A DNA stretch of 64,000 nucleotides from an uncultured Porphyromonadaceae bacterium (GTDB lineage Bacteria > Bacteroidota > Bacteroidia > Bacteroidales > UBA11471): assembly GCA_900542765.1 (NCBI GenBank), contig UQOX01000004.1, positions 1 to 64,000 of the forward strand, read 5' to 3'. The notes under the pieces were generated by a model. It saw nothing but the letters and a program-made list of their open reading frames with translations. It had not been told where the DNA came from and ran no database searches. Positions 1 to 64,000 of the stretch are shown one piece after another. Every line of letters begins with the position of its first letter. The stretch's first letter is position 1. A program made the position numbers and the translations under genes.

Positions 1-105
1 AATCCTATATGCTGAAAATATAGCGAAAGGCGAGCACAGAGACAAGCGGGAAAACGGAGTTTCCTGCTTTTGGCCATGCCGAGCCGATTATAAAACCCTG
101 CGGCT

Positions 106-1005
106 TTATCGGGTACCCAGATAGAGGAAGTACATACCTATGAGCACGAGCAACAGGTCGATGGCCTTGCTGCGTATGTTTTTCTCGTGGAAAAAGAGGG
201 CGCCGAAGAGAAAGCTCACAACCACGCCGCTGCGTCGTGCCATTGAGACGATGGAAATCATCGAGTCGGGAAAGCTCAGGGCGTAGAAGTAGATGAAGTC
301 GGCTGCCACGAGGAAGAGGGAGATGAAGAAGATGCTCCATCGCCACTGGAACGGGGTGGTCTCGTTGCGTTTCTTATACCAGATGAGAAGGATAAAGAAC
401 ATGATGACCATTTGGTAGTAGGTGTACCACACCTGCACGACCATGCGGTCGAATCCGTTCGAGATGAGGTATTTGTCATACAGTGCGCTGAGGGCGCCCG
501 TGATGGTGGCCAGCACGATGTAGTAAATCCATTTGTCGTGGCTGAAACGTATGCCCTCTTTCTTCCCGGCCGAGGAGAGCATGAAGAAGGAGATAATCGA
601 CACGATGACGCCAATCCACTGGTAGAGGTTGAGCCGTTCGCCGAAGATGAGCAGCGCCCCCAAGAGGGTGAGTACCGGTTGCGAAGCCTTTATGGTGCCG
701 GCGATGGTGATGGGCAGGTGCTTCATGGCAAAATAGGCGAAGGTCCATGACGAAAGCACGATGACGGCTTTGAGCATCACATAGAGGTGTGTCACAAAGT
801 CGGCCTTGGGCACGAAAAACAGGGTGTCTTGAAGCACCTCGGGCGCGAATCTCGAAATCAGCACGGCCGGCAAGAAGAGCAGACTGCAAAAGACCGTGTT
901 GAGAAAAAGTATAGGTAGGACGGCGTTGTTGTTGAGCGCCAATTTTTTAAACACTTCGTACATGCCCAGCAAGGCAGCCGAGATGAAGGCAAAAATCAAC
1001 CACAT
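106..1005 (-). CDS. EamA/DMT-family membrane transporter
   Basis: A 299-residue, almost wholly hydrophobic protein with about ten membrane segments arranged as two similar halves (about residues 1-140 and 150-297), the pattern of EamA (drug/metabolite transporter) carriers in the inner membrane. The first helix starts at residue 2, and each half ends in the small-residue helices typical of the family. Substrate cannot be told from sequence; relatives move metabolites, amino acids or drugs. It is the last gene of the minus-strand speA-truA-EamA unit and starts 12 bp after truA stops. ATG start. The 105 bp between its stop and the window edge show no clear terminator. Confidence 0.85.
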   Translation of the reverse strand: MWLIFAFISAALLGMYEVFKKLALNNNAVLPILFLNTVFCSLLFLPAVLISRFAPEVLQDTLFFVPKADFVTHLYVMLKAVIVLSSWTFAYFAMKHLPITIAGTIKASQPVLTLLGALLIFGERLNLYQWIGVIVSIISFFMLSSAGKKEGIRFSHDKWIYYIVLATITGALSALYDKYLISNGFDRMVVQVWYTYYQMVIMFFILLIWYKKRNETTPFQWRWSIFFISLFLVAADFIYFYALSFPDSMISIVSMARRSGVVVSFLFGALFFHEKNIRSKAIDLLLVLIGMYFLYLGTR

Positions 1006-1017
1006 GACAAATCTTTT

Positions 1018-1794
1018 TTATCGTAAAAACAGTTCTTCGGGATAGGTGATGTCGGTGAGGAAGAGGGCATTCCCGGGTGCCGATGTGCCGGCTTTGCACC
1101 GGTCGCGCGCCTCGATGATGGCGCAGAAGTCGGCTACCGACAGTTTGCCGCGGCCCACGTCGACGAGGGTGCCCACGATGGCTCGCACCATGTTGCGCAG
1201 GAAACGGTCGGCGGTGATTTCAAAGACCAGGTCGTTGCCGGTGAGCGACCACCCGGCACGGGTGATGCGGCAGTTGTTGGTCTTTACGTCGGTGTGCAGT
1301 TTACTGAAACTGGTGAAGTCGGTATATCGCAGCAAGTGCGAGGCGGCCTCGTTCATGCGGTCGATGTCGAGCCGTTTCCCGTCCATGACCCATCGGTACC
1401 TCCCTTGAAAAGGGTCTTTCCGGCAGGCGATGTAGTAATGGTAAGTCCTCGACAGGGCGTCGAAGCGGCTGTGGGCGTCGGCCCTCACGGGACAGATGCG
1501 GTAGATGACGATGTCGGAGGGCAACAGTCGGTTGAGCCGGTGCACCCACTCTTCGGGTGTGGGCAGGAGTGTGGGGAGGTCGGCATGGGCCACCATCAGG
1601 CGGGCATGTACGCCGGCATCGGTACGGCCGGCGCCCGTGATGGCTGTCTCCCGGCGCAGAAGCAGCGACAAAGCCTCTTCGATGCGTTCTTGCACCGAGA
1701 GGCCGTTGGGTTGCCGTTGCCAGCCGTGGTAGGCTGTGCCGTCATAGGCGAGGTATATGAAGTATCGTTGTGTCCCGGGTTCGTTTTCGGACAT
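1018..1794 (-). CDS. truA: tRNA pseudouridine(38-40) synthase TruA
   Basis: TruA converts uridines 38-40 in the tRNA anticodon arm to pseudouridine. The 258-residue length is normal for the family. The catalytic-aspartate motif [11 protein letters not shown] is at about residues 54-64 (Asp59). The N-terminus [16 protein letters not shown] and the [17 protein letters not shown] segment near residue 200 are also family signatures. It lies 6 bp downstream of speA and 12 bp upstream of the EamA transporter gene, so all three are probably co-transcribed. Confidence 0.95.
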
Positions 1795-1800
1795 AGCCGA

Positions 1801-3699
1801 TCAGTCTTTTTCGAGGTAAGTGTATCCGTAAAGGCCCGACCGGTAGTTCGACAGGAATTCGCGTCCCTCTTCGGGAGTGATGACGCCGCTTTTCATGGAG
1901 CTGGTCACCCACGTCTCGACGCTGCGCACCATTTTCTTGGGGTTGTATTGCACATAATCGAGCACTTCGGCTACGGTCTCACCGTCGATGACCTGGTCGA
2001 TTTCGTAGTGGTCTTTATACACGCTCACATGCACGGCATTGGTATCGCCGAAGAGGTTGTGCAGGTCGCCCAGGATTTCTTGGTAGGCACCTACGAGGAA
2101 CACGCCGATGTAATAGGGCTCTTTGTTGTTGAGCGTGTGCACGGGCAGGTGGTAGTTGAAGTTGCGGGTCGAGATGAAGTTGTCGATTTTCCCGTCGGAG
2201 TCGCAGGTGATGTCTTGCAGCGTGGCCGAGCGGTTGGGCTTCTCGTCGAGCCGGCTGATGGGCATGATGGGGAAAATCTGGTCGATGGCCCAGGAGTCGG
2301 GCAGCGACTGGAAGAGCGAGAAATTGCAGAAGTATTTGTCGGGCAACATCTTGGCGATTTTCTTCAACTCTTCGGGGGCATGTTTTATCTCATTGGCCAT
2401 GTCGTAGACATCGCGGGCAATCGACCAAAAGAGGCGTTCGATTTGCGCCCGTGTGCGCAGGTCGATGAGCCCCAGACCGAAGAGGTCGAGGGCCTCTTCC
2501 CTGATTTGCAGGGCGTCGTGCCAAGTCTCGATGAGGCGGGGCTGGTTGAGGTTGTCCCACGAGTTGTAGAGCTCGCGCACCAGCTCGTGGTCGGTCTCGG
2601 ATATTTCGGTGTCTTCGTCCCACTCGGGCAAGGTCGTCGTTTCGAGCACTTCAAATATCAGCACCGAGTGGTGGGCGGTGAGAGAGCGCCCCGATTCGGT
2701 GATGATGTTGGGCTGAGGCAGTCCGTTCTTGGTGCAGACATCGACCAGCGTCCATATCGAGTCGTTGACATATTCCTGTATCGAATAATTCATGCTGCTC
2801 TCGCTCGTCGACGAGCGGGTGCCGTCGTAGTCGACGCCCAAGCCGCCTCCGATGTCGACAAATTCGATGTTGTACCCCATCTTGTAGAGTTGCACATAGA
2901 ATTGCGAGGCTTCGCGCAGGGCGTTTTTGATGAGGCGTATTTTTGTGACTTGGCTGCCTATGTGGAAGTGAATGAGTTTGAGGCAGTCCTGCATCTTGTT
3001 TTTTTCGAGAATGTCGAGTGCTTCGAGCAGTTCGCTCGAATTGAGGCCGAACTTGCTCACGTCGCCTCCCGAGTCTTCCCATTTGCCGCTACCCGAGCTG
3101 GCCAGTTTGATGCGGATACCGACGTTGGGGCGTATCTTCAACCGCTTGGCTATGGAGGCGATGAGGTGCAGCTCGTTGAGTTTCTCGACCACGAGGAAGA
3201 TGCGACGGCCCATTTTCTGAGCCAGCAGGGCCAGCTCGATGTAGTTTTCGTCTTTATAGCCGTTGCAGATGATGAGCGAGTTGGCGTCGATGTTGATGGC
3301 GAGCACGGCATGCAGCTCGGGTTTGGAACCGGCTTCGAGGCCGATGTTCGATTTCTTGCCGTGGCTTACGATTTCTTCCACGACGGGGCTCATTTGGTTC
3401 ACCTTTATGGGATAGATGATGAAGTTCTGAGCCGTGTAGCCATATTCGTTGGCAGCCTGTTTGAAGCAATGGGAGATTTTCTCGATGCGGTTGTCGAGAA
3501 TATCGGGAAAACGTATCAAGGCGGGAGCCGGGACGTCTCTTACTTGAAGCTCGTCCATCAGCTCTTTCAGGTCGACGGCGGCGGCACCTTCTTTGGGTGT
3601 TACCGTCACATGCCCTTTTTCGTTGATGGAAAAATACTTTAATCCCCAGCCGGTGATATTATACAACTCGGCCGAATCTTCAATGCGCCATTTTCTCAT
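1801..3699 (-). CDS. speA: Biosynthetic arginine decarboxylase
   Basis: A PLP-dependent fold-III decarboxylase that makes agmatine from arginine, the first step of agmatine-route polyamine synthesis. Its 632 residues match the long biosynthetic (SpeA) class. PLP lysine is in YPIKVNQ (Lys99). The glycine-rich phosphate-binding stretch VDIGGGLGVDYDG and the active-site region ITESGRSLTAHHSVL are present. It heads the minus-strand unit with truA and the EamA gene. Its start follows a TACTTTTG -7 box (3784-3791) in a divergent gap shared with the aldolase gene. Confidence 0.95.
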   Translation of the reverse strand: MRKWRIEDSAELYNITGWGLKYFSINEKGHVTVTPKEGAAAVDLKELMDELQVRDVPAPALIRFPDILDNRIEKISHCFKQAANEYGYTAQNFIIYPIKVNQMSPVVEEIVSHGKKSNIGLEAGSKPELHAVLAINIDANSLIICNGYKDENYIELALLAQKMGRRIFLVVEKLNELHLIASIAKRLKIRPNVGIRIKLASSGSGKWEDSGGDVSKFGLNSSELLEALDILEKNKMQDCLKLIHFHIGSQVTKIRLIKNALREASQFYVQLYKMGYNIEFVDIGGGLGVDYDGTRSSTSESSMNYSIQEYVNDSIWTLVDVCTKNGLPQPNIITESGRSLTAHHSVLIFEVLETTTLPEWDEDTEISETDHELVRELYNSWDNLNQPRLIETWHDALQIREEALDLFGLGLIDLRTRAQIERLFWSIARDVYDMANEIKHAPEELKKIAKMLPDKYFCNFSLFQSLPDSWAIDQIFPIMPISRLDEKPNRSATLQDITCDSDGKIDNFISTRNFNYHLPVHTLNNKEPYYIGVFLVGAYQEILGDLHNLFGDTNAVHVSVYKDHYEIDQVIDGETVAEVLDYVQYNPKKMVRSVETWVTSSMKSGVITPEEGREFLSNYRSGLYGYTYLEKD

Positions 3700-3783
3700 T
3701 CGTTCTCGTACTTAAATAAAAATCTATGTTTCTAAAAATGTCAAACAAACTCTTGGGTTGACGTGTTTTGCTTTTAAATCTCA

Positions 3784-3791
3784 CAAAAGTA
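3784..3791 (-). promoter_or_regulatory. -7 box of the speA operon promoter
   Basis: Minus-strand TACTTTTG fits the Bacteroidetes TAnnTTTG box. A TTG lies about 21 bp upstream (plus-strand CAA at 3813-3815) as a partial -33 element. The leader to the speA ATG is about 80 nt. Confidence 0.6.
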
Positions 3792-3888
3792 GGGATAAAA
3801 AACGAACTTCCGCAAGAAGTTCCCGAAATAATCCGATTTTCCCGCTTTTTTTCGTCAAAATCGGGAATCGAATACCGAGATTATTTTC

Positions 3889-3896
3889 TATATTTG
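3889..3896 (+). promoter_or_regulatory. -7 box of the fructose-bisphosphate aldolase promoter
   Basis: TATATTTG matches TAnnTTTG exactly, 57 bp before the aldolase ATG. No clear TTTG -33 element is visible. With the speA box it makes a divergent promoter region, and the remainder of 3700-3953 holds nothing else recognised. Confidence 0.65.
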
Positions 3897-3953
3897 CGAA
3901 ACATAGTTATAAAAACGGAAAAATATTCAATTCTTAAATAAAACTATTGGAAT

Positions 3954-4964
3954 ATGGTAAGTTACAAAGAATTAGGTTTGGTAAACACTCGTGAGATGTT
4001 TGCCAAAGCCATCAAAGGTGGTTATGCCGTTCCGGCATTCAACTTCAACAACATGGAGCAGTTGCAGGCTATCATTCAGGCTACGGTCGAGACCAAATCG
4101 CCGGTAATTCTCCAAGTCTCCAAGGGAGCTCGTCAGTATGCCAATCAGACCCTGCTGCGCTACATGGCCGAAGGGGCTGTGGCTTATGCCAAGGAATTGG
4201 GTTGTGAGAAACCCGAAATCGTGCTCCACCTCGACCACGGCGATTCTTTCGAGTTGTGCAAATCGTGTATCGACATGGGCTTCTCGTCGGTCATGATCGA
4301 TGGTTCGCATCTGCCTTATGACGAAAACGTAGCTCTTACCCGCAAAGTCGTTGAGTATGCCCACCAGTTCGATGTTACCGTCGAAGGCGAGTTGGGCGTT
4401 CTGGCCGGAGTGGAAGATGAAGTATCGGCCGAGCACCACACCTATACGCGTCCCGAAGAGGTGGTCGATTTCGTCACCAAGACGGGTTGCGACAGCTTGG
4501 CTATCTCCATCGGTACGTCGCACGGTGCCAACAAGTTCACCCCCGCCCAATGTACGCGTGATGCCAACGGCCGCCTTGTGCCTCCTCCCTTGCGTTTCGA
4601 TGTGCTCGAAGGCGTTGAAAAGGAATTGCCCGGATTCCCCATCGTGCTGCACGGCTCGTCGTCGGTACCCCAGGAAGAGGTCGATACCATCAACAAATAT
4701 GGCGGAGCCTTGAAAGATGCCATCGGTATTCCCGAGGAACAGTTGCGCAAAGCTGCTGCTTCGGCCGTGTGCAAAATCAATATCGACTCCGACAGCCGTT
4801 TGGCCATGACGGCAGCTATCCGTGAGGTTTTGGCTCTGAAACCTGCCGAATTTGACCCCCGCAAATATTTGGGCCCGGCTCGCGAGAACATGAAGAAACT
4901 CTACATTCACAAGATTGTAGATGTTCTTGGCAGCGCCGGCAAATGTGATTGCGGTTGCAAATAA
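3954..4964 (+). CDS. fba: Class II fructose-bisphosphate aldolase
   Basis: A zinc-dependent TIM-barrel aldolase splitting fructose 1,6-bisphosphate to DHAP and glyceraldehyde 3-phosphate in glycolysis/gluconeogenesis. Its 336 residues fit the family. Visible motifs are the metal/catalytic HLDHGDS near residue 93, GELG in the middle of the barrel, IGTSHG near 180 and the phosphate-binding LHGSSS near 225. The C-terminus is cysteine-rich (CDCGCK), a small oddity with no known role. Monocistronic: its own -7 box upstream and an intrinsic terminator 28 bp after the stop. A role with tagatose bisphosphate is less likely given the housekeeping context. Confidence 0.93.
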   Translation: MVSYKELGLVNTREMFAKAIKGGYAVPAFNFNNMEQLQAIIQATVETKSPVILQVSKGARQYANQTLLRYMAEGAVAYAKELGCEKPEIVLHLDHGDSFELCKSCIDMGFSSVMIDGSHLPYDENVALTRKVVEYAHQFDVTVEGELGVLAGVEDEVSAEHHTYTRPEEVVDFVTKTGCDSLAISIGTSHGANKFTPAQCTRDANGRLVPPPLRFDVLEGVEKELPGFPIVLHGSSSVPQEEVDTINKYGGALKDAIGIPEEQLRKAAASAVCKINIDSDSRLAMTAAIREVLALKPAEFDPRKYLGPARENMKKLYIHKIVDVLGSAGKCDCGCK

Positions 4965-4991
4965 TTTTTAGCGAATTGCTTTATTATACCG

Positions 4992-5026
4992 AAAGGGGAG
5001 AACCTTGAAAGGCTCTCCCCTTTTTT
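4992..5026 (+). terminator. Intrinsic terminator of the aldolase gene
   Basis: Stem GGGGAGAACC / GGCTCTCCCC (one mismatch) with loop TTGAAA, flanked by A-run and followed by six T. The rest of the 387-bp gap to 5351 holds pyrimidine-rich sequence without a supported gene, plus the minus-strand terminator at 5303-5335. Confidence 0.85.
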
Positions 5027-5302
5027 ATTATTCTCTCTTTATCTCCCTCCCTCCCCTCTCTCATATATATCTTCCCCCACTCTGTCTTGCTTAGCCGGCC
5101 TGCGGTGGCCTTTTCCATCTATTTCCTATCTGCCTCCTCGATTGTGGCCATGTCGCGGTTTGCCTGTGTTTTCACGATACTCGGGGGCTGTCTTGTCTTG
5201 TGCTTTTACTGTGGGTGATGATGTCGGCGACAATCTTCTTTTTCCCCTTCTTCAACACCGCGGCCGCTCTTGGGAGAAGTGTGATATGCGGGCGGCAGGT
5301 AC

Positions 5303-5335
5303 AAAAAAAGAGGCATCGTGGTTGATGCCTCTTTT
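5303..5335 (-). terminator. Intrinsic terminator of the TPR-protein transcription unit
   Basis: Perfect 12-bp stem AAAAGAGGCATC / GATGCCTCTTTT with a 6-nt loop. Read on the minus strand it ends in a run of seven T, 17 bp past the TPR gene's stop codon. Confidence 0.85.
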
Positions 5336-5351
5336 CGTGTGGGGAGAAAGA

Positions 5352-7091
5352 TTACTGCGAGATGATGTTGAGAAACTCTTTCGTTGCAGCGTGGTTGGGG
5401 TCAACGCTCAAAATCTTGTTGCACCATTCAATCGTGTTGGTGAATTTGAATGTGTTTCTTTGTTCGTCGGTCATGGCGAGATATTTGTCGTATTCGGCTA
5501 CATATTCGAAGTTGGCCATGTAGGTGTAGGCTTCGATGAGGTCTTCTTTGAGACGGGCGGCAACGGCCTCGGTGGGAGGTGTTTCGGTGTTGTTGAGGTC
5601 TTTCAGAATCACTTCGATGGCTTTTTCATAGAACGGTATGGCTACACCGGTTTTTCTTTCGAGGTCGAGCAGGGCGGTCGACGAAGCTCTCCACAAGTGT
5701 CCGCGATAATCTTCGGGAGCTTTTTCCACAACGATGGCAAAGCAACTGTCGGCTTTGGTGGCAGCGATTGTGGTGCCAATCGTGTCTTTGGCTTGGTAGG
5801 CTCTTGTGGCAGCCATGTAGTAGTAACGGCCGGCGATGAAGTAATCTTGGGTCTTGTCTTGTTCAAGGGCAACCAGTTGTTTGAGGTAGAGGTCTTGCAC
5901 TTCGGCGCGACGCATGTATTTGCTTGATTTTTGCAGGATGGTCATGAGCTCTTTGTAGAGTTCGAGACGGGTGGGGTCTATCTCAACGGCTTTTTCGAGA
6001 GCGGCTATCGATTTTTCTTTTTCACCCAAAGCAAACAGCAGTTTGCCATATTGCATGTAGTCGCGGCTGTTGAATTCGACATCGGGTGTCGCGAAGAGGG
6101 CTTCGGCTGCGCGCACGGCCGATACATAGTCTTTCAACTCATAGGTGTTGTACATGACAAGGCGTTTCAGCATGAGGTTGTCGGGGAATGCCTGCAACAA
6201 ATCTTCACTCAGAGAGAGCGATTTCTCATATTGTTTGTCGTAGTAGAGCAGGGCAGCGTAGCGAGGACGGTCGGTCTGGAACGCCGTGGGGTTCTGCATG
6301 TAGGTCTCGTAGGCTTTTACGGCTTCGTTGAATTTGTCGGCGCGATAGTAGGACTCGGCCAACTCACGTTGTGCGATGGCTGAGTTGGGGCGCATGTTGA
6401 GCAGGCGCAGCACGTTGTCGATGGCCATGTCGGGGTTGATGCGGAAGTAGATGCCGGCATATTTGATGTAGGCTTCAACACAGGTCGTGTCGTACCATTG
6501 GAATGCGAGCTCGTAGTTCTTGCAGGCTTCACCCCATTCTTCCTTTTGAGCTTCGATGTCGCCCAGGAATACATAGTAGGGAGCATAGTCGGCCAAGAGT
6601 TTTTCGTAGTATTTGTCTACGGTCTCTTGGTAGGGAAGATTGTTGTCATAGTAGGCTTTCACGCAGGCCAAAGCTACGGCGGGGTCTTTTTTTGCTCCTT
6701 TGATTTTGAGGCCGGCTTTCATCTCTTTTTCTCCGGCTTTGATGGCGGCTTTTATCGATTTTTCGTCGGTGCCGGCGGGTTGACCCATGATGACTTTGCC
6801 TTTTCCGATGTAGTTGAGGGCAAATTCAGGATCGGCGGCGATACCTTTTTCGAAGTACATCAGAGCCGAGTCTTTGCTGGTGGGAAAAGCGATTTCACCC
6901 AAGTAGTAGTACGATTCGGTTTGTTTGGTTTCGCTATCGTTGAGTGTGCGTTCGAGAATGATTTTGGCACGGTCGGGTTGTCCCGACTTGTAATACTCGA
7001 TACCGTCGGCGTAGTTTTGTGCCATGGCCGACGTCAAAGCGGCTCCCAGGAAGAGGAGGGCTGAGGCTAACGTTGTTTTGGTCTTTTGCAT
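5352..7091 (-). CDS. Exported tetratricopeptide-repeat protein of the TonB locus
   Basis: A 579-residue protein with a cleavable signal peptide (residues 1-25, ending SAMAQ), hence periplasmic or outer-membrane-associated. The rest is a chain of helical TPR-like repeats, for example around residues 30-90, 225-290 and 300-400, with the recurrent ...A...Y...G..Y..A..... spacing. TPR proteins are scaffolds, so no enzymatic role is proposed. It is the last gene of the unit small membrane protein-PstS-like-TPR (28 bp after the PstS-like gene), directly behind exbB-exbD-exbD-tonB. This order recurs in Bacteroidetes, so a role in assembling or tuning the energy-transduction complex is a reasonable inference only. 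Confidence 0.85.
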   Translation of the reverse strand: MQKTKTTLASALLFLGAALTSAMAQNYADGIEYYKSGQPDRAKIILERTLNDSETKQTESYYYLGEIAFPTSKDSALMYFEKGIAADPEFALNYIGKGKVIMGQPAGTDEKSIKAAIKAGEKEMKAGLKIKGAKKDPAVALACVKAYYDNNLPYQETVDKYYEKLLADYAPYYVFLGDIEAQKEEWGEACKNYELAFQWYDTTCVEAYIKYAGIYFRINPDMAIDNVLRLLNMRPNSAIAQRELAESYYRADKFNEAVKAYETYMQNPTAFQTDRPRYAALLYYDKQYEKSLSLSEDLLQAFPDNLMLKRLVMYNTYELKDYVSAVRAAEALFATPDVEFNSRDYMQYGKLLFALGEKEKSIAALEKAVEIDPTRLELYKELMTILQKSSKYMRRAEVQDLYLKQLVALEQDKTQDYFIAGRYYYMAATRAYQAKDTIGTTIAATKADSCFAIVVEKAPEDYRGHLWRASSTALLDLERKTGVAIPFYEKAIEVILKDLNNTETPPTEAVAARLKEDLIEAYTYMANFEYVAEYDKYLAMTDEQRNTFKFTNTIEWCNKILSVDPNHAATKEFLNIISQ

Positions 7092-7119
7092 AATAAATTC
7101 TTCTTGTGTTTTTTTTATC

Positions 7120-8070
7120 TTATAAGTTCTCTCTCACATTGACGACCCGCAGGGGTTGGCGGGCGGGCAGGATACCCGATTTAAGTATGATACGCTGGCC
7201 TTTGTCGGAGCTGACAAACGAGGTGAATCCGTAGGGCAGACTGTTGCGGTTCGATGTGCATATCATGTATATTTCGCGACTCAGCGGGTAAAGCTCCATG
7301 GCCAGGTAGGCTTGGAAGGGTTGGTAGCTGTTCCCGTTGAAGGCGAGTGGATCGGAGCTGATGAGCATGACCTGAATGTTGTCGTTGAACGACAGATTGG
7401 TTGTGTCGTTGTCGTTTCCTATCCAGTTCGACCCGATGACTCCGATGGCGTTGGGTACGTTGGCTACATAGTCGATAACCCCTTCATTGGTTTGGGTGGC
7501 CTTGATGTTCCCTTTGAGCTCGGCTCCCTTGTTGATTTTCTCGATGACGTACCGTACGGTGCTCGAACTGGTGTTGTCGAAGACCACTTCGATTTCTCCC
7601 ATGCGGGATTTGGGGTCGAGTTGGTCCCAGCGTGTGGTCTTGCCCGTGAAGATGTCATGCAACTGCTCCATGGTCACGAGCGAGTCGGGGTTGTTGCGGT
7701 GGCAGATGAGGGCGACACCGTCGATGGCCACTTTCGATATTTTGGGGTAGAGGCTGTTGGCTTGCAGGGCATTGATTTCTTCTTCGCTCAGCGAACGGGT
7801 GGCGACAATGAGTTTTACGCTGTCGTTGAAGAGCTGGTTGAATGCCTCAACCTCGGTCGTGTATATGGGTATGATGTTGGCTTTGGGGTAGAGCCCTTCG
7901 AAGACTTCGATTTCTTCTTCGATGATGGGTTTGAGGGTCTCATCGACACAGATGGTGATGACCCCCGAAGTCGTGGTGTTTTCCAGCGTGCTGCCTTGGT
8001 TTTGCTTGTTGCGGTTGCAACTGCCGAGGGCAAGCGCGCAGCAGAGTAGAAGCAGGGTGGTAAGTCTCAT
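7120..8070 (-). CDS. PstS-like solute-binding lipoprotein
   Basis: A 316-residue lipoprotein (lipobox ALGSC, Cys18) with the fold signatures of PstS phosphate-binding proteins: an N-terminal TITICVDETLKPIIEEEIEVFE-type strand, the LVATRSLSEEE segment, and RWDQLDPKSR followed by the FDNTSSSTVRYVIEK region. Canonical PstS works with the PstCAB permease. None of those genes is in this window, and the protein sits between a small membrane protein and a TPR protein behind the tonB operon. It may bind phosphate or another anion, or act as a structural partner of the TonB machinery. The family assignment is firm, the function is not. Confidence 0.8.
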   Translation of the reverse strand: MRLTTLLLLCCALALGSCNRNKQNQGSTLENTTTSGVITICVDETLKPIIEEEIEVFEGLYPKANIIPIYTTEVEAFNQLFNDSVKLIVATRSLSEEEINALQANSLYPKISKVAIDGVALICHRNNPDSLVTMEQLHDIFTGKTTRWDQLDPKSRMGEIEVVFDNTSSSTVRYVIEKINKGAELKGNIKATQTNEGVIDYVANVPNAIGVIGSNWIGNDNDTTNLSFNDNIQVMLISSDPLAFNGNSYQPFQAYLAMELYPLSREIYMICTSNRNSLPYGFTSFVSSDKGQRIILKSGILPARQPLRVVNVRENL

Positions 8071-8084
8071 GTCGGGCCTCCTTG

Positions 8085-8321
8085 TTATTGACCTTTGATA
8101 AACCTGTATCCGCGGAAAATGGCGTAAGTGGCAAATACGGCGGCGAAGGTGTAACGAACGGCCGGGTTTTCGAGGGAGTTTTCAAAGAAAGGCGTGAATG
8201 CCAGCATGTAGGCCATGGTAAGGTATATGACCAGCATGATGATGCCAAACAGGTAACCTACGCGGCTTCTTTTGGGCTTGGAAATTTCTTCCTCCTTGTT
8301 GCTGTTGAGTTCTTCGTTCAT
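8085..8321 (-). CDS. Small two-helix membrane protein of the TonB/PstS-like locus
   Basis: A 78-residue protein with a charged N-terminus (about 20 residues rich in E, K, S), then two hydrophobic helices at about 23-43 and 53-70, and a basic tail. No named family is recognised. It is the first gene of the unit that continues with the PstS-like lipoprotein (14 bp gap) and the TPR protein. It has its own -7 box at 8388-8395 and is separated from tonB by a terminator. Its constant placement beside ExbBD/TonB genes suggests a membrane accessory subunit, by inference. Confidence 0.75.
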   Translation of the reverse strand: MNEELNSNKEEEISKPKRSRVGYLFGIIMLVIYLTMAYMLAFTPFFENSLENPAVRYTFAAVFATYAIFRGYRFIKGQ

Positions 8322-8387
8322 TTCCCGATGTTCAGGTTTTGGGTAAAGTTTTCTCTAATGAAAGGTGCTTCTTTCTTTTAGAGCCCT

Positions 8388-8395
8388 CAAAGATA
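8388..8395 (-). promoter_or_regulatory. -7 box for the membrane protein-PstS-like-TPR unit
   Basis: Minus-strand TATCTTTG lies 67 bp before the ATG of the 78-residue protein. With the upstream terminator at 8523-8555 it makes this a transcription unit separate from exbB-tonB. The rest of 8322-8573 is AT-rich leader. Confidence 0.6.
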
Positions 8396-8522
8396 GGGAA
8401 ATAATTTGGCCTGCGAAATATTTCGGTGTTACTTATGTTTAAGATTTCAGCGTTTTGGTGAAAAATTCTTTTGTTTTTGCTTGTTGACTGCTGTTTTTGC
8501 CTCTTGTTTTGAATTTTGCTGC

Positions 8523-8555
8523 AAAAAAAGCCCTGCCGAGAGGGCAGGGCTTTTT
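8523..8555 (-). terminator. Terminator after tonB
   Basis: Stem GCCCTGCC / GGCAGGGC with loop GAGAG, flanked by A and T runs on both sides, so it could stop transcription in either direction. It lies 19 bp past the tonB stop codon. Confidence 0.85.
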
Positions 8556-8573
8556 GAGATTTGTCGTTGCCTG

Positions 8574-9398
8574 TTATTGCAGGGCGAAGTTTACAGGTAC
8601 GTTGTAGTAAACAGCCACGGCAACACCGTTTTGTTTACCGGGGTTCCAGCGCGGGAGGCTTTGTATCACACGCACGGCTTCGCGGTCGAGCAGTTCGTGT
8701 GCGCCACGGATTACCGTAACGTCTCTTACATAACCGTCTTTGTCTACAACGAAGCGCACGGTAACGCGGCCTTCGATGCCTCTTTCAACAGCCATGGCGG
8801 GATATTCTACATGGTCGCTGATGTATTTCATCAGGGCCTCTTCGCCACCGGGGAATCCGGGCATTTGTTCTACGATGATGTAGACCTCTTCTTCTTCGAC
8901 TTCGGGGGCTACGAAATCTTTGAAGTCGGCGATGTCTTGGCCGTCGATTTCGTCGTTACCTTTTACGTCGGCGATAGAGATGGCTACATTACCACGGGCG
9001 GCCAGTTCGTCTTGTGACTTGATTTCGTCCTCTTCACCTACCTCTTCGTCTTTCTTGATGACGGGGGCGGTAAATTTGATGGTACTCTTCAAGGGGGGCG
9101 GCGGTGTCGTCGGCTTCATCATGGGGCGCAACTCTTCGTTGCGTTTGATTTCGGCTTCGGGCAGTTTGGTCAACGTGGTTACTTCGTTTACAACGATTTT
9201 GTTTTCTCTTTCGGGTGTGATGAACTTTATCAACATCGGGAGCGTGATAACCAAAATCACGGCGATAACCACGATGAGGGTGGCCATGTTGTGACGTTTG
9301 GGGGTGTCGAGACGCATGTCATAGGCACCGTACGCTTTGTTGCGATCTTTGAAAATCAATTCACACCAATCTTTCGAAGTTAAATCTATTTTTGCCAT
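8574..9398 (-). CDS. tonB: TonB energy transducer
   Basis: A periplasm-spanning protein that passes proton-motive energy from ExbB/ExbD to outer-membrane receptors. In its 274 residues there is one membrane helix (about 38-58) after a cytoplasmic N-terminus, then a proline-rich stretch (about 90-103, KPTTPPPPLK) and an acidic linker. The C-terminal TonB domain is at about 185-274 (YPAMAVERGIEGRVTVRFVVDKDG ... LPRWNPGKQNG, described in parts). It is the last gene of the exbB-exbD-exbD-tonB operon, 22 bp after exbD. Likely clients in this window are the SusC protein at 34-37 kb and the receptor at 52-54.7 kb. Confidence 0.93.
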   Translation of the reverse strand: MAKIDLTSKDWCELIFKDRNKAYGAYDMRLDTPKRHNMATLIVVIAVILVITLPMLIKFITPERENKIVVNEVTTLTKLPEAEIKRNEELRPMMKPTTPPPPLKSTIKFTAPVIKKDEEVGEEDEIKSQDELAARGNVAISIADVKGNDEIDGQDIADFKDFVAPEVEEEEVYIIVEQMPGFPGGEEALMKYISDHVEYPAMAVERGIEGRVTVRFVVDKDGYVRDVTVIRGAHELLDREAVRVIQSLPRWNPGKQNGVAVAVYYNVPVNFALQ

Positions 9399-9420
9399 TT
9401 TCGTTCGAGTTTAATGTGAA

Positions 9421-10089
9421 TTATTGTTGTTGCATTTGATCGCGGTCGATTTGATTGGTGAGTTCACCTTTCTTCTCGTAGTTTTCTACCAACCATTCGT
9501 CGCCTTCGGCTATATCGACGATTGCATAGCGGTTGATGCTGCAAATGTGCATTTCGTCGAGGGCGTCGATGAGGTTTTTGTAGGTGGCGTCGTCGGTAGC
9601 TTTGATGATGACGATGGGAGCGGTTTTGGAATCTTTGATTTCAGCGGCTCTCTTGTCGTATTCTTCATCAGACATCTTGGTGTCTATTTTCTCTTTTTTC
9701 AGCTCTCTGATCTGCGATACTACTTCCTGGTTGCGGTAGAGCAACATGGCACGGAGACCGTCGTCCTTGTAGGTGGTCTCTTGCAGAGAGGTCCAGTCTT
9801 CATAGTTGGGCTCTCCCGAGTAGTAGTACACTCGGTCATTGCTGCCGAGAATGAGGGTAATAGCACGAGATGCAGCTACCTTGTCGCGTTCTTGCTCTGT
9901 CAGCGTTTTATCGTTTGACGGCATGCTGATTTCCATCGTCTGAGGTTTGCTCATGGAGGTACAGAGCATAAAGAAGGTAAGAAGCAACATGTTCATGTCG
10001 ACCATGGGAGTGAAGTCGACGCGAATGTTCATTTTTTTCTGTTTACCTTTTTTCTTGCCGCCGGAGTCTTTTTGTTCTACTTCTGCCAT
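9421..10089 (-). CDS. ExbD-type biopolymer transport protein (second copy)
   Basis: A 222-residue ExbD/TolR-family protein: a lysine-rich cytoplasmic N-terminus (KKKGKQKKMN), one membrane helix (about 28-48) with the proton-path aspartate in DFTPMVDMNMLLLTFFML, and a periplasmic domain. It is longer than E. coli ExbD (141) and has an inserted charged region about residues 110-150 (EVVSQIRELKKEKIDTK). Such extended ExbD proteins occur in pairs in Bacteroidetes. The operon neighbours are the first exbD (23 bp upstream) and tonB (22 bp downstream). Confidence 0.9.
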   Translation of the reverse strand: MAEVEQKDSGGKKKGKQKKMNIRVDFTPMVDMNMLLLTFFMLCTSMSKPQTMEISMPSNDKTLTEQERDKVAASRAITLILGSNDRVYYYSGEPNYEDWTSLQETTYKDDGLRAMLLYRNQEVVSQIRELKKEKIDTKMSDEEYDKRAAEIKDSKTAPIVIIKATDDATYKNLIDALDEMHICSINRYAIVDIAEGDEWLVENYEKKGELTNQIDRDQMQQQ

Positions 10090-10112
10090 AATTTCTTACA
10101 TTCTAACAGTTA

Positions 10113-10733
10113 TTAAAAATCGCCGGAGACACTTTTCAGCGTGGTGATCAGGTTATAGCGGTTTTCGCGCAAGTCTTGCAGAGACGACATTACTTTGTGT
10201 ATTTCGGAGTAAGGCGTGTTCTGCGCGGCTTTGATGGCGATACGCACATCTCGGTTGGTTTTGCGGGCGGCTTTTACCCATGCTTTGAATTCGTTGGAGG
10301 GGTTGGCTGTGGTATCAATGGGGATACCGGTTCCTTGTTCTACCATGACTCTGGCTTGGTCGTCAAAGGGCAGGTCGAGCAACGATTTCATTTGAGCAAT
10401 AGGTACGCCGAAGTAATCTGATGCTTGGAAGGTGGCCAATTCTTGGTCGGTAAATTCATAACCGTATTCGGCTGCTACTTCTTGCAACATCGGTACTCGC
10501 ATACCCGGGTCGGTTCCCATAAAAATGCGTCCGTTCGATTCTACTAATATTTGCAGTACGTTGGTTTCGGGGATTTTGATTTCCGAAACAGAGGACGGTA
10601 CGGCAATTTGTACGGGCTCGGGTTCAACGAAAGTCGACGTCAGCATGAAGAAAGTAAGCAGAAGCACGGTTACGTCGCTCATCGCGGTCATATCGATGGC
10701 GGTACTCTTCCTTTTTACTTTTACTTTTGGCAT
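10113..10733 (-). CDS. ExbD-type biopolymer transport protein (first copy)
   Basis: A 206-residue ExbD/TolR-family protein, diverged from the adjacent copy. Basic N-terminus, one membrane helix (about 14-36) with AIDMTAMSDVTVLLLTFFML carrying the membrane aspartate, then a periplasmic domain ending in the usual ExbD-like SEIHKVMSSLQDL helix. Two different ExbD proteins with one ExbB suggest a heteromeric ExbB-ExbD complex, which is inference. Confidence 0.9.
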   Translation of the reverse strand: MPKVKVKRKSTAIDMTAMSDVTVLLLTFFMLTSTFVEPEPVQIAVPSSVSEIKIPETNVLQILVESNGRIFMGTDPGMRVPMLQEVAAEYGYEFTDQELATFQASDYFGVPIAQMKSLLDLPFDDQARVMVEQGTGIPIDTTANPSNEFKAWVKAARKTNRDVRIAIKAAQNTPYSEIHKVMSSLQDLRENRYNLITTLKSVSGDF

Positions 10734-10756
10734 AATCGTACAGTTTCGGAAGTTAA

Positions 10757-11602
10757 TTACTTGCTGTGGTTAGCGGCGTAAGATTGTACGATTGAGAAGC
10801 CTACTTCGTCGATAGCGTAGGTGATTTTGTCGATTTTGCTGGTGAAGAAGTTGTAAGAGATTACAGCGCAGGCACCGGTGGCGATACCGAAGGCGGTATT
10901 TACAAGGGCCTCGGAAATACCGGTCGAGAGGGCTACCGAGTCGGGAGCACCGGTTGCGGTGGCAAGAGCGGCGAACGAACGGATCATACCGAGCACAGTA
11001 CCGAGAAGTCCGACGAGGGTACCGAGGGTCGTCATGGTGGCGATAACGGCAAGGTTCATTTCCAAGGTCGGAAGTTCGAGAGCGGTGGCTTCTTCTACCT
11101 CTTTTTGAATGCTGGCCAGTTTTTGTTCTTTGGTCAATTCGGTGTTGTTCTCCATTTCGGCATATTTTTTCAAGGCCGAAGTTACGACGCTACCTACCGA
11201 ACCTTTTTGTTTGTCGCAAAGTTCTTGGGCTTTGGCCAAGTCATTGGCGGCAAGAGCCTCCTTTACGTTAATGACAAATTTGGTGAGGCTGCCGGTACCT
11301 TTGGCGGTCATGATGGCAAATGCACGCTCGATACTCAGTACCAATACGGTAAGCAAGAGGGTTTGCAGCACAGGCACGATGACACCACCTTTGTAGATGG
11401 TTCCCAACAAGTCGCCGGGTTTGGGTTCTGCCTTGGTGGCGTCGGTAAAGTGAGATACGTCACCGAGTACAAATACATAGATGCATACGGCGATGATGAA
11501 ACATACCACGATTACGAGGAATGCTGATTCAATACCACGGAATCCTTTCGATTCTTTCTTGGCTTTTTTTGCTTTGGGTTGTTTGGGTTGTTTTGTCTCC
11601 AT
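10757..11602 (-). CDS. exbB: ExbB/MotA/TolQ-family proton channel protein
   Basis: A 281-residue inner-membrane protein with helices at about 25-47, 70-92, 172-194 and 215-240. The MotA/TolQ/ExbB core is visible in LEMNLAVIATMTTLGTLVGLLGTVLGMI and GISEALVNTAFGIATGACAVISYNFF. It forms the proton channel that powers TonB. It is the first gene of exbB-exbD-exbD-tonB. The nearest consensus -7 box (11860-11867) would give an unusually long leader of about 250 nt. Confidence 0.93.
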   Translation of the reverse strand: METKQPKQPKAKKAKKESKGFRGIESAFLVIVVCFIIAVCIYVFVLGDVSHFTDATKAEPKPGDLLGTIYKGGVIVPVLQTLLLTVLVLSIERAFAIMTAKGTGSLTKFVINVKEALAANDLAKAQELCDKQKGSVGSVVTSALKKYAEMENNTELTKEQKLASIQKEVEEATALELPTLEMNLAVIATMTTLGTLVGLLGTVLGMIRSFAALATATGAPDSVALSTGISEALVNTAFGIATGACAVISYNFFTSKIDKITYAIDEVGFSIVQSYAANHSK

Positions 11603-11859
11603 AATAAAAGAGTCTTTTAATTGGTTTACAGTTTTTGTGAAGTTTTTATGTTCTTTTTTTGTGGTTTAGTTATTCATCTTTCGCTGTCCATTCCCGAATC
11701 GGCATTTCTGAGACTGGTTTGCACAAGTCGTCTGTGGTCGAAACGTAAACTTTCAAGCCATTATTTAGGTAGTCAATTCTTTATGTATGATTGTGTTACA
11801 TGGTATGGACATTTACTGTGCTCAGTTTTTTCTCGGTCTTTTGTCTCGAAAATATGGCT

Positions 11860-11867
11860 CAAATATA
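11860..11867 (-). promoter_or_regulatory. Candidate -7 box for the exbB operon, with long leader
   Basis: Minus-strand TATATTTG is the only exact TAnnTTTG found between exbB and the divergent phosphatase gene. It lies about 258 bp before the exbB ATG. No riboswitch fold is recognised in the leader (11603-11853). Confidence 0.5.
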
Positions 11868-12007
11868 GAACATCTTTTTCAAAAGAAAAAAAAACGGGTG
11901 AAAAAAGTTGGCCTGCAACTGAGATTTTGGAGAAAAAGTCACTTCTTTTATTTCATTTTTTTGCTTTTTTTCTCGTCGCCTTTGTGCCGGACTTAGGGGA
12001 AATTTTC

Positions 12008-12015
12008 TATCTTTG
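12008..12015 (+). promoter_or_regulatory. -7 box of the inositol-phosphatase-like gene
   Basis: TATCTTTG is an exact TAnnTTTG. It overlaps an in-frame TTG at 12013 and so rules out that codon as the start. The expected transcript begins near 12022. The rest of 11868-12007 is AT-rich and shows nothing else. Confidence 0.65.
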
Positions 12016-12039
12016 TTTTCAACCTTAATGCAGATTGTC

Positions 12040-12879
12040 ATGGTAAATTATGATGTGGCCATGCTGGCCGATCTCACGCAGAAGGTGGCCGAGGCTGCCC
12101 GACAAGCGGGGCGATTTATGTTGCAGGAACGTCAGGTCTTTGACCCTTCGCGTATAGAGGAGAAGGGTTTGCACGATTATGTGTCGTATGTCGACCGTGA
12201 GACCGAACGCCTGTTGGTTGCTTCGTTGTCGGCGTTGCTGCCCGGCTCGGGTTTTATTACCGAGGAAGCGACGGCTTCGCATGCCGGGGAGCCTTGCTTG
12301 TGGATTGTCGACCCGCTCGACGGCACGACCAATTATCTTCATAACCAGTCGCCCTATGCCGTGAGCATCGCCCTTTACGGGCGTGGTGCCGGCTTGCTGT
12401 TGGGGGTGGTCTATGAGCCTAATCGTGATGAGTGCTTTTGCGCCTGGAAAGGCGGAGGGGCTTATCTCAACGGCGTGCGCCTGTCGGTTTCTCCCATCGA
12501 TGATGTGGGGGCGGCCTATGTCCATCTCGGGCTGCCTTATGATGCCGAGCGTTTCGGCGCATTGATGACGTCGCTCATGGCCCGTTTTTATGGGCATGTG
12601 GGTGCGGTGCGTATTGCCGGTTCGGCGGCCATGGACATTTGCGGTGTGGCGGCCGGGCGTTGTGATGCCTACATCGAGCCGTCCCTGCATGTGTGGGACG
12701 TGGCTGCCGGTATTCTCATCTTGCAGGAGGCCGGCGGGGTGGTTACCGATTTTGCGGGAAAGGCGTTGTTTGACGGGGTTGCCGGCATGGATTTCCCCGG
12801 AGTCAATGGCTATGATGTGCTGGCGACGACTTCACTTCTTCACACCGATGTGCAATCGTATGTAAATGATTGTTTGTAG
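12040..12879 (+). CDS. Inositol monophosphatase-family protein
   Basis: A 279-residue Mg-dependent phosphatase of the IMPase/CysQ/FBPase superfamily. Metal-binding motifs are visible: acidic Glu75-Glu76 in ITEEAT, DPLDGTTNY at 91-99, and the C-terminal HVWDVAAG with its metal aspartate. Substrate may be inositol phosphate, PAP or a related sugar phosphate. SuhB-like is the nearest guess. The start was set at ATG 12040 because the upstream TTG lies inside the -7 box; ATG 12028 is also possible. It is convergent with the DUF4861 gene, sharing a terminator. Confidence 0.88.
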   Translation: MVNYDVAMLADLTQKVAEAARQAGRFMLQERQVFDPSRIEEKGLHDYVSYVDRETERLLVASLSALLPGSGFITEEATASHAGEPCLWIVDPLDGTTNYLHNQSPYAVSIALYGRGAGLLLGVVYEPNRDECFCAWKGGGAYLNGVRLSVSPIDDVGAAYVHLGLPYDAERFGALMTSLMARFYGHVGAVRIAGSAAMDICGVAAGRCDAYIEPSLHVWDVAAGILILQEAGGVVTDFAGKALFDGVAGMDFPGVNGYDVLATTSLLHTDVQSYVNDCL

Positions 12880-12893
12880 CGATTGCCGGGGTA

Positions 12894-12939
12894 AAAGGAC
12901 GGGCGGGGGCAAAATTATTTTGGTTCCCGCCCGTCCTTT
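12894..12939. terminator. Bidirectional terminator between convergent genes
   Basis: Perfect 14-bp stem AAAGGACGGGCGGG / CCCGCCCGTCCTTT with an 18-nt AT-rich loop, between the phosphatase stop (12879) and the DUF4861 stop (12955). Confidence 0.8.
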
Positions 12940-12954
12940 ATGAGGTGTGTGGCG

Positions 12955-14193
12955 TTATTTCTTCTTTATTTTAATGGTGCAGGGACGGTCGAGAGCCGTT
13001 TTCCAGGTTTGCAGGTGCTCGAACCAGGCTTCGGGTGTCTTGTATCCGAAGGTCTCTTTCATTGACGTAAAGGTGATGTAGTAGGTCATCACGGTCTGTT
13101 TCGGCGCGTGTACCTGATAGAGATAGTTGGCCTTGTCGTTGATTTCGCTGACGATGTATTTCTGCGGGAGGTAAGCACCGAGACCCACGGTTTCCTTGGC
13201 ATATTTCACGGTGTCGTTCACCGGCCAGTGGGTTCCCCAGCAGCCTACAAGACCTTCGTGGTCGCTGTATGATTGAGAGCCTTTGACGTTTTGCACGCCG
13301 GTGCAGAAAATTTCTTCGTTCAACGGCTTGTCAAAGATGACATCGACTTGTGCGTCGCGGTGCCCTCCATAGAGGGTGTAGCGACAGGTCATGTTGAGGC
13401 GGCTGTCGCCATATTTCCAGTCGCGGACGGCCATTTGGCATACGGTGCGCACGGGGCCGTAGGCCAATATGGTGGCGGTGCGCTCGGCAACGGGCTCAAT
13501 GTGTATCGCCTTTTGTTTTTTTGCGTCCCAGCCTTTGAGGGCTCCTACACCGCAACTTCCGCTTACCAAGAGCACGTCGTCGCCGAATCCTTGGGCGAGT
13601 TGTTTGTCGTCGGGGTACCAGCCGCTGGCCTCTACTTCAAAGCCTTTGTTGAATTTGCCGTAGATGTCGATGGTCTGTTTTTGGTCGAAATAGATGCGGT
13701 AGGCAACCAGTTCCGACTCAAATGCTGGCCCGTGGTGGTAGAGGTTGTTGTATACCTTGGAGGTTCCCGGGACGCTCAGGGAGTTGATTTTGGGGTGCTT
13801 GTTGCGTTTGTTGCTTTTGTCGTAGATTTTCATGTCGGCATACACGCGGGCGGGGTAACGGTCGGGTGCGGCTTCTTGGCTCGACACGACGAGTCGCAAC
13901 CGCTTGGTGGTGCGGGCGGGCATGTCGATGAGGAAGGCGATTTCGTCACCGACGCCGTCGCGGTCGAGGTCGTCGGTCTGTGAGGCGATTTCCTGTTCGC
14001 CGTCATACACCGTGGCCGACGCAATGGGGAAATTGCATTTGAGGTCGGCCGTTTTTACGACCACCGGATAGTCGGTTTTGTCTTGTTCCCAAGGGTTCCC
14101 TATTTCGAGATAGAGGGTTTTTTCCTGAGCTGATAGTTGCGTGCCGATGCACAAGGCCGTGAGGCAGAGGCAGAGATGACGGAGTCGTTTCAT
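12955..14193 (-). CDS. Exported DUF4861-type protein
   Basis: A 412-residue protein with a signal peptide (MKRLRHLCLCLTALCIGTQLSA region). It resembles the DUF4861 family of exported Bacteroidetes proteins, often found near polysaccharide degradation genes: an N-terminal beta-sandwich-like part (about 30-130, with DLDRDGVGDEIAFLIDM) and the long C-terminal beta-rich domain (about 150-405, YHHGPAFESELVAYRIYFD). Activity is unknown. The start was moved from 14259 to ATG 14193, where the signal peptide begins. It follows the barrel-protein gene by 35 bp and ends at a shared terminator. Confidence 0.75.
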   Translation of the reverse strand: MKRLRHLCLCLTALCIGTQLSAQEKTLYLEIGNPWEQDKTDYPVVVKTADLKCNFPIASATVYDGEQEIASQTDDLDRDGVGDEIAFLIDMPARTTKRLRLVVSSQEAAPDRYPARVYADMKIYDKSNKRNKHPKINSLSVPGTSKVYNNLYHHGPAFESELVAYRIYFDQKQTIDIYGKFNKGFEVEASGWYPDDKQLAQGFGDDVLLVSGSCGVGALKGWDAKKQKAIHIEPVAERTATILAYGPVRTVCQMAVRDWKYGDSRLNMTCRYTLYGGHRDAQVDVIFDKPLNEEIFCTGVQNVKGSQSYSDHEGLVGCWGTHWPVNDTVKYAKETVGLGAYLPQKYIVSEINDKANYLYQVHAPKQTVMTYYITFTSMKETFGYKTPEAWFEHLQTWKTALDRPCTIKIKKK

Positions 14194-14228
14194 GTTGAGC
14201 GGGTTTTCGGGTATGTGATGAGGGTTTA

Positions 14229-14897
14229 TCAGAATGTGACGCTGAATACCAGCTGCCACATGTTGCTTTTGCTGCTGAAATCATTGGCGAGAATGTCGTT
14301 CCACCCTTCGGTGAACGTCTCTTTTGCCGTGCCGCCGAACGGAAGACGATAGTTGATGCCGGCACGCAGGTGCTTGAACAGTACGACTCCGGCCGTGAAG
14401 TTCATGCTTACCGTGCTTTCGTTATTGATGAGTCGGGCTCCGTTGGGCTGGGAGTTCTCCTCGCCGACAAGGCCATAGAGTTTGTTGGTAAGGTTGTCGT
14501 TCTTGAAGTCGAACGTGAATGAGGGGCCTACACCGGCATAGATGCCGAATATTTTCAAAGGGTTGAAGGTGAATTTCAGATACAGTGGAATGTCGAGCGA
14601 GTGTCTGAAATAGTTGACCGAAGCATAATCGGCCGTATTGGTGAAGTGGGTGCGGCGTTGCAGATAGAGCAACGAGCCATCGATGGAAAGACCCAGCGGG
14701 AAGCTGATTTCGGCCATGGGCCCTACAAAGAATCCGCAATCGTTGTCGTATTTGATGTTTTCGGCCAATCCCTTGTAATTGCTGCCCGAGAGGTTGATGC
14801 CGCCTTTGACGCCCCAGTTGAAATCGACGGCGCGCGACTGGGCGGATATTCCGAGAAGAACCAGTAATAAACAGATGGTTTTTACAGACTTTTTCAT
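14229..14897 (-). CDS. Outer-membrane beta-barrel protein (PorT/OMP_b-brl-like)
   Basis: A 222-residue exported protein with a signal peptide (MKKSVKTICLLLVLLGISAQSRA), then alternating beta strands starting FNWGVKGGINLSG and ending in an aromatic C-terminal strand (MWQLVFSVTF), typical of small Bacteroidetes outer-membrane barrels. No substrate can be proposed. An in-frame ATG at 14918 was rejected because the -7 box at 14920-14927 places the transcript start downstream of it. First gene of a two-gene unit with the DUF4861 protein. Confidence 0.8.
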   Translation of the reverse strand: MKKSVKTICLLLVLLGISAQSRAVDFNWGVKGGINLSGSNYKGLAENIKYDNDCGFFVGPMAEISFPLGLSIDGSLLYLQRRTHFTNTADYASVNYFRHSLDIPLYLKFTFNPLKIFGIYAGVGPSFTFDFKNDNLTNKLYGLVGEENSQPNGARLINNESTVSMNFTAGVVLFKHLRAGINYRLPFGGTAKETFTEGWNDILANDFSSKSNMWQLVFSVTF

Positions 14898-14919
14898 AAG
14901 AGTTGTTTTTATTATCATA

Positions 14920-14927
14920 CAAAGATA
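14920..14927 (-). promoter_or_regulatory. -7 box of the barrel-protein/DUF4861 unit
   Basis: Minus-strand TATCTTTG, 23 bp before ATG 14897. The implied leader is only about 15 nt. Confidence 0.65.
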
Positions 14928-15063
14928 ATGATTTCCTTACGAACTTTCTTGTTCTCTCTGTGAATTGCCGTATAAAAAATCGTTAATCACCCGGTGCGGA
15001 TATTTTTTCATGGGTGTATGCGTTTTTTGTCCGATAAAATTTTTTCATTTCAAGAAAAGGTTT

Positions 15064-15071
15064 TACCTTTG
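15064..15071 (+). promoter_or_regulatory. -7 box of the tRNA-Met promoter
   Basis: TACCTTTG matches TAnnTTTG, 55 bp before the tRNA 5' end. The segment 14928-15063 shows no other feature. Confidence 0.6.
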
Positions 15072-15125
15072 CCCCGCATTTGGAAGGGAGGTTCTTTCGG
15101 GAAGCACTTCATTCCGGGTGTCGAT

Positions 15126-15199
15126 GGCGGGGTAGCTCAGTTGGTTAGAGCGTCGGATTCATAACCCGGAGGTCACGAGTTCAATTCTCGTCCCCGCTA
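15126..15199 (+). tRNA. tRNA-Met (CAT)
   Basis: A 74-nt cloverleaf: acceptor GGCGGGG / CCCCGCT (last pair G-U), D-stem GCTC/GAGC, anticodon loop TTCATAA (anticodon CAT at about 15160-15162), T-stem ACGAG/CTCGT with loop TTCAATT, and discriminator A. The 3' CCA is not encoded, so the CCA-adding enzyme in this window is needed. The G1-U72 pair and lack of three G-C pairs in the anticodon stem argue against initiator tRNA; elongator Met is more likely than Ile-CAT. An A-C mismatch sits at the loop end of the anticodon stem (31-39). Confidence 0.95.
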
Positions 15200-15210
15200 C
15201 TTTTTTGAGA

Positions 15211-15242
15211 GGCTGTCTTACTGCAATAAGGCGGCCTTTTTT
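15211..15242 (+). terminator. Terminator of the tRNA-Met transcript
   Basis: Stem GGCTGTCTT / AAGGCGGCC with two G-U pairs and a 7-8 nt loop, followed by six T. Confidence 0.75.
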
Positions 15243-15274
15243 GTCGTCGGTCGTTCCATTTCAAGAATACCCCC

Positions 15275-16240
15275 ATGTTGAAATATCTTTATATCGTTGC
15301 CGGGACGTTGTCTTTGGTTTTGGGTATTGTCGGCATATTTGTGCCGTTGTTGCCTACCACCCCTTTCCTCTTGCTGACGGCTGCGCTCTATTTCCGCAGT
15401 TCGCCACAACTTTACCGACGCTTGCTTTCTCATAAATATTTGGGGACCCATATCCGCAATTTCAGAGAACATCGGGCTATTCCCCTGCACACCAAGATAG
15501 TTTCTCTTTTGCTTTTATGGGCGACATTGTCTTATTGTGCATGGGCTGTTGCCGAGAGTCTTGGGTTGCGCCTCTTCCTGGCCGCTGTTGCCGTGGGGGT
15601 GACTTGGCACATTTTGAGCTATAAGACGTTGCGCGCTCCGCAGCCCGGGACTGCCGATGATGTCGAGGCTCTTTCGGAGCGGAACAGCGACCGGGCCTGG
15701 CGCATCGTGCGTGCCGGCGGCTTTTTCGGGGCCTGGGCTTCGATTGGCGCCGAGGCTCATGTGGTGGGTTCTTTGCGCATGGGTTTGCTCATGAAGCATC
15801 GCGACATCGACCTGCACGTTTATTCGTCGCTGTTGTCGGTTTCGGACAGTTTCAGGGCGGTCGCTCTCTTGGCCCGGAATCCGGCGGTGAGGCAAATCAC
15901 ATATCGCAATCTCGTCGATACCGAGGAGGCGTGTATCGAATGGCATCTTACTTATGTCGATGACTTGGGGGAGGAGTGGAGCATCGATATGATACACATT
16001 CTCCGGGGTAGCCGTTACGACGGCTATTTCGAGCAGGTGGCCGAGCGCATTCGGGCGCGTCTCACTCCCGAATTGCGGCACACGATTCTCTCCTTGAAAT
16101 ATGCGACACCCGAGTCGGTGCATATTGCCGGTATCGAATATTACAGGGCCGTAATAGAGGGGGAAGTGCTGAGCTATGCCGAGTTTCTCGAATGGCGGCG
16201 GAAAAATCCGCTCACGGGTGTCGTCGAGTGGTTGCCTTGA
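15275..16240 (+). CDS. DUF454 (YbaN-like) membrane domain fused to a nucleotidyltransferase-like domain
   Basis: A 321-residue protein in two parts. Residues 1-120 are a DUF454/YbaN-type inner-membrane domain: two hydrophobic pairs, LPTTPFLLL at 26-34, and the conserved SPQLYRRLLSHKYLG region. Residues 135-321 are soluble and contain GSLRMG (165-170) followed by DIDL (177-180), the G-S...D-x-D pattern of the nucleotidyltransferase fold, and a later acidic strand WSIDMIH (235-241) that could supply the third carboxylate. No substrate is proposed. It is a single open frame with no frameshift sign. It begins 33 bp after the tRNA terminator with no clear promoter of its own. Confidence 0.75.
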   Translation: MLKYLYIVAGTLSLVLGIVGIFVPLLPTTPFLLLTAALYFRSSPQLYRRLLSHKYLGTHIRNFREHRAIPLHTKIVSLLLLWATLSYCAWAVAESLGLRLFLAAVAVGVTWHILSYKTLRAPQPGTADDVEALSERNSDRAWRIVRAGGFFGAWASIGAEAHVVGSLRMGLLMKHRDIDLHVYSSLLSVSDSFRAVALLARNPAVRQITYRNLVDTEEACIEWHLTYVDDLGEEWSIDMIHILRGSRYDGYFEQVAERIRARLTPELRHTILSLKYATPESVHIAGIEYYRAVIEGEVLSYAEFLEWRRKNPLTGVVEWLP

Positions 16241-16302
16241 ACCCTGATGCGGCCGTTAAAAAAGACATTGATTTTTCTCTTTTTTGTTTCTCTGAAAGTT
16301 TT

Positions 16303-16310
16303 TACCTTTG
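16303..16310 (+). promoter_or_regulatory. -7 box of the thrE-like operon
   Basis: TACCTTTG lies 51 bp before the first ThrE-half gene. A TTTG at 16283-16286 is 16 bp upstream, somewhat close for a -33 element. Confidence 0.6.
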
Positions 16311-16360
16311 CGCCGTTTTTTCGGGGCGTACCCCCGCATTAGGTTTTCAGAAAATTTCAT

Positions 16361-17134
16361 ATGAAGGACGAAAAAGAGTTTCATCGCATAGCCGATTTTA
16401 TCTCCGGTTATGCCGTCAGGTTGATGGGCTCGGGCGTACACACCTCCCGTGTGGTGCGCAATACGATGCGCATCAGTGAGGCACTTGGGGTTGTCACGCA
16501 GATGACCCTGTTGCATAAAACCCTCATCTTCTCGATACACGACAAGGAGTCGGGGCAGGTCATGAGCGATGTCGTGCCGGTCAAGAGTTTCCCGATTAGC
16601 TTTTATCTCAATTCCGAGTTGAGTTCGCTCAGTTGGGCGGCGCTGGACAATCATCTCCCGCTCGAAGAGATTGAACGCCGGTATCAGAAGATTGTCGATA
16701 CTCCCCGCATCAATCACACGTTGCTCACATTCCTGGTGGCTTGTGCCAATGGCTCGTTCTGCCAACTTTTCGGCGGCAGCTGGACGGCGATAGCAATCGT
16801 CTTTGTGGCGACGCTTATCGGATTCTCCTTGAAGAGCTTTATGCAGAAACGGCACATTAGCCATTACGTCATCTTTGTCATATCGGCTCTCGTTTCGTCT
16901 TTGATTGCTTCGGTATCGTTGCTGTTCGATGCGACGCCCGACATTGCCATCGGTACGAGCGTGCTCTTTTTGATTCCCGGCGTACCCTTGCTCAACGGCG
17001 TCATCGACATTGTCGAGAGCCACATACTCCTGGGCATGACCCGGCTTGTCGGCGCGTTGTTGTTGGTCATGTGCATTGCCGTGGGGTTGTCGATAACCCT
17101 GGCCATTGTGCACAACGGATTGCTATTGCTTTGA
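16361..17134 (+). CDS. Threonine/serine exporter family protein, large half (DUF1212/YjjP type)
   Basis: A 257-residue inner-membrane protein matching the N-terminal half of ThrE-type amino-acid exporters. The cytoplasmic N-terminal part (about 1-115) carries the ADFISGYAVRLMGSGVHTSRV motif, and about five helices follow (120-250), including TSVLFLIPGVPLLNGVIDI. It is paired with the small half 22 bp downstream, as YjjP is with YjjB, and the two probably form one carrier. Substrate (threonine, serine or succinate in relatives) is uncertain. Confidence 0.88.
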   Translation: MKDEKEFHRIADFISGYAVRLMGSGVHTSRVVRNTMRISEALGVVTQMTLLHKTLIFSIHDKESGQVMSDVVPVKSFPISFYLNSELSSLSWAALDNHLPLEEIERRYQKIVDTPRINHTLLTFLVACANGSFCQLFGGSWTAIAIVFVATLIGFSLKSFMQKRHISHYVIFVISALVSSLIASVSLLFDATPDIAIGTSVLFLIPGVPLLNGVIDIVESHILLGMTRLVGALLLVMCIAVGLSITLAIVHNGLLLL

Positions 17135-17156
17135 AAATAAAGAGGAGGAAATCAAG

Positions 17157-17669
17157 ATGATAGGAACAATTATTGTCGACGGTCTTTTTGCGGCTATTGC
17201 CGCCATCGGTTTCGGAGCCATTTCCAATCCGCCCCGACGGGCATTCCTTTCTATTGCCATTGCTGCGGCCATCGGTCATGCATTGCGGTTTTCGCTCATG
17301 CACTATGTGGGTGTCGATATTATTACGGCATCGTTTTGTGCCTCGTTTGCCATCGGTTGGGTGAGCCTCTTTTTAGGAGCAAAGATTTATTGCCCCATGA
17401 CGGTGATATACATACCGGCGCTTCTGCCCATGATTCCCGGCATGTATGCATACAAAACGCTGTTTGCCCTGCTTCTCTTTTCGCGCAACCTCACCGACCC
17501 CGTGTTGGTGCAACAATACATGCAGGAGTTCTTTATCAACGGCATCGTGGCTTGCGGCGTCATCTTCATGCTGGCCGTGGGAGCCACATTGCCCTTTATC
17601 CTCTATCCGTCGAAGCCTTATACGCTGACCCGCCGCAAGGCCGAGATAAACAGTGTTCAAAAAGCCTGA
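17157..17669 (+). CDS. Threonine/serine exporter family protein, small half (YjjB type)
   Basis: A 170-residue protein with about five membrane helices, including PALLPMIPGMYAYKTLF, matching the C-terminal half of ThrE. The start ATG 17157 was chosen because a strong Shine-Dalgarno AGGAGG (17143-17148) lies 8 nt upstream, which is unusual in this genome. It is the partner of the preceding gene in one operon. Confidence 0.88.
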   Translation: MIGTIIVDGLFAAIAAIGFGAISNPPRRAFLSIAIAAAIGHALRFSLMHYVGVDIITASFCASFAIGWVSLFLGAKIYCPMTVIYIPALLPMIPGMYAYKTLFALLLFSRNLTDPVLVQQYMQEFFINGIVACGVIFMLAVGATLPFILYPSKPYTLTRRKAEINSVQKA

Positions 17670-17728
17670 GGCAGGCGGCTGTTGTGCAGCCGTCTTATTG
17701 CCGCAACGGTGAGATTTGATGCATAGCG

Positions 17729-17759
17729 CGTGAGACGATTCGACGACGAAAGTCTCACG
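17729..17759 (+). terminator. Possible hairpin downstream of the thrE-like genes
   Basis: Stem CGTGAGAC / GTCTCACG with a 15-nt loop, just before the cca promoter. Another weak hairpin, GGCGGCTG / CAGCCGTC, is at 17674-17694. Neither has a good T-run, so termination is uncertain. Confidence 0.35.
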
Positions 17760-17763
17760 ACCT

Positions 17764-17795
17764 TTTGGTGCTTTTGCCGACTTGTTCTATCTTTG
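17764..17795 (+). promoter_or_regulatory. Promoter of the CCA-adding enzyme gene
   Basis: TTTG (17764-17767), 20 bp, then TATCTTTG (17788-17795): a full match to the Bacteroidetes -33/-7 consensus. Confidence 0.75.
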
Positions 17796-17837
17796 TCCTG
17801 CAAACGCCTCCGAATCTCCCGGTTTCGATGATGAGGC

Positions 17838-19316
17838 ATGAGTGCGGAAATTATAGATGCGACCATGAAGCTCGACGATTCGTTATTGAAAAAACACTTG
17901 GGACACCCCCTTTTCGGTCTCCTTACCGAGACGGCCGATGAGTTGGGCGTGCCCTGTTATGTCATTGGCGGTTATGTGCGCGATATTTTCTTGCAGCGTC
18001 CGTCGAAAGACATCGATGTCGTGACGGTGGGCAGTGGCATCGAATTGGCCAGGGCGTTTGCTTCGAAGTTGGGGAAGCGGGCTTATCTGTCGGTTTTCAG
18101 CAATTTCGGAACGGCGCAAGTCAAGTACAAAGGTCACGAAATCGAGTTTGTTGGAGCCCGTCGCGAGTCATATTCCCACGATTCCCGCAAACCCATTGTC
18201 GAGGACGGTACTTTGGCCGATGACCAAAACCGCCGCGACTTCACCATCAATGCGCTGGCCATCTGCCTCAATCGCGAACATTTCGGCGAGTTGGTCGATT
18301 CTTTCGGCGGTGTGGCCGATCTTGATGCCGGCCTTATTCGCACGCCGCTCGACCCCGACATCACATTCAGTGACGACCCGTTGCGCATGATGCGAGCCAT
18401 TCGTTTTGCCACGCAGTTGGGGTTCCGCATCGTCGATGAGACTTTCGACGCCATCACGCGCAACCGCGAACGCATCAACATCATTTCGGGAGAGCGCATC
18501 ATCGAGGAGATGAACAAGATGATGGGTTCGGCACGACCTTCGACAGGTTTCCTCCTGCTCGAAAAGTGCGGTCTGCTTCCCCTCATATTTCCCGAGCTCC
18601 ATGCCTTGAAAGGCGTCGAGACGGTCGACGGTCGCGGGCATAAGGACAATTTCTATCATACGCTGGCCGTGCTCGACCAGTTGGCGGCCAAGAGCGACAA
18701 TCTGTGGTTGCGCTGGGCGGCGGTGTTTCATGATATCGCCAAACCGGTCACCAAGCGGTATGACGCCAAACTGGGCTGGACATTCCATAACCACAATTAT
18801 GTGGGTGCCAAGATGATACCGGGCATATTCCGCCGCATGAAGCTCCCGATGAACGAAAAGATGAAGTTCGTGCAGAAGATGGTCGAGTTGCACATGCGTC
18901 CCATCGCGCTGGTCGAAGACGAGGTGACCGACTCGGCCGTGCGCCGTCTGCTCTTTGATGCCGGCGACGACATCGATTCGCTCATGCTGCTTTGTGAGGC
19001 CGACATCACTTCGAAAAATCAGGAAAAGGTGCGTCGCATATTGAACAACTTCGCGCTGGTGCGCACCAAGCTGCACGACATCGAGGAGAAGGACCGCGTG
19101 CGCAACTTCCAACCCCCGGTCACCGGCGAAGAAATCATGCGGGTTTTTGCCCTGTCGCCTTGCCGTGTCGTGGGAGAGATAAAGACGGCCATCAAAGATG
19201 CCATTCTCGACGGGGTAATTCCCAATGAGCACGAGGCGGCCTACCGGTATATGTTGCAGGTGGCTGCCGGGAAAGGTCTTGCCCCGGTGGGTGAAGGAAA
19301 TCTCGCCGCGAAGTAA
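17838..19316 (+). CDS. cca: CCA-adding tRNA nucleotidyltransferase with HD domain
   Basis: A class II poly(A) polymerase-family enzyme that adds or repairs the tRNA 3' CCA end. Head domain: GGYVRD (44-49) and the catalytic DID (58-60), then RRDFTINALA in the neck. A C-terminal HD phosphohydrolase domain follows, with VFHDIAKPVTKR near residue 300 and a second His in FHNHNYVGAKM. At 492 residues it has the Bacteroidetes length. Its need is explained by the CCA-less tRNA gene at 15126. It has its own full-consensus promoter and is monocistronic. Confidence 0.93.
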   Translation: MSAEIIDATMKLDDSLLKKHLGHPLFGLLTETADELGVPCYVIGGYVRDIFLQRPSKDIDVVTVGSGIELARAFASKLGKRAYLSVFSNFGTAQVKYKGHEIEFVGARRESYSHDSRKPIVEDGTLADDQNRRDFTINALAICLNREHFGELVDSFGGVADLDAGLIRTPLDPDITFSDDPLRMMRAIRFATQLGFRIVDETFDAITRNRERINIISGERIIEEMNKMMGSARPSTGFLLLEKCGLLPLIFPELHALKGVETVDGRGHKDNFYHTLAVLDQLAAKSDNLWLRWAAVFHDIAKPVTKRYDAKLGWTFHNHNYVGAKMIPGIFRRMKLPMNEKMKFVQKMVELHMRPIALVEDEVTDSAVRRLLFDAGDDIDSLMLLCEADITSKNQEKVRRILNNFALVRTKLHDIEEKDRVRNFQPPVTGEEIMRVFALSPCRVVGEIKTAIKDAILDGVIPNEHEAAYRYMLQVAAGKGLAPVGEGNLAAK

Positions 19317-19337
19317 AAATTTCCCGTTTTTTATTCC

Positions 19338-19345
19338 TATCTTTG
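19338..19345 (+). promoter_or_regulatory. -7 box of the SGNH esterase gene
   Basis: TATCTTTG, 31 bp before the ATG at 19376. Confidence 0.65.
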
Positions 19346-19375
19346 CTGATAGTGAAACTTATACAAGAAAAATAG

Positions 19376-20641
19376 ATGAAACTGAAACTATTGATGCTCG
19401 CTGTGGTGTGCACCGCGGCGGCGTATGCACAGGAGACGTATCGATTCGACTTCACGGGCAAGGCTCGCAAAGGGTATGTGCGGGTCGATGCGACGATGCT
19501 TTATGACGATGCGGTCGGGTACGGTTTCGACTTCGGACAGATACCTTCGGCCGATGGCAAGTCGCCGTTCTTCTTCTCGGTGAAGGTTCCCGATGGCAAC
19601 TACAAGGTCACCGTGAAACTGGGCTCTGAAACTTCGGCCGGTGAGACCACCGTGCGGGGCGAGTCGCGTCGCCTCTTTGTGGAGCGCGAAAAGACCGAAG
19701 CCGGCAAGTTCAAGAAAGAGACTTTTATCGTAAACAAGCGCAATACGCGCATTACCGACGACGTGCGGGTGCGCATCAAACCCCGCGAGAAGAAAAAACT
19801 CAACTGGGACGACAAGCTCACCCTCGAATTTAACGGCCCGGCTCCGCGGGTTGCCGAGGTGGTGATAGAGCCCACGCAGAAACCCATAACCGTTTTCTTG
19901 TGCGGCAATTCCACGGTGGTCGACCAGGACAATGAACCGTGGGGCAGTTGGGGGCAGATGATTCCCCGTTTCTTCACCGACAAGGTGTGCATTGCCAACT
20001 ATGCCGAGAGCGGTGAGTCGGCCAATACCTTCCTGGCGGCCCGTCGTTTTGAGAAAGCCCTCACCCAGATGAAAGCCGGCGACTATGTCTTTGTGGAATT
20101 CGGTCACAACGACCAAAAGCAGAAAGGCAAGGGCAAAGGGCCTTGGACCTCTTTCTATGACAGCCTCAAAGAGTATATCGTGAAGGCTCGCGAGAAGGGG
20201 GCGACCATTGTTTTCGTGACTCCTACGCAACGGCGGAGTTTCGGCGATGACGGCAAGATTCACGACACGCATGGGGAGTATCCCGCTGCCATGCGCAAGT
20301 TGGCCGAGGAGGAGGGCGTTCCCGTTATTGAATTGAACGAGATGACCCGCACCCTCTATGAGACTTTGGGCGTGGAGACTTCGCGTCGCGCTTTTGTCCA
20401 ATATCCGGCCAACACTTTCCCGGGTCAGACCGAGGCGCTCGAAGACAATACCCACTTCAACCCCTACGGGGCTTACCAGATTGCCAAATGCGTCTTGCAG
20501 GGCATCAAGGACAAGAAATTGGGCTTGGCCCGCTACATCAAGGATTTCAAGGGCTATGACCCGGCTCACCCCGATGACGTGAATGCCTTCGTGTGGGACC
20601 TCAGTCCGTTTACCGAAATCGAGAAGCCCGACGGCAATTAA
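19376..20641 (+). CDS. Exported SGNH hydrolase, rhamnogalacturonan acetylesterase-like
   Basis: A 421-residue protein with a signal peptide (residues 1-19). An N-terminal beta-sandwich-like domain (about 20-165, FDFTGKARKGYVRVDA...) precedes an SGNH esterase domain. The nucleophile is Ser179 in CGNSTVVDQ, where many relatives have GDSTV; the block III motif is VEFGHNDQKQ near 240; the C-terminal His is in DNTHFNPYGAYQIA. CE12-type enzymes remove acetyl groups from pectic rhamnogalacturonan. The gene stands alone between its own promoter and a long terminator, so it is not in an obvious pectin locus. Confidence 0.85.
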   Translation: MKLKLLMLAVVCTAAAYAQETYRFDFTGKARKGYVRVDATMLYDDAVGYGFDFGQIPSADGKSPFFFSVKVPDGNYKVTVKLGSETSAGETTVRGESRRLFVEREKTEAGKFKKETFIVNKRNTRITDDVRVRIKPREKKKLNWDDKLTLEFNGPAPRVAEVVIEPTQKPITVFLCGNSTVVDQDNEPWGSWGQMIPRFFTDKVCIANYAESGESANTFLAARRFEKALTQMKAGDYVFVEFGHNDQKQKGKGKGPWTSFYDSLKEYIVKAREKGATIVFVTPTQRRSFGDDGKIHDTHGEYPAAMRKLAEEEGVPVIELNEMTRTLYETLGVETSRRAFVQYPANTFPGQTEALEDNTHFNPYGAYQIAKCVLQGIKDKKLGLARYIKDFKGYDPAHPDDVNAFVWDLSPFTEIEKPDGN

Positions 20642-20672
20642 TCGCCGGGTCGGTCTCGCATAAGACATAAAG

Positions 20673-20712
20673 ACAAGGAGGGGCGAATGATTATTCATTC
20701 GCCCCTCCTTGT
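20673..20712. terminator. Long perfect hairpin between convergent genes
   Basis: An 18-bp perfect stem (ACAAGGAGGGGCGAATGA and its complement) with a 4-nt loop, in the 88-bp gap between the esterase stop and the sua5-family stop. Only short T-runs flank it. It probably stops transcription in both directions. Confidence 0.7.
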
Positions 20713-20729
20713 TTAGGAAGACGGCACTG

Positions 20730-21341
20730 TTACCAAATGGGGTCACCTTTCCCTTCTCGGGTGACTTCGGGGGTCTCGGTGCTGCAATCGATGATGGTCG
20801 AGGGTATGTGCCCGCCGAGACCGCCGTCGACAAAGAGGTCGACCGTGCGGTCATATTCCTCGCGTATCAGGTCGGGCTCGGTCAGATATTCGATTTCCGT
20901 GTGGGCGGGGGCTATCGAGGTCGACATGAGCGGGTTGCCGAGCTCCTGGGCGAGAGCCCGGGCGATGGCGTTGTCGGGGACGCGTATGCCCACGGTCTTG
21001 CGGTTCTTGTAGATGTGGGGCAACTGGGAACTGGTGGGGAGTATGAAGGTGAAGGCTCCCGGCAGGTTGCGCCGCATGAGCTTGAAATGGTTGTTGCTCA
21101 CCTTGGCATACTGGCTCAGCATGCTCAGGTCGGGGCATACGATAGAAAGCAACGCCTTTCTCGTGTCGATGTTCTTCAACCGGCAGATGCGTTCCACGGC
21201 GCGCACGTTGAGGGCATCGCACCCGATGGCATAGAGCGTGTCGGTGGGGTAGATGATGATACCCCCGCTGCGGAGCAGGGCAACGGTGCGCTCCACGTCG
21301 CGAGGATTGGGGTTTTCGGGGTAAATGCGCACATATTCCAT
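20730..21341 (-). CDS. Sua5/YciO/YrdC-family protein
   Basis: A 203-residue YrdC-fold protein: YPTDTLYAIGCDA near residues 31-43, KNIDTRKALLSIVC (the KxR...S motif in diverged form) and PGAFTFIL, GIRVPDN. In TsaC/Sua5 this fold makes threonylcarbamoyl-AMP for tRNA t6A37. The short length and the RKALLSI pattern are closer to YciO, whose in vivo role is less clear, so the TsaC role is not assigned. It is the last gene of lptF-ribBA-sua5, 20 bp after ribBA. Confidence 0.85.
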   Translation of the reverse strand: MEYVRIYPENPNPRDVERTVALLRSGGIIIYPTDTLYAIGCDALNVRAVERICRLKNIDTRKALLSIVCPDLSMLSQYAKVSNNHFKLMRRNLPGAFTFILPTSSQLPHIYKNRKTVGIRVPDNAIARALAQELGNPLMSTSIAPAHTEIEYLTEPDLIREEYDRTVDLFVDGGLGGHIPSTIIDCSTETPEVTREGKGDPIW

Positions 21342-21361
21342 GGCGAGAGGCGTGTTGGGGG

Positions 21362-22579
21362 TTAGTCGACGTGGTGCAGAATGTGACCCATGCGTTCTTT
21401 CTTGGTGCGCATATACACGAGGTTATAGGGGTTGGGTTCGATTTCGAGCGGTACGCTCTCTACGATTTCGAGGCCGTAGGCTTCGAGACCCACCCGTTTT
21501 ACGGGGTTGTTTGAGAGCAAGCGCATCTTGCCGATGCCGATTTGTTGCAGGATTTGGGCGCCTACACCGTAGTCGCGTTCGTCGGCCTTGTGTCCCAGGC
21601 AGATGTTGGCATCGACCGTGTCCATGCCTTGTTCCTGCAACTTGTAGGCTTTCATTTTTTCCATGAGACCGATGCCGCGACCCTCTTGGTTGAGGTAGAT
21701 GACGGCGCCTTTGCCCTCTTTCTCGATGGTCTGCATGGCGAGATGCAGTTGGTCGCCGCATTCGCATCGTTTCGAGCCGAAGATGTCGCCGGTCATGCAC
21801 GAGGAGTGGACACGCACGAGTACGGGTTCGTCGGGGCGCCACTGTCCCTTGATGAGGGCGATGTGTTCGAGTCCGTTGGAGATTTGGCGGAAAGGTATGA
21901 GTCTGAAATGTCCGTATGCGGTGGGCATGTCGACTTCGGGGCCTTTCTCGACGAGCGATTCCTGTTTCAGCCGGTAGGCGATGAGGTCGCGAATGGCGAT
22001 GATTTTGATGCCGAACTGACGGGATTTCTCGATGAGTTGGGGCAAGCGGGCCATGGTGCCGTCTTCGTTCATGATTTCGATGAGGGCGGCTGCCGGGTAG
22101 AGACCGGCCAGACGGGCCAGGTCGATGGCGGCCTCGGTGTGGCCGGCGCGTTTGAGCACCCCTTTGTCTTGGGCATAAAGCGGATTGACATGTCCCGGGC
22201 GTCCGAAGGTCTCGGCGGTCGAGTTGGGGTCGGCCAGGGCTCTGATGGTGGCGGCGCGGTCGTGGGTCGACACGCCGGTCGTGCAGCCTTCGATTTTGTC
22301 GATGGTTACCGTGAAGGGGGTGCCCAGCAGGGAGGTGTTGTTCATCACCTGCTTGTCGAGACCCAACTCGGAGCAGCGTTGCATGGTGATGGGGGCGCAC
22401 AATACGCCACGTCCCTCTTTGAGCATGAAGTTCACCTTTTCGGGGGTGATTTTCTCGGCGGCGATGATGAAGTCGCCTTCATTTTCCCTGTCTTCATCAT
22501 CGACGACGATGATGAAGTTGCCGGCTTTGAACTCTTCGATGGCCTCTTCGATGGTACTCAGTTTGGTTGCGTCAGACAT
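21362..22579 (-). CDS. ribBA: Bifunctional DHBP synthase / GTP cyclohydrolase II
   Basis: A two-domain riboflavin enzyme. Residues 1-205 are RibB (DHBP synthase), with [12 protein letters not shown] at 27-38 and GHTEA at 146-150. Residues 206-405 are RibA (GTP cyclohydrolase II) with the zinc cysteines Cys261, Cys272 and Cys274 in [18 protein letters not shown], followed by NQEGRGIGL. Both active-site sets are intact. It lies 39 bp downstream of lptF and 20 bp upstream of the YrdC-family gene. Confidence 0.96.
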
Positions 22580-22618
22580 GTGTTTTGCTCCTTTCTTCCC
22601 CGTGCCGGGGATTTTTAT

Positions 22619-24568
22619 CTATTTTTCGATTTCTTTTTCTCTTTCGTCAATCAGTTGACGGGCGATGTTTTTTATTTCGCCGTTGGTGTGGGCGATTACC
22701 TGCAATTCGTGGCGCAGTTGTTTCTGTTCCCAGTTGCCGATGAGGTAAAGCGGGAGCGTGAGGGGCAGCAGCCACATGACGATCCACCCGATGTTTTTTT
22801 GCCCACAGGGGTTGTAGAGCAGGAGGTTACGCAGAATGGGATAGTCCATCAGCTTCGTCACCAGCAGGGCCGAACGGCAGTTTTGGGCTTTCTCCACGAA
22901 TTTTTCCACTTCGTCGTGGAGGTGATGTATGGCTTTGCGGTCGTAGCCGCGGGTCCAGTATGCGAAGAACGATTGTCGCCTGTCTCCGATTTTCTCGCGC
23001 AGGCGGGTGCATTCGGCGTCGAGTTGTTCGACCTGTTGCAGAATCTCTTCGGGCGAAGCCTCGTCGATGATGATTTCTTTGTGAACGACTTTGCGGGTCT
23101 CGGCTTTCCCGATGATTTTCCGCAAGAAGTTGAGGTAGGCGTCTTTGTTGAAGACGGCCGAGTCGTTGACGGCCTTGTAGGTGAGGAATATGCCGAGGGC
23201 CAGGAGTATGGCCGAGCTGAGCCACATGCCTTCCCACACGGCCGAGCGGCCGTTGAGTGCCGATTTGTAGCCGGCATTGTCGATGATGTAGTAGCAGATG
23301 AAGAGCAATACCGAGATGACGACCGGCGTTCCCAGTCCGCCTTTGCGTATGATGGCGCCCAGCGGTGCTCCGATGAAGAAGAAGATGAGGCAGGCAAAGG
23401 AGAGGGTGAATTTCTTGTGCCGTTCGATTTCATGCCGGCGCATGAGTATCTGTTGCTGGTTGGCCGAGATGCTTCGGTATTCGTATTCCTGACGAATGCT
23501 TTCGGCGCGGCTCAGGGCGCGGCTCAACATGCTTTCCCGCTCTTGGAGGGAGGCGTTGGCGTAGATGCTGTCGATGTTGATGCGCCCGGTTGCGGGTATG
23601 GCGTTGTCGGCTTCATCGGCCTGGACGGCCGTATGGAAGGAGGGTGATGCCTTGGCCGTGGTGGTGACGTTGCTGAAATAGCTGCCTTTCAGTTCCTTGG
23701 CGATGCGATGGCTGGTGCTGTCGATGCGGGTGGTGAGAGAGTCGATCGACTTGGTGAGCTGGGAGATGTTTTGCCCGATATATTGGTTTTGCATGACACC
23801 TTCGTCCATGCGGTTGAAGTTGGCATCGAACGGTATGAGTATCTCTTTTGTCGAGAAGGTTTCGCGTCGGTAGGGAATGTTTTGGACATTGGTGCGCTGG
23901 TTGCGCAGGTTCTCAAACGACTCTCCGCTATACAGGGTGAAGAAAAGGTATTGTTTGTCGTCGGTAAAGCTCAGTTTGCCCGAGTCGGCCAAGATGACCA
24001 TGGCGTTGTCGAATCCCTCGGAGAAATCGTAAATCATGAGGTCGTAGAGCATACCCGTGTTGCGGTCTTTTTCTTTTACCAGCAGGTTGTAGCCGCTTAT
24101 CTGGTCGTAGAAGACACCCTCGGGTATGTCCAGTTCGGGCGACTTCTGCCTTACCGAGAAGAGCAGGGCATACATCTTCACTTGGGCCTTGGGCAGTACG
24201 TTGTTCTGGAAAAAGAAGGCACCTATGGCAATGAAAATGACGGCGATGATGAGCGGGTGCATGGTTTGCCGCAGGGAGATGCCGGCCGCCTTGATGGCCA
24301 GGAGTTCGAGCCGCTCGCCCAGGTTGCCGAATGTCATGAGCGACGCCAGGAGCATCGACAGGGGCAGCGCCATGGGCACGATGGTGAGGGCTGCGTAGAA
24401 AAACAGCTCGGCCAAGACGCCTACCTCGATGCCTTTGCCTACCAATTCATCGACATATTTCCACAGAAATTGCATCAGCAGCACAAAGAGGCTGATGAAG
24501 AAGGTCATCAGAAATAACGGAAGAAACGTATTCAGGATAAAGAGATATAGTTTCTTGACAAGCGGCAT
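22619..24568 (-). CDS. LptF/LptG-family lipopolysaccharide export permease
   Basis: Inner-membrane permease that moves LPS toward the Lpt bridge. N-terminal helices (about 10-40, 55-80, 100-120) carry the YjgP/YjgQ signature, and a large periplasmic part follows. C-terminal helices lie about 400-480. At 649 residues it is far longer than the roughly 360 of proteobacterial LptF/LptG. The extra length is in the periplasmic region (about 250-370) and a charged C-terminal extension (about 490-600) followed by another hydrophobic stretch, LPLTLPLYLIGNW. Long single LptF-like proteins are usual in Bacteroidetes. First gene of lptF-ribBA-sua5. Confidence 0.88.
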   Translation of the reverse strand: MPLVKKLYLFILNTFLPLFLMTFFISLFVLLMQFLWKYVDELVGKGIEVGVLAELFFYAALTIVPMALPLSMLLASLMTFGNLGERLELLAIKAAGISLRQTMHPLIIAVIFIAIGAFFFQNNVLPKAQVKMYALLFSVRQKSPELDIPEGVFYDQISGYNLLVKEKDRNTGMLYDLMIYDFSEGFDNAMVILADSGKLSFTDDKQYLFFTLYSGESFENLRNQRTNVQNIPYRRETFSTKEILIPFDANFNRMDEGVMQNQYIGQNISQLTKSIDSLTTRIDSTSHRIAKELKGSYFSNVTTTAKASPSFHTAVQADEADNAIPATGRINIDSIYANASLQERESMLSRALSRAESIRQEYEYRSISANQQQILMRRHEIERHKKFTLSFACLIFFFIGAPLGAIIRKGGLGTPVVISVLLFICYYIIDNAGYKSALNGRSAVWEGMWLSSAILLALGIFLTYKAVNDSAVFNKDAYLNFLRKIIGKAETRKVVHKEIIIDEASPEEILQQVEQLDAECTRLREKIGDRRQSFFAYWTRGYDRKAIHHLHDEVEKFVEKAQNCRSALLVTKLMDYPILRNLLLYNPCGQKNIGWIVMWLLPLTLPLYLIGNWEQKQLRHELQVIAHTNGEIKNIARQLIDEREKEIEK

Positions 24569-24588
24569 GGCAGGCTTATTTCTTGTTG

Positions 24589-24596
24589 CAAAAGTA
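24589..24596 (-). promoter_or_regulatory. -7 box of the lptF-ribBA-sua5 operon
   Basis: Minus-strand TACTTTTG, 21 bp before the lptF ATG, immediately after the terminator of the upstream START-like gene. Confidence 0.65.
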
Positions 24597-24600
24597 GTGA

Positions 24601-24650
24601 AAAAAAAGATACCCCGTGTGTCGTCTCCCTAAAAATGAGGGAAGCTCGGG
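24601..24650 (-). terminator. Terminator of the START-like gene
   Basis: Outer stem CCCCG/CGGGG (24611-24615, 24646-24650) enclosing TCCCT/AGGGA, with a T-run on the minus strand opposite the A-run at 24597-24606. It abuts the lptF -7 box. Confidence 0.6.
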
Positions 24651-24666
24651 GTGGCTTGGCGGCTTG

Positions 24667-25050
24667 TCATGAGCCGAGTCGGCGTTTGAGTGTGGCGACT
24701 TGCTTGTTCCACAGTTCCACGCAATCTTCCTTTTCGTCCGACTCGGCATAGTCGGTGATTTCGAGAATCACGTTGTTGGTGAGTTCATCGACGTTGATGC
24801 GAAATTCGAAGAAGGCTTTCGGGTCTTCCTCTTCGAGCCATTTGAAGCGGATAAACACGCCGTTGAGCAGGCCGGTCTTGCGGGCGGTCTGTTGCGATGC
24901 CGACCAGTAGAACGTGTAGGTGCGGCCGTTGCATTCGACTTTGTCGGCAAACCAGTCGGCCAGCCCGTTGGGCGAACTGATAAAGCCCCACACCGAGTTG
25001 GGGGAAGCATTGTTGAGGTTATATTCTATCGTAATTTTTTCTTTTGTCAT
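24667..25050 (-). CDS. START-like (SRPBCC/AHSA1-type) domain protein
   Basis: A 127-residue single-domain protein of the helix-grip fold. Recognisable are the N-terminal strand ITIEYNLNNASPNSVWGFISSPNGLADWFADKV (in parts), the central FIRFKWLEEEDPKAFFEFRI and a C-terminal amphipathic helix ending LKRRL. The fold binds hydrophobic ligands or proteins, and no ligand is known for this Bacteroidetes version. It stands alone with a near-consensus -7 box (minus-strand TACTTTCG, 25071-25078) and its own terminator. Confidence 0.8.
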   Translation of the reverse strand: MTKEKITIEYNLNNASPNSVWGFISSPNGLADWFADKVECNGRTYTFYWSASQQTARKTGLLNGVFIRFKWLEEEDPKAFFEFRINVDELTNNVILEITDYAESDEKEDCVELWNKQVATLKRRLGS

Positions 25051-25351
25051 AAATCCATTCTTATTCCCGGCGAAAGTATAAATAATATTTCAACCACAGG
25101 GTATCTCTTGCTTATTTTTTGACCTCCTCTGTCAGCTTTCTGTTTTTTGATGGGGATTTCGGTGACTGGCATGATTCCTTGTGGTGATTTTCAACTGTTT
25201 GTGGAAAACGTTTTTTTATCGAAAAATATCTTGACCGGCCATGGGGGATTTGCGGTTTCGGGAGGTGTGGGGAAATGGACGGCTTATGACGGGAAAAGCG
25301 TCCGTCCGTATTGGCGAAAGGCGCTTTTGTCTGATACTAACGGGTTGTGTA

Positions 25352-25423
25352 TGAAAAAAGAAAAGGTTGTCTCGCGACAACCCGTTTCTTTGTAAACCTT
25401 AAATTTAATACTATGAAAAAACA
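25352..25423 (-). ncRNA. Candidate small RNA of about 70 nt
   Basis: On the minus strand a full-consensus promoter (TTTG at 25457-25460, 20 bp, TATATTTG at 25429-25436) predicts a start near 25423. About 30 AU-rich nucleotides follow, then a strong terminator hairpin: GGTTGTC/GACAACC with loop GCGA, extended by AAAGAAA/TTTCTTT, ending in TTTTCTTTTTT. No ORF of note fits. A second pairing AAACCTTA/TAAGGTTT spans promoter DNA, not the RNA. The surrounding 25051-25532 gap otherwise holds only a doubtful 82-codon plus-strand frame. Family unknown; ends are predicted, not measured. Confidence 0.55.
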
Positions 25424-25428
25424 TGATA

Positions 25429-25460
25429 CAAATATAAGGTTTGAGGGATATGCTTCCAAA
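25429..25460 (-). promoter_or_regulatory. Promoter of the candidate small RNA
   Basis: Minus-strand TTTG-N20-TATATTTG, an exact -33/-7 match. It points toward the hairpin at 25357-25391 and away from any gene start. Confidence 0.65.
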
Positions 25461-25532
25461 TTTTTATGTGAAAAACCGCTCTTTGTTTAACAATGTTTGT
25501 GTGAAAAATATCCGAGCTGTTAACAAAATTCG

Positions 25533-26342
25533 CTATTTGACGGCCGAATCAAAATATTTGTTGAAAAATAAGATTTGGTAGTCGAGGGCATTGGCGCTGT
25601 AATTGTTGGTGTGTCGCCCCGGGTGGTTGTAGTAGTCGTGCGGAATTCCCCGTCTGAGCAATTCCTCATGGAGTCGCTGGTTGACGGTATAGAAGAAATC
25701 GTCATATCCGCAGTCGAAGACTATGTGCGGGTTTCCCGGTGTCAGACTGTCGAGCTGGTTGATGACGGTGTGGGCGTCCCACACATCGGGATTTTCTTCA
25801 TAGGGTCCGAGCTGTTCTTTCATTTTCCAGTTGTCGGGGAAGGGGCGAATGTCTACTCCGCCGCTGATGCTACCTCCGGCGCCGAAAATGTCGGGGTGGC
25901 GCATCGAGAGCCACAGCCCGCCGTGGCCGCCCATGCTGAATCCCGTGATGGCACGTCCGCCTCGGTCGGCCCGGGTGGCGTAGTGCGAGTCGATGTAGCC
26001 GGTGAGTTCGTGCGCGACGAATGTCTCGAATTGCGATTGGGGTTGGGTGGGGCTGTCCCAGTACCAACTGCTTTCGCCATCGGGACAAACAAAGATGAGG
26101 CTGTTGCGTGTGGCAATATCGTTGAGCGAGGGTTTGACGGCAATCCAGGTGTTTTGGTTGCCGCCGAACCCGTGCAGGAGGTAGATGGCGGGATAGGCGG
26201 CCTGCGGGTCATAATTGTCGGGAAGGACGATGACGCAGGGAATCGAGCGGCCCATTTTGTCGCTGGGGACCTTGTCTTTTACCACTTTGGCCTGGGTTTG
26301 GAGGGCGACGAGTGCGAGAAGGAGTGTGAGCAGTTGTTTCAT
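25533..26342 (-). CDS. Exported alpha/beta-hydrolase, esterase-D/tributyrin-esterase type
   Basis: A 269-residue secreted esterase: signal peptide about 1-18, oxyanion-hole LLHGFGGN (55-62), nucleophile Ser136 in GFSMGGHGG, an acid in the FDCGYDDFF region and His in HPGRHTNNY. Relatives hydrolyse short acyl esters, S-formylglutathione or plant feruloyl/acetyl esters; the signal peptide favours an extracytoplasmic carbohydrate-ester substrate. The start was placed at ATG 26342 instead of 26594, because the -7 box at 26372-26379 and the signal peptide fix it. Divergent from mutY. Confidence 0.87.
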   Translation of the reverse strand: MKQLLTLLLALVALQTQAKVVKDKVPSDKMGRSIPCVIVLPDNYDPQAAYPAIYLLHGFGGNQNTWIAVKPSLNDIATRNSLIFVCPDGESSWYWDSPTQPQSQFETFVAHELTGYIDSHYATRADRGGRAITGFSMGGHGGLWLSMRHPDIFGAGGSISGGVDIRPFPDNWKMKEQLGPYEENPDVWDAHTVINQLDSLTPGNPHIVFDCGYDDFFYTVNQRLHEELLRRGIPHDYYNHPGRHTNNYSANALDYQILFFNKYFDSAVK

Positions 26343-26371
26343 GGTGGAGGAGTTGAATTTTTTTGCTGATG

Positions 26372-26379
26372 CAAACATA
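26372..26379 (-). promoter_or_regulatory. -7 box of the esterase gene
   Basis: Minus-strand TATGTTTG, 30 bp before ATG 26342. Confidence 0.65.
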
Positions 26380-26486
26380 CGAAAAATCTCGTCGCCGCGC
26401 ATCGTTGCTTCGTGACTTCGGCCATGGGTGATGGATAAATTGGGGCTTTCTTGGAGCCGACGGCTGCAATACTGGTCGCTTTTCGT

Positions 26487-26494
26487 TACATTTG
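26487..26494 (+). promoter_or_regulatory. -7 box of mutY
   Basis: TACATTTG overlaps an in-frame TTG at 26492, so translation must begin further down, at ATG 26513. The leader is about 12 nt. Confidence 0.65.
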
Positions 26495-26512
26495 CATCAA
26501 AATCGTTTTGCG

Positions 26513-27607
26513 ATGTCCGATAAGAAAAATTTTGCCCGTTCGCTTGAACGCTGGTTTGAGGCCAACAAGCGGCAGTTGCCGTGGCGGGAGACAACCGACC
26601 CTTACTTGATTTGGGTGTCGGAGATTATCTTGCAACAGACGCGCGTGGCGCAGGGGCTCGATTACTACAACCGCTTTGTGTCGCGTTTCCCCGATGTGGC
26701 GGCATTGGCCGCCGCCACGGAAGACGAGGTGCTTAAATACTGGGAGGGGTTGGGGTATTACAGTCGGGCCCGCAACATGCACGCTGCCGCCCGTCAGGTG
26801 ATGCACGATTTCGGGGGACGTTTCCCCGATACTTACGGGGCGATACGTTCGCTCAAAGGGGTGGGCGATTACACGGCTGCGGCGATTGCTTCGTTTGCCT
26901 ATGGGTTGCCCCATGCGGTGGTCGACGGCAACGTCTACCGGGTGATTTCCCGCCTTTTTGCCGTTGATACCCCTATCGACACGACGGCCGGACGTAAACT
27001 CTTTGCGGCTTTGGCCGATGAGTGGCTCGACCGGCATCGACCGGCTCTTTATAACCAGGCGATTATGGAGTTGGGGGCATTACAGTGCCTGCCCCGTTCG
27101 CCGCTGTGTCCTGCCTGCCCGTTGGCGGAGTGGTGCGAAGCCGCAGCCCTGGGGCGGGTCGAAGACTATCCGGTGAAGTCGGGAAAAACCGAGGTGCGCC
27201 CTCGTTATTTCAATTATTTGGCGATACGTTGCGGCGGCGACACGTTTATTGCCCGTCGCGACGGTAATGACATTTGGCGCAACCTCTATGAATTTGTTTT
27301 GATAGAGAGCGACAGCGAATTGCCGTTCGAGGCGTTGCAGCAGACGCCCTCTTATCGGAATTTGCTCGGTGATGTCTCTGCCGTGGTGGTATGCCCTCCG
27401 TTTGTGCATCGTCATGTGCTGTCGCATCGGGTCATTTATGCCACCTTCCATACGCTCGAAGTGCCGACGGTACCGGCTGCACTGACCGCTTTTCGTCGCG
27501 TGGCATGGGGCGATTTGGAGACATTCGCTTTTGCCCGTCTTACCGGGCTCTATTTCGAATGGCTCAATCGCCATGACATCGGCTCTCTCCCGTTGTTCGG
27601 ACGGTAG
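26513..27607 (+). CDS. mutY: A/G-specific adenine DNA glycosylase
   Basis: MutY removes adenine mispaired with 8-oxoguanine. The 364-residue protein has catalytic Glu37 (WVSEIILQQTRV) and Asp138 (VVDGNVYRV), the same numbers as in the E. coli enzyme. It also has a helix-hairpin-helix at about 114-124 (LKGVGDYTAAA) and a complete 4Fe-4S ligand set Cys192, Cys199, Cys202, Cys208. The C-terminal part (about 230-360) is the NUDIX-like 8-oxoG recognition domain. Convergent with rsmD, with 35 bp between stops. Confidence 0.95.
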   Translation: MSDKKNFARSLERWFEANKRQLPWRETTDPYLIWVSEIILQQTRVAQGLDYYNRFVSRFPDVAALAAATEDEVLKYWEGLGYYSRARNMHAAARQVMHDFGGRFPDTYGAIRSLKGVGDYTAAAIASFAYGLPHAVVDGNVYRVISRLFAVDTPIDTTAGRKLFAALADEWLDRHRPALYNQAIMELGALQCLPRSPLCPACPLAEWCEAAALGRVEDYPVKSGKTEVRPRYFNYLAIRCGGDTFIARRDGNDIWRNLYEFVLIESDSELPFEALQQTPSYRNLLGDVSAVVVCPPFVHRHVLSHRVIYATFHTLEVPTVPAALTAFRRVAWGDLETFAFARLTGLYFEWLNRHDIGSLPLFGR

Positions 27608-27642
27608 GCGCGGACATCTCCTCGGGCAAGGAGTGGAGCGAA

Positions 27643-28188
27643 TTACTCCTCGGCGGGCTTCAAGAAGAAACTGAAATGGACACTCCCGTAAACCCGTTGC
27701 TGGTCAAACCCCGGCAGCGATGAGAAATCGTAATGTTTGGAGTGTTCGAGTACGAAAATCCCACCCGGGTTGAGCAAGTCGGCTTGCAGCACCATGGGCG
27801 CCACCTCGGCAAAGCGGGGCAGGTCGTAGGGCGGGTCGGCGAAGATGAAATCGAATTTCTCGCGGCAAGCCGGAACAAAGTGGAACACATCGCCCTTGAT
27901 GGGACGTATCTCTTGCGCGTTGAGCTGCTCGGCGACCTTGCAGATAAACCGGTATTGCACCGGATAGTTCTCGATGGCCACGACGCGGGAGCACCCTCTC
28001 GATGCCAGTTCGAAACTGATGGCTCCGGTCCCTGCAAAAAGGTCGAGCGCTTTGAGCCCTTCGAAGTCGATGAGGTTTTGGAGCACGTTGAAGAGATTTT
28101 CCCGCGCAAAGTCGGTCGTAGGTCTTGCCTTGATGTTGGTCGGCACTTCAAAGCGGCGCCGGCCGTATTTGCCACTTATAATCCGCAT
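27643..28188 (-). CDS. rsmD: 16S rRNA (guanine(966)-N2)-methyltransferase RsmD
   Basis: A 181-residue SAM-dependent methylase. Opening MRIISGKYGRRRFEVP is the family start. Motif I is LDLFAGTGAISFELASRG (about 48-65) and the catalytic N-methylase motif is DPPYD (118-122). It modifies G966 of 16S rRNA. Its first 13 bp overlap the end of the DUF3822 gene, so the two are translationally close and co-transcribed. Confidence 0.95.
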   Translation of the reverse strand: MRIISGKYGRRRFEVPTNIKARPTTDFARENLFNVLQNLIDFEGLKALDLFAGTGAISFELASRGCSRVVAIENYPVQYRFICKVAEQLNAQEIRPIKGDVFHFVPACREKFDFIFADPPYDLPRFAEVAPMVLQADLLNPGGIFVLEHSKHYDFSSLPGFDQQRVYGSVHFSFFLKPAEE

Positions 28189-29000
28189 AGAGGTATGGTT
28201 ATCAGTTCAAAGGGAGCATCGATGGTCTCTTTCCCGAGGCGGAACAGTTGCGACGGGAAAGGATAGGGCAGCACGTTTTTTATATAGGTCTGCAAGAGCG
28301 CGGTGAGGGGTTGCCGCAGGCTTTTCTCCCCGGCGAGGTAGAGGCGGTCGCGGGTCTGGTCGAGGCTCAGTTGCTTCCAGGCCAGCAGCGTGAAGTAGGC
28401 CACATCGTCGGCCGTGTTGAAGTCGAAGGTGTTGCCCAGCAGGAGTCGTCCCTGCTTGTAGACGATGAGGTCGCAGCGCTCCTCCCGCAGGTGCAGATAG
28501 GCTTTTGCCTCGTTGCCGTTGCGGCTGTGCAGGAAAAAATATTCGCACAGCGGGGTCAACGGGTGAAGTATCGTCGGGTTGGCAAACGTGCGGCAGAGAA
28601 AGGTGTAGAGCTCGTGCTCGACGCCAAACAGGAGATAGGCGTGGTTGAGGGTCAGATGATTCTCGACGACCTCATCGGTGTGCCCGGCAAAACAGTAGTC
28701 GTAGTAGGGCCGGCGGTTTTCTTCGCACGATTCGAGCTCTTCGGGGACGAAGGTGAAGTGGGTCGTGTTGATGAGCAGGTAGGTGCGGGCATACTCTTGC
28801 AGCAGCTGCGGATTTTCGTAGACGCAGTTCTTCACGTTTTCACACAGAGACTGGCTTTTGGAGGCGAAGGCGGCGGTATGATACTGGTAAGTGTCGTCTT
28901 CGAGCGGGTCGAACGTGGCAAAATAGATGCCGTCGTTGCGCAGGTTTACCAGCAGGTGGTTTCCCGATGGGTGTGTCGTTGAGCTTCCGGTTGTGGGCAT
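28176..29000 (-). CDS. DUF3822-family protein
   Basis: A 274-residue cytoplasmic protein of the Bacteroidetes-specific DUF3822 family, with an actin-like/ASKHA-type look: alternating strand-helix pattern, NHAYLLFGVEHELYTFL in the middle and KAYLHLREERCDLIVYKQGRLLLGNTF in the second half. Function is unknown. It precedes rsmD in Bacteroidetes genomes generally and overlaps it here by 13 bp. ATG 29000 was preferred over the in-frame TTG at 29021. Confidence 0.8.
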   Translation of the reverse strand: MPTTGSSTTHPSGNHLLVNLRNDGIYFATFDPLEDDTYQYHTAAFASKSQSLCENVKNCVYENPQLLQEYARTYLLINTTHFTFVPEELESCEENRRPYYDYCFAGHTDEVVENHLTLNHAYLLFGVEHELYTFLCRTFANPTILHPLTPLCEYFFLHSRNGNEAKAYLHLREERCDLIVYKQGRLLLGNTFDFNTADDVAYFTLLAWKQLSLDQTRDRLYLAGEKSLRQPLTALLQTYIKNVLPYPFPSQLFRLGKETIDAPFELITIPLCGL

Positions 29001-29081
29001 GATAAAAATTCTTCTGGCCAAGAGCCGATGTTAGGAGCCCGGTTCCTTTGGAGGCGGGAGCCGGACTCGCGATTCTGTCTA

Positions 29082-29089
29082 CAAATGTA
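29082..29089 (-). promoter_or_regulatory. -7 box of the DUF3822-rsmD unit
   Basis: Minus-strand TACATTTG, 81 bp before ATG 29000. Confidence 0.55.
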
Positions 29090-29204
29090 ATGAAAAATAT
29101 CGTTCGGCCGAAAAATATCGCGTTTTGCCGCATGCCTCTGTTAAAAATGCAGCGACAAGGCAAGAAAGCCGCCTCGGAAAGAAGTCTAAAATCACAGATT
29201 CTTG

Positions 29205-29212
29205 TATTTTTG
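29205..29212 (+). promoter_or_regulatory. -7 box of the M64-like peptidase gene
   Basis: TATTTTTG, 30 bp before ATG 29243. It confirms that the long upstream in-frame extension from 29048 is not translated. Confidence 0.6.
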
Positions 29213-29242
29213 CAAATCAAAACATTTTATATCGTATTTTTT

Positions 29243-30868
29243 ATGGAATATAAATTTTTAAGCCGTCTTGCCCGACCGGCTTTTGCCTTGGCCTTGTGCC
29301 TTTTCTCACTGGCTTCCTGCTCCGATGAAGAGCCTTTTACCGACGACAACATCGTTGTGCCTCCCCCTGCCGATTCGATTCCCGAGGGAGATGTGCTCAT
29401 CGCCGATGAAAATCTGCGGGCGGCCTTGCTTACGCTTTTGAAAACCGACGAACTGACGCCCGAAAACCTGGCCACGGTGCACAACCTTTCGTTGCGCGCC
29501 AAGAACTATTCGACCCTCGAAGGCATTTCGGCCCTGGTCAATCTCGATTCGCTTACCATCGACAACAACACCGGAAAGGCGCTTATCGAATTTCCGTCGG
29601 AGATTGTCTCGATGAAGCATCTGACCTACCTCGATGCTTCGGGTGTTTTCCGGGGTACATTGCCCGATTCGTTGTCGGGATTTACCTATTTTTCCGTCGG
29701 AGAGAGTTTCATGGAGGGAAAGATTCCGCCTCATTTGATGGATCTCTCGGCCGAGCGCATCATGCTGCATATCAGCCGCAGCCGTTTCTCGGGACTTCCC
29801 GTCGATACCTGGATTAAACTCTGTGCCGATGCTGAGGAGTTTGAGATGACCCCGTCGCTGGCTCCCCAGGCCGATGGCTATTTCCTGTCGCTTTACGACC
29901 CCGACAGTGCGCTGCACACGCAATATCACGCCGATGGTGATTTTCAAATTTATCAGACCCACAGCAAGGGGAACGGTATCAACATGTATATCGTCTGTGA
30001 CGGGTTTGATCACTCTTGCAATGCGGTCGGCGGTATTGCCGAGAAGGTCATGAAATTCTGCGTCGAGCAGATGTTTGACATTGAGCCTATGACGTCGTTG
30101 CGTGAATATTTCGACATCTACCTGGTCTATGCCGAGTCGCCCGAGAAGGGCATGACCTACTCTACAAGCGGCAACGAAAATGATTGGGACTGGTATGTCG
30201 AGACCAAGTTCAATACGCGTCAGCCGAGCGTGAGCGGCCGTTACTATCTCTGTGACACGCCGGGCATCATCGATTTCGTGGGGCAGAGCACCGGCATATC
30301 GGCTCGCAGTGGCATTGTGCTGCTCATCGCCCACAACATGATACATGGCGGTTCGGCCGGTATGGAGTATGTTGCCGATCGCACCTCGTTCAGCGTATCG
30401 ACGATTGAGCCGAAGTTTGCCAAGACGGTATGGCATGAGTGCGTGGGTCACTCGATAGGCTGGCTGGCCGACGAATATGTCAGCTCCGAGAATGCTCTGC
30501 TCGAAATACCTCAGGAGACGAAAGATTACATGGTGCGGGACTATAACCGGTATGACTATTGCCGCAACGTGGCATTCTCGAACGACACGGCTGCTGTGTG
30601 GTGGGCCGATTTCATTGGCGACGAACGTTATGCCGATGAGGAGATTGGCCTTTACGAAGGTGCCAACTACTGGGGCAAAGGCGTGTGGCGTCCTACCGAC
30701 AACAGTATCATGAACACCTACGACCGTGACCAGCAGTTCAACGCGCCCTGCCGCGCCATTATCTACAAGGAGGTGATGACTCGCGCGTTGGGAAGTGAAT
30801 TTACCTATTCCTATGAGGATTTTGTGAAATTTGACATGAAAGACGCTTACTATCCTCTGGTGCCTTAG
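29243..30868 (+). CDS. Lipoprotein with LRR-like N-terminus and M64-type metallopeptidase domain
   Basis: A 541-residue surface-type lipoprotein (lipobox SLASC, Cys26, followed by acidic residues that favour surface export in Bacteroidetes). Residues about 75-190 have leucine-rich-repeat-like units (TLEGISALVNLDSLTI, SMKHLTYLDASG). Residues about 225-541 resemble IgA-peptidase M64. The zinc site reads HECVGHSIGWLADEY (398-412), with His398, Glu399, His403 and Asp410. Substrate is probably a host or dietary protein. It is monocistronic with a strong terminator and converges on the SusCD operon across the repeat block. Confidence 0.82.
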   Translation: MEYKFLSRLARPAFALALCLFSLASCSDEEPFTDDNIVVPPPADSIPEGDVLIADENLRAALLTLLKTDELTPENLATVHNLSLRAKNYSTLEGISALVNLDSLTIDNNTGKALIEFPSEIVSMKHLTYLDASGVFRGTLPDSLSGFTYFSVGESFMEGKIPPHLMDLSAERIMLHISRSRFSGLPVDTWIKLCADAEEFEMTPSLAPQADGYFLSLYDPDSALHTQYHADGDFQIYQTHSKGNGINMYIVCDGFDHSCNAVGGIAEKVMKFCVEQMFDIEPMTSLREYFDIYLVYAESPEKGMTYSTSGNENDWDWYVETKFNTRQPSVSGRYYLCDTPGIIDFVGQSTGISARSGIVLLIAHNMIHGGSAGMEYVADRTSFSVSTIEPKFAKTVWHECVGHSIGWLADEYVSSENALLEIPQETKDYMVRDYNRYDYCRNVAFSNDTAAVWWADFIGDERYADEEIGLYEGANYWGKGVWRPTDNSIMNTYDRDQQFNAPCRAIIYKEVMTRALGSEFTYSYEDFVKFDMKDAYYPLVP

Positions 30869-30893
30869 GCTTGCCGGGCAAGCGTTGAGAGAT

Positions 30894-30936
30894 AAAAACG
30901 GAGCAGGCGCATTTGCGCGTCTGTTCCGTTTTTTTA
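30894..30936 (+). terminator. Terminator of the M64-like peptidase gene
   Basis: Long stem AAAAACGGAGCAGGCGC / GCGCGTCTGTTCCGTTTTT with a 4-nt loop and a T-run, 26 bp after the stop. Confidence 0.88.
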
Positions 30937-30993
30937 TTCCTCCTCCACAAGGCTGCCGGCTGTGTGGCGTGTATGAGGTTGCGAAGGAAACCC

Positions 30994-31397
30994 CCGAAGT
31001 ATCGGAATAAAGGAAAACCTGTGCTGCGGCGGAATGGAGGCGAAAAATCGGGTGTGTCCCGGCAATGTGCTTGACAGGGGGCGTCTGCGGTTGTGTGGTA
31101 GGACTCCGAAGTACCGGAAAAAAGGAAAGGCCGGTGCGGCGGCGGGTTGGAGGAGAAAAATCGGGTTGTGTCCCGGCGATGTGCTTGACAGGGGGCGTCT
31201 GCGGTCGTGAGAGAGAACCCCGAAGGCTCGGAAAAAAGGAAAGGCCGGTGCGGTGGCGGGTTGGAGGCGAAAAATCGGGTGTGTCCCGGCAATGTGCTTG
31301 ACAGGGAGCGTCTGCGGTTGTGTGGTAGGTCTCCGAAGTATCGGAAAAAAGGGAAGGCCGGTGCGGTGGCGGGTTGGAGGCGAAAAAATCGGGCGCG
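30994..31397. repeat. Tandem repeat block, about 113-bp unit, 3.6 copies
   Basis: Units begin with CCGAAG at 30994, 31106, 31220 and 31333 (periods 112, 114, 113). The fourth is cut off at about 31397, where it becomes the terminator of the thioredoxin gene. Copies share GGAAAGGCCGGTGCGG, GGAGGCGAAAAATCGGG and ATGTGCTTGACAGGG segments with few differences. The period is not a multiple of three and frames do not stay in register, so it is not a protein repeat. Each copy carries on the minus strand a small CGGG/CCCG hairpin followed by ATTTTT. It fills the 30937-31442 gap, with no gene seen. Confidence 0.9.
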
Positions 31398-31416
31398 CCG
31401 TTGTGACGCGCCCGAT
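31383..31416 (-). terminator. Terminator of the SusCD/thioredoxin operon
   Basis: Perfect 10-bp stem ATCGGGCGCG/CGCGCCCGAT (31388-31397, 31407-31416) with six T on the minus strand, 27 bp past the thioredoxin stop. Its left arm is the end of the fourth repeat unit. Confidence 0.88.
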
Positions 31417-31442
31417 AGGGAAATGTGTGTATGAGGGAAAAA

Positions 31443-32627
31443 TTATTTCATGGGAGCACGGAGTTCCGTAGCCATCTGTATGAAGTTGTTGCTTTGGGGA
31501 CCCATGCGCATGGCCATGGTCATGCCGGTTTTGGCTTGTTGCTCTCTTCTTGCCTCTTCTTGTTCGAGAATGGAGGCGTATTTGTCGCACCAAATCGCGG
31601 CGTGATTACGCAGTTTCTGGTCGGCACACAACTTGTTGATGCGAAGTACCCAGTTGTAGACTTCGAGCATGTCGGCATTGTATTTCGAGATGAGCTTGTC
31701 GCCATAGGAGATGTATTTTTTCCAGTCTTGCGTGCACTCGGCATAATACATGAGGGTGGAGATTTCGATTTTCTTGGCATCTTTCACCTTGTTCTTTTTC
31801 ATGTATTTCATGTAGTCGGCAAATCCTTCCTTGTCGAACGTGTAGGTGCCGTCATTGCCTTTTACCACATATTTGCGGCCATAAAGGCTCCAAGTGTAGC
31901 GCTCTTTCATATTGACCTGCATGTTGCCGTATTGTGCGATAAACTTGTCTTTGTTTTCAAGGAAGAAGACATAGGGCTTGGAGTAGGGCGATTCGATGTA
32001 ACTCATGAAGAGGTTGAACAGGGTACGGTTGGTGAGCATCTCTTCGTACTTCTTTTCGAGGAATGGGGTTACGACTTCGGAGAGACGCTCTTTCTCGTTG
32101 GCTTCGGAGAGTATGCCGATATACTCTTCGATAAACTCGTCGCTGCGTTCTCCGGCATCATAGCGGGCATTCATGTTTTTGATGTTGTTTCCCGACAAGC
32201 CCGAGGTGGTGCTTTTGAGCAGCGACTGGGCGTTGTTGTATCCGACGATTTTGTGAATGATTTCTTCGGTTGTGGGGTCGATGAAGACCATGGTCGGGTA
32301 GGCATTCACACCGAGTTTGTCTTTTTGGGCGACACCGTCGGGGGTTTCCATGTCGAGTTTCAGGTTGACAAACGAGCCGTTGAAGAACTCGGCAACCTGG
32401 GCGTCTTTGAATGTGGTTCTTGATAATTGTTTGCAGGGACCGCACCATTGGGTGTAGCAGTCGATAAACAGGATTTTCCCGCTTTCTTTGGCTTTTTGCA
32501 GGGCTTCGGCATAGGTGCATTCGAGGAATGTGATGCCGGTCTCGGGCTGAGCCGGAGTCTGTTGCTCTTGGGCCATCGCTCCGCACAGGGGAAGAAATGC
32601 GGCGATGAATAGCATTAATCTTTTCAT
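31443..32627 (-). CDS. Exported thioredoxin-domain protein of the SusCD operon
   Basis: A 394-residue protein with a signal peptide (residues 1-19, ending AMAQ), then a thioredoxin domain (about 30-150) with the redox pair in YTQWCGPCKQLSR (about 58-70) and the cis-proline in NAYPTMVFID. About 240 helical residues (155-394) of unknown fold follow. WCGPC indicates a reducing or isomerising periplasmic thiol protein. It is the last gene of the operon, 18 bp after susD, and directly followed by a terminator. Confidence 0.88.
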   Translation of the reverse strand: MKRLMLFIAAFLPLCGAMAQEQQTPAQPETGITFLECTYAEALQKAKESGKILFIDCYTQWCGPCKQLSRTTFKDAQVAEFFNGSFVNLKLDMETPDGVAQKDKLGVNAYPTMVFIDPTTEEIIHKIVGYNNAQSLLKSTTSGLSGNNIKNMNARYDAGERSDEFIEEYIGILSEANEKERLSEVVTPFLEKKYEEMLTNRTLFNLFMSYIESPYSKPYVFFLENKDKFIAQYGNMQVNMKERYTWSLYGRKYVVKGNDGTYTFDKEGFADYMKYMKKNKVKDAKKIEISTLMYYAECTQDWKKYISYGDKLISKYNADMLEVYNWVLRINKLCADQKLRNHAAIWCDKYASILEQEEARREQQAKTGMTMAMRMGPQSNNFIQMATELRAPMK

Positions 32628-32645
32628 ATAAAGTGGTTTTATAGG

Positions 32646-34163
32646 TTAGAATCCGGTGTTTTGCTTGATGACGCCGTCCGAAATCTGAACTTCATATTCG
32701 GGTATCGGCAGTATCTTTTTGTTGTTGGGCAGACCTTTGGTTTTCAGGTCGCGGCCGGTGCGAATGAGGTCCCAGCGGTAGTGGCCTTCCATGGCCAGCT
32801 CGCGGTTGCGCTCTACGAGTATCGAGTCGACAAAGGCTTCGACCGAGGGGAAGTCGGCGGCCGTGAGTGCTGCCGGTTTCTGTCCGTCGGGGAAGGGCTT
32901 GCGGCGAATGTCGTTGAGGTGTTGCAAGGCTTCGTCGTCGATGCTGTTGGTCGTGTAGGCCAGGGCTTCGGCTCTTGTGAGTTTGATTTCGGAGAGGCGA
33001 ATGTATTGCACGTCGCAGTAGCAGCCGCCGTTGTCATACTTCATCGAGGCTTTGAGGTTGGAGTTGCTGGTGGCGGAGCCTTGTTGAATGAGGTATTCGT
33101 TGGTTTCTCCATATCCGCGCAGGTCGCCCGGCAGATAGCTGTTGATGAGCGAGTCGGAGGTGGAGAAGCTGGTTTTGGCGTAGACCGACGTCCACCCGCA
33201 CGGGAATACGTTGGTGCTGATGCGGCTGGGTTGGAAGAATATCAACTCCGTGGCATAGTTGGTGGGGTCGGGGTAGGTAGAGTTCTCGTAGACATTGCTC
33301 GGGAAGATGTTGGTGCGGTGGTCGTTGTAGCTGTCGTTGAAGGTGATGTTCGGTGATTTGAGCACCTCCCCGGCATAGTAGGCGGCTTCATTGAGTTCGG
33401 CTTGGTTTTTCGTGTATGTGCCCTTGTAAAGGTAGACCCGGGAGAGGAGTGCCTTGGCGACGGTGGCCGTGGCCCGGTAGCGGAGAGAGGGCTCATAGTC
33501 GGTCTGCGGCAGGTCGGGAATCGCTTCGGTGAGGTCTTTTATGATCTGGGTGTAGACCGAATCTACCGTCTCGCGAGGCTGAATGTCTTCGGGTTTGTAG
33601 CCGTCGTAGGGGGTGAGCCGCATCACCAATCCCAATCCGTTGCCTTCGCCCACAAGAGCGCCGTCACCGTAGATGCAGAGAAGGGTGAAGTACTCGTAGG
33701 CGCGCAGGAATTTGGCTTCGGCGATGTGTTGTCTCATCATTGTGGGGTCGTATTGGCCAAATTCGTTGATGCCTGAAATGATGTTGTTGGCATAGTCGAT
33801 GGCGTTGTAGCCATATTGGTATATGTCTTTGATGAATCCGTCCTGCTCGTCGGTGGTGTATTCGCATTTTTCCATGGCGAGGTACGACGACGCGCCGTTT
33901 TGTACCGTGATGTTTTCGGTACCGATGTCGGCCAGCTGGAAGGCAAAGGCGCTGTTGGTGTAGTTGTTTTGGTCGTTGGGGGCGCCTGAGAGCAGGACGC
34001 ACAAGCGGGTGTAGGCGCCGACAAGGGCGGCTTGTGCGGTTTTTTCGTCTTTATAGACCGTCTCGTCGACCATCGTGTTTTGGGGGGCATAGTCGAGCTC
34101 GCAGGCGGTGAAGAGGGCCAGCGAGGTGAGTAGTGATATGGATAGCAGAATTGTTTTCTTCAT
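32646..34163 (-). CDS. SusD/RagB-family nutrient-binding outer-membrane lipoprotein
   Basis: A 505-residue SusD-type lipoprotein (lipobox LFTAC, Cys21). The helical TPR-like N-terminal region includes EAKFLRAYEYFTLLCIYG, and the C-terminal RagB/SusD domain includes VERNRELAMEGHYRWDLIRTG. It caps the SusC barrel and binds the oligomer being imported. It pairs with the SusC gene 17 bp upstream. Substrate is not deducible; no glycoside hydrolase or sigma/anti-sigma pair lies beside it. Confidence 0.95.
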   Translation of the reverse strand: MKKTILLSISLLTSLALFTACELDYAPQNTMVDETVYKDEKTAQAALVGAYTRLCVLLSGAPNDQNNYTNSAFAFQLADIGTENITVQNGASSYLAMEKCEYTTDEQDGFIKDIYQYGYNAIDYANNIISGINEFGQYDPTMMRQHIAEAKFLRAYEYFTLLCIYGDGALVGEGNGLGLVMRLTPYDGYKPEDIQPRETVDSVYTQIIKDLTEAIPDLPQTDYEPSLRYRATATVAKALLSRVYLYKGTYTKNQAELNEAAYYAGEVLKSPNITFNDSYNDHRTNIFPSNVYENSTYPDPTNYATELIFFQPSRISTNVFPCGWTSVYAKTSFSTSDSLINSYLPGDLRGYGETNEYLIQQGSATSNSNLKASMKYDNGGCYCDVQYIRLSEIKLTRAEALAYTTNSIDDEALQHLNDIRRKPFPDGQKPAALTAADFPSVEAFVDSILVERNRELAMEGHYRWDLIRTGRDLKTKGLPNNKKILPIPEYEVQISDGVIKQNTGF

Positions 34164-34180
34164 GTTGTTGTCCTCCTTGG

Positions 34181-37100
34181 TTAAAGTCCGAATCTTATGC
34201 CGAATTGGTAGCTGCGCGATGAGGGCATGGTCAGGTTGTCATATCCGGCAGCTGTGGCCGACGAACCGAATGCGCTCACCTCGGGGTCGAGTCCGGAGTA
34301 TGGGCTGATGGTGAATACGTTGGTGAGAACGACAAAGAGCTTGATTTGGTTGAATGTGCGCGTCCTTCTCAACACTTGTTTGGGTAACGAATAGGAGAAT
34401 TCCAATGTCTTCAATCGCAGGTAGGAACTCTTTTCGAGGAACCGGGTGGTGGTAATCGACGAGGTATAGTCGTAGTTGTTGACAATGGAGCTGTTTTTCA
34501 GCTTGGGAATGTCGGTCGTTTGTCCCGGAATCTGCCAGAAGTCGAGTATGTCGCGCGACAGGTTGTTGGCCGTCTCGGTGGCGTAGGTGAGCAGTTGGGC
34601 CCGTGTGGAGTTGATCATGTGGCCGCCTACCGAGAAGGTAAACATGGTATTCAGTTCAAACCCTTTGAATGTGAGTATGTTGGTGAAACTGCCGTAGAAT
34701 TTGGGCTCGGCCGTTCCGCACACTTTCTTGTTGTCCGTCGAGGTTTCGTAGTTCGAGGCCGGGGGAACGGTCGTTGTCGAGCCGTCGGCGAGGCGCCATA
34801 TCGGGTCGCCGGTATTGGGGTCGACGCCCACCCATTCGTGCAGGTACCACTGTGCCATGGGATAGCCCACGGCGTAGTATTTAAACGAGCTGTTGGCTTG
34901 GTCGAGCTGGTTGCCTTCGAAGTTGAGTTTCAATATCTTGTTGCTATTGCGGGAGAGGTTCAGGATGGTCTGCCACAGGAAATTCTTGCGCACGATATTG
35001 TCCGAGATGACTTGTATCTCGATACCTTGGTTTTGCATGTCGGCAATGTTCTGGTATTGGGTCGAATATCCGGTGTAAGCCGGCAGGTCCGACGAGAAGA
35101 GCATGTCGGTCGTGCGTTTGTAGTAGTAGTCGACGGTGAGTTTCAGCCGCTCTTTGAAGGCCGAGAAGTCGAGACCCAGGTCATAGGTGATGGTGCGTTC
35201 CCAGTCGAGGTTCACGTTACTGGGTTGCGACATCGAGAGGAATTGTTCGTTGCCGTAGGAAGAGGCCGTGTTGAGCACATAGATGGCTTGTGCTCCGTAG
35301 TAACTGTTGTTGGCGTCCTGGCTGGTCCAGCCTATCGAACCGCGGATTTTCATTTCGTCGATCCACGGGGCGTTGTAGGCGATGAAGTCTTCTTCGGAGA
35401 GTCGCCAGGCGGCCGACACGGCGGGAATGTTGATGAAGCGGTGCAGGCGGTTGTAGCGCGACGAACCGTCGATGCGGTAGGATACACCGAAGAGGTACCG
35501 GCGCATGAGCTGGTAGTTGACGCGGGCGAAGGCCGAGAGCAGGGCCCAGGTGTCTTCGCTGGCAGCGCCTACGCGGGTGGTCTGTGCCGAACCGATGCCT
35601 TTGATGGCCGAGCTGAAAAAGTTCGAACCGTAAATCTGCGAGTTGTATTCGTGCCCGATTTCATAGCTTTCGCCCAGCACGGCTTGCAGGTAGTGGCGTT
35701 CGTTGAATACTTTGTTCACCGTGATGGTGTTGTTGGTGACGATGCGGTATTTCAAGGCGTCGTTTTCCGATGCCTGGTTGTTGGGGGTGAGGTCGGCCAC
35801 TTCTTCGGGCAATTCGGGCTTGTAGACGTAGGAACGGCCGTTGGAGATGTTGATACCGAGTTCGGTTTTGAGTTGCAGCCAATTTGTGACGTCGTATTGC
35901 AGGTAGGTGTTGCCTATCGTGGTGATGTTTTTGCTTTGCGAGGTGACGTCATTGGCGTAGGCTACGGGGTTGTAGTTGTCGTTGTTGCCTTTGGTGTTGA
36001 GGTCGTGGCCGTAGTAGTAGGAGCCGTCTTCGTTGTATATCGGCAGGTTGGGGGCGCGCAGTATGGCGTCTTTATATACGGTGGGGGCCGTGAGGGCGTT
36101 GTTGTCGATGAATGAGAGGGTCACGTTGGCACCGAGGGTGAATTTGTCGTTGAGTTGGGTATCGAGATTCAGACGGGCCGAGTAACGTTGCAGGTCGTTG
36201 TTGATGATATATGACTCGTTGTTGGCGTAGGAGAGGCTGAAAAAGTAGCGGGTGCGAGTGTTTCCGCCCGAAATCGATGCGCTCAGGTTGTGGCTGAGGG
36301 CGTTGCGGGTCACGGCGTCTTGCCAGTCGGTATTGTAGCCGGCACGGTAAACGTCGGAGGGATAGTATTGCGAGTAGATTTGTGCGTATTCATCGCCGGT
36401 GAGCAGGTCGAGTTTGCCGATGGGCTGGTCGATGCTCATGGTGTAGGAGACGTTGATGGCTGTGCGGTCGCGGGAGCCGCTTTTGGTGGTGATGAGGATT
36501 ACACCGGCCGAGCCGCGTGAACCGTAGATGGAGGTGGCGAAGGCATCTTTGAGAATTTCGATCGACTCAATGTCTTCGGGGTTGATGGAGAGTAGCGGGT
36601 TTTGCTCGAAAGAGTAGTTGAGGTCCATGTTGTTGGTCAGCGTTCCGCCTCCCGTCGAGGTTCCACCCATGCTGATGGCGCTCACCGAGCCGCCGCTGGT
36701 GCCGACCGAGTTGGCCGAGCGGTCGGTGCCGTAGATGGGTACGCCGTCGACGACGTAGAGGGGGTTGTTTTCGCCTATGATGGAGCTCACGCCGCGAATG
36801 GTGAGGAGGTTGGCTCCGCCGAGTGCTCCTGAGGAGTTGGATACGAACACGCCCGGGGCACGGCCTTGCAGCAACTGGTCTACCGACAGGAATGATTTTT
36901 GTTCATCGAGTTTTACCGATGATACCGAGCCGGTAATATCACGCCGTTCTTGTTTGCCATAGCCTACGACGGTAATTTCGCGCATGGCATTTTCGGCCGG
37001 AATGAGTCTTATGGCTTCGACGGTTTTGGGGTGATTTACGGTTACGGTTTCGGTCTCATAGCCAATGAACGAAAACGAGATGGTCGCACCTGTCGGTACA

Positions 37101-37294
37101 TTGGTGAGGGTGAAAGAGCCGTCCGATGTGGACAGGGTGGCGCCTTTTCCGTTGACCGAAACGGTTACGCCCGCCAGGGGGGCGTTGTTTTCATCGAGAA
37201 CGGTACCGGATATCTTGGTGAGATTTTGCGCCGAGGCTATTTCGCAACAGAATATACAACACAGTACCGTATATATTGTCCAAAATTTTTTCAT
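34181..37294 (-). CDS. SusC/RagA-family TonB-dependent outer-membrane receptor
   Basis: A 1037-residue importer: signal peptide 1-22, a carboxypeptidase-regulatory-like domain (about 26-110, ISGTVLDENNAPLAGVTVSV), the SusC signature ITVVGYGKQERRDITGSVSSV (about 128-148), a plug domain (about 130-245, with LLQGRAPGVFVSNSSG and NPLYVVDGVPI), then the beta-barrel ending in SRSYQFGIRFGL. It takes substrates bound by SusD across the outer membrane using TonB energy. In the operon it follows the kelch-type lipoprotein gene after a hairpin (37322-37360) and precedes susD by 17 bp. Confidence 0.95.
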   Translation of the reverse strand: MKKFWTIYTVLCCIFCCEIASAQNLTKISGTVLDENNAPLAGVTVSVNGKGATLSTSDGSFTLTNVPTGATISFSFIGYETETVTVNHPKTVEAIRLIPAENAMREITVVGYGKQERRDITGSVSSVKLDEQKSFLSVDQLLQGRAPGVFVSNSSGALGGANLLTIRGVSSIIGENNPLYVVDGVPIYGTDRSANSVGTSGGSVSAISMGGTSTGGGTLTNNMDLNYSFEQNPLLSINPEDIESIEILKDAFATSIYGSRGSAGVILITTKSGSRDRTAINVSYTMSIDQPIGKLDLLTGDEYAQIYSQYYPSDVYRAGYNTDWQDAVTRNALSHNLSASISGGNTRTRYFFSLSYANNESYIINNDLQRYSARLNLDTQLNDKFTLGANVTLSFIDNNALTAPTVYKDAILRAPNLPIYNEDGSYYYGHDLNTKGNNDNYNPVAYANDVTSQSKNITTIGNTYLQYDVTNWLQLKTELGINISNGRSYVYKPELPEEVADLTPNNQASENDALKYRIVTNNTITVNKVFNERHYLQAVLGESYEIGHEYNSQIYGSNFFSSAIKGIGSAQTTRVGAASEDTWALLSAFARVNYQLMRRYLFGVSYRIDGSSRYNRLHRFINIPAVSAAWRLSEEDFIAYNAPWIDEMKIRGSIGWTSQDANNSYYGAQAIYVLNTASSYGNEQFLSMSQPSNVNLDWERTITYDLGLDFSAFKERLKLTVDYYYKRTTDMLFSSDLPAYTGYSTQYQNIADMQNQGIEIQVISDNIVRKNFLWQTILNLSRNSNKILKLNFEGNQLDQANSSFKYYAVGYPMAQWYLHEWVGVDPNTGDPIWRLADGSTTTVPPASNYETSTDNKKVCGTAEPKFYGSFTNILTFKGFELNTMFTFSVGGHMINSTRAQLLTYATETANNLSRDILDFWQIPGQTTDIPKLKNSSIVNNYDYTSSITTTRFLEKSSYLRLKTLEFSYSLPKQVLRRTRTFNQIKLFVVLTNVFTISPYSGLDPEVSAFGSSATAAGYDNLTMPSSRSYQFGIRFGL

Positions 37295-37321
37295 AATATT
37301 AAAGTCCCGGTGTTTAGTTGG

Positions 37322-37360
37322 AAAAAGTACTCTGTGCAGGGATTATGCACAGAGTACTTT
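37322..37360 (-). terminator. Intercistronic hairpin ahead of susC
   Basis: Perfect 15-bp stem AAAGTACTCTGTGCA / TGCACAGAGTACTTT with loop GGGATTA and five T on the minus strand. It lies between the kelch-type lipoprotein stop (37383) and the susC start (37294). It may be an attenuating terminator or an RNA-processing/stability hairpin. No clear promoter is visible between it and susC. Confidence 0.7.
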
Positions 37361-37382
37361 GATGATTTAAAAAATGGAATTA

Positions 37383-38849
37383 TCAATTCAGAGCGAATGC
37401 CCATGCGGCAAACGAGGGATCCATGTCGTCGACCGTGGTCGAGTAGGGAGTGTAGCTACCCGAGAAGCTGTTGAAGCCGCCGAATACCCAAGCGATGTCG
37501 TTTTCATCGACAACGACACAAGGATTGAAGGTTCCGGTGTAGGCTTCATTGATACCTTCGACAGCCGTCCAGGTAACACCGTCGGTCGATTTGTAGATGG
37601 TGTTGTTCATTACGCGGGCACCGGCCTCATCGTAATAGAGACCACCGAAGAGGTAAGCCGTGTTGCCGGCATTGTTGGTAACGACAGTGGCACCGCAGAT
37701 GGGACCAACGGCCGTCGAGTCGGCAACAGTGGCGAAGTTCTCACCGTCGGTAGAGCTCGAAACGGCGGTTTGCAGGTTCGATGCGCTGACAAAGCCTCTG
37801 GAACCACCCAGGAGGAAGATTTCGTTGTTCAGCACAAAGGTCGAGCAGTGGGCTCTCAGGAGGCTCGATGCGCCTGCTACCATGTTGTAGGTAGTATCAG
37901 CTTTCACCCACATTTGAGAGTTGGCTCCTTGGAGCTGACCAAAAGCCATCATTACACCGCTTTCCATGTAGAATTTGTCGTTGAAGGTGAACGGGGTGGG
38001 GCATACATGTCCGAATGAACCCAGACCTACAAGCCTCTTGAACATGTCGTCGGCCAAGGTCGAGTTACCTTCGATCGATTCATCGTTCCAGGTGCTACCG
38101 TTGCTGGTCGATGCGATGCGGAAGCTTTTCAGCGTGAGGCTCGTAGACCAGCTGTTTCCTTGAAGCTCGGGGGCATTTCCGCCTTGGTCGGTTCCAAAAG
38201 CGCGGATACCACCGATGACATAGAGCTTGTCATTGATAACGATGGGGCGTGCACCCATACCGCCGATGATGTCCTCGGTCGATACTTCGGTCCAGCGGAT
38301 ACCGTTGGTCGAGGTGAATACCTTGTAGAATCCGAGCGTATCGGCTGCATCGTAACCCGAGGTGAAGGCATAGAATTTACCGTCGAAGAGGGCTACGGAG
38401 TAGTCGTAAACGTTGCTGGGGATACCTCCGCCACGAATGTCGGCGCTGATTTGTTTACCGGCAGCGAGGTCGTCTTCGGTATCGGAGATGACTACGGTGA
38501 GGGTGTAGTCCTTGCTGCTACCTTCGTGGGTGGCGGTGAGGACGATGGGGTTGTTGAGGTCAAACGTTGCACCGGCAACAGCGGCACCGTTTACGGTAAC
38601 CGTCGTGTTCATCGTAGCCGTCACGGTGAGTGTGCAGGCTTCGAGCTCAGAGGCTTGGGTTGTCATGGGGACGGTGCATTGAATCGTCATACCCGAGTAG
38701 TTGATGACACCGTTGTAAGAAGCACCTTCGGCGGTGGTAACCGTCACGCCGGTAATACCGAATCCCGAATCATTGCTGTCGTCGTTACACGATGTGAAGC
38801 TGAATACGGCGCAGAGGGCCATAAGCAGCAGAGCATTCAGTTTTTTCAT
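37383..38849 (-). CDS. Kelch-like propeller lipoprotein (DUF6242-type)
   Basis: A 488-residue lipoprotein (lipobox FTSC, Cys21, then NDDSND). Residues about 30-125 form an Ig/BACON-like beta domain (ITGVTVTTAEGASYNGVINYSG). Residues about 145-488 hold about six kelch-like blades, seen as FDGKFYAFTSG, INDKLYVIGG, FNDKFYMESG, LNNEIFLLGG, TAYLFGG and DIAWVFGG. This resembles the DUF6242 proteins found next to SusCD pairs. It probably serves as a surface accessory binder in a SusE/F-like role, which is inference. It is the second gene of the operon, between the TlpA-like gene and susC. Confidence 0.75.
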   Translation of the reverse strand: MKKLNALLLMALCAVFSFTSCNDDSNDSGFGITGVTVTTAEGASYNGVINYSGMTIQCTVPMTTQASELEACTLTVTATMNTTVTVNGAAVAGATFDLNNPIVLTATHEGSSKDYTLTVVISDTEDDLAAGKQISADIRGGGIPSNVYDYSVALFDGKFYAFTSGYDAADTLGFYKVFTSTNGIRWTEVSTEDIIGGMGARPIVINDKLYVIGGIRAFGTDQGGNAPELQGNSWSTSLTLKSFRIASTSNGSTWNDESIEGNSTLADDMFKRLVGLGSFGHVCPTPFTFNDKFYMESGVMMAFGQLQGANSQMWVKADTTYNMVAGASSLLRAHCSTFVLNNEIFLLGGSRGFVSASNLQTAVSSSTDGENFATVADSTAVGPICGATVVTNNAGNTAYLFGGLYYDEAGARVMNNTIYKSTDGVTWTAVEGINEAYTGTFNPCVVVDENDIAWVFGGFNSFSGSYTPYSTTVDDMDPSFAAWAFALN

Positions 38850-38903
38850 ACGAAAGATTAAATTTTGGGTTATGGTTTGTGATTAAAAATAGATGTTGTC
38901 ATT

Positions 38904-40175
38904 TTACATCGACATGGCACCCATCGAAATCGATTTGCGCGGAGCCGGTTTCTCGGGAGCTACGCCGTTGAGGGCATTCTGTATGGCTTTGCGAATGGCT
39001 TCACCACGGAGACCTTTGGCATAGAGGTTGCCGTCGGCATCGACCAGCACGATGAAAGGAATGCCTCCGAATTGATAGTCTTGCATGAGTTTCTTGCCGC
39101 CGTCGGTGGCGTGTATCTGCAACCAAGGCATGTTTTCTTCGCCTGCGGCTTTGAGCCAAGCGTCTTTGTCGGCGTCGATGGATACGCTGAGGAATTCTAC
39201 GCCTTTGTCTTTGAACTCTTCATAATATTTTTTGAGATTGACAATTTCTTGGCGGCAGGGACCGCACCACGATGCCCAAAAGTCGACCAGGACGATTTTG
39301 CCTTTGAGGTCGGAGAGCGAGAGCTCTTTACCGTCGATTTGGGGGTAAGTAAAGTCGGGAGCCGGCTTGCCGTTGTTCAGACGTTCGCGTTGAGCCTTGG
39401 CTTTGGCCACGCCGTCTTTGTAGTTCTGTATGGGGGCATAACCGGGGTGGGCGGCTTCGAGTTGCGACAAAATATTGTCGATGAGTTCCTTGTCGGCATC
39501 TTCTCTCAATGAGGGGAGGACGGCAAGTACGCTGGTGACCGTTGCGTTGTGCTCGGCAATATGGCGCATGCGGGCCGTCATGTCTTCGGCATTGTTGGCA
39601 TAGAGGGCGTCGCTGAGCATTTTGCGCATCTCGGCATCGGGCTTGGCGTTGTAGAGGGCCTTGGAGATGGCTATCATGTTCTGATAGCTGCGGTAATTGC
39701 AGAAGTTGACTTGGTTCATCACCTCATTCTTGGGGCCGCCTTGGATATATACATAGGGAGGATTCTTGATTTTTACACGGGCGGTGTCGAAGCCGCGGAA
39801 ATTGATGGTGAGGTCTTCGTCTTCACCCCAGATGCGTACCGATTGCCATTTCCCGCAATCGACCGTGTAGACGCCCGGAGTCTCGATGGGCAGCGTCAAC
39901 GTGTATTCGTTGTTTTCGTCGATGTCGGCTTCGGCATAGATTTTCTTTTGTGTGCCTTCATATTGATACACCGTCATTTTGAATTCGGGCGCGGGCTGAT
40001 CGTAATTCCAATACCCTTTGTAGGTGAATTGCACTTTTCCCTTGATGGTGATTTGGGAAGGAGCAGCTTGTTGCTCGGTGGTTTCTTTGTTTTCTTTCTT
40101 CGTCTTTTTTACTTTGGCCGATGCGTCAAAAATAATCAGCATGGCAGCCAGCATGGCGACAATACGAAATTTCAT
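38904..40175 (-). CDS. TlpA-like exported thiol-disulfide oxidoreductase
   Basis: A 423-residue protein with a signal peptide (about 1-20, ending DASA). An N-terminal beta-rich domain (about 40-150) and a helical linker (about 150-270) lead to a C-terminal AhpC/TlpA thioredoxin domain (about 275-410) with FWASWCGPCRQEIVNLKKYY holding the Cys pair and GGIPFIVLVD the cis-proline. It is the first gene of the operon TlpA-kelch-SusC-SusD-thioredoxin, so a redox protein stands at each end of the uptake genes. It acts in the periplasm; the partner is unknown. Confidence 0.9.
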   Translation of the reverse strand: MKFRIVAMLAAMLIIFDASAKVKKTKKENKETTEQQAAPSQITIKGKVQFTYKGYWNYDQPAPEFKMTVYQYEGTQKKIYAEADIDENNEYTLTLPIETPGVYTVDCGKWQSVRIWGEDEDLTINFRGFDTARVKIKNPPYVYIQGGPKNEVMNQVNFCNYRSYQNMIAISKALYNAKPDAEMRKMLSDALYANNAEDMTARMRHIAEHNATVTSVLAVLPSLREDADKELIDNILSQLEAAHPGYAPIQNYKDGVAKAKAQRERLNNGKPAPDFTYPQIDGKELSLSDLKGKIVLVDFWASWCGPCRQEIVNLKKYYEEFKDKGVEFLSVSIDADKDAWLKAAGEENMPWLQIHATDGGKKLMQDYQFGGIPFIVLVDADGNLYAKGLRGEAIRKAIQNALNGVAPEKPAPRKSISMGAMSM

Positions 40176-40271
40176 AGCGGTTGAGTTTTTAAGCGTTTGT
40201 TATTTGTTTCTCTTGGCGTAAGTAGTATCTTTGACTTCTTGTTTGGCGACCTTGTATATATTACTATGCCG

Positions 40272-40279
40272 CAAAGATA
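40272..40279 (-). promoter_or_regulatory. -7 box of the TlpA-kelch-SusCD-thioredoxin operon
   Basis: Minus-strand TATCTTTG, 96 bp before the TlpA-like ATG. It is the only consensus box found for the roughly 8.7-kb operon. The rest of 40176-40512 is AT-rich with no gene seen. Confidence 0.6.
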
Positions 40280-40512
40280 GGTATTTGTTTTATGAAATCT
40301 GCCCAAAAACATGTTTTTTTTATTTTTAGCCTCGAATTATATCTCTATTTGCAAGCGTATGCAATTTTTTTGTAATAAATTGTTGTATGCGCCTGTCTTT
40401 TTTGCTTTGATTTTGCGGGCTGCCAAAATCGAAACACGCATCGCCCTGTAAACTGAGCCTCCCAGGGAGATATAAAAGGGGGGCGGTTTTTTTATATTGC
40501 CTTCGATTTTCT

Positions 40513-40520
40513 TATTTTTG
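40513..40520 (+). promoter_or_regulatory. -7 box of the RecD-like helicase gene
   Basis: TATTTTTG ends on the G of an in-frame GTG (40520), ruling out that start and supporting ATG 40556. Confidence 0.6.
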
Positions 40521-40555
40521 TGTCTTGTTATCGACCGTTATTTCTTGTTCAATCC

Positions 40556-41983
40556 ATGCTCAGTGATTATTTCATACAGCGCCTTTCCGAAAACCTGCCC
40601 TATGTCCCTACCGAAGAGCAGGCCGGGCTGGTGGCCCGCTTGGCGGAGTTCCTGTGGGACGACAATGTCCCCTCGGTGTTTGTCATCAAAGGCTACGCCG
40701 GTACGGGAAAGACTTCGCTCGTGGGAGCGCTGGTCAAGACGCTGGAAGCATTCGAGCGCGCGTGTGTATTGCTGGCTCCCACCGGACGTGCGGCCAAAGT
40801 CTTTGCTTCGTATGCGGCCCACCCGGCCTACACGATACACAAGAAAATCTATCGGCAACGAGCCTTTACGGGCGATTTCACGGGCTTCCAGTTGGCCCAT
40901 AATGCCCACAAGAATACCTTTTTTATTGTCGATGAGGCGTCGATGATTGCCAATGAAGCTGCCGAGGGAGCACACTACGGCTCGGGACTGTTGCTCGATG
41001 ACCTCTTCGATTTTGTCTATTCCGGTGCCGGCTGCCGTCTCATTCTGCTGGGCGACACGGCGCAGCTGCCGCCTGTGGGGCAGGTGCGCAGTCCGGCTCT
41101 CGATGAGGACTATTTGCGACGCTACGGTTACCCGGTCTTTTCGTGCGAATTGACCCATGTCGTGCGGCAGGTCGAGGAGTCGGGCGTGTTGTTCAATGCC
41201 ACGCGGTTGCGCAACGCCATGCAGGAAAATCCGCTTCCTGTGCCATCGATTGCCTGGCGGCGTTTCCCCGATGTGAGCCTCGTGGGGGGAGACGAACTCA
41301 TAGAGGTACTCTCGTCGGCCTATCGTCGTGATGGCATGGACGAGACCATTATTGTCACCCGCTCGAACAAGCGGGCCAACATCTTCAACCAGGGCATTCG
41401 CAACCGCATTCTCTATCGGGAGGAAGAACTTACCTCGGGCGACCTGTTGCTGGTGGCCCGCAACAACTATTTTTGGAGCGAGAAGTATGAGAAGCTCGAC
41501 TTCATCGCCAACGGCGATGTGGCTCGTGTCGTGCGGGTGCGTCGCGTGTGTGAGATGTACGGTTTCAGGTTTGCCGATGTGGTGCTCTATTTCCCCGACT
41601 ATGAAGAGGAGATGGAGGCCAAGGTCATTCTCGACACGTTGCATTCGGAGTCGCCTTCACTCACGGCCGAGGAGAACACCCGCCTGTTCAATGCCGTGAT
41701 GGAAGATTATGCCGACGTGCCCTCCAAGCGCGAGCGTCTCAAACGGCTCAAAAACGACCCCTGGTTCAATGCCTTGCAGGTGAAGTATGCCTATGCCGTG
41801 ACCTGCCACAAGGCGCAGGGCGGACAGTGGACCAATGTCTTTATCGATATGGGATATATCCGTCCCGACATGCTCGGCCTCGATTTCTACCGGTGGCTCT
41901 ACACGGCCTTCACGCGCACGACGGGTCGGCTTTTGCTCATCAATGTGTCGCCCGATTACATCGAGGAGAAGCCGTCCGACTGA
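40556..41983 (+). CDS. RecD/Pif1-like superfamily 1B DNA helicase
   Basis: A 475-residue ATP-dependent 5'-3' helicase of the RecD2/Pif1 type. Walker A is GYAGTGKTS (46-54), motif Ia is LLAPTGRAAKV (72-82), Walker B is VDEASM (125-130), motif III is LLGDTAQLPPVGQ, and the C-terminal UvrD-like part has VTCHKAQGGQWTNVF and WLYTAFTRTTGRLLL. It lacks the long N-terminal domain of RecD2 and has no RecB/RecC beside it, so it is a stand-alone helicase for DNA repair or conjugation-like processing. The NadX-like gene follows 119 bp later. Confidence 0.88.
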   Translation: MLSDYFIQRLSENLPYVPTEEQAGLVARLAEFLWDDNVPSVFVIKGYAGTGKTSLVGALVKTLEAFERACVLLAPTGRAAKVFASYAAHPAYTIHKKIYRQRAFTGDFTGFQLAHNAHKNTFFIVDEASMIANEAAEGAHYGSGLLLDDLFDFVYSGAGCRLILLGDTAQLPPVGQVRSPALDEDYLRRYGYPVFSCELTHVVRQVEESGVLFNATRLRNAMQENPLPVPSIAWRRFPDVSLVGGDELIEVLSSAYRRDGMDETIIVTRSNKRANIFNQGIRNRILYREEELTSGDLLLVARNNYFWSEKYEKLDFIANGDVARVVRVRRVCEMYGFRFADVVLYFPDYEEEMEAKVILDTLHSESPSLTAEENTRLFNAVMEDYADVPSKRERLKRLKNDPWFNALQVKYAYAVTCHKAQGGQWTNVFIDMGYIRPDMLGLDFYRWLYTAFTRTTGRLLLINVSPDYIEEKPSD

Positions 41984-42102
41984 AAACGCCTCCCACCCTT
42001 TCCCTCATTTGCAACGAGAGGGAGACCGCTTGGCGCATCGGCCGATGGTTTTTGTGGGGGGATAATGATGCCGAAAAAGTGAAAATAGAAAATCCAGTAT
42101 AT

Positions 42103-42891
42103 ATGAAAACTTTTGTAATCATGGGCTGCGGCCGTTTGGCCGGCATTGTGTCCGATGCTGTTGTCAAGGGCTTGCTGCCCGAGTATGAATTGGTGGGAGT
42201 CTATTCCCGCACGACCGCCAAGTCGGAGCGGATAGCGGCTCAAATGCAACGTGCCGGCAAGGCTTGCGCGGTGTGCCTCTCGACCGGGGAATTGCTGGCC
42301 TTGAAGCCCGACGTTTTGGTCGAGACGGCTTCGCCGGCTGCCCTTCGGGAAGTGGCTCTTCCGGCACTGGAAGCCGGCATTTCGGTGGTGACTCTTTCTA
42401 TCGGGGCGCTGGCCGACGAGGGGTTTTACCGGGCTGTTTCGGCTGCTGCCCGTGAAAGCGGCGCACGCATCTATTTGGCATCGGGGGCTACCGGCGGATT
42501 TGATGTCTTGCGCACGGTCTCGTTGATGGGTGGTGCATCGGCTCGCTTTTTCAATGAAAAGGGTCCCGACGCCTTGAAGGGTACGCCGGTGTATGACGAC
42601 TCTTTACAAGCCGAGCAGCGGGTCGTTTTCTCGGGGAATGCCGCCGAGGCCATCTCCCTGTTCCCGACCAAGGTGAATGTCACCGTGGCGGCATCTCGCG
42701 CGTCGGTCGGTCCCGAGGCGATGCAGGTGACCATACGCTCTACTCCCGGATTCAAGGGCGATACGCAGCGGGTGGAGATTGAAAATGAGCAGGTGCGGGC
42801 TGTCGTCGACGTGTATAGCGCGACGGCCGAGATTGCCGGCTGGTCGGTTGTGAACACGCTGCTCAATATCGTTTCACCCGTGGTATTTTGA
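42103..42891 (+). CDS. Aspartate dehydrogenase (NadX)-like, DUF108 protein
   Basis: A 262-residue NAD(P)-binding protein: Rossmann motif VIMGCGRLAG (5-14), DVLVETASPAALRE in the middle and the DUF108 region FPTKVNVTVAASRASVGPE. NadX makes iminoaspartate for NAD synthesis. The catalytic NxHEI-type histidine motif after this region seems to be replaced by GDTQRVE, so activity is doubtful. No nadA/nadC neighbours. ATG 42103 was chosen over an upstream frame that runs inside the helicase gene. Its 3' end overlaps the convergent dehydrogenase-like gene by 18 bp. Confidence 0.75.
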   Translation: MKTFVIMGCGRLAGIVSDAVVKGLLPEYELVGVYSRTTAKSERIAAQMQRAGKACAVCLSTGELLALKPDVLVETASPAALREVALPALEAGISVVTLSIGALADEGFYRAVSAAARESGARIYLASGATGGFDVLRTVSLMGGASARFFNEKGPDALKGTPVYDDSLQAEQRVVFSGNAAEAISLFPTKVNVTVAASRASVGPEAMQVTIRSTPGFKGDTQRVEIENEQVRAVVDVYSATAEIAGWSVVNTLLNIVSPVVF

Positions 42892-43758
42892 GAGGTTGGC
42901 CAGGACTTTCTCGCTCAGGCGCACAAATGCCTGACGGGTGCGGCCGGTCGATACCTGCATGCAGTGAATGTGCGGGTGTGCCAGCAGATGCGCTCCGCCG
43001 AGGGCTCCTACGGTGTCGCAGAAGCAGCGGTTGTCGCCTGCAATCCACTCCATGAACGGCTTTTCGTCCCAGGCGGGCGATAGCCCGGTGTTGAATAGAA
43101 TCTTGTGGTGGCCGAGCTGTTCAAATTCGGCCTCGTGCAGCAGTACGGTGTTTTTGTTCAGGCAGCAGAAGACCGCTTCGCTCCCGGCCAGCAGCTTGTG
43201 CAGGGGGGCGAACGCGTAACCTTTTTTCCCGGCCTCGTTTTTTTCGCTGCGGGCAAAGTAGGTGATGTCGGCGCCGAAGAATTTCAGGGCGTCGGCTATC
43301 ATGCCGCCCGATTTGCCCAGGCCGATGATGCCCACTTTGAGTCCCGTGATTTCCTGCGGCTCTCCGTTCCACGCAGGTTGGCCGAAGCCATGCAGGCAGC
43401 GCACCAGTTCGCTTATGACATATTCCACGACCCCTTCGTCGCCGTAATCACGAATGCCTTTCACCGTGATGCCCCGTTCCTCGGCATAGCGTATGTCGAC
43501 GTTGGCGCTTTCGGGTGAATAGAGCGAGCAGCACATGCCGATGTATTTGATGTTGGGGCATTGTTGCATGACGCTTCGACCGAGAGTCGAGGTGTAGCTG
43601 AGCAGTACCGCGTCGGCATCTCCGATGCGGCGCACGATTTCTTCGTCGCTTTGTGGAATGTCGGAGTGGAGCGTCACTTCTCTGGCGTAATTGTGCAGGG
43701 CCTCTTCGGCCGAGGGAATAAGGCTTATGGGCTCTATGGCTACGAGTTTGTTGAACAT
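42874..43758 (-). CDS. D-isomer-specific 2-hydroxyacid dehydrogenase-like protein
   Basis: A 294-residue protein of the D-2-hydroxyacid dehydrogenase fold: an N-terminal catalytic-like part (1-105, DAVLLSYTSTLGRSVM), and the NAD-binding domain with VGIIGLGKSGGMIAD (142-156). The usual catalytic arginine in the NTxRG position is absent (NTGLSP, 223-228), while a PH pair (262-263) may keep the histidine. It may be a non-enzymatic or changed member. Start ATG 43758 was preferred over 43809. It follows cls by 61 bp on the same strand. Confidence 0.75.
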   Translation of the reverse strand: MFNKLVAIEPISLIPSAEEALHNYAREVTLHSDIPQSDEEIVRRIGDADAVLLSYTSTLGRSVMQQCPNIKYIGMCCSLYSPESANVDIRYAEERGITVKGIRDYGDEGVVEYVISELVRCLHGFGQPAWNGEPQEITGLKVGIIGLGKSGGMIADALKFFGADITYFARSEKNEAGKKGYAFAPLHKLLAGSEAVFCCLNKNTVLLHEAEFEQLGHHKILFNTGLSPAWDEKPFMEWIAGDNRCFCDTVGALGGAHLLAHPHIHCMQVSTGRTRQAFVRLSEKVLANLSKYHG

Positions 43759-43819
43759 GTGTGTATATATTATGGGGTCTGACATTGAAATTAGCCGCCG
43801 CAGTGTCACACGCGCGCGT

Positions 43820-45271
43820 CTATAATATGGGGCTCATGAGGCGCACAAACGACTCGACGACTTTGGTGTAAATCGGGCGGCGTTTCCATCGGCTGAGGGT
43901 TATACGCTTGCATTGTTTCATGTCGTTGAGGAAGATTTTCTTCATGCGGGCATTGGTCTCGGGGCTATACATGAATGCGTTGATTTCGAAGTTGTGGTCG
44001 AAACTGCGAAAATCGAAGTTGGTCGAGCCGATGGTCGAAAATTCGTTGTCGATGACCAGGCTCTTGGCATGAAGGAATCCTCCTTCGTAGAAATAGACCT
44101 TGATGCCGGCGCGCAAGACGTCTTTGAGGTAAGACTGCGAGGCATATTGCAAGAGCCGGGAGTCGCTGTGCCGGGGAACCATGAGGCGCACGTCGACCTT
44201 GGCGAGTGCGGCGGCTTGCAGGGCTTTGAGCAAACCGTCGGTGGGGAGGAAGTAGGGGGTCTGTATGTAGATGCACTCCCGGGCATTGGCGATGGCTTTC
44301 AGGAAAGACATCGCAATTTCTTTCCATTCGCCCAGCGGGCCGCTGGTGAGTATCTGTATGTCGGTGTCGCCCGACGCTTCGACGGGCGGGTAGTAGCGTG
44401 CCTCGGAGAGGAATTCCCGGGTGGTAAAACTCCAATCGATGGAGAAGGCCGTTTGCAGTCCGTACACGGCGGGTCCTTGTATGCGGGCGTGCGTGTCGCG
44501 CCAGATGCCCCATGAGAGACCGTCGCAGTAGCGGTCGGCAATGTTCATGCCGCCGATGTATCCGATTTTCCCGTCGATGACGGCGACTTTGCGGTGGTTG
44601 CGGTAATTGAGTTTGTTGGCCAGTTGCGGGAAGGAGACTTTGAAAAAGGGTTTTATCTCGATGCCGGCTTTGCGCATCTCTCTGAAAAATTTGGCTTTGA
44701 CCCGCCAAGACCCCACATCGTCGTAGAGCACACGCACTCTCACGCCCTGTCGGGCTTTTTCGGAGAGGACGGCCTTGATGGTGCGTCCCAGTGTGTCGTT
44801 GTTGAAGATATAGTATTGCAGGTGTATGAAGTCGGTCGCTTTTTCGAGGTCTTCGATGAGCGCGTTGAATTTGCTTTCTCCGTCGGTGAATATCTCCACC
44901 CGGTTATGGACGGTGAGGCGGGTACCGCCCAACTGGTATCCCAGGGAGATCTGTTGCTGGCTTTCGGGCGACAGTTTGTTGCCTGTCTCCGTTTCGTCGC
45001 TTTGTGTCGTGCTGCTCGACATGCGTTGCAAGATGCGCCGCTTGCGTTTTGAAATCATGCGGGTGTGGCGGTACTGCTGCCCGAAGAACAGGTAGAGGAT
45101 AAATCCGCCTATGGGGATAAAAATCAGGACGACAATCCAGGCGAGGCTTTTTACGGGATTGCGGTTTTCGAGAACGACAACGATGACCGTGAAGATAATC
45201 GTGAGGATAAAACCCGTGTAAATCCCAAAATACAACCAGTCGCTCCAAGGGTAGGTGTATGCTCCGAACAT
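43820..45271 (-). CDS. cls: Cardiolipin synthase
   Basis: A 483-residue phospholipase-D-superfamily enzyme that condenses phosphatidylglycerol into cardiolipin in the inner membrane. Two N-terminal helices (about 12-34, 42-64) precede two HKD motifs: HRKVAVIDGKIGYIGG (His226) and HAKSLVIDNEFSTIGS (His401). The length matches ClsA-type enzymes. It is upstream of the hydroxyacid-dehydrogenase-like gene on the minus strand. No exact -7 box was found before it. Confidence 0.93.
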   Translation of the reverse strand: MFGAYTYPWSDWLYFGIYTGFILTIIFTVIVVVLENRNPVKSLAWIVVLIFIPIGGFILYLFFGQQYRHTRMISKRKRRILQRMSSSTTQSDETETGNKLSPESQQQISLGYQLGGTRLTVHNRVEIFTDGESKFNALIEDLEKATDFIHLQYYIFNNDTLGRTIKAVLSEKARQGVRVRVLYDDVGSWRVKAKFFREMRKAGIEIKPFFKVSFPQLANKLNYRNHRKVAVIDGKIGYIGGMNIADRYCDGLSWGIWRDTHARIQGPAVYGLQTAFSIDWSFTTREFLSEARYYPPVEASGDTDIQILTSGPLGEWKEIAMSFLKAIANARECIYIQTPYFLPTDGLLKALQAAALAKVDVRLMVPRHSDSRLLQYASQSYLKDVLRAGIKVYFYEGGFLHAKSLVIDNEFSTIGSTNFDFRSFDHNFEINAFMYSPETNARMKKIFLNDMKQCKRITLSRWKRRPIYTKVVESFVRLMSPIL

Positions 45272-45458
45272 GGTTTTCTCTTATACTGGTGTGCAATATG
45301 TGCTAAGGTATATATTTTTTTGCGAAACGGGTGCCGAAATATCGACTTTTTTGCAATTCGTTTTTCGAATCCTTGGGTTGTGTGCGCGCACGGCGTTTGG
45401 GTGACGTTCCGATGGTTTGGCTGCTATTGGCTGTGTATCAAGGCGATAATATAAAACA

Positions 45459-45490
45459 AAAAGGAACTTTTTCGCAAAAGCTCCTTTTTT
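45459..45490. terminator. Orphan bidirectional hairpin terminator
   Basis: Stem AAAAGGAACTTTT / AAAAGCTCCTTTT (one mismatch) with loop TCGC and A/T runs on both sides. It is about 190 bp from cls and about 280 bp past glgB, so it may end a glgB read-through or an unseen small RNA. Confidence 0.6.
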
Positions 45491-45698
45491 ATTAGGTTTT
45501 CAATAGGTATTAATTTTTTAAGGTAAAAAAGATTGTTATAGGTTACGGCAACAAAGGTGAGCCTTTTTTTTAGAATCCCAAAACTTTATTATATGTTTTA
45601 TAGCACTTTTTAAGTGTTGAAAATACAATCATAAAGAGTTTTGTTGCTGTAAACCAATCGGTTAATCTGTTTTTGTAAATAGATATATTTTTTAATTC

Positions 45699-45744
45699 CG
45701 TGTGCGGACACGATGCGGTTTCATGCGGTTCGTGTCCGCACACG
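45699..45744. repeat. Perfect 14-bp inverted repeat enclosing an 8-bp direct repeat
   Basis: CGTGTGCGGACACG (45699-45712) and its exact complement CGTGTCCGCACACG (45731-45744) flank ATGCGGTT-TC-ATGCGGTT. Each arm itself contains a GTGT/ACAC palindrome. It starts 24 bp past the glgB stop. Neither side has a T-run, so it is not a typical intrinsic terminator. The remainder of 45272-45767 is markedly AT-rich and shows only the hairpin at 45459-45490. Confidence 0.9.
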
Positions 45745-45767
45745 ATGGGTCGGGCGGCAGATATGGG

Positions 45768-47780
45768 TTATTTTTTCTTTTGGAGTTGCAGTACCATGGC
45801 CGTACGGGCCGGCAGGTAGAGCATGAGCCACTCTTTTTTCTCTTTTTTATACAACGGGTCGGGCTGCGTGAAGTGCTCGATATTCTGGTTGATGCGGGCG
45901 TAGCCGCCAAATTGGGGCTGGTCGCTGTCGAGAATGCATTTGTAGCTGCCTTTGGGGGCCAGTATGCCATATCCTTCGTAGGAGCGGGTGGGGCTGAAAT
46001 TGAAGACGAATACCAGGTCTTTGCGCATGAAGGCCAATACTTGGTCTTCGCCGCTGTCCCACAGTTTTACGATGGGGCGTTGCTCAAAATGCCGTGTGCT
46101 GTTGACGAGATGGATCATGGCTTTGTCGAAGGCCCCGAGATAGCAATATTTCAGGTCTTTGCGGTCGACGAGGCTCCATTGCCGGCGGGCATATTTGTAG
46201 GACCAGTTGTTGCCTTCTCGCGGGAAGTCGATCCACTCGGGGTGTCCAAACTCGTTCCCCATGAAGTTGAGGTAGCCGCCGTTGATGGTGGCGAGAGTAA
46301 CCAGTCTTATCATCTTATGCAGGGCCATGCCGCGGTCTACGGCCATACTATTGGTGTCGTCTTTCATCATGTGCCAGTACATCTCGGCGTCGATGAGGCG
46401 GAAGATGATGGTCTTGTCGCCTACCAGGGCTTGGTCGTGGCTCTCGGCGTAGTTGATGGTTTTTTCGTCGGCACGGCGGTTGGTGAGTTCCCAGAAGATG
46501 CCGGTCGGGTGCCAGTCTTCGTCTTTTTTCTCCTTGATGGTTTTTATCCAGAAGTCGGGGATACCCATGGCCATGCGGTAGTCAAATCCGATGCCGCCGT
46601 CTTCGATTTTGGCGGCGAGGCCGGGCATGCCGCTCATTTCTTCGGCGATGGTGATGGCGTGCGGGTTGACTTCGTGTATCAGCCGGTTGGCCAGGGTGAG
46701 GTAGGTGATGGCGTTCTCGTCTTGTCCGCCATCGTAGTAGTCGCCATAGCCGCCAAATGCCTTGCCCAGTCCGTGGTCGTAGTAGAGCATCGAGGTTACG
46801 CCGTCGAAGCGGAATCCGTCGAAACGGAACTCTTCGAGCCAGTATTTGCAGTTGGAGAGCAGGAAGTGTATGACCGAGTTTTTGCCGTAATCGAAGCAGA
46901 GCGAGTCCCAGGCCGGGTGTTCGCGGCGATGGTCGCCGTAGAAGAACTGGTCGGGGGTACCGTCGAAACGGCCGAGACCTTCGTTTTCGTTCTTTACGGC
47001 ATGGGAGTGCACGATGTCCATGATGACGGCGATGCCGTTGCGGTGGGCTTCGTCGATGAGGTGTTTCAGCTCGTCGGGGGTGCCGAAGCGCGATGAGGGG
47101 GCGAAGAAACTCGATACATGGTAGCCGAACGACCCGTAGTAGGGGTGTTCCTGAATGGCCATGATTTGAATGGCGTTGTAGCCGTCGGCGATGATGCGGG
47201 GCAGTACTTTTTCTCTGAACTCGTCGTAGCTGCCTATGCGTTCGTCTTCCTGTGCCATGCCTATGTGGCACTCGTAGATGAGCAGGGGGGCGGTGTTGGG
47301 CGTGAAGTTTTTCTTCTTGAATTTGTAGGGTTTGTCGGGTGCCCACACTTGTGCCGAGAAGATGTAGGTGGTGTCGTCTTGCACGACGCGGGTGGCCCAT
47401 GCCGGTACGCGTTCGCCCTGTCCGCCCTTCCAATGCATCGAGAGTTTATAGAGGTCGAGGTGGTGTAACTGGTTGGGGGCGAGCTTGATTTCCCACACGC
47501 CGTTGGGAAGTGATTTGAAGCGGTAGGCCTGAGACTCTTTCCAGTCCGAGAAATCGCCGATGAGGTATATCTCGGTGGCGTTGGGGGCCCATTCTCGTAT
47601 GATCCACTCTTTCTTGTCGTTGCGGTGCAGGCCGAAGTAGAGGTATCCGTCGGCGAAATCGGAGAGGGTTCCCTTTTTGCCGCAAAGCTCTTTTTCTTTT
47701 TCGAGTGCGAGGTGATGACGATATTCGATGGTCGGTGAGAACGGTTCGAGCCACGGATCGTTTTTTATCAGGTTGAGCAT
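45768..47780 (-). CDS. glgB: 1,4-alpha-glucan branching enzyme
   Basis: A GH13 enzyme that makes alpha-1,6 branches in glycogen. In its 670 residues there is an N-terminal CBM48-like domain (about 40-150, WAPNATEIYLIGDFSDW), then the GH13 barrel with DIVHSHAVKN, the nucleophile Asp near residue 328 in FRFDGVTSM, the acid Glu near 381 in TIAEEMSG, and NYAESHDQAL. The C-terminal beta domain is about 575-668. It has the eukaryote-like arrangement common in Bacteroidetes. It follows the DUF386 gene, with a hairpin in the 80-bp gap. Confidence 0.95.
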   Translation of the reverse strand: MLNLIKNDPWLEPFSPTIEYRHHLALEKEKELCGKKGTLSDFADGYLYFGLHRNDKKEWIIREWAPNATEIYLIGDFSDWKESQAYRFKSLPNGVWEIKLAPNQLHHLDLYKLSMHWKGGQGERVPAWATRVVQDDTTYIFSAQVWAPDKPYKFKKKNFTPNTAPLLIYECHIGMAQEDERIGSYDEFREKVLPRIIADGYNAIQIMAIQEHPYYGSFGYHVSSFFAPSSRFGTPDELKHLIDEAHRNGIAVIMDIVHSHAVKNENEGLGRFDGTPDQFFYGDHRREHPAWDSLCFDYGKNSVIHFLLSNCKYWLEEFRFDGFRFDGVTSMLYYDHGLGKAFGGYGDYYDGGQDENAITYLTLANRLIHEVNPHAITIAEEMSGMPGLAAKIEDGGIGFDYRMAMGIPDFWIKTIKEKKDEDWHPTGIFWELTNRRADEKTINYAESHDQALVGDKTIIFRLIDAEMYWHMMKDDTNSMAVDRGMALHKMIRLVTLATINGGYLNFMGNEFGHPEWIDFPREGNNWSYKYARRQWSLVDRKDLKYCYLGAFDKAMIHLVNSTRHFEQRPIVKLWDSGEDQVLAFMRKDLVFVFNFSPTRSYEGYGILAPKGSYKCILDSDQPQFGGYARINQNIEHFTQPDPLYKKEKKEWLMLYLPARTAMVLQLQKKK

Positions 47781-47818
47781 ACCGGTAGATTTAAGGGGTT
47801 AGGGGGTGAGAAAAGTTT

Positions 47819-47847
47819 CGGACGGCACACGGGGGTGGTGCCGTCCG
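47819..47847 (-). terminator. Hairpin between the DUF386 gene and glgB
   Basis: Stem CGGACGGCAC / GTGCCGTCCG (10 bp, perfect) with a 9-nt loop. The T-run after it on the minus strand is weak (AAACTTTT). Confidence 0.6.
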
Positions 47848-47860
47848 AGGGTGAATAATG

Positions 47861-48307
47861 TTAGATTTTTACTTTGACGATGACCTTGCGGAAGTTGCCT
47901 TCGGCGATACCGGGGGCGTGGCCGTCTTCGGGGAAGAAGATGGCAAATTCGCCCGGTTGCACGTCGACGTAGGTCGTGGGTTTGTCGGCAAAGAAGGTGA
48001 TGTCTTTCTCGGGGTTGTAGGGTGCGGTGGGCTCTTTCAGTTCGTTGGTGGCTTTCCAGCCCATGGTCTCGACGGCGGTCAGCGGCATCTGTATGTCGAT
48101 GTATTTGTCATGGGTTTCCATGCGGGCCGTTTCTTTGGTCTTGCCGGTGGGCTCGGCTACCGAGATGTAGAGTTTGTCGCCGTCGAGGACGATTTTGCCG
48201 GCGGGTACGGTGCTGAAATCGGTGGCTTTGATATAGTCAAAGGCTTTTTTGAAAAGCGGGTGCAGCGACTCTATCGAGGCGGAGTCTTTCAATGAATTTA
48301 AAATCAT
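47861..48307 (-). CDS. YhcH/YjgK/YiaL (DUF386) family protein
   Basis: A 148-residue cupin-like protein of the family with YhcH and EbgC. Visible are HDKYIDIQMPLTAVETMGW (about 66-84) and the metal-binding-like FAIFFPEDGHAPGIA (about 121-135) with His in EDGHAPG. Relatives take part in sialic-acid or sugar-acid handling, possibly as anomerases, and the substrate here is unknown. It has its own -7 box and a hairpin before glgB. Confidence 0.9.
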   Translation of the reverse strand: MILNSLKDSASIESLHPLFKKAFDYIKATDFSTVPAGKIVLDGDKLYISVAEPTGKTKETARMETHDKYIDIQMPLTAVETMGWKATNELKEPTAPYNPEKDITFFADKPTTYVDVQPGEFAIFFPEDGHAPGIAEGNFRKVIVKVKI

Positions 48308-48380
48308 GATGCTGGTTTTTTATGGGTTTGAAAAAGCGTGTTTGTTTCTCGGTCGGGAAAAACCGTTCCCCGACTTCTTG

Positions 48381-48388
48381 CAAATATA
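48381..48388 (-). promoter_or_regulatory. -7 box of the DUF386 gene
   Basis: Minus-strand TATATTTG, 74 bp before its ATG. Confidence 0.6.
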
Positions 48389-48502
48389 ATCAAATAATTA
48401 AGATAATTGTCGTTTATCTCCTTAAATTTTTATGCCCTGGGTCGGGCTTCGGGCGGTCGGGTGAGGAGGAGAGGGCCGCCCGGTTGTCTCGGCAGGCGGT
48501 TT

Positions 48503-49915
48503 TTACCAGGTGGGTAGGTGGAGGTCGTCGGGAAGATAGCCGCTGCGTATGCGCCACTCCGTGGGGTAGAGGTTGTTGATGCGGTTGCCGAGATGGTTGC
48601 ACCACCCCAGCGGGGTGCCTTCGTAGACGACGAGCCGGGTGCCGCGGTGATGGGGGTCGGACGCGACGGCCGGCGCTTCGCGACGCAGGTAGGTGATGGC
48701 ATCGGCGAGGGAGAGCGGGAGCGGCTCGAAGGCGTCGGGTGCGAGTCCGGTCGAGAGGGCGAGGGCGTGGTGGGGCTGCCATTCACGTCCTTTGAGGGTG
48801 GCCACCGGTATGCCGCGATGTACGACTTCGAAGTGGGTGGCGAAGAAGGCGTGGTCGGTGGCATAGGCCGAAGGCAGTGCGGTGACCGTGGTGTCGCCGA
48901 TGTCGAAAGTGTAGTCGTCGGGTGCGGCGAGCCATGTGCGCCATGGGGCCGGATTGCCTTTGCCGGGCTGGCGCGGATTCTTGCTTTTGCCCCCTTTGCG
49001 GGAGGCGCGCTGCAACCATTCGTCGCGTTGGCACTCCTCTTCGTACCCCGGTTTGCGCAGCACGGCCATGAAAAGCCCTTCGCCGCGGGTGTAGTGGGGC
49101 ATGAACCGGTAGGCGGGCAGGTCGGTGTCGAGCGAGGGGCGAATGTGCCATGCCTCGGAGGGCGACGCGTCGAGCGGGGTGGCTCCGAACCGCTCGCACA
49201 AGAAGTGTACGATGTCTTCGTTTTCCTCGCGGTTGTAGGTGCAGGTGCTGTATATGAGCAGTCCGCCGGGGCGCAGGGCGTCCCACACATCGGTGAGGAT
49301 TTCGCGCTGGCGGTCGGCACAGAGTCCCACTTGCGCGGGCGACCATTCGGCTATGGCCTGCGGGTCTTTGCGGAACATGCCTTCGCCCGAGCAGGGCGCG
49401 TCGACCAGTATGACGTCGAAATAGTGGGTCAGTTTTCCGAAGTCGGCCGCCGAGTTGCGGGTTACGATGGTATTGTCATATCCCCACTTGATAAGGTTCT
49501 CGGCCAATATATGGGTGCGGGGGCGCACCACTTCGTTGCATACCGCCAGACTGCCGGCCGGCAGGGCTGCAAGGGCGAGCGTGCTTTTCCCTCCGGGAGC
49601 CGCACACAGGTCGAGATAGCGCACGGGACGGTCGACAAAGCGGCGCAGCACATGGTCGAGGAACATCGAGGAGGCCTCCTGCACATAGTAGAGGCCGCCA
49701 TGCAACCGGGGGTCGAAGGTAAAGGCCGGTCGGGTATCGAGGTAATAGGCGTTGCGGCACCACGGCACAGGGCGATAGTCGGGCTGCCGGTCGCATTTGG
49801 CCGGGTTGAGGCGCAAGCTGGTCTGCGGTTCGGTGGAGAGGGCGGCTTCAAAATCGATATATTCGTCACCCAACAGGCGGCGCATACGGGTAGAAAACTC
49901 GGCAGGTAAATCCAT
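48503..49915 (-). CDS. RsmF/NOL1-NOP2-Sun-family rRNA (cytosine-5)-methyltransferase
   Basis: A 470-residue RNA m5C methylase. Motif I is YLDLCAAPGGKSTLAL (about 99-114). The two cysteines of the mechanism are in VDAPCSGEGMFRKDP and YSTCTYNREENED. A C-terminal PUA-like extension (about 300-470) is shared with E. coli RsmF (YebU), which methylates C1407 of 16S rRNA. The exact target here is inferred from that length. It is divergent from the RsmI-like gene, and their -7 boxes lie only 2 bp apart. Confidence 0.9.
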   Translation of the reverse strand: MDLPAEFSTRMRRLLGDEYIDFEAALSTEPQTSLRLNPAKCDRQPDYRPVPWCRNAYYLDTRPAFTFDPRLHGGLYYVQEASSMFLDHVLRRFVDRPVRYLDLCAAPGGKSTLALAALPAGSLAVCNEVVRPRTHILAENLIKWGYDNTIVTRNSAADFGKLTHYFDVILVDAPCSGEGMFRKDPQAIAEWSPAQVGLCADRQREILTDVWDALRPGGLLIYSTCTYNREENEDIVHFLCERFGATPLDASPSEAWHIRPSLDTDLPAYRFMPHYTRGEGLFMAVLRKPGYEEECQRDEWLQRASRKGGKSKNPRQPGKGNPAPWRTWLAAPDDYTFDIGDTTVTALPSAYATDHAFFATHFEVVHRGIPVATLKGREWQPHHALALSTGLAPDAFEPLPLSLADAITYLRREAPAVASDPHHRGTRLVVYEGTPLGWCNHLGNRINNLYPTEWRIRSGYLPDDLHLPTW

Positions 49916-49944
49916 ATTCTTGTGGGAATGATTCTATGTTTGGG

Positions 49945-49962
49945 CAAAATTAACTATTTTTG
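49945..49962. promoter_or_regulatory. Interlocked divergent -7 boxes
   Basis: Minus-strand TAATTTTG (49945-49952) faces the RsmF-like gene, and plus-strand TATTTTTG (49955-49962) faces the RsmI-like gene. A further plus-strand TATGTTTG lies at 49935-49942. Polymerase could not occupy both directions at once. Confidence 0.55.
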
Positions 49963-50059
49963 CCGAGAAATTTTGAAAAGAGGTGCTCTATTCGGCAGAA
50001 TCGGTTCTGCATCTCCGTCTCTTTCAAGTCCGATTTCTGCAAAAACACAACCGTAAGCT

Positions 50060-50767
50060 ATGCTCGAAGCAGCTCTATATCTCATACCCGTCACTTTGGG
50101 AGACACCCCGCATGACCGCGTCTTGCCGGCCTATAATCGCGAAGTGACGTCGGGAATACGCCATTTTGTGGTGGAGAACGTGCGTTCGGCGCGGCGTTTC
50201 TTGAAACGTTGCGACCCGGCGACCGACATCGACGCCATAACCTTTTACACCCTCGACCGCCACACGCCGCCCGAGGCGGTGGCCGGTTTTCTCGCCCCTT
50301 TGGCCCAAGGGTTGCCCGTGGGGGTGATTTCCGAGGCCGGCTGTCCTGCGGTGGCCGACCCCGGTGCCGACGTGGTGGCCGTTGCACAACGCAAAGGCTA
50401 TAAGGTGGTGCCGCTGGTGGGACCCTCGTCGATACTCTTGTCGCTCATGGCGTCGGGATTCAACGGGCAGAGTTTTGCCTTCCACGGTTATCTGCCCATC
50501 GACGGTGGAGAGCGGGCCAAGGCCATGAAGCGTCTCGAACAGCGCATCTACAACGAGAACGAGACACAGATTTTCATCGAGACCCCCTATCGCAACGACA
50601 AGATGGTCGACGACTGCCTGCGCTATTGCCGTCCGCAGACGCGCCTGTGCATAGCCTTGGGCATCACCACGGCCGAGGAGTCGATACGCACCCTCACACT
50701 CGCCGAGTGGGCCCGTCACAAACCCGTATTACCTAAAACGCCTTGTATATTTTTATTGTATAAGTGA
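50060..50767 (+). CDS. SAM-dependent tetrapyrrole-methylase-fold protein (RsmI-like)
   Basis: A 235-residue protein of the RsmI/CobA methylase fold: LYLIPVTLGD at the start, ISEAGCPAVADPGADVV (about 94-110), VGPSSILLSLMASGFNGQSFAFHGYLP (in parts), and ETPYRNDKMVDDC. RsmI 2'-O-methylates C1402 of 16S rRNA. This shorter Bacteroidetes version lacks part of the N-terminus of E. coli RsmI (286 residues), so the reaction is an inference. The WalJ-like gene follows 134 bp later. Confidence 0.82.
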   Translation: MLEAALYLIPVTLGDTPHDRVLPAYNREVTSGIRHFVVENVRSARRFLKRCDPATDIDAITFYTLDRHTPPEAVAGFLAPLAQGLPVGVISEAGCPAVADPGADVVAVAQRKGYKVVPLVGPSSILLSLMASGFNGQSFAFHGYLPIDGGERAKAMKRLEQRIYNENETQIFIETPYRNDKMVDDCLRYCRPQTRLCIALGITTAEESIRTLTLAEWARHKPVLPKTPCIFLLYK

Positions 50768-50901
50768 CGCTCTTGCTTGAAAGATTCCCGAGTGCGGTTC
50801 GCTCCGGAGGTATGAAGTAAACACCTCAGGTAAGAATTGCCTGTCGGAAAAAGAAGGGTGCCATTTTCAAGGCGTACAAGATTTGCTTTTGGAGAAGAAA
50901 C

Positions 50902-51747
50902 ATGACGATACGATTTTTGAGCCTGTCGAGCGGTAGCAGCGGAAACTGTTATTATCTGGGAACCGACACTTACGGCATTCTCATCGATGCGGGCATTTCG
51001 GCGCGGCAGATAAAGAAGTCGCTGGCGGCCAACGGTATCGCCTTCGAGTCGATTGTCGCGGTGTGCATCACCCACGACCATGCCGACCACATCAGGGGAG
51101 CGGGTTATGTGGGCGAGAAGTGCGGCATTCCCGTCTATACGACGCAGACTATTCTCAACGGCATGAACCGCTGCTATGCCATGACGCAGAAAATCTATTC
51201 CGTGGGTCGTCCCATTCTCAAAGAGACCCCGTTCATGATACGCGACTTCATCGTTACCGCCTTCGAGGTGCCTCACGACGGTACCGACAATGTCGGCTAT
51301 CGCGTCGAGGTCGGCGGCCGTTGTTTTGTCTTTGCCACCGACCTGGGGTACATTCCCGACAGTGTGGCGGCCTATTTGCAACAGGCTCACTGCCTTGTGC
51401 TCGAAGCCAATTACGACAGGGAGATGTTGCAGCAGGGGCCTTATCCCTATTATTTGAAGAAGCGCATCGTGTCTCGCTCGGGACACTTGTGCAACAACGA
51501 TACGGCCGAGTTTCTCGCCACCCATTACCACCCCGGGCTCGAATATGTTTTCTTGTGCCACCTCAGCCGCGAGAACAATACGCCCGAACTGGCCTGCCGC
51601 ACCATCGAGGCACGCCTCCTGCAAAGCAACATCGCCGTGGGCCGTGACGTGCAGTTGGCGCCTCTGCCGCGCAACACGGCGAGTGAACTCTATCTCTTCC
51701 CGCTTGGAAACGAGGAGCCGTGTTACAGGCAGATGTGCTTGTTCTGA
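50902..51747 (+). CDS. MBL-fold hydrolase, YycJ/WalJ-like
   Basis: A 281-residue metallo-beta-lactamase-fold protein with the metal motif THDHADH (His58, Asp59, His60, Asp62, His63), further ligands in FATDLGY and EANYDRE, and the late SRSGHLCNN. The opening LSLSSGSSGNCYYL matches the YycJ/WalJ group, proposed exonucleases or phosphodiesterases in DNA repair and cell-wall control in Firmicutes. The exact substrate is unknown. Confidence 0.87.
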   Translation: MTIRFLSLSSGSSGNCYYLGTDTYGILIDAGISARQIKKSLAANGIAFESIVAVCITHDHADHIRGAGYVGEKCGIPVYTTQTILNGMNRCYAMTQKIYSVGRPILKETPFMIRDFIVTAFEVPHDGTDNVGYRVEVGGRCFVFATDLGYIPDSVAAYLQQAHCLVLEANYDREMLQQGPYPYYLKKRIVSRSGHLCNNDTAEFLATHYHPGLEYVFLCHLSRENNTPELACRTIEARLLQSNIAVGRDVQLAPLPRNTASELYLFPLGNEEPCYRQMCLF

Positions 51748-51829
51748 ACCGGTCGCATTATGGCGCTGGTGTTGTAATGTTCTTGTTTATAAATGGTTGC
51801 CGGTTGTCTGCTACTTTCCTTATTCTCTT

Positions 51830-51910
51830 TTTGTAATTGTTTCTTAACATAATTGTTACGGTTCTATAACAGGCTTGTTATTCCCTTGTAATAAGGACCC
51901 GGTACTTTTG
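51830..51910 (+). promoter_or_regulatory. Pho-box-like array of six 11-bp-spaced heptamers plus -7 box
   Basis: Heptamers TTTGTAA, TTCTTAA, ATTGTTA, TCTATAA, CTTGTTA and CTTGTAA begin at 51830, 51841, 51852, 51863, 51874 and 51885, exactly 11 bp apart with 4-bp spacers. Position 5 (T) and position 7 (A) are invariant. The last pair, CTTGTTA-TTCC-CTTGTAA, lies over the expected -33 region of the -7 box TACTTTTG (51903-51910). This 7-4-7 layout is that of PhoB/OmpR-class sites. The TonB receptor ATG follows at 51943. The regulator is not identified. Confidence 0.6.
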
Positions 51911-51942
51911 CGCTGTCAAAATAATTATACAGGAACGACAGT

Positions 51943-54675
51943 ATGTTCAAGGCAAAAGTTATCTTATCAATTCTCATGGTTTTTGTGGCTTCCTCACACA
52001 TGGCATCGGCCTATACGTTGAGCGGAGTCGTGATAGACAAACACACGGGCGACGTGCTTATCGGTGCGACAGTTGTCGTGAAAGAGAGACCTTCGGTGGG
52101 TACGGCCGCCGGTCTCGATGGGACTTTCGAGTTGAAAGACCTTCCCCAGAATATGAAAATGACCCTTGTGGCCCGCTATTTGGGATACAACGAGGGCGAG
52201 TATGTGGTTTCTCCCGCGACAGAGAATATAAGAATCGAACTCGAACCCCAAAGCCACAGCCTCAACGAGGTGGTGGTCGAGGCCAAGTATGACCGGGCGA
52301 CCGACATGGGTGCCCGTTACATTGAGCGGAGCGCGCCTACGGTGATGAACGTGATGAGCGCCCGCAGCATCGAGATTTCACCCGATGTGACGGTGGCCAA
52401 TGTGTTGCAACGCATCTCGGGGGTGACGATGGAGCGCGAGAGCTCGGGCGAAGGCCAGTATGCCGTGTTGCGCGGTATGGACAAACGCTACAACTACACG
52501 CTGGTCAACGGCGTGAAGATACCCAGCCCCGAGAACAAGGACCGTTACATCGCCCTTGATATTTTCCCCAGCGAGATGCTCGACCGTCTCGAAGTGACCA
52601 AGTCGCTCACGCCCGACATGGAAGGCGATGCCACCGGCGGCGTGGTAAACCTCATCATGAAAGAGGCTCCCTCGTCGCGACTCTTCAACATCAATGCCTC
52701 GGTGGGTTACAACTCGCTGTTTTTCAACAATCGGTTTATGACCTTCGACCGCGGCGGGGTGATGATGGCTTCGCCGCGCGAGACCTTCGGCAAGGAGTAT
52801 CACGCCACACCCGCCGACTTTGAGCCAGGAACGGTGAGTTACAAGCAGCGTGCCGCGCTGCCCGATGTGACGTTTGGCCTCTCGTGGGGCGACCGTTACT
52901 TCGACGACCGGCTGGGTATCGTGCTCTCGGGCAGTTTCCAGAATTTCAACCGCGGCACCGAGTCGCTCTTCTTCGAAGACAACATGCCGCAGAGCGAGTC
53001 GACGGTGCGTCTCTCGTCGATGCGGGAGCGCTTCTACTCCGAGATGAAGATGCAGTATGCCCTGCACCTGAAAAGCGATTTCCGCCTCAACAAATACAAT
53101 ACCTTCTCGCTCTATGGCGTGTATGTGGGCAACAATTCGATGGGCGTGCGCGACAGCAAGATTACCGACCTCTCGCTCAACTATGCTCCCGAGAAGGGCA
53201 ATTCGCTCGAAGAGTGGGAGACCCGTTCGGTTTTTGAACGGCAGAACATCGTCTCGTTCACCCTGCAAGGCGACCACCGGCTGGGTCGTGGTGTCGAGGC
53301 CGACTGGTCGCTCGTGTGGGCCAACGCCACCAACGATGCCCCCGACCGCACCTATGTCGTGCTCGAAAACGACCGCAACAACTACGTCGACAAGGTGCGT
53401 GCCGACCACATGGAGCGCCGCTGGGAGAGCAACAGCGACCGTGACCTCTCGGCAGCTGCCAACTTCGAATGGAAGCACGATGAGGCTTTCGCCCCGATGT
53501 CGTTGAAGTGGGGCGGACTCTACCGAGACAAACGCCGCACCAACGACTATGTGTCGTACCTCTTTACCCCCGACGGCCAGCAGTATCAGGGAAGTGACTT
53601 CTCTGCCGTCACCGACATCGTGTGGAAGTTGCAGGCTTCGCAAGGTAGCGTAGGCCCGCTCGATTACGATGCCCATGAGCGCATCGGCGCGGCCTATCTC
53701 ATGTATCGTCTCGGCAACGATGTGTGGAACGTCATTGCCGGCCTCCGCGCCGAGCACACCGACCAGGGCTACCACATGTATTACCCCAACTACAAGGACG
53801 ACCCCGACGGCGGTCAGGTGTACTGGGATTTCCTGCCGTCGCTCCACCTCAAATATTCGCCCGTCGAGGCGATGAACCTGCGCCTCTCCTATTTCCGTTC
53901 GGTAAACCGTCCCGGTTTCTTCGAAGTCGTTCCCTATTCGATTATCAACGAAGACTATACCGAGTTCGGAAACAAAGACCTGAAACGGGCCCGCATCGAC
54001 AATGTCGACCTGCGTTGGGAGTGGTTCCCCTCGGTTACCGACCAGGTGATGGTGGGCGTTTTCTACAAGAACATACAGGACCCTATCGAGTATGCCTATT
54101 ACTCGGTCAACAACCGGCAGTTCGGTTACGGCCCGGCCAACCTGGGTAACGCCCGCAACGTGGGTGTCGAGGTCGATGTCATCAAATATTTCCGCTACAT
54201 CGGCATCAAGGCCAACTACACCTACACCCATTCGCAGATTACCACCCCCAAGACGCTTTATTCCCGCGAGAGCGGTTCGCTCCAACGCCTCTCGGTCGAC
54301 CAGACCCGCCCGCTCGTAGGCCAGGCTCCGCATGTGGCCAACCTCTCGCTCCTCTATAAGAATGCCGAGAAAGGCTGGGACGCCCAATTCTCTTTCTCCT
54401 ACACCGGTGAGAAGATGGCCGTCGTGTCGCACTATTACGAGGCCGACTACTGGGACAGTCCCGTCTTCTCACTCGATGCTTCGGTCGAGAAAAAGCTGGG
54501 TAAGTTCTCGCTTTACGCCAAGGCGACCAATCTGCTCAACACCCATTACAAACGCTACATCAAGACCACCAATGCCTATAACTACGACTTCCCGTCGCAG
54601 GGCCAGGACCGAACCCTTATTCGGGATAACTACTCCGGCATAGGATTCATGGTGGGCGTGCGCTATAAACTGTGA
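51943..54675 (+). CDS. TonB-dependent outer-membrane receptor (non-SusC type)
   Basis: A 910-residue receptor: signal peptide 1-23, a carboxypeptidase-regulatory-like domain (about 25-105, LSGVVIDKHTGDVLIGATVVV), a plug (about 110-240) with TVANVLQRISGVTME and VLRGMDKRYNYTLVNGVKIPS, and a beta-barrel ending in SGIGFMVGVRYKL. It lacks the SusC-specific signature and has no SusD partner. The plug resembles the receptors often paired with exported beta-helix lipoproteins. It is the first gene of an operon with a beta-helix lipoprotein and an acid-phosphatase-like protein, behind a Pho-box-like promoter. A phosphorylated ligand is inferred. Confidence 0.92.
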   Translation: MFKAKVILSILMVFVASSHMASAYTLSGVVIDKHTGDVLIGATVVVKERPSVGTAAGLDGTFELKDLPQNMKMTLVARYLGYNEGEYVVSPATENIRIELEPQSHSLNEVVVEAKYDRATDMGARYIERSAPTVMNVMSARSIEISPDVTVANVLQRISGVTMERESSGEGQYAVLRGMDKRYNYTLVNGVKIPSPENKDRYIALDIFPSEMLDRLEVTKSLTPDMEGDATGGVVNLIMKEAPSSRLFNINASVGYNSLFFNNRFMTFDRGGVMMASPRETFGKEYHATPADFEPGTVSYKQRAALPDVTFGLSWGDRYFDDRLGIVLSGSFQNFNRGTESLFFEDNMPQSESTVRLSSMRERFYSEMKMQYALHLKSDFRLNKYNTFSLYGVYVGNNSMGVRDSKITDLSLNYAPEKGNSLEEWETRSVFERQNIVSFTLQGDHRLGRGVEADWSLVWANATNDAPDRTYVVLENDRNNYVDKVRADHMERRWESNSDRDLSAAANFEWKHDEAFAPMSLKWGGLYRDKRRTNDYVSYLFTPDGQQYQGSDFSAVTDIVWKLQASQGSVGPLDYDAHERIGAAYLMYRLGNDVWNVIAGLRAEHTDQGYHMYYPNYKDDPDGGQVYWDFLPSLHLKYSPVEAMNLRLSYFRSVNRPGFFEVVPYSIINEDYTEFGNKDLKRARIDNVDLRWEWFPSVTDQVMVGVFYKNIQDPIEYAYYSVNNRQFGYGPANLGNARNVGVEVDVIKYFRYIGIKANYTYTHSQITTPKTLYSRESGSLQRLSVDQTRPLVGQAPHVANLSLLYKNAEKGWDAQFSFSYTGEKMAVVSHYYEADYWDSPVFSLDASVEKKLGKFSLYAKATNLLNTHYKRYIKTTNAYNYDFPSQGQDRTLIRDNYSGIGFMVGVRYKL

Positions 54676-54729
54676 TGACAAATCCATTTTCAAAATAGAA
54701 ATTTTTCCAAAACCAATTTTTTTAAAGAC

Positions 54730-56040
54730 ATGAAACTGACAAAAATCATGGCAATGTTTTTTGCCGCAACCACTATCTTTGCAACCGCGTGCTCCGAGGA
54801 GGACAAGAACAACGACGGTATCGATTCCGGTTCCAACAACCTGCCGGGCAATGTCACTGTTTGGCCCAAGGACACCACGGTAACACTTACCGACCATTAC
54901 CTCGTCGATGAGGGACAGGTGCTTGTCGTCGAAGATGGGGTTACCGTGATAGCGGCCAATACCGAGGTGAAACCCGAAATCGTCGTCCTCGGCAGCATGT
55001 ACTGCCTGGGTACCGAAGAGAATCCCGTTACCTTCACCGTTGAAGCCTCGTCGAAGGGGAACCGCTTCTCCCGCAACTGGGGCGGCATCATCTGCGGATA
55101 TGATTGTCCCGAACTGGTATTGCTCCACACTGTTGTCGAGTATGGAGGGGCATTGACGACCGAAAACTCGCTCTCGTTCCGCAACCAGCTCTTCAAGACC
55201 GAGACCGGCGAAGGCGTCCCTGCCGTACACTTCTGTAATCGTAATGGTAAAATGCTGATTCAGAACTGCGTGTTCCGCAACAACGCCGAGGACCAGATTT
55301 ACATCACCGGCGGCGAGTCGATTGTGGCCAACAACTACTTCATCTGCAACGGTGAAGAGGGTGGCGAAGCCATCAACTACAAGTCCGACTGCAAGGCCGA
55401 CATCGCCTACAACCTCATCTATGATGCCAACACCAACGGCTTCAAACTCTCCAACTCGGGATTTACCGATGTGCAGTCGCATCTCTACTGTTACAACAAC
55501 ACGATTGTGAACAGCGGTTGGCGTCGTCCCAAGAAAAAAGGCGGTTCGATATGGCTCGAAGAGGGTATCTATGCCGAGATGTACAACAACATGGTATATG
55601 ATTGCCGCTGGGGCCTGAAACACGATACCGAGGCTTTCGAGGACGAGAAGTGCGTGATTACGCCCAACTACTATTTTGCCTCGACCGCCGAAGGCGTGGA
55701 GCAGATGCAAGCCGATGAGAGTGAAGGCATTCTCAATGGTGCCAATGACATCATGAGCGCCACGGCCGGCGACAAAGACCCGCTCTTTGTGAACTTTACC
55801 CGCCAAAGCGACATTAACATCAATGTCGGTGCCAATGAGGCCGGCGCACCCCAAGCGTGGAACGATGCCTGGGATTTCCACCTCGCAGCAGGTTCACCGG
55901 CTCTCACGGGCGGCAACACCTCGTTTGCCCGCCATTATGCCAGTGGCCTGACCTTCGAGGGGCTCGAAGGAATCTATTCGCAGACGACCTTTGTTTCGCC
56001 CGCCCCCTCGGCCTTCTTCGGCGCTTTCGGAAGTAAATAA
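54730..56040 (+). CDS. Right-handed beta-helix-like lipoprotein
   Basis: A 436-residue lipoprotein (lipobox FATAC, Cys21, followed by SEEDKNND). The body has short recurring turns typical of a parallel beta-helix: VLVVEDGVTVIAANTEV, NGKMLIQNCVFRNN, ESIVANNYFICN, KADIAYNLIYDANTNGFKLSNS, LYCYNNTIVNSG, YAEMYNNMVYDC. No lyase residues could be assigned. Its place between a TonB receptor and a phosphatase suggests a surface-located binding partner of the receptor. It starts 54 bp after the receptor and ends 26 bp before the phosphatase. Confidence 0.78.
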   Translation: MKLTKIMAMFFAATTIFATACSEEDKNNDGIDSGSNNLPGNVTVWPKDTTVTLTDHYLVDEGQVLVVEDGVTVIAANTEVKPEIVVLGSMYCLGTEENPVTFTVEASSKGNRFSRNWGGIICGYDCPELVLLHTVVEYGGALTTENSLSFRNQLFKTETGEGVPAVHFCNRNGKMLIQNCVFRNNAEDQIYITGGESIVANNYFICNGEEGGEAINYKSDCKADIAYNLIYDANTNGFKLSNSGFTDVQSHLYCYNNTIVNSGWRRPKKKGGSIWLEEGIYAEMYNNMVYDCRWGLKHDTEAFEDEKCVITPNYYFASTAEGVEQMQADESEGILNGANDIMSATAGDKDPLFVNFTRQSDININVGANEAGAPQAWNDAWDFHLAAGSPALTGGNTSFARHYASGLTFEGLEGIYSQTTFVSPAPSAFFGAFGSK

Positions 56041-56066
56041 CCATCATTCACTTGAAATACCGTCTT

Positions 56067-57014
56067 ATGAAAATCAAACATCTGTTTTATGCCCTTTTGC
56101 TGTCGGGCTGCTTTGCCGGCGCTGCTGTGGCTCAGACCTCGGTCGAAGTACCTGCCATAAGCGAAGAGGCCCACTCGTTCATCGTCGCCAATGACCTCGG
56201 CCGCAACGGCTATTACGAGCAGAAACCCATTGCCGAGCTCATGGGGCAGTTGGCCGAAAATGTCGACATCGAGTTTGTCGCCGCTTTGGGCGACGTGCAT
56301 CACTTTGAGGGCGTGGCTTCGGTCGACGACCCGTTGTGGCTCACCAACTACGAACTCATCTATGCACACCCCGAATTGATGATCGATTGGTATGCCATAC
56401 TCGGCAACCACGAATATCGTGGTAATACCCAGGCTGTTCTCGATTACACCAAGGTGAGCCGTCGCTGGTCGACCGAGGGCCGTTACTACGCCATCGAGCA
56501 GGAAGCCGGCGACAACGAAAAGATGCTCCTTGTCTTTATCGATACCACCCCCCTCATCGACAAGTATCGCGAAGACAGTGAGAAGTATGCCGATGCCGGG
56601 AAGCAAAACCTGAAAAAGCAGCTCTCCTGGATAGAGAAAACGCTGAAAAACAGCACGGCCAAATGGAAAATCGTGATGGGTCATCACCCGGTCTTTGCCG
56701 ATACCTACAAAGGCGAGTCGGAGCGTCTCGATATGCAGGAGCGCATCAAACCGCTGCTCGATGCTTACGGCGTGGACCTCTACCTGTGTGGCCATATACA
56801 CAATTTCCAGCACATACGTCCTGCCGGCAGTGAGGTGCAGTATGTGGTCAATTCGTCGGGTTCGCTGGCGCGTGATGTCAAGCCCACCGAGGGGACGCTC
56901 TTTTGCAGTTCCGATGCCGGATTTTCGGTTGTCTCGGCCGACGATGATACGTTGACGATGTATATGATAAACGCCGAAGGAAAGATTATATATAGTTTCT
57001 CGATCAAGAAATAA
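56067..57014 (+). CDS. Purple-acid-phosphatase (ACP5/TRAP)-like metallophosphoesterase
   Basis: A 315-residue exported enzyme; either a signal peptide ending AVAQ or a lipobox LLSGC (Cys15) is possible. It follows the small purple acid phosphatase plan: ANDLGRNG (41-48), GDVHHFEGV (75-83), GNHEYRGNTQAVLDYTKVSRRW (113-134, in parts), GHHPVF (205-210) and GHIH (242-245). At the position of the purple-colour tyrosine (GDNFYFTGV in animal TRAP) it has His79. Probably a periplasmic or surface phosphomonoesterase. ATG 56067 was preferred over TTG 56052. It is the last gene of the operon and has a terminator 49 bp downstream. Confidence 0.87.
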   Translation: MKIKHLFYALLLSGCFAGAAVAQTSVEVPAISEEAHSFIVANDLGRNGYYEQKPIAELMGQLAENVDIEFVAALGDVHHFEGVASVDDPLWLTNYELIYAHPELMIDWYAILGNHEYRGNTQAVLDYTKVSRRWSTEGRYYAIEQEAGDNEKMLLVFIDTTPLIDKYREDSEKYADAGKQNLKKQLSWIEKTLKNSTAKWKIVMGHHPVFADTYKGESERLDMQERIKPLLDAYGVDLYLCGHIHNFQHIRPAGSEVQYVVNSSGSLARDVKPTEGTLFCSSDAGFSVVSADDDTLTMYMINAEGKIIYSFSIKK

Positions 57015-57062
57015 CTACCATACTGTCGTGATAAGCGGAAAGGAATCCCCCTTTCCAAAGGG

Positions 57063-57096
57063 AGAGGCGGCCTTGTGAAAGGTCGCCTCTCTTGGT
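57063..57096 (+). terminator. Terminator of the receptor/phosphatase operon
   Basis: Stem GAGAGGCGGCCTT / AAGGTCGCCTCTC (13 bp, one G-U) with loop GTGA, then TTGGTTT. Convergent with the HsmA-like gene. Confidence 0.8.
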
Positions 57097-57133
57097 TTCT
57101 AACGGGAACGTTGTTCCTTGTCGTTTCATGCGG

Positions 57134-57508
57134 CTATCTCATGCCCAAAATGATGCCGAGGACATAAGGTATGAGCCAAAAGGCCCACACGAAGACACTG
57201 AATTTGCTGAAATTGCGTTTTGCCTTCACGCTTCCTTTCCAGTAGGTGAGAATGGCCCACAAGGCGTGTACCGCCATGAGAAAGAGTGCGGCGGCTCCGG
57301 TAATGCCGTGTAATACATCTTTGTTTACCGGGTCGTTCATCTCGGTCATCAGGGCTGTGCCGAAGGAGTCGGCACATAGTCCCAGCAAGAAGAAAACGAT
57401 GTGCCACAGGCGTAAACGTTTCTCGATGCGTTCACCCCATGTGCCGATGGAATAAAAGACAAGGGCCAGTGTCATGCTTACAATGGCCGATCCTAAAAGT
57501 GCGTTCAT
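57134..57508 (-). CDS. HsmA-like (TIGR03987-type) four-helix membrane protein
   Basis: A 124-residue protein with four membrane helices (about 4-22, 35-53, 68-88, 100-120). It matches the small TIGR03987/HsmA-type family, with GTWGERIEKRLRLWHIVFFLLGLCADSFGT and GAAALFLMAVHALWAI, carrying in-membrane histidines (His36 and His80 regions). Function is not established. Single gene, convergent with the phosphatase operon and downstream of the tlpA terminator. Confidence 0.75.
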   Translation of the reverse strand: MNALLGSAIVSMTLALVFYSIGTWGERIEKRLRLWHIVFFLLGLCADSFGTALMTEMNDPVNKDVLHGITGAAALFLMAVHALWAILTYWKGSVKAKRNFSKFSVFVWAFWLIPYVLGIILGMR

Positions 57509-57517
57509 AATGTGAGG

Positions 57518-57552
57518 TAAAAGAATCGCCCGACCTTAATCTCGGGCGATTC
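57518..57552 (-). terminator. Terminator of the lpxK-punA-thiL-tlpA-tlpA operon
   Basis: Perfect 11-bp stem GAATCGCCCGA / TCGGGCGATTC with an 8-nt loop, then TTTT on the minus strand, 47 bp past the last tlpA stop. Confidence 0.8.
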
Positions 57553-57598
57553 TCATGGTTAATAATGAGTGTGTATGGAAATTTTGTAAGAGCGGGAG

Positions 57599-58675
57599 TT
57601 ATTTGCCCAATGCGTTTTCTACGGCTTCGTCGATGGCTTTTCCGTGCAGGTCGCGGGCGATGATGTAGCCTTCGGGCGAGAAGAGGATTACTTGCGGAAT
57701 GCCGGTGAATCCGTAGATGTTGGCCGGAATGTCTTGTGCGTCGATGATTTGCGGCCATGGCATCTGTTCTTCTTCCAGTGCTTTGAGGGTGGCATCGCGT
57801 TTATCCCATACGGCAACGCTGACTACCTCAAAGTTCTCTCCTCCATATTCTTTGTAGAGCTCTTTGATGCCGGGTATGCCGCCACGGCAGGGAGCGCACC
57901 ACGATGCCCAGAAATCGACCAGGACATATTTGCCTTTGCCCACATAGTCGGAGAGCGAAACGGGGGTACCGTCGATATTGCCGTTCTCGATGGTGAAGTC
58001 GACGAAGCGGCTGCCGGGACGGTTGGCTTTCATGCCGTTGTTTACGGTTACCGATTTTTGTATGACGGCACTTTCCTTGATGCTGGCGGGAACATGGCTC
58101 AGAGCCTCGTCAAACTCGTCGGTGCCTATGGCGTAACTCAGCCATTCTGAGACGCAATAATCTCCCACGGAGGTGCCGGCATATTCCAGGGCGGCTTCTT
58201 TGTAAATCATGCGCAAGGTGTCGTTGCAAGCTGCGCTGATGCCGTCGCGTGTTTTTTCGAAGTCGGGTTTTTTGGCGTCGAGGGCAAGGATTTGGAATGT
58301 GGTCGAAAATTGCAACGAGATGTCGCGGGCCTTTATGTTGATGAGGGAATCGTTTTGCTCGGTGCCGCTGGTCTCATAAATGATGTTGAATACCGGGTTG
58401 ATCGAGAGTCTTATCTCTCCCGGTTCGATGATGAGAATGGCCGATTTGCCGTCGCCATAGTTGGCCTGGGCGACGTAGCTTTTACTGATTTCACCCTCGA
58501 ACAGGGCTTTCCCGTCGGTAAAGACAGTGCTGTCGACGACTTCATTGGTGAAGTAGTTGAGCAGGACGATGGGGGTGTTGTCCGCGACGTTTTCGTAGTC
58601 GACAGCGACCCGATAAGGTTTGCTGCATGCTGTGAGCAGTAGTGCCGAGGCAAAGATAAATAGAGCTTTTTTCAT
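57599..58675 (-). CDS. TlpA-like thioredoxin lipoprotein, distal copy
   Basis: A 358-residue lipoprotein (lipobox LLTAC, Cys17). An N-terminal DUF4369-like beta domain (about 20-110) and a helical linker (about 120-215) precede a TlpA domain (about 220-355) with FWASWCAPCRGG and GIPQVILFSPEG. A periplasmic thiol-disulfide oxidoreductase. Its C-terminal domain is nearly the same as that of the neighbouring gene, whereas the N-terminal parts differ, marking a tandem duplication. The active site is CAPC here and CGPC in the neighbour. Last gene of the operon. Confidence 0.88.
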   Translation of the reverse strand: MKKALFIFASALLLTACSKPYRVAVDYENVADNTPIVLLNYFTNEVVDSTVFTDGKALFEGEISKSYVAQANYGDGKSAILIIEPGEIRLSINPVFNIIYETSGTEQNDSLINIKARDISLQFSTTFQILALDAKKPDFEKTRDGISAACNDTLRMIYKEAALEYAGTSVGDYCVSEWLSYAIGTDEFDEALSHVPASIKESAVIQKSVTVNNGMKANRPGSRFVDFTIENGNIDGTPVSLSDYVGKGKYVLVDFWASWCAPCRGGIPGIKELYKEYGGENFEVVSVAVWDKRDATLKALEEEQMPWPQIIDAQDIPANIYGFTGIPQVILFSPEGYIIARDLHGKAIDEAVENALGK

Positions 58676-58750
58676 GATGTGATGATGTTTTTTTTGAGGA
58701 GAGGGCGGCTCTGTTTAGGGATCCACACCCTCTCGGTGTTATTCATTGGG

Positions 58751-59848
58751 TTACTTTTCCATGGTGGAGGCGATGAATTGTTTCATGCTATCGCCGCGCA
58801 GGTCGCGGGCAAGAATGGTGCCGTCGGGCCCGAAGAGCATGATTTGGGGTATGCCGCTGATGCCGTAGAGGTTGGTCGGTATCTGTCCCGCGTCGATGAT
58901 TTGCGGCCACGGCAACTGTTCCTCTTCGATGGCTTTGAGCGTGTCGTCGCGTTTATCCCATACGGCGACACTCACGATTTCGAAGTTTTCACCGGCAAAT
59001 TGCTTGTAAATCGCTTTCAGGTTGGGTGTCTCGGCACGGCACGGGCCGCACCACGATGCCCAGAAATCGACCAGCACATATTTGCCTTTGCCCACATAGT
59101 CGGAGAGGGAGACCGACGTCCCGTCGATGTTGCCGTTGATGATGGTGAAGTCTGTAAACATCGAGCCGACTTTGGTCGCATTCAATTTTTTGTTCTCATC
59201 GATGCAGCGTGCTATCATCGGGTATTTGAGGTCGTCGCTGGTGACGAGAGCCGCGGTTTTGTCAAATTCGTCGCCGCCGACCAGCATGTTGAGCCAGTTG
59301 GCCAATGCGTAGGTGGCTACGCGACTGCCCGGCATGGCTTCGACGTAATGGGCCGAGATGTAGCCGAAAGCCTCCATCATCTCTTTTTGCAGGGCAATGT
59401 CTTGTTCTTCTGTGCCGGTGCCGCTTTCGGCCAGGGCCTGATGGCGGGCAAAGAATTTTTCTTGTATTTCCTTGACGTCGGAGTAGAAACTTTGCAGGGA
59501 GTCATTTTGCGGGGTTCCCGCAACGGTCCGGTTTGGAGGGTCGATGGTGATATTTCCCCCTTCGAGAATGAAGACGGCGCTTTCGCCATATGGGGAGTCG
59601 ACAAAGAGCTGGCAGAGCTTGGCGTCGTTGCATCTCCCTTTGAAGATGGCTTTGTCATTGCTTACGACGACGCTGTCCAGGGGCTTTTCGGTCGTGAGGT
59701 CGATGATAAATGCCTGTTTGCCGTTGCTGGTGGCATCGCATTTGACGGTGACGGTGTACTGCGGGGTGCAGGCCGAGAAGAGCAGCAGGGCGAGTCCCCC
59801 GATAAAACCTTTGGCCGCTTGTGTCCGTAGGGAAAGAATGGGCTTCAT
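58751..59848 (-). CDS. TlpA-like thioredoxin lipoprotein, proximal copy
   Basis: A 365-residue lipoprotein (lipobox LFSAC, Cys27, after a basic N-terminus). N-terminal DUF4369-like domain (about 30-120), helical linker, then a TlpA domain (about 230-363) with FWASWCGPCRAE and GIPQIMLFGPDG. The stretch NIDGTSVSLSDYVGKGKYVL and the following roughly 100 residues match the distal copy closely. It starts 11 bp after thiL, so it belongs to the lpxK operon. Confidence 0.88.
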   Translation of the reverse strand: MKPILSLRTQAAKGFIGGLALLLFSACTPQYTVTVKCDATSNGKQAFIIDLTTEKPLDSVVVSNDKAIFKGRCNDAKLCQLFVDSPYGESAVFILEGGNITIDPPNRTVAGTPQNDSLQSFYSDVKEIQEKFFARHQALAESGTGTEEQDIALQKEMMEAFGYISAHYVEAMPGSRVATYALANWLNMLVGGDEFDKTAALVTSDDLKYPMIARCIDENKKLNATKVGSMFTDFTIINGNIDGTSVSLSDYVGKGKYVLVDFWASWCGPCRAETPNLKAIYKQFAGENFEIVSVAVWDKRDDTLKAIEEEQLPWPQIIDAGQIPTNLYGISGIPQIMLFGPDGTILARDLRGDSMKQFIASTMEK

Positions 59849-59859
59849 GGGTATGGGAA

Positions 59860-60936
59860 TTAGTTTTCGGTTTCGATGTTCTTGTTTGAGTCGGTGTTTT
59901 CGTCGGAGAGGGAGTTCCAGCCTTGTGCGCGGAGCTCTATTTCGTTGCCGTCGCGGGTAATCATGTAGAGCCCCAGCGACGGAGCGGTGATGTGTCCGAT
60001 GATGTGCACGCCGGGAATGGCGGCTACGTCGTCGTGGCAGCCGAGCGGGACGGTGAAGAGGAGCTCATAGTCTTCCCCTCCGTTGAGGGCGGCGGTGACG
60101 AGGCTCATGTTGAACTCTTCGGCCATGACGGCTGTCTGGTAGTCGATGGGTATGCGCTCTTCGTAGATGCGGCAACCCGTGTTGCTCTGCCGGCAGATGT
60201 GGAGCAGCTCCGAGGAGAGCCCGTCGGAGATGTCCATCATGGCCGTGGGCACGATGTTGCGTTTGGCCAGTTCGGCGATGATGTCTTTTCGGGCTTCGGG
60301 TTTGAGTTGGCGTTCGAGAATGTACTCTTTGCCTTCGAATGCGGGGGTGAAGTCTTGTTCTCCTGCAAAGATTTTTTTTTCGCGTTCGAGCAGTTGCAGC
60401 CCCATGTAGGCGGCGCCGAGGTCTCCGCTCACGCAGATGAGGTCGTTTTCCCTGGCTCCGTTGCGGTACACGATTTTGCCCTCATCACCTTCTCCGATGC
60501 AGGTGATGCTGATGGTGAGGCCGGTCATCGAGGCCGAGGTGTCGCCGCCGACGAGGTCGACGCCGTAGATGTCGCAGGCCAGGCGGATTCCGGCATACAA
60601 CTCTTCCAGGTCTTCGACCGAGAATCGCTTGGAGATGCCCAGCGACACGGTAATCTGTCGGGGCTGGCCGTTCATGGCGTAGATGTCGGAGAAGTTGACC
60701 ACGGCCGATTTGTATCCGAGGTGTTTGAGGGGGACGTAGGTGAGGTCGAAGTGTATGCCTTCGAGCAGGAGGTCGGTGGTGACCAATACGCGTTTCTTGT
60801 CGTAGTCGAGCACGGCGGCGTCGTCGCCCACGCCTTTGAGCGAGGAGCTGTTGCGCAAGGGGGCCTCTTTTGTCAGGTGGTGTATGAGACCGAACTCACC
60901 GAGTGTGGCGATGTCGGTCTGTGGCTTATGTTCCAT
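59860..60936 (-). CDS. thiL: Thiamine-monophosphate kinase
   Basis: Phosphorylates thiamine phosphate to thiamine diphosphate. A 358-residue AIR-synthase/PurM-fold enzyme: GVGDDAAVL near residues 36-44, TTDLLLEGIHFDL, the metal-binding VGGDTSAS, and NGGEDYELLFTVP. All are normal for ThiL. It lies 28 bp after punA and 11 bp before the first tlpA. Confidence 0.95.
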   Translation of the reverse strand: MEHKPQTDIATLGEFGLIHHLTKEAPLRNSSSLKGVGDDAAVLDYDKKRVLVTTDLLLEGIHFDLTYVPLKHLGYKSAVVNFSDIYAMNGQPRQITVSLGISKRFSVEDLEELYAGIRLACDIYGVDLVGGDTSASMTGLTISITCIGEGDEGKIVYRNGARENDLICVSGDLGAAYMGLQLLEREKKIFAGEQDFTPAFEGKEYILERQLKPEARKDIIAELAKRNIVPTAMMDISDGLSSELLHICRQSNTGCRIYEERIPIDYQTAVMAEEFNMSLVTAALNGGEDYELLFTVPLGCHDDVAAIPGVHIIGHITAPSLGLYMITRDGNEIELRAQGWNSLSDENTDSNKNIETEN

Positions 60937-60964
60937 GAGGATTCGGGTTAGGTAGTAGGATTGT

Positions 60965-61780
60965 TTATGCGATTTCTTCGATGAGTTGGCGCATGATGAG
61001 GGTCATGCGGGGTTGGGCTTCGGCGGCGGCTTTTTGCACCTCTTCGTGAGAGCATTTTACGATGTCGCCGAAGCCGCCGAGGTCGGTGATGACCGATATG
61101 GCGAAGACCTCCATGCCGCCGTGATGGGCGACGATGACTTCGGGCACGGTCGACATGCCCACGGCGTCGCCGCCGATGATGCGGTAGTAGCGGTATTCGG
61201 CCGGAGTCTCGAACGAGGGCCCTTGCGTGCCCACATACACGCCCTCTTGCACTTCGATGCCGTTGCGGCGGGCTATTTCCTTGGCTTTTGCGATGAGACG
61301 GGGGGTGTAGGCTTCGCTCATGTCGGGGAAGCGCGGACCTCTCTGTTCATCGTTCTTCCCGCGCAGGGGGTTGTCGGGAAACGTGTTGATGTGGTCGGTG
61401 ATAATCATGAGGTCGCCCACTTTGAAGCGGGGATTCATGCCTCCGGCTGCGTTTGACACAAAGAGCGTTTTTACGCCTAATTCCTGCATGACCCGCACCG
61501 GAAAAGTGACCTGTTGCATGGTGTACCCTTCGTAGTAGTGAAAGCGTCCCTGCATGGCAAGAATCCTGCGGTGCCCGAGGTTGCCGACGATGAGTTTGCC
61601 GCTGTGACCTTCGACGGTCGAGAGGGGGAAGTTGGGAATTTCGGCGTAGGGGAGTTCTTGTTTACAGTCGATGTGTCCGGCCAGTTCGCCCAGTCCGGTA
61701 CCCAAAATGATGGCGGTGGAGGGAATTTCTCCGAATTTGGCGGCAATGTAGGCCGCCGTTTCTTTGATGGGGTCGAGCAT
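60965..61780 (-). CDS. punA: Purine-nucleoside phosphorylase, trimeric (class II) type
   Basis: A 271-residue phosphorylase splitting purine (deoxy)nucleosides to base and (deoxy)ribose 1-phosphate. Phosphate-binding ILGTGLGELA (25-34), GRFHYYEGY, VSNAAGGMNP, the base site YVGTQGPSFETPAEYR and GMSTVPEVIVAHHGG are intact. This is the PNP/MTAP family type (about 270 residues) and not the hexameric DeoD type. Second gene of the lpxK operon, 10 bp after lpxK. Confidence 0.95.
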   Translation of the reverse strand: MLDPIKETAAYIAAKFGEIPSTAIILGTGLGELAGHIDCKQELPYAEIPNFPLSTVEGHSGKLIVGNLGHRRILAMQGRFHYYEGYTMQQVTFPVRVMQELGVKTLFVSNAAGGMNPRFKVGDLMIITDHINTFPDNPLRGKNDEQRGPRFPDMSEAYTPRLIAKAKEIARRNGIEVQEGVYVGTQGPSFETPAEYRYYRIIGGDAVGMSTVPEVIVAHHGGMEVFAISVITDLGGFGDIVKCSHEEVQKAAAEAQPRMTLIMRQLIEEIA

Positions 61781-61790
61781 GGTTGTGCGG

Positions 61791-62927
61791 TTATAGGTTA
61801 TTTTTCTTTTGAATTACATGGCGACGGAAACGGACGACAGACTCTTTGATTTGATTGTTGAATGCCGTTTCCTGTTCGAGCATGAAGTGTATGCGCAGGG
61901 GCAGGTAATAGAGGTGGCTTTTGATCAGAGAGGGTACGCGCGGACAGTCGAGCAGCCGGGCGGCGTCTTTCTCGGTGACGATGACATGCCCGCGCCCCCC
62001 GCTTTCGACCGAGGTGGCAATCCATTTCTCGATTTTGCGTAATTCTCGGGAGGTGAACTCGTGGTGGTCGCCAAAGCTCCACAACCGGGTATGCGGCGTG
62101 AACCGGCTGATGTATTCGGCAAAGAGACCGGGCGAGGCGATGCCGGCGACAAGAAGTGTTTCGCCCGGTGTGTCGCGTAATTGTTCGACGGTGACGCGGG
62201 TGGGATTTTCGGTCGGGAACACGGCTTTGAGCTCGTCATAATGCAATCCCGTGAAATAGAGGCTTTGGTAAGGGTAGAGGTTGAGGTGCTTGGCCAGCAG
62301 CCGGTAGTCGATGGGTTTGAGGGCCTCGGGGCATTTGGTGACGATGACGATGTTGGCGCGCGATTTTTCCACGACCGGCTCTCTGAGTCGACCCACGGGG
62401 AGGAGCTTGTCTTCATATATCATACGCTCGTAGCTGGTGAGGAGTATCGACGTCGAAGGGGTCACAAACCGGTGTTGGTAGGCGTCGTCGAGCAGCACGA
62501 TGTCGATGCCGTGGGTTTGCTCGGTGAGTTTGCGAATGCCCCGTCGGCGATTGGCGTCGACCGCCACGGTGACGGTGGGAAATTTATGTTTGATTTGGAG
62601 CGGTTCGTCACCTACTTCGGCGGCCGTCGACGTCATGGTGACCAACTTGAAACCGCGCGTGTGCCGTTTGTATCCACGGCTGAGGACGGCTACTCGGTAG
62701 GAGGCATCGGAGAAGGTGCGTATGAGATGTTCGATGTGAGGGGTTTTCCCGGTACCGCCTACCGTGATGTTGCCCACGCTGATGACGGGGACATCGAAAC
62801 TCTCCGAAGAGAGAATGTTCCAGTCGAAGAGCCGGTTGCGGAACCATACGATTACCCCGTAGAGCCATGCCAGGGGGGCGAGTAGCGGATAATATTTTAT
62901 GCCGGAAGATTCCTGTCGATTGTTCAT
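61791..62927 (-). CDS. lpxK: Tetraacyldisaccharide 4'-kinase
   Basis: Phosphorylates the lipid A disaccharide at the 4' position. A 378-residue inner-membrane-associated P-loop kinase: an N-terminal hydrophobic anchor (about 14-30), Walker A ISVGNITVGGTGKTPH (about 50-65), LSRGYKR, and DDAYQHR (catalytic-dyad region), followed by LPVGRLREP. First gene of the operon lpxK-punA-thiL-tlpA-tlpA. Confidence 0.95.
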   Translation of the reverse strand: MNNRQESSGIKYYPLLAPLAWLYGVIVWFRNRLFDWNILSSESFDVPVISVGNITVGGTGKTPHIEHLIRTFSDASYRVAVLSRGYKRHTRGFKLVTMTSTAAEVGDEPLQIKHKFPTVTVAVDANRRRGIRKLTEQTHGIDIVLLDDAYQHRFVTPSTSILLTSYERMIYEDKLLPVGRLREPVVEKSRANIVIVTKCPEALKPIDYRLLAKHLNLYPYQSLYFTGLHYDELKAVFPTENPTRVTVEQLRDTPGETLLVAGIASPGLFAEYISRFTPHTRLWSFGDHHEFTSRELRKIEKWIATSVESGGRGHVIVTEKDAARLLDCPRVPSLIKSHLYYLPLRIHFMLEQETAFNNQIKESVVRFRRHVIQKKNNL

Positions 62928-62987
62928 GCCGTTCTGCTTTTAGAAATACAACACGCAATGGCACGCTTTTGTGCCCGTAACTCTTAG

Positions 62988-62995
62988 CAAAGATA
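62988..62995 (-). promoter_or_regulatory. -7 box of the lpxK operon
   Basis: Minus-strand TATCTTTG, 61 bp before the lpxK ATG. The 359-bp gap 62928-63286 is AT-rich. It holds this box and the nuo promoter and no supported gene. Confidence 0.65.
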
Positions 62996-63206
62996 GAACA
63001 TTTTTGTCAAAATGCCAACCTGTTGCGAGGGATATTCATATAAGAAGAAAAAGTCGGGCCCGAAGTGTGAATAAATCTTTTGAAAGTACAAAAAAATCAG
63101 TCTTTCCAGTCGGTTTTTGGAGAAATAATTTGTGTGGCTGCATTTTATTCTGTTACTTTGAAGCACTTTTGAGGAAAGAGGTTTTTGCCTCCCTTTTTTC
63201 GAAGCC

Positions 63207-63238
63207 TTGACAAAGAGGTTTCGATGTTCTTATTTTTG
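63207..63238 (+). promoter_or_regulatory. Promoter of the nuo operon
   Basis: TATTTTTG (63231-63238), 49 bp before nuoA. A TTGACA (63207-63212) lies 18 bp upstream, so the -33 element resembles a classical -35 hexamer. Confidence 0.6.
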
Positions 63239-63286
63239 ATTGCGAAACATTGAATAACAAAGAATTAGCTTGATATTATAGGTGAA

Positions 63287-63637
63287 ATGAATTTATCCTT
63301 GTTAGTAGTCGTTTTCCTTACCGGCATTGTGCTGGTGACCGCAGCCCTGCTCATCGCATGGCTCATCTCACCCCGCTCGTATAACAGGCAGAAAGGAGAA
63401 GCCTATGAGTGCGGTATTCCCACACACGGAACGTCGTGGATGCAATTTAAGGTGGGATATTATCTGTTTGCCATTCTGTTTTTGATGTTCGACGTCGAGA
63501 CGGTGCTTCTGTTTCCGTGGGCAGTCATTGTCCGTGACTTGGGAGTCGCCGGCTTGGTGAACATTTTGTTTTTCTTGATAATCCTTGTCTTGGGTCTTGC
63601 CTATGCTTGGAAGAAAGGAGCGTTGGAATGGAAATGA
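63287..63637 (+). CDS. nuoA: NADH-quinone oxidoreductase subunit A
   Basis: A 116-residue subunit of complex I with three membrane helices (about 5-27, 60-80, 87-110). The conserved [12 protein letters not shown] loop (about 44-55) and [15 protein letters not shown] (about 66-80) with its membrane Asp/Glu are present. It overlaps nuoB by 10 bp, starting the nuo operon that runs off the right edge. Confidence 0.95.
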
Positions 63638-64000
63638 AAAAACCGAAAATAAAATCGATGCAATACGAGGACTTCAAAGACAACGAGTCTCTCGAAAAAA
63701 TGGTGGAGGAGCTCCGTGCCAACGGTACCAACGTGGTAGTGGGAGTCCTCGACGATGTCATCAATTGGGGCCGGTCCAATTCTCTCTGGCCGCTTACGTT
63801 CGCTACCAGCTGCTGCGGTATCGAATTCATGTCGGTGGGAGCTGCGCGCTATGACATGGCGCGGTTCGGGTTCGAGGTGGCCCGTGCCAGTCCGCGTCAG
63901 GCCGACTTTATCATGGTCGCCGGCACGATAGTACATAAAATGGCCCCCGTACTCAAACGTCTCTACGACCAGATGGCCGAACCCAAATATGTGATTGCCG
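63628..64000 (+). CDS. nuoB: NADH-quinone oxidoreductase subunit B, partial (3' end beyond window)
   Basis: The first 124 codons of NuoB. Visible are the N2 cluster cysteines in [19 protein letters not shown] (about residues 54-72) and [19 protein letters not shown], which carries the quinone-site face. ATG 63628 was chosen because AAAGGAG (63614-63620) lies 7 nt before it; ATG 63634, in the same frame and forming an ATGA overlap with nuoA's stop, is the alternative. Truncated only by the window edge. Confidence 0.95.

Follow-up and report, generated by a model that had tools for sequence, protein, structure and literature searches.

A candidate multi-unit Pho box preceding a SusD-less TonB receptor, beta-helix lipoprotein and phosphatase operon in an uncultured Bacteroidales bacterium

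The six TTGTWA-like heptamers in front of a TonB-dependent receptor operon of this uncultured bacterium probably represent a multi-unit Pho box (at a rough probability of 0.8), with the operon behind them acting as a PhoB-activated, SusD-less system for the scavenging of phosphate esters. An earlier note on the window, i.e., the whole stretch of 64,000 nucleotides analysed here, had already read the heptamers as likely sites of PhoB or of another OmpR-class regulator, and the comparison with related genomes renders this PhoB reading well supported at the level of sequence.

Results

All six heptamers proposed earlier were recovered at exactly their predicted coordinates on the plus strand, with an exact period of 11 bp: TTTGTAA at 51830, TTCTTAA at 51841, ATTGTTA at 51852, TCTATAA at 51863, CTTGTTA at 51874 and CTTGTAA at 51885, the second and fourth being degenerate units. 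Together they form the proposed Pho box with the consensus TTGTWA(C) at 51830..51891 (+), displaying the direct repeats of 7 conserved and 4 variable bases known from Pho boxes (PMC4415409). The units agree with TTGTWA in 32 of 36 positions at period 11, compared to 23 for the next best period of 12 (periods 8-14 tried). As judged from 2000 dinucleotide shuffles of the region 51780-51943, the consensus score at period 11 was never reached, nor was the consensus-free score at this period equalled by any shuffle at period 10, 11 or 12. A -7-type promoter box (TACTTTTG, 51903..51910, +), assigned by the -33/-7 promoter consensus of Bacteroidota, follows at a distance of 17 bp, counted from the TTG of the proximal unit. 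A scan for sigma-70 promoters, a type wrong for the task, returned 2 against an expected 2.9.

The TTATT/AATAA symmetry that the earlier note had offered as a possible dimer site starting at 51879 actually occupies 51878-51882 and 51890-51894, and it was discarded as a dimer site, being lost in a 78%-identical orthologue (L092). An additional partial run with 15/18 matches over three units lies 5' of the array at 51772-51805, out of phase with it. Weaker 11-bp runs of TTGTWA-like words are also found at 45564-45650 (14/18 over three units), between phospholipase-D-type and glycogen-branching-type genes, and at 40186-40240 (20/30 over five).

The postulated gene order of receptor, lipoprotein and phosphatase proved right. 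The receptor (51943..54675, +, 910 aa) consists of CarboxypepD_reg-like, plug and barrel domains, as identified by domain search, and is followed by a lipoprotein of 436 aa (54730..56040, +), for which a right-handed beta-helix is indicated by PF13229, an AF2 model and fold matches, in addition to a lipobox. The sequence SEED directly follows the lipobox Cys and presumably serves as a surface-export signal, from which a surface location of the protein is predicted. No SusD-type lipoprotein accompanies the receptor, its neighbour being a beta-helix protein without any SusD family among its matches, and the operon differs in this from SusCD-type systems and from phosphate utilisation systems (PUS) of that type; the combination of a TBDT with a lipoprotein of pectin-lyase fold corresponds to a PUS with an FI/FII-type lipoprotein, as judged from domains and fold only. 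Sequence searches of the PDB with the lipoprotein and the receptor yielded no matches, and Foldseek and VIA-align recognized only the general beta-helix fold in the lipoprotein, which is shared with pectate and alginate lyases.

The last gene (56052..57014, +, 320 aa) starts with TTG, with an in-frame ATG at 56067, and encodes a TRAP/purple-acid-phosphatase-like metallophosphatase according to PF00149, PDB matches and motifs. Its earlier designation as purple-acid-phosphatase-like was borne out, since it is of the calcineurin type and its best solved relatives are tartrate-resistant and purple acid phosphatases (E ~1e-30). The metal ligands D, GD, GNH, GH and GHxH, the motif set of TRAP/purple acid phosphatases, are present as read in 23 proteins, 2 of them being cut before the last two motifs. 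The Tyr ligand of the GDxxY motif, which accounts for the purple colour, is replaced by His in 23/23 of these proteins, and the phosphatase should therefore not be purple. A gene for a beta-propeller phytase (PF02333) is absent from the window operon. Beyond the operon, two adjacent and visibly similar thioredoxin-fold genes are located on the minus strand (57599-58675 and 58751-59848), the former containing DUF4369 and AhpC/TSA in a Pfam run on that gene; the pair at 57599-59848 is likely a tandem duplication.

Conservation of the array was followed over 80 named loci. For the 19 Bacteroidales-type upstream regions outside the genus (L096-L114), the median score at period 11 was 17.5, compared to 0.3, 1.9, -0.0 and 1.9 at periods 9, 10, 12 and 13; 16 of the 19 reached p<=0.05 against shuffles, and 15 exceeded the 95th percentile of 135 control upstream regions. 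TTGTWA words in L091-L114 are spaced within the range of 6-35 bp by 11 (13 times), 22 (14 times) and 33 bp (6 times), by 19 and 30 bp once each, and by no other distance. L092, the orthologue from G002, also contains six units with the fourth one degenerate as in the window, and word and register persist at receptor identities down to ~51-57%. The helical phase to the promoter appears fixed, as known for Pho boxes: in 25/25 receptor promoters (the window plus L091-L114), the -7 box and the promoter-proximal unit in the best run are 17 or 28 bp apart, out of 22 registers examined; these promoters are related to each other, 6/25 belong to the training genus, and 5 score <5. Among 17 other promoters of phosphate-type genes, 12 show this 17/28-bp phase and 5 do not; three of the 12 (from G027, G029 and G044) score <11 and carry little weight, and a looser -7 pattern was used for part of the set.

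The expectation of the earlier note that orthologous operons would share the periodic heptamers held for Bacteroidales and failed outside this order. In 55 upstream regions from L115-L170 (L148 being left out for a too short upstream sequence), period 11 is not special, with a median of 5.1 compared to 4.7, 5.0, 3.9 and 2.1 at the other periods and 15/55 at p<=0.05, and the 11-bp array was consequently dismissed as a trait of the whole receptor family. Outside Bacteroidales, the phytase-type operons have a different element in common, approximately TGTAACGCT-GTTNCC-TTTTTGTAACG (e.g., L156, L166, L129 and L125), which recurs in the receptor upstream regions of L115-L170 at spacings of 19 and 31 bp, not 11, and represents a putative second regulatory signal.

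The third gene of the operon differs between these groups. Counting only loci with >2.8 kb of downstream sequence, by which 7/24 of L091-L114 were dropped (in 3 of these the PAP-like gene is visible, and the other 4 stop short of its place), the lipoprotein is present in 17/17 of L091-L114 and 56/56 of L115-L170, whereas a PAP-like enzyme comes next in 17/17 of the former, Bacteroidales set and in 2/56 of the latter (L116 and L155). Instead, 53/56 of L115-L170 carry a beta-propeller phytase, 8/56 contain a longer purple-acid-phosphatase gene in addition, and L119 has neither enzyme; examples of these loci were also run through Pfam. Two changes of enzyme label suffice on the midpoint-rooted receptor tree, from which 9/85 rows without label were dropped, and none of 500 shuffles was as low. 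In G036, a member of the same order, the lipoprotein, a beta-propeller phytase and a TRAP-like phosphatase are encoded in one row (L290 8176-11920, in operon orientation). As judged from these sequences, the operon is a conserved pair of receptor and beta-helix lipoprotein with an exchangeable third enzyme, an arrangement newly recognized in this analysis. The lipoprotein model matched 138/295 genomes of a class-wide sample, mostly in part, and 11/295 at E<1e-70; among the best 22 lipoprotein loci, the receptor adjoins in 20, a phytase in 6 and a PAP-like enzyme in 3 (within ~1.5 kb).

Some of these loci show further features. The G036 row is preceded by only a 125-aa receptor-like N-terminal piece. 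The longer purple acid phosphatase follows the phytase in L136, L128 and six other loci (Pedobacter, Chitinophaga), and L136 also contains a gene of the di-haem cytochrome c peroxidase type, which recalls the low-phosphate MauG-like gene of F. johnsoniae. L115 (CAMDBI010000011.1) is titled Bacteroides fragilis, groups with a Bacteroidetes bin and carries the phytase version, and its species label looks doubtful.

Regulators and further copies of the element were sought in G001, the genome nearest to the window (69% of sampled 31-mers shared) and not the window's own. Curated models were used, with NF053854 and NF053855 serving for the PhoB/PhoR pair. Two of the regulators of G001 exceed the cut-off of 270 bits of the Bacteroidota PhoB model, with scores of 354.9 and 356.5, namely the orphan at L171 5334-6089 and the one at L174 12793-13485, and a third passes the RprY model. 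One PhoB paralogue sits in a phoB-phoR-PiT row, where the kinase passes the PhoR model (545.3, cut-off 500) and PiT is named by sequence only. PhoB and PhoR are therefore both encoded in G001, as would be expected for a genome using Pho boxes. PhoB is also present in the same-genus genomes G004 and G005 (the latter cut by the contig end), where it was named by resemblance; G004 shows one PhoB-like regulator plus RprY. In G006 the array is kept, PhoB was not found, and RprY is the only regulator of the OmpR class found there. This absence is read as an assembly gap because the gene adjoining phoB is missing as well, and on this ground it was set aside as counter-evidence.

A triple repeat with <=2 mismatches occurs at 6 places in G001, compared to 1 in the backwards control. 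Three of the 6 belong to the array of the receptor operon, and the other three precede a PhoB paralogue, a PiT and OprO/P porin, and a gene read as metallophosphoesterase that lies 5' of ppk and an exopolyphosphatase-like gene; other phosphate genes of this genome thus share the element. The best triple repeat outside the operon is located directly upstream of the orphan PhoB paralogue (phoB2), where the match is better when read on the opposite strand. At <=3 mismatches there are 22 places versus 20 in the control, and the bulk of them should therefore be noise, although pstSCAB-phoU has one such place with 3 mismatches 44 bp ahead of the pstS frame. A simple gene caller puts nine of the 22 within frames, among them a ppk-side frame antisense to the metallophosphoesterase-like gene and a Ca-ATPase frame that starts too early according to our own reading of the sequence. 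The strict two-copy pattern matches the receptor promoter alone. The genome scan suggested by the earlier note was thereby answered in part: the best outside matches do precede phosphate genes, but at 3 mismatches the genome is no richer in them than the control. Repeat-like places also occur ahead of P-type cation ATPase genes (L174 ~5647 in G001, L210 ~12036 in G007 and L208 6557 in G002), possibly representing a cation arm of the regulon.

From the receptor promoters of the window, G002 and G006, 15 units were combined into a matrix, with which 28 stretches from nine genomes were scanned; L171 and L172 contain motif-picked places, L173-L175 motif-picked ones beside gene-picked ones. In the gene-picked stretches, for which a regulator or PhoU gene was the sole reason of choice, seven places reach a score of >=19, of which four precede phosphate genes: a PiT beside a PhoB-like regulator in G003 (33.7) and G015 (20.6), the phoB2 orthologue of G007 (31.3) and pst of G028 (14.8 on the strand of pst itself, 21.6 on the other). 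The remaining three precede non-phosphate genes: in G002 one that resembles cation ATPases (23.1), in G007 one that resembles Ca-ATPases (19.2, opposite strand), and in G044 one for a response regulator (19.1). For G003, G007 and G015, the regulator names come from resemblance, not from a model run, and in both phoB2 cases the stronger match is opposite to the gene strand. Over nine pstS loci, pst or porin-pst is preceded by a matrix place in 5/9 order members (G028 14.8, G041 19.6, G030 14.2, G009 15.0 and G035 21.5), the matrix found none ahead of pst in 3/9 (G027, G044 and G046), and in G029 the place lies at the stretch end with a score of 10.2.

Discussion

The array may be understood as follows. 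Under phosphate starvation PhoR would phosphorylate PhoB, whose effector domains are predicted to bind head-to-tail, one per 11-bp unit, on a single face of the helix, with the promoter-proximal unit recruiting RNA polymerase from its fixed helical phase to the -7 box. The proteins induced in this way would act in series, with the surface lipoprotein binding a phosphorylated organic compound, the TonB-dependent receptor importing it and the TRAP-like phosphatase freeing phosphate for uptake by Pst/PiT.

The word differs from the E. coli Pho box in reading TTGTWAC instead of CTGTCAT and in being repeated in six units, and the array precedes a -7 TAnnTTTG box, not a -10 hexamer. The PhoB/PhoP Pho box resembles the array in its 7+4 bases, its 11-bp repeats and the pst, phoB-type and phosphatase genes downstream (PMC4415409). 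In B. fragilis, gel shifts show binding of PhoB to the pstC promoter, and the expression of pst, ppk, exopolyphosphatase and phosphatases is PhoB-dependent; the term "consensus" is absent from the paper on this PhoRB regulon, which names no TonB receptor (0 occurrences of TonB; PMC3547664). In the literature listings searched and in passages of that paper, a TTGTWAC Pho box consensus for Bacteroidales was not found, and PhoP of Riemerella prefers TTTAACA (PMC9603813).

The closest counterpart of the receptor pair is PUSIV of F. johnsoniae, in which Fjoh_0545 is a TBDT with PF07715, PF13715 and PF14905, as in the window, and Fjoh_0546 an FII lipoprotein of pectin-lyase fold; their values of 8.02 and 9.91 at phosphate depletion (Table 1, first expression column) are taken here as log2 changes (PMC8115612). 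The likeness of these proteins and of the FI/FII lipoproteins to the window genes is one of domains and fold, and Fjoh_0545/0546 are located inside the phoBR cluster, whereas the window operon would be regulated from afar and includes a TRAP-like phosphatase. The phoB-TBDT-lipoprotein order of F. johnsoniae was looked for in 17 wider loci of distant lipoprotein relatives, with PhoB matches in 4, all of them generic (31-33% identical). A TBDT adjoining a phytase in Citromicrobium was taken as a phytic acid receptor (PMC3400609); it shares with the window the position beside a phosphate-releasing enzyme, but the third gene of the window encodes a metallophosphatase, not a phytase, and a beta-helix lipoprotein is added. 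ElpS of Caulobacter is likewise a surface lipoprotein of phosphate starvation tied to phosphatase activity, a likeness by description (PMC2996285), and phytases of the PAP type have been mentioned for Flavobacteriia (PMC12406696).

Several other explanations deserve consideration. Since 7-4-7 repeats are common to the OmpR class, another such regulator, most likely RprY, might read the array with only an indirect link to phosphate, for which the case of G006 may be quoted; this seems improbable, as the remaining places precede phosphate genes, PhoB is found in G001, G004 and G005 of the same genus, and G006 is also devoid of the gene adjoining phoB. Alternatively, the orphan PhoB paralogue might be the only regulator served by the array, with a regulon of its own apart from PhoR-PhoB, in line with the presence of two PhoB paralogues in G001 and the strongest outside place ahead of the orphan one; such a division is unlikely, because like arrays are also kept by relatives from the genus and order in which no second PhoB was seen, such as G004. 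Chance periodicity or phased bending would find a suitable background in an intergenic region of 35% G+C within a window of 53%, but has hardly any credit left: chance periodicity was ruled out by the 0/2000 shuffles, and word and register survive the divergence of the receptors.

A more serious competitor accepts the control by PhoB and assigns another substrate to the system, i.e., phosphorylated glycans, nucleotides, sugar phosphates or phospholipid head groups. TRAP-like enzymes have broad substrate ranges, and pectate and alginate lyases share the fold of the lipoprotein; moreover, cell-wall phosphorus has been proposed as the source for FI/FII lipoproteins (PMC8115612). These arguments bring this alternative close to even odds, against which stand the phytase as third gene in 53/56 orthologues of the non-Bacteroidales set and the phytase beside the PAP-like enzyme in G036. 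Because the third gene of the relatives is phytate-digesting, the operon probably scavenges organic phosphate, and inositol phosphates are favoured because phytase holds the third place in orthologous operons and both enzymes occur together in G036; the predicted substrate is perhaps an inositol phosphate, at slightly less than an even chance.

Returning to the reading of the array as a Pho box, a usable model for Bacteroidales would consist of TTGTWAC repeats at 11 bp with a spacing of 17+11n bp between the -7 box and the proximal unit. The hitherto uncharacterised receptor/lipoprotein pair, found across Bacteroidota, becomes tied to organic phosphate via two unrelated enzymes. More speculatively, gut Bacteroidales might possess an outer-membrane system dedicated to inositol phosphates, namely phytate and the products of its breakdown, built from the shared Bacteroidota pair of receptor and beta-helix lipoprotein, with phytase and non-purple TRAP-like phosphatase exchanged for each other, and with up to six PhoB sites in helical phase wiring phytate capture into the phosphate-starvation response. 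If the substrate is indeed an inositol phosphate, the operon would provide gut commensals with an outer-membrane route to tap dietary phytate.
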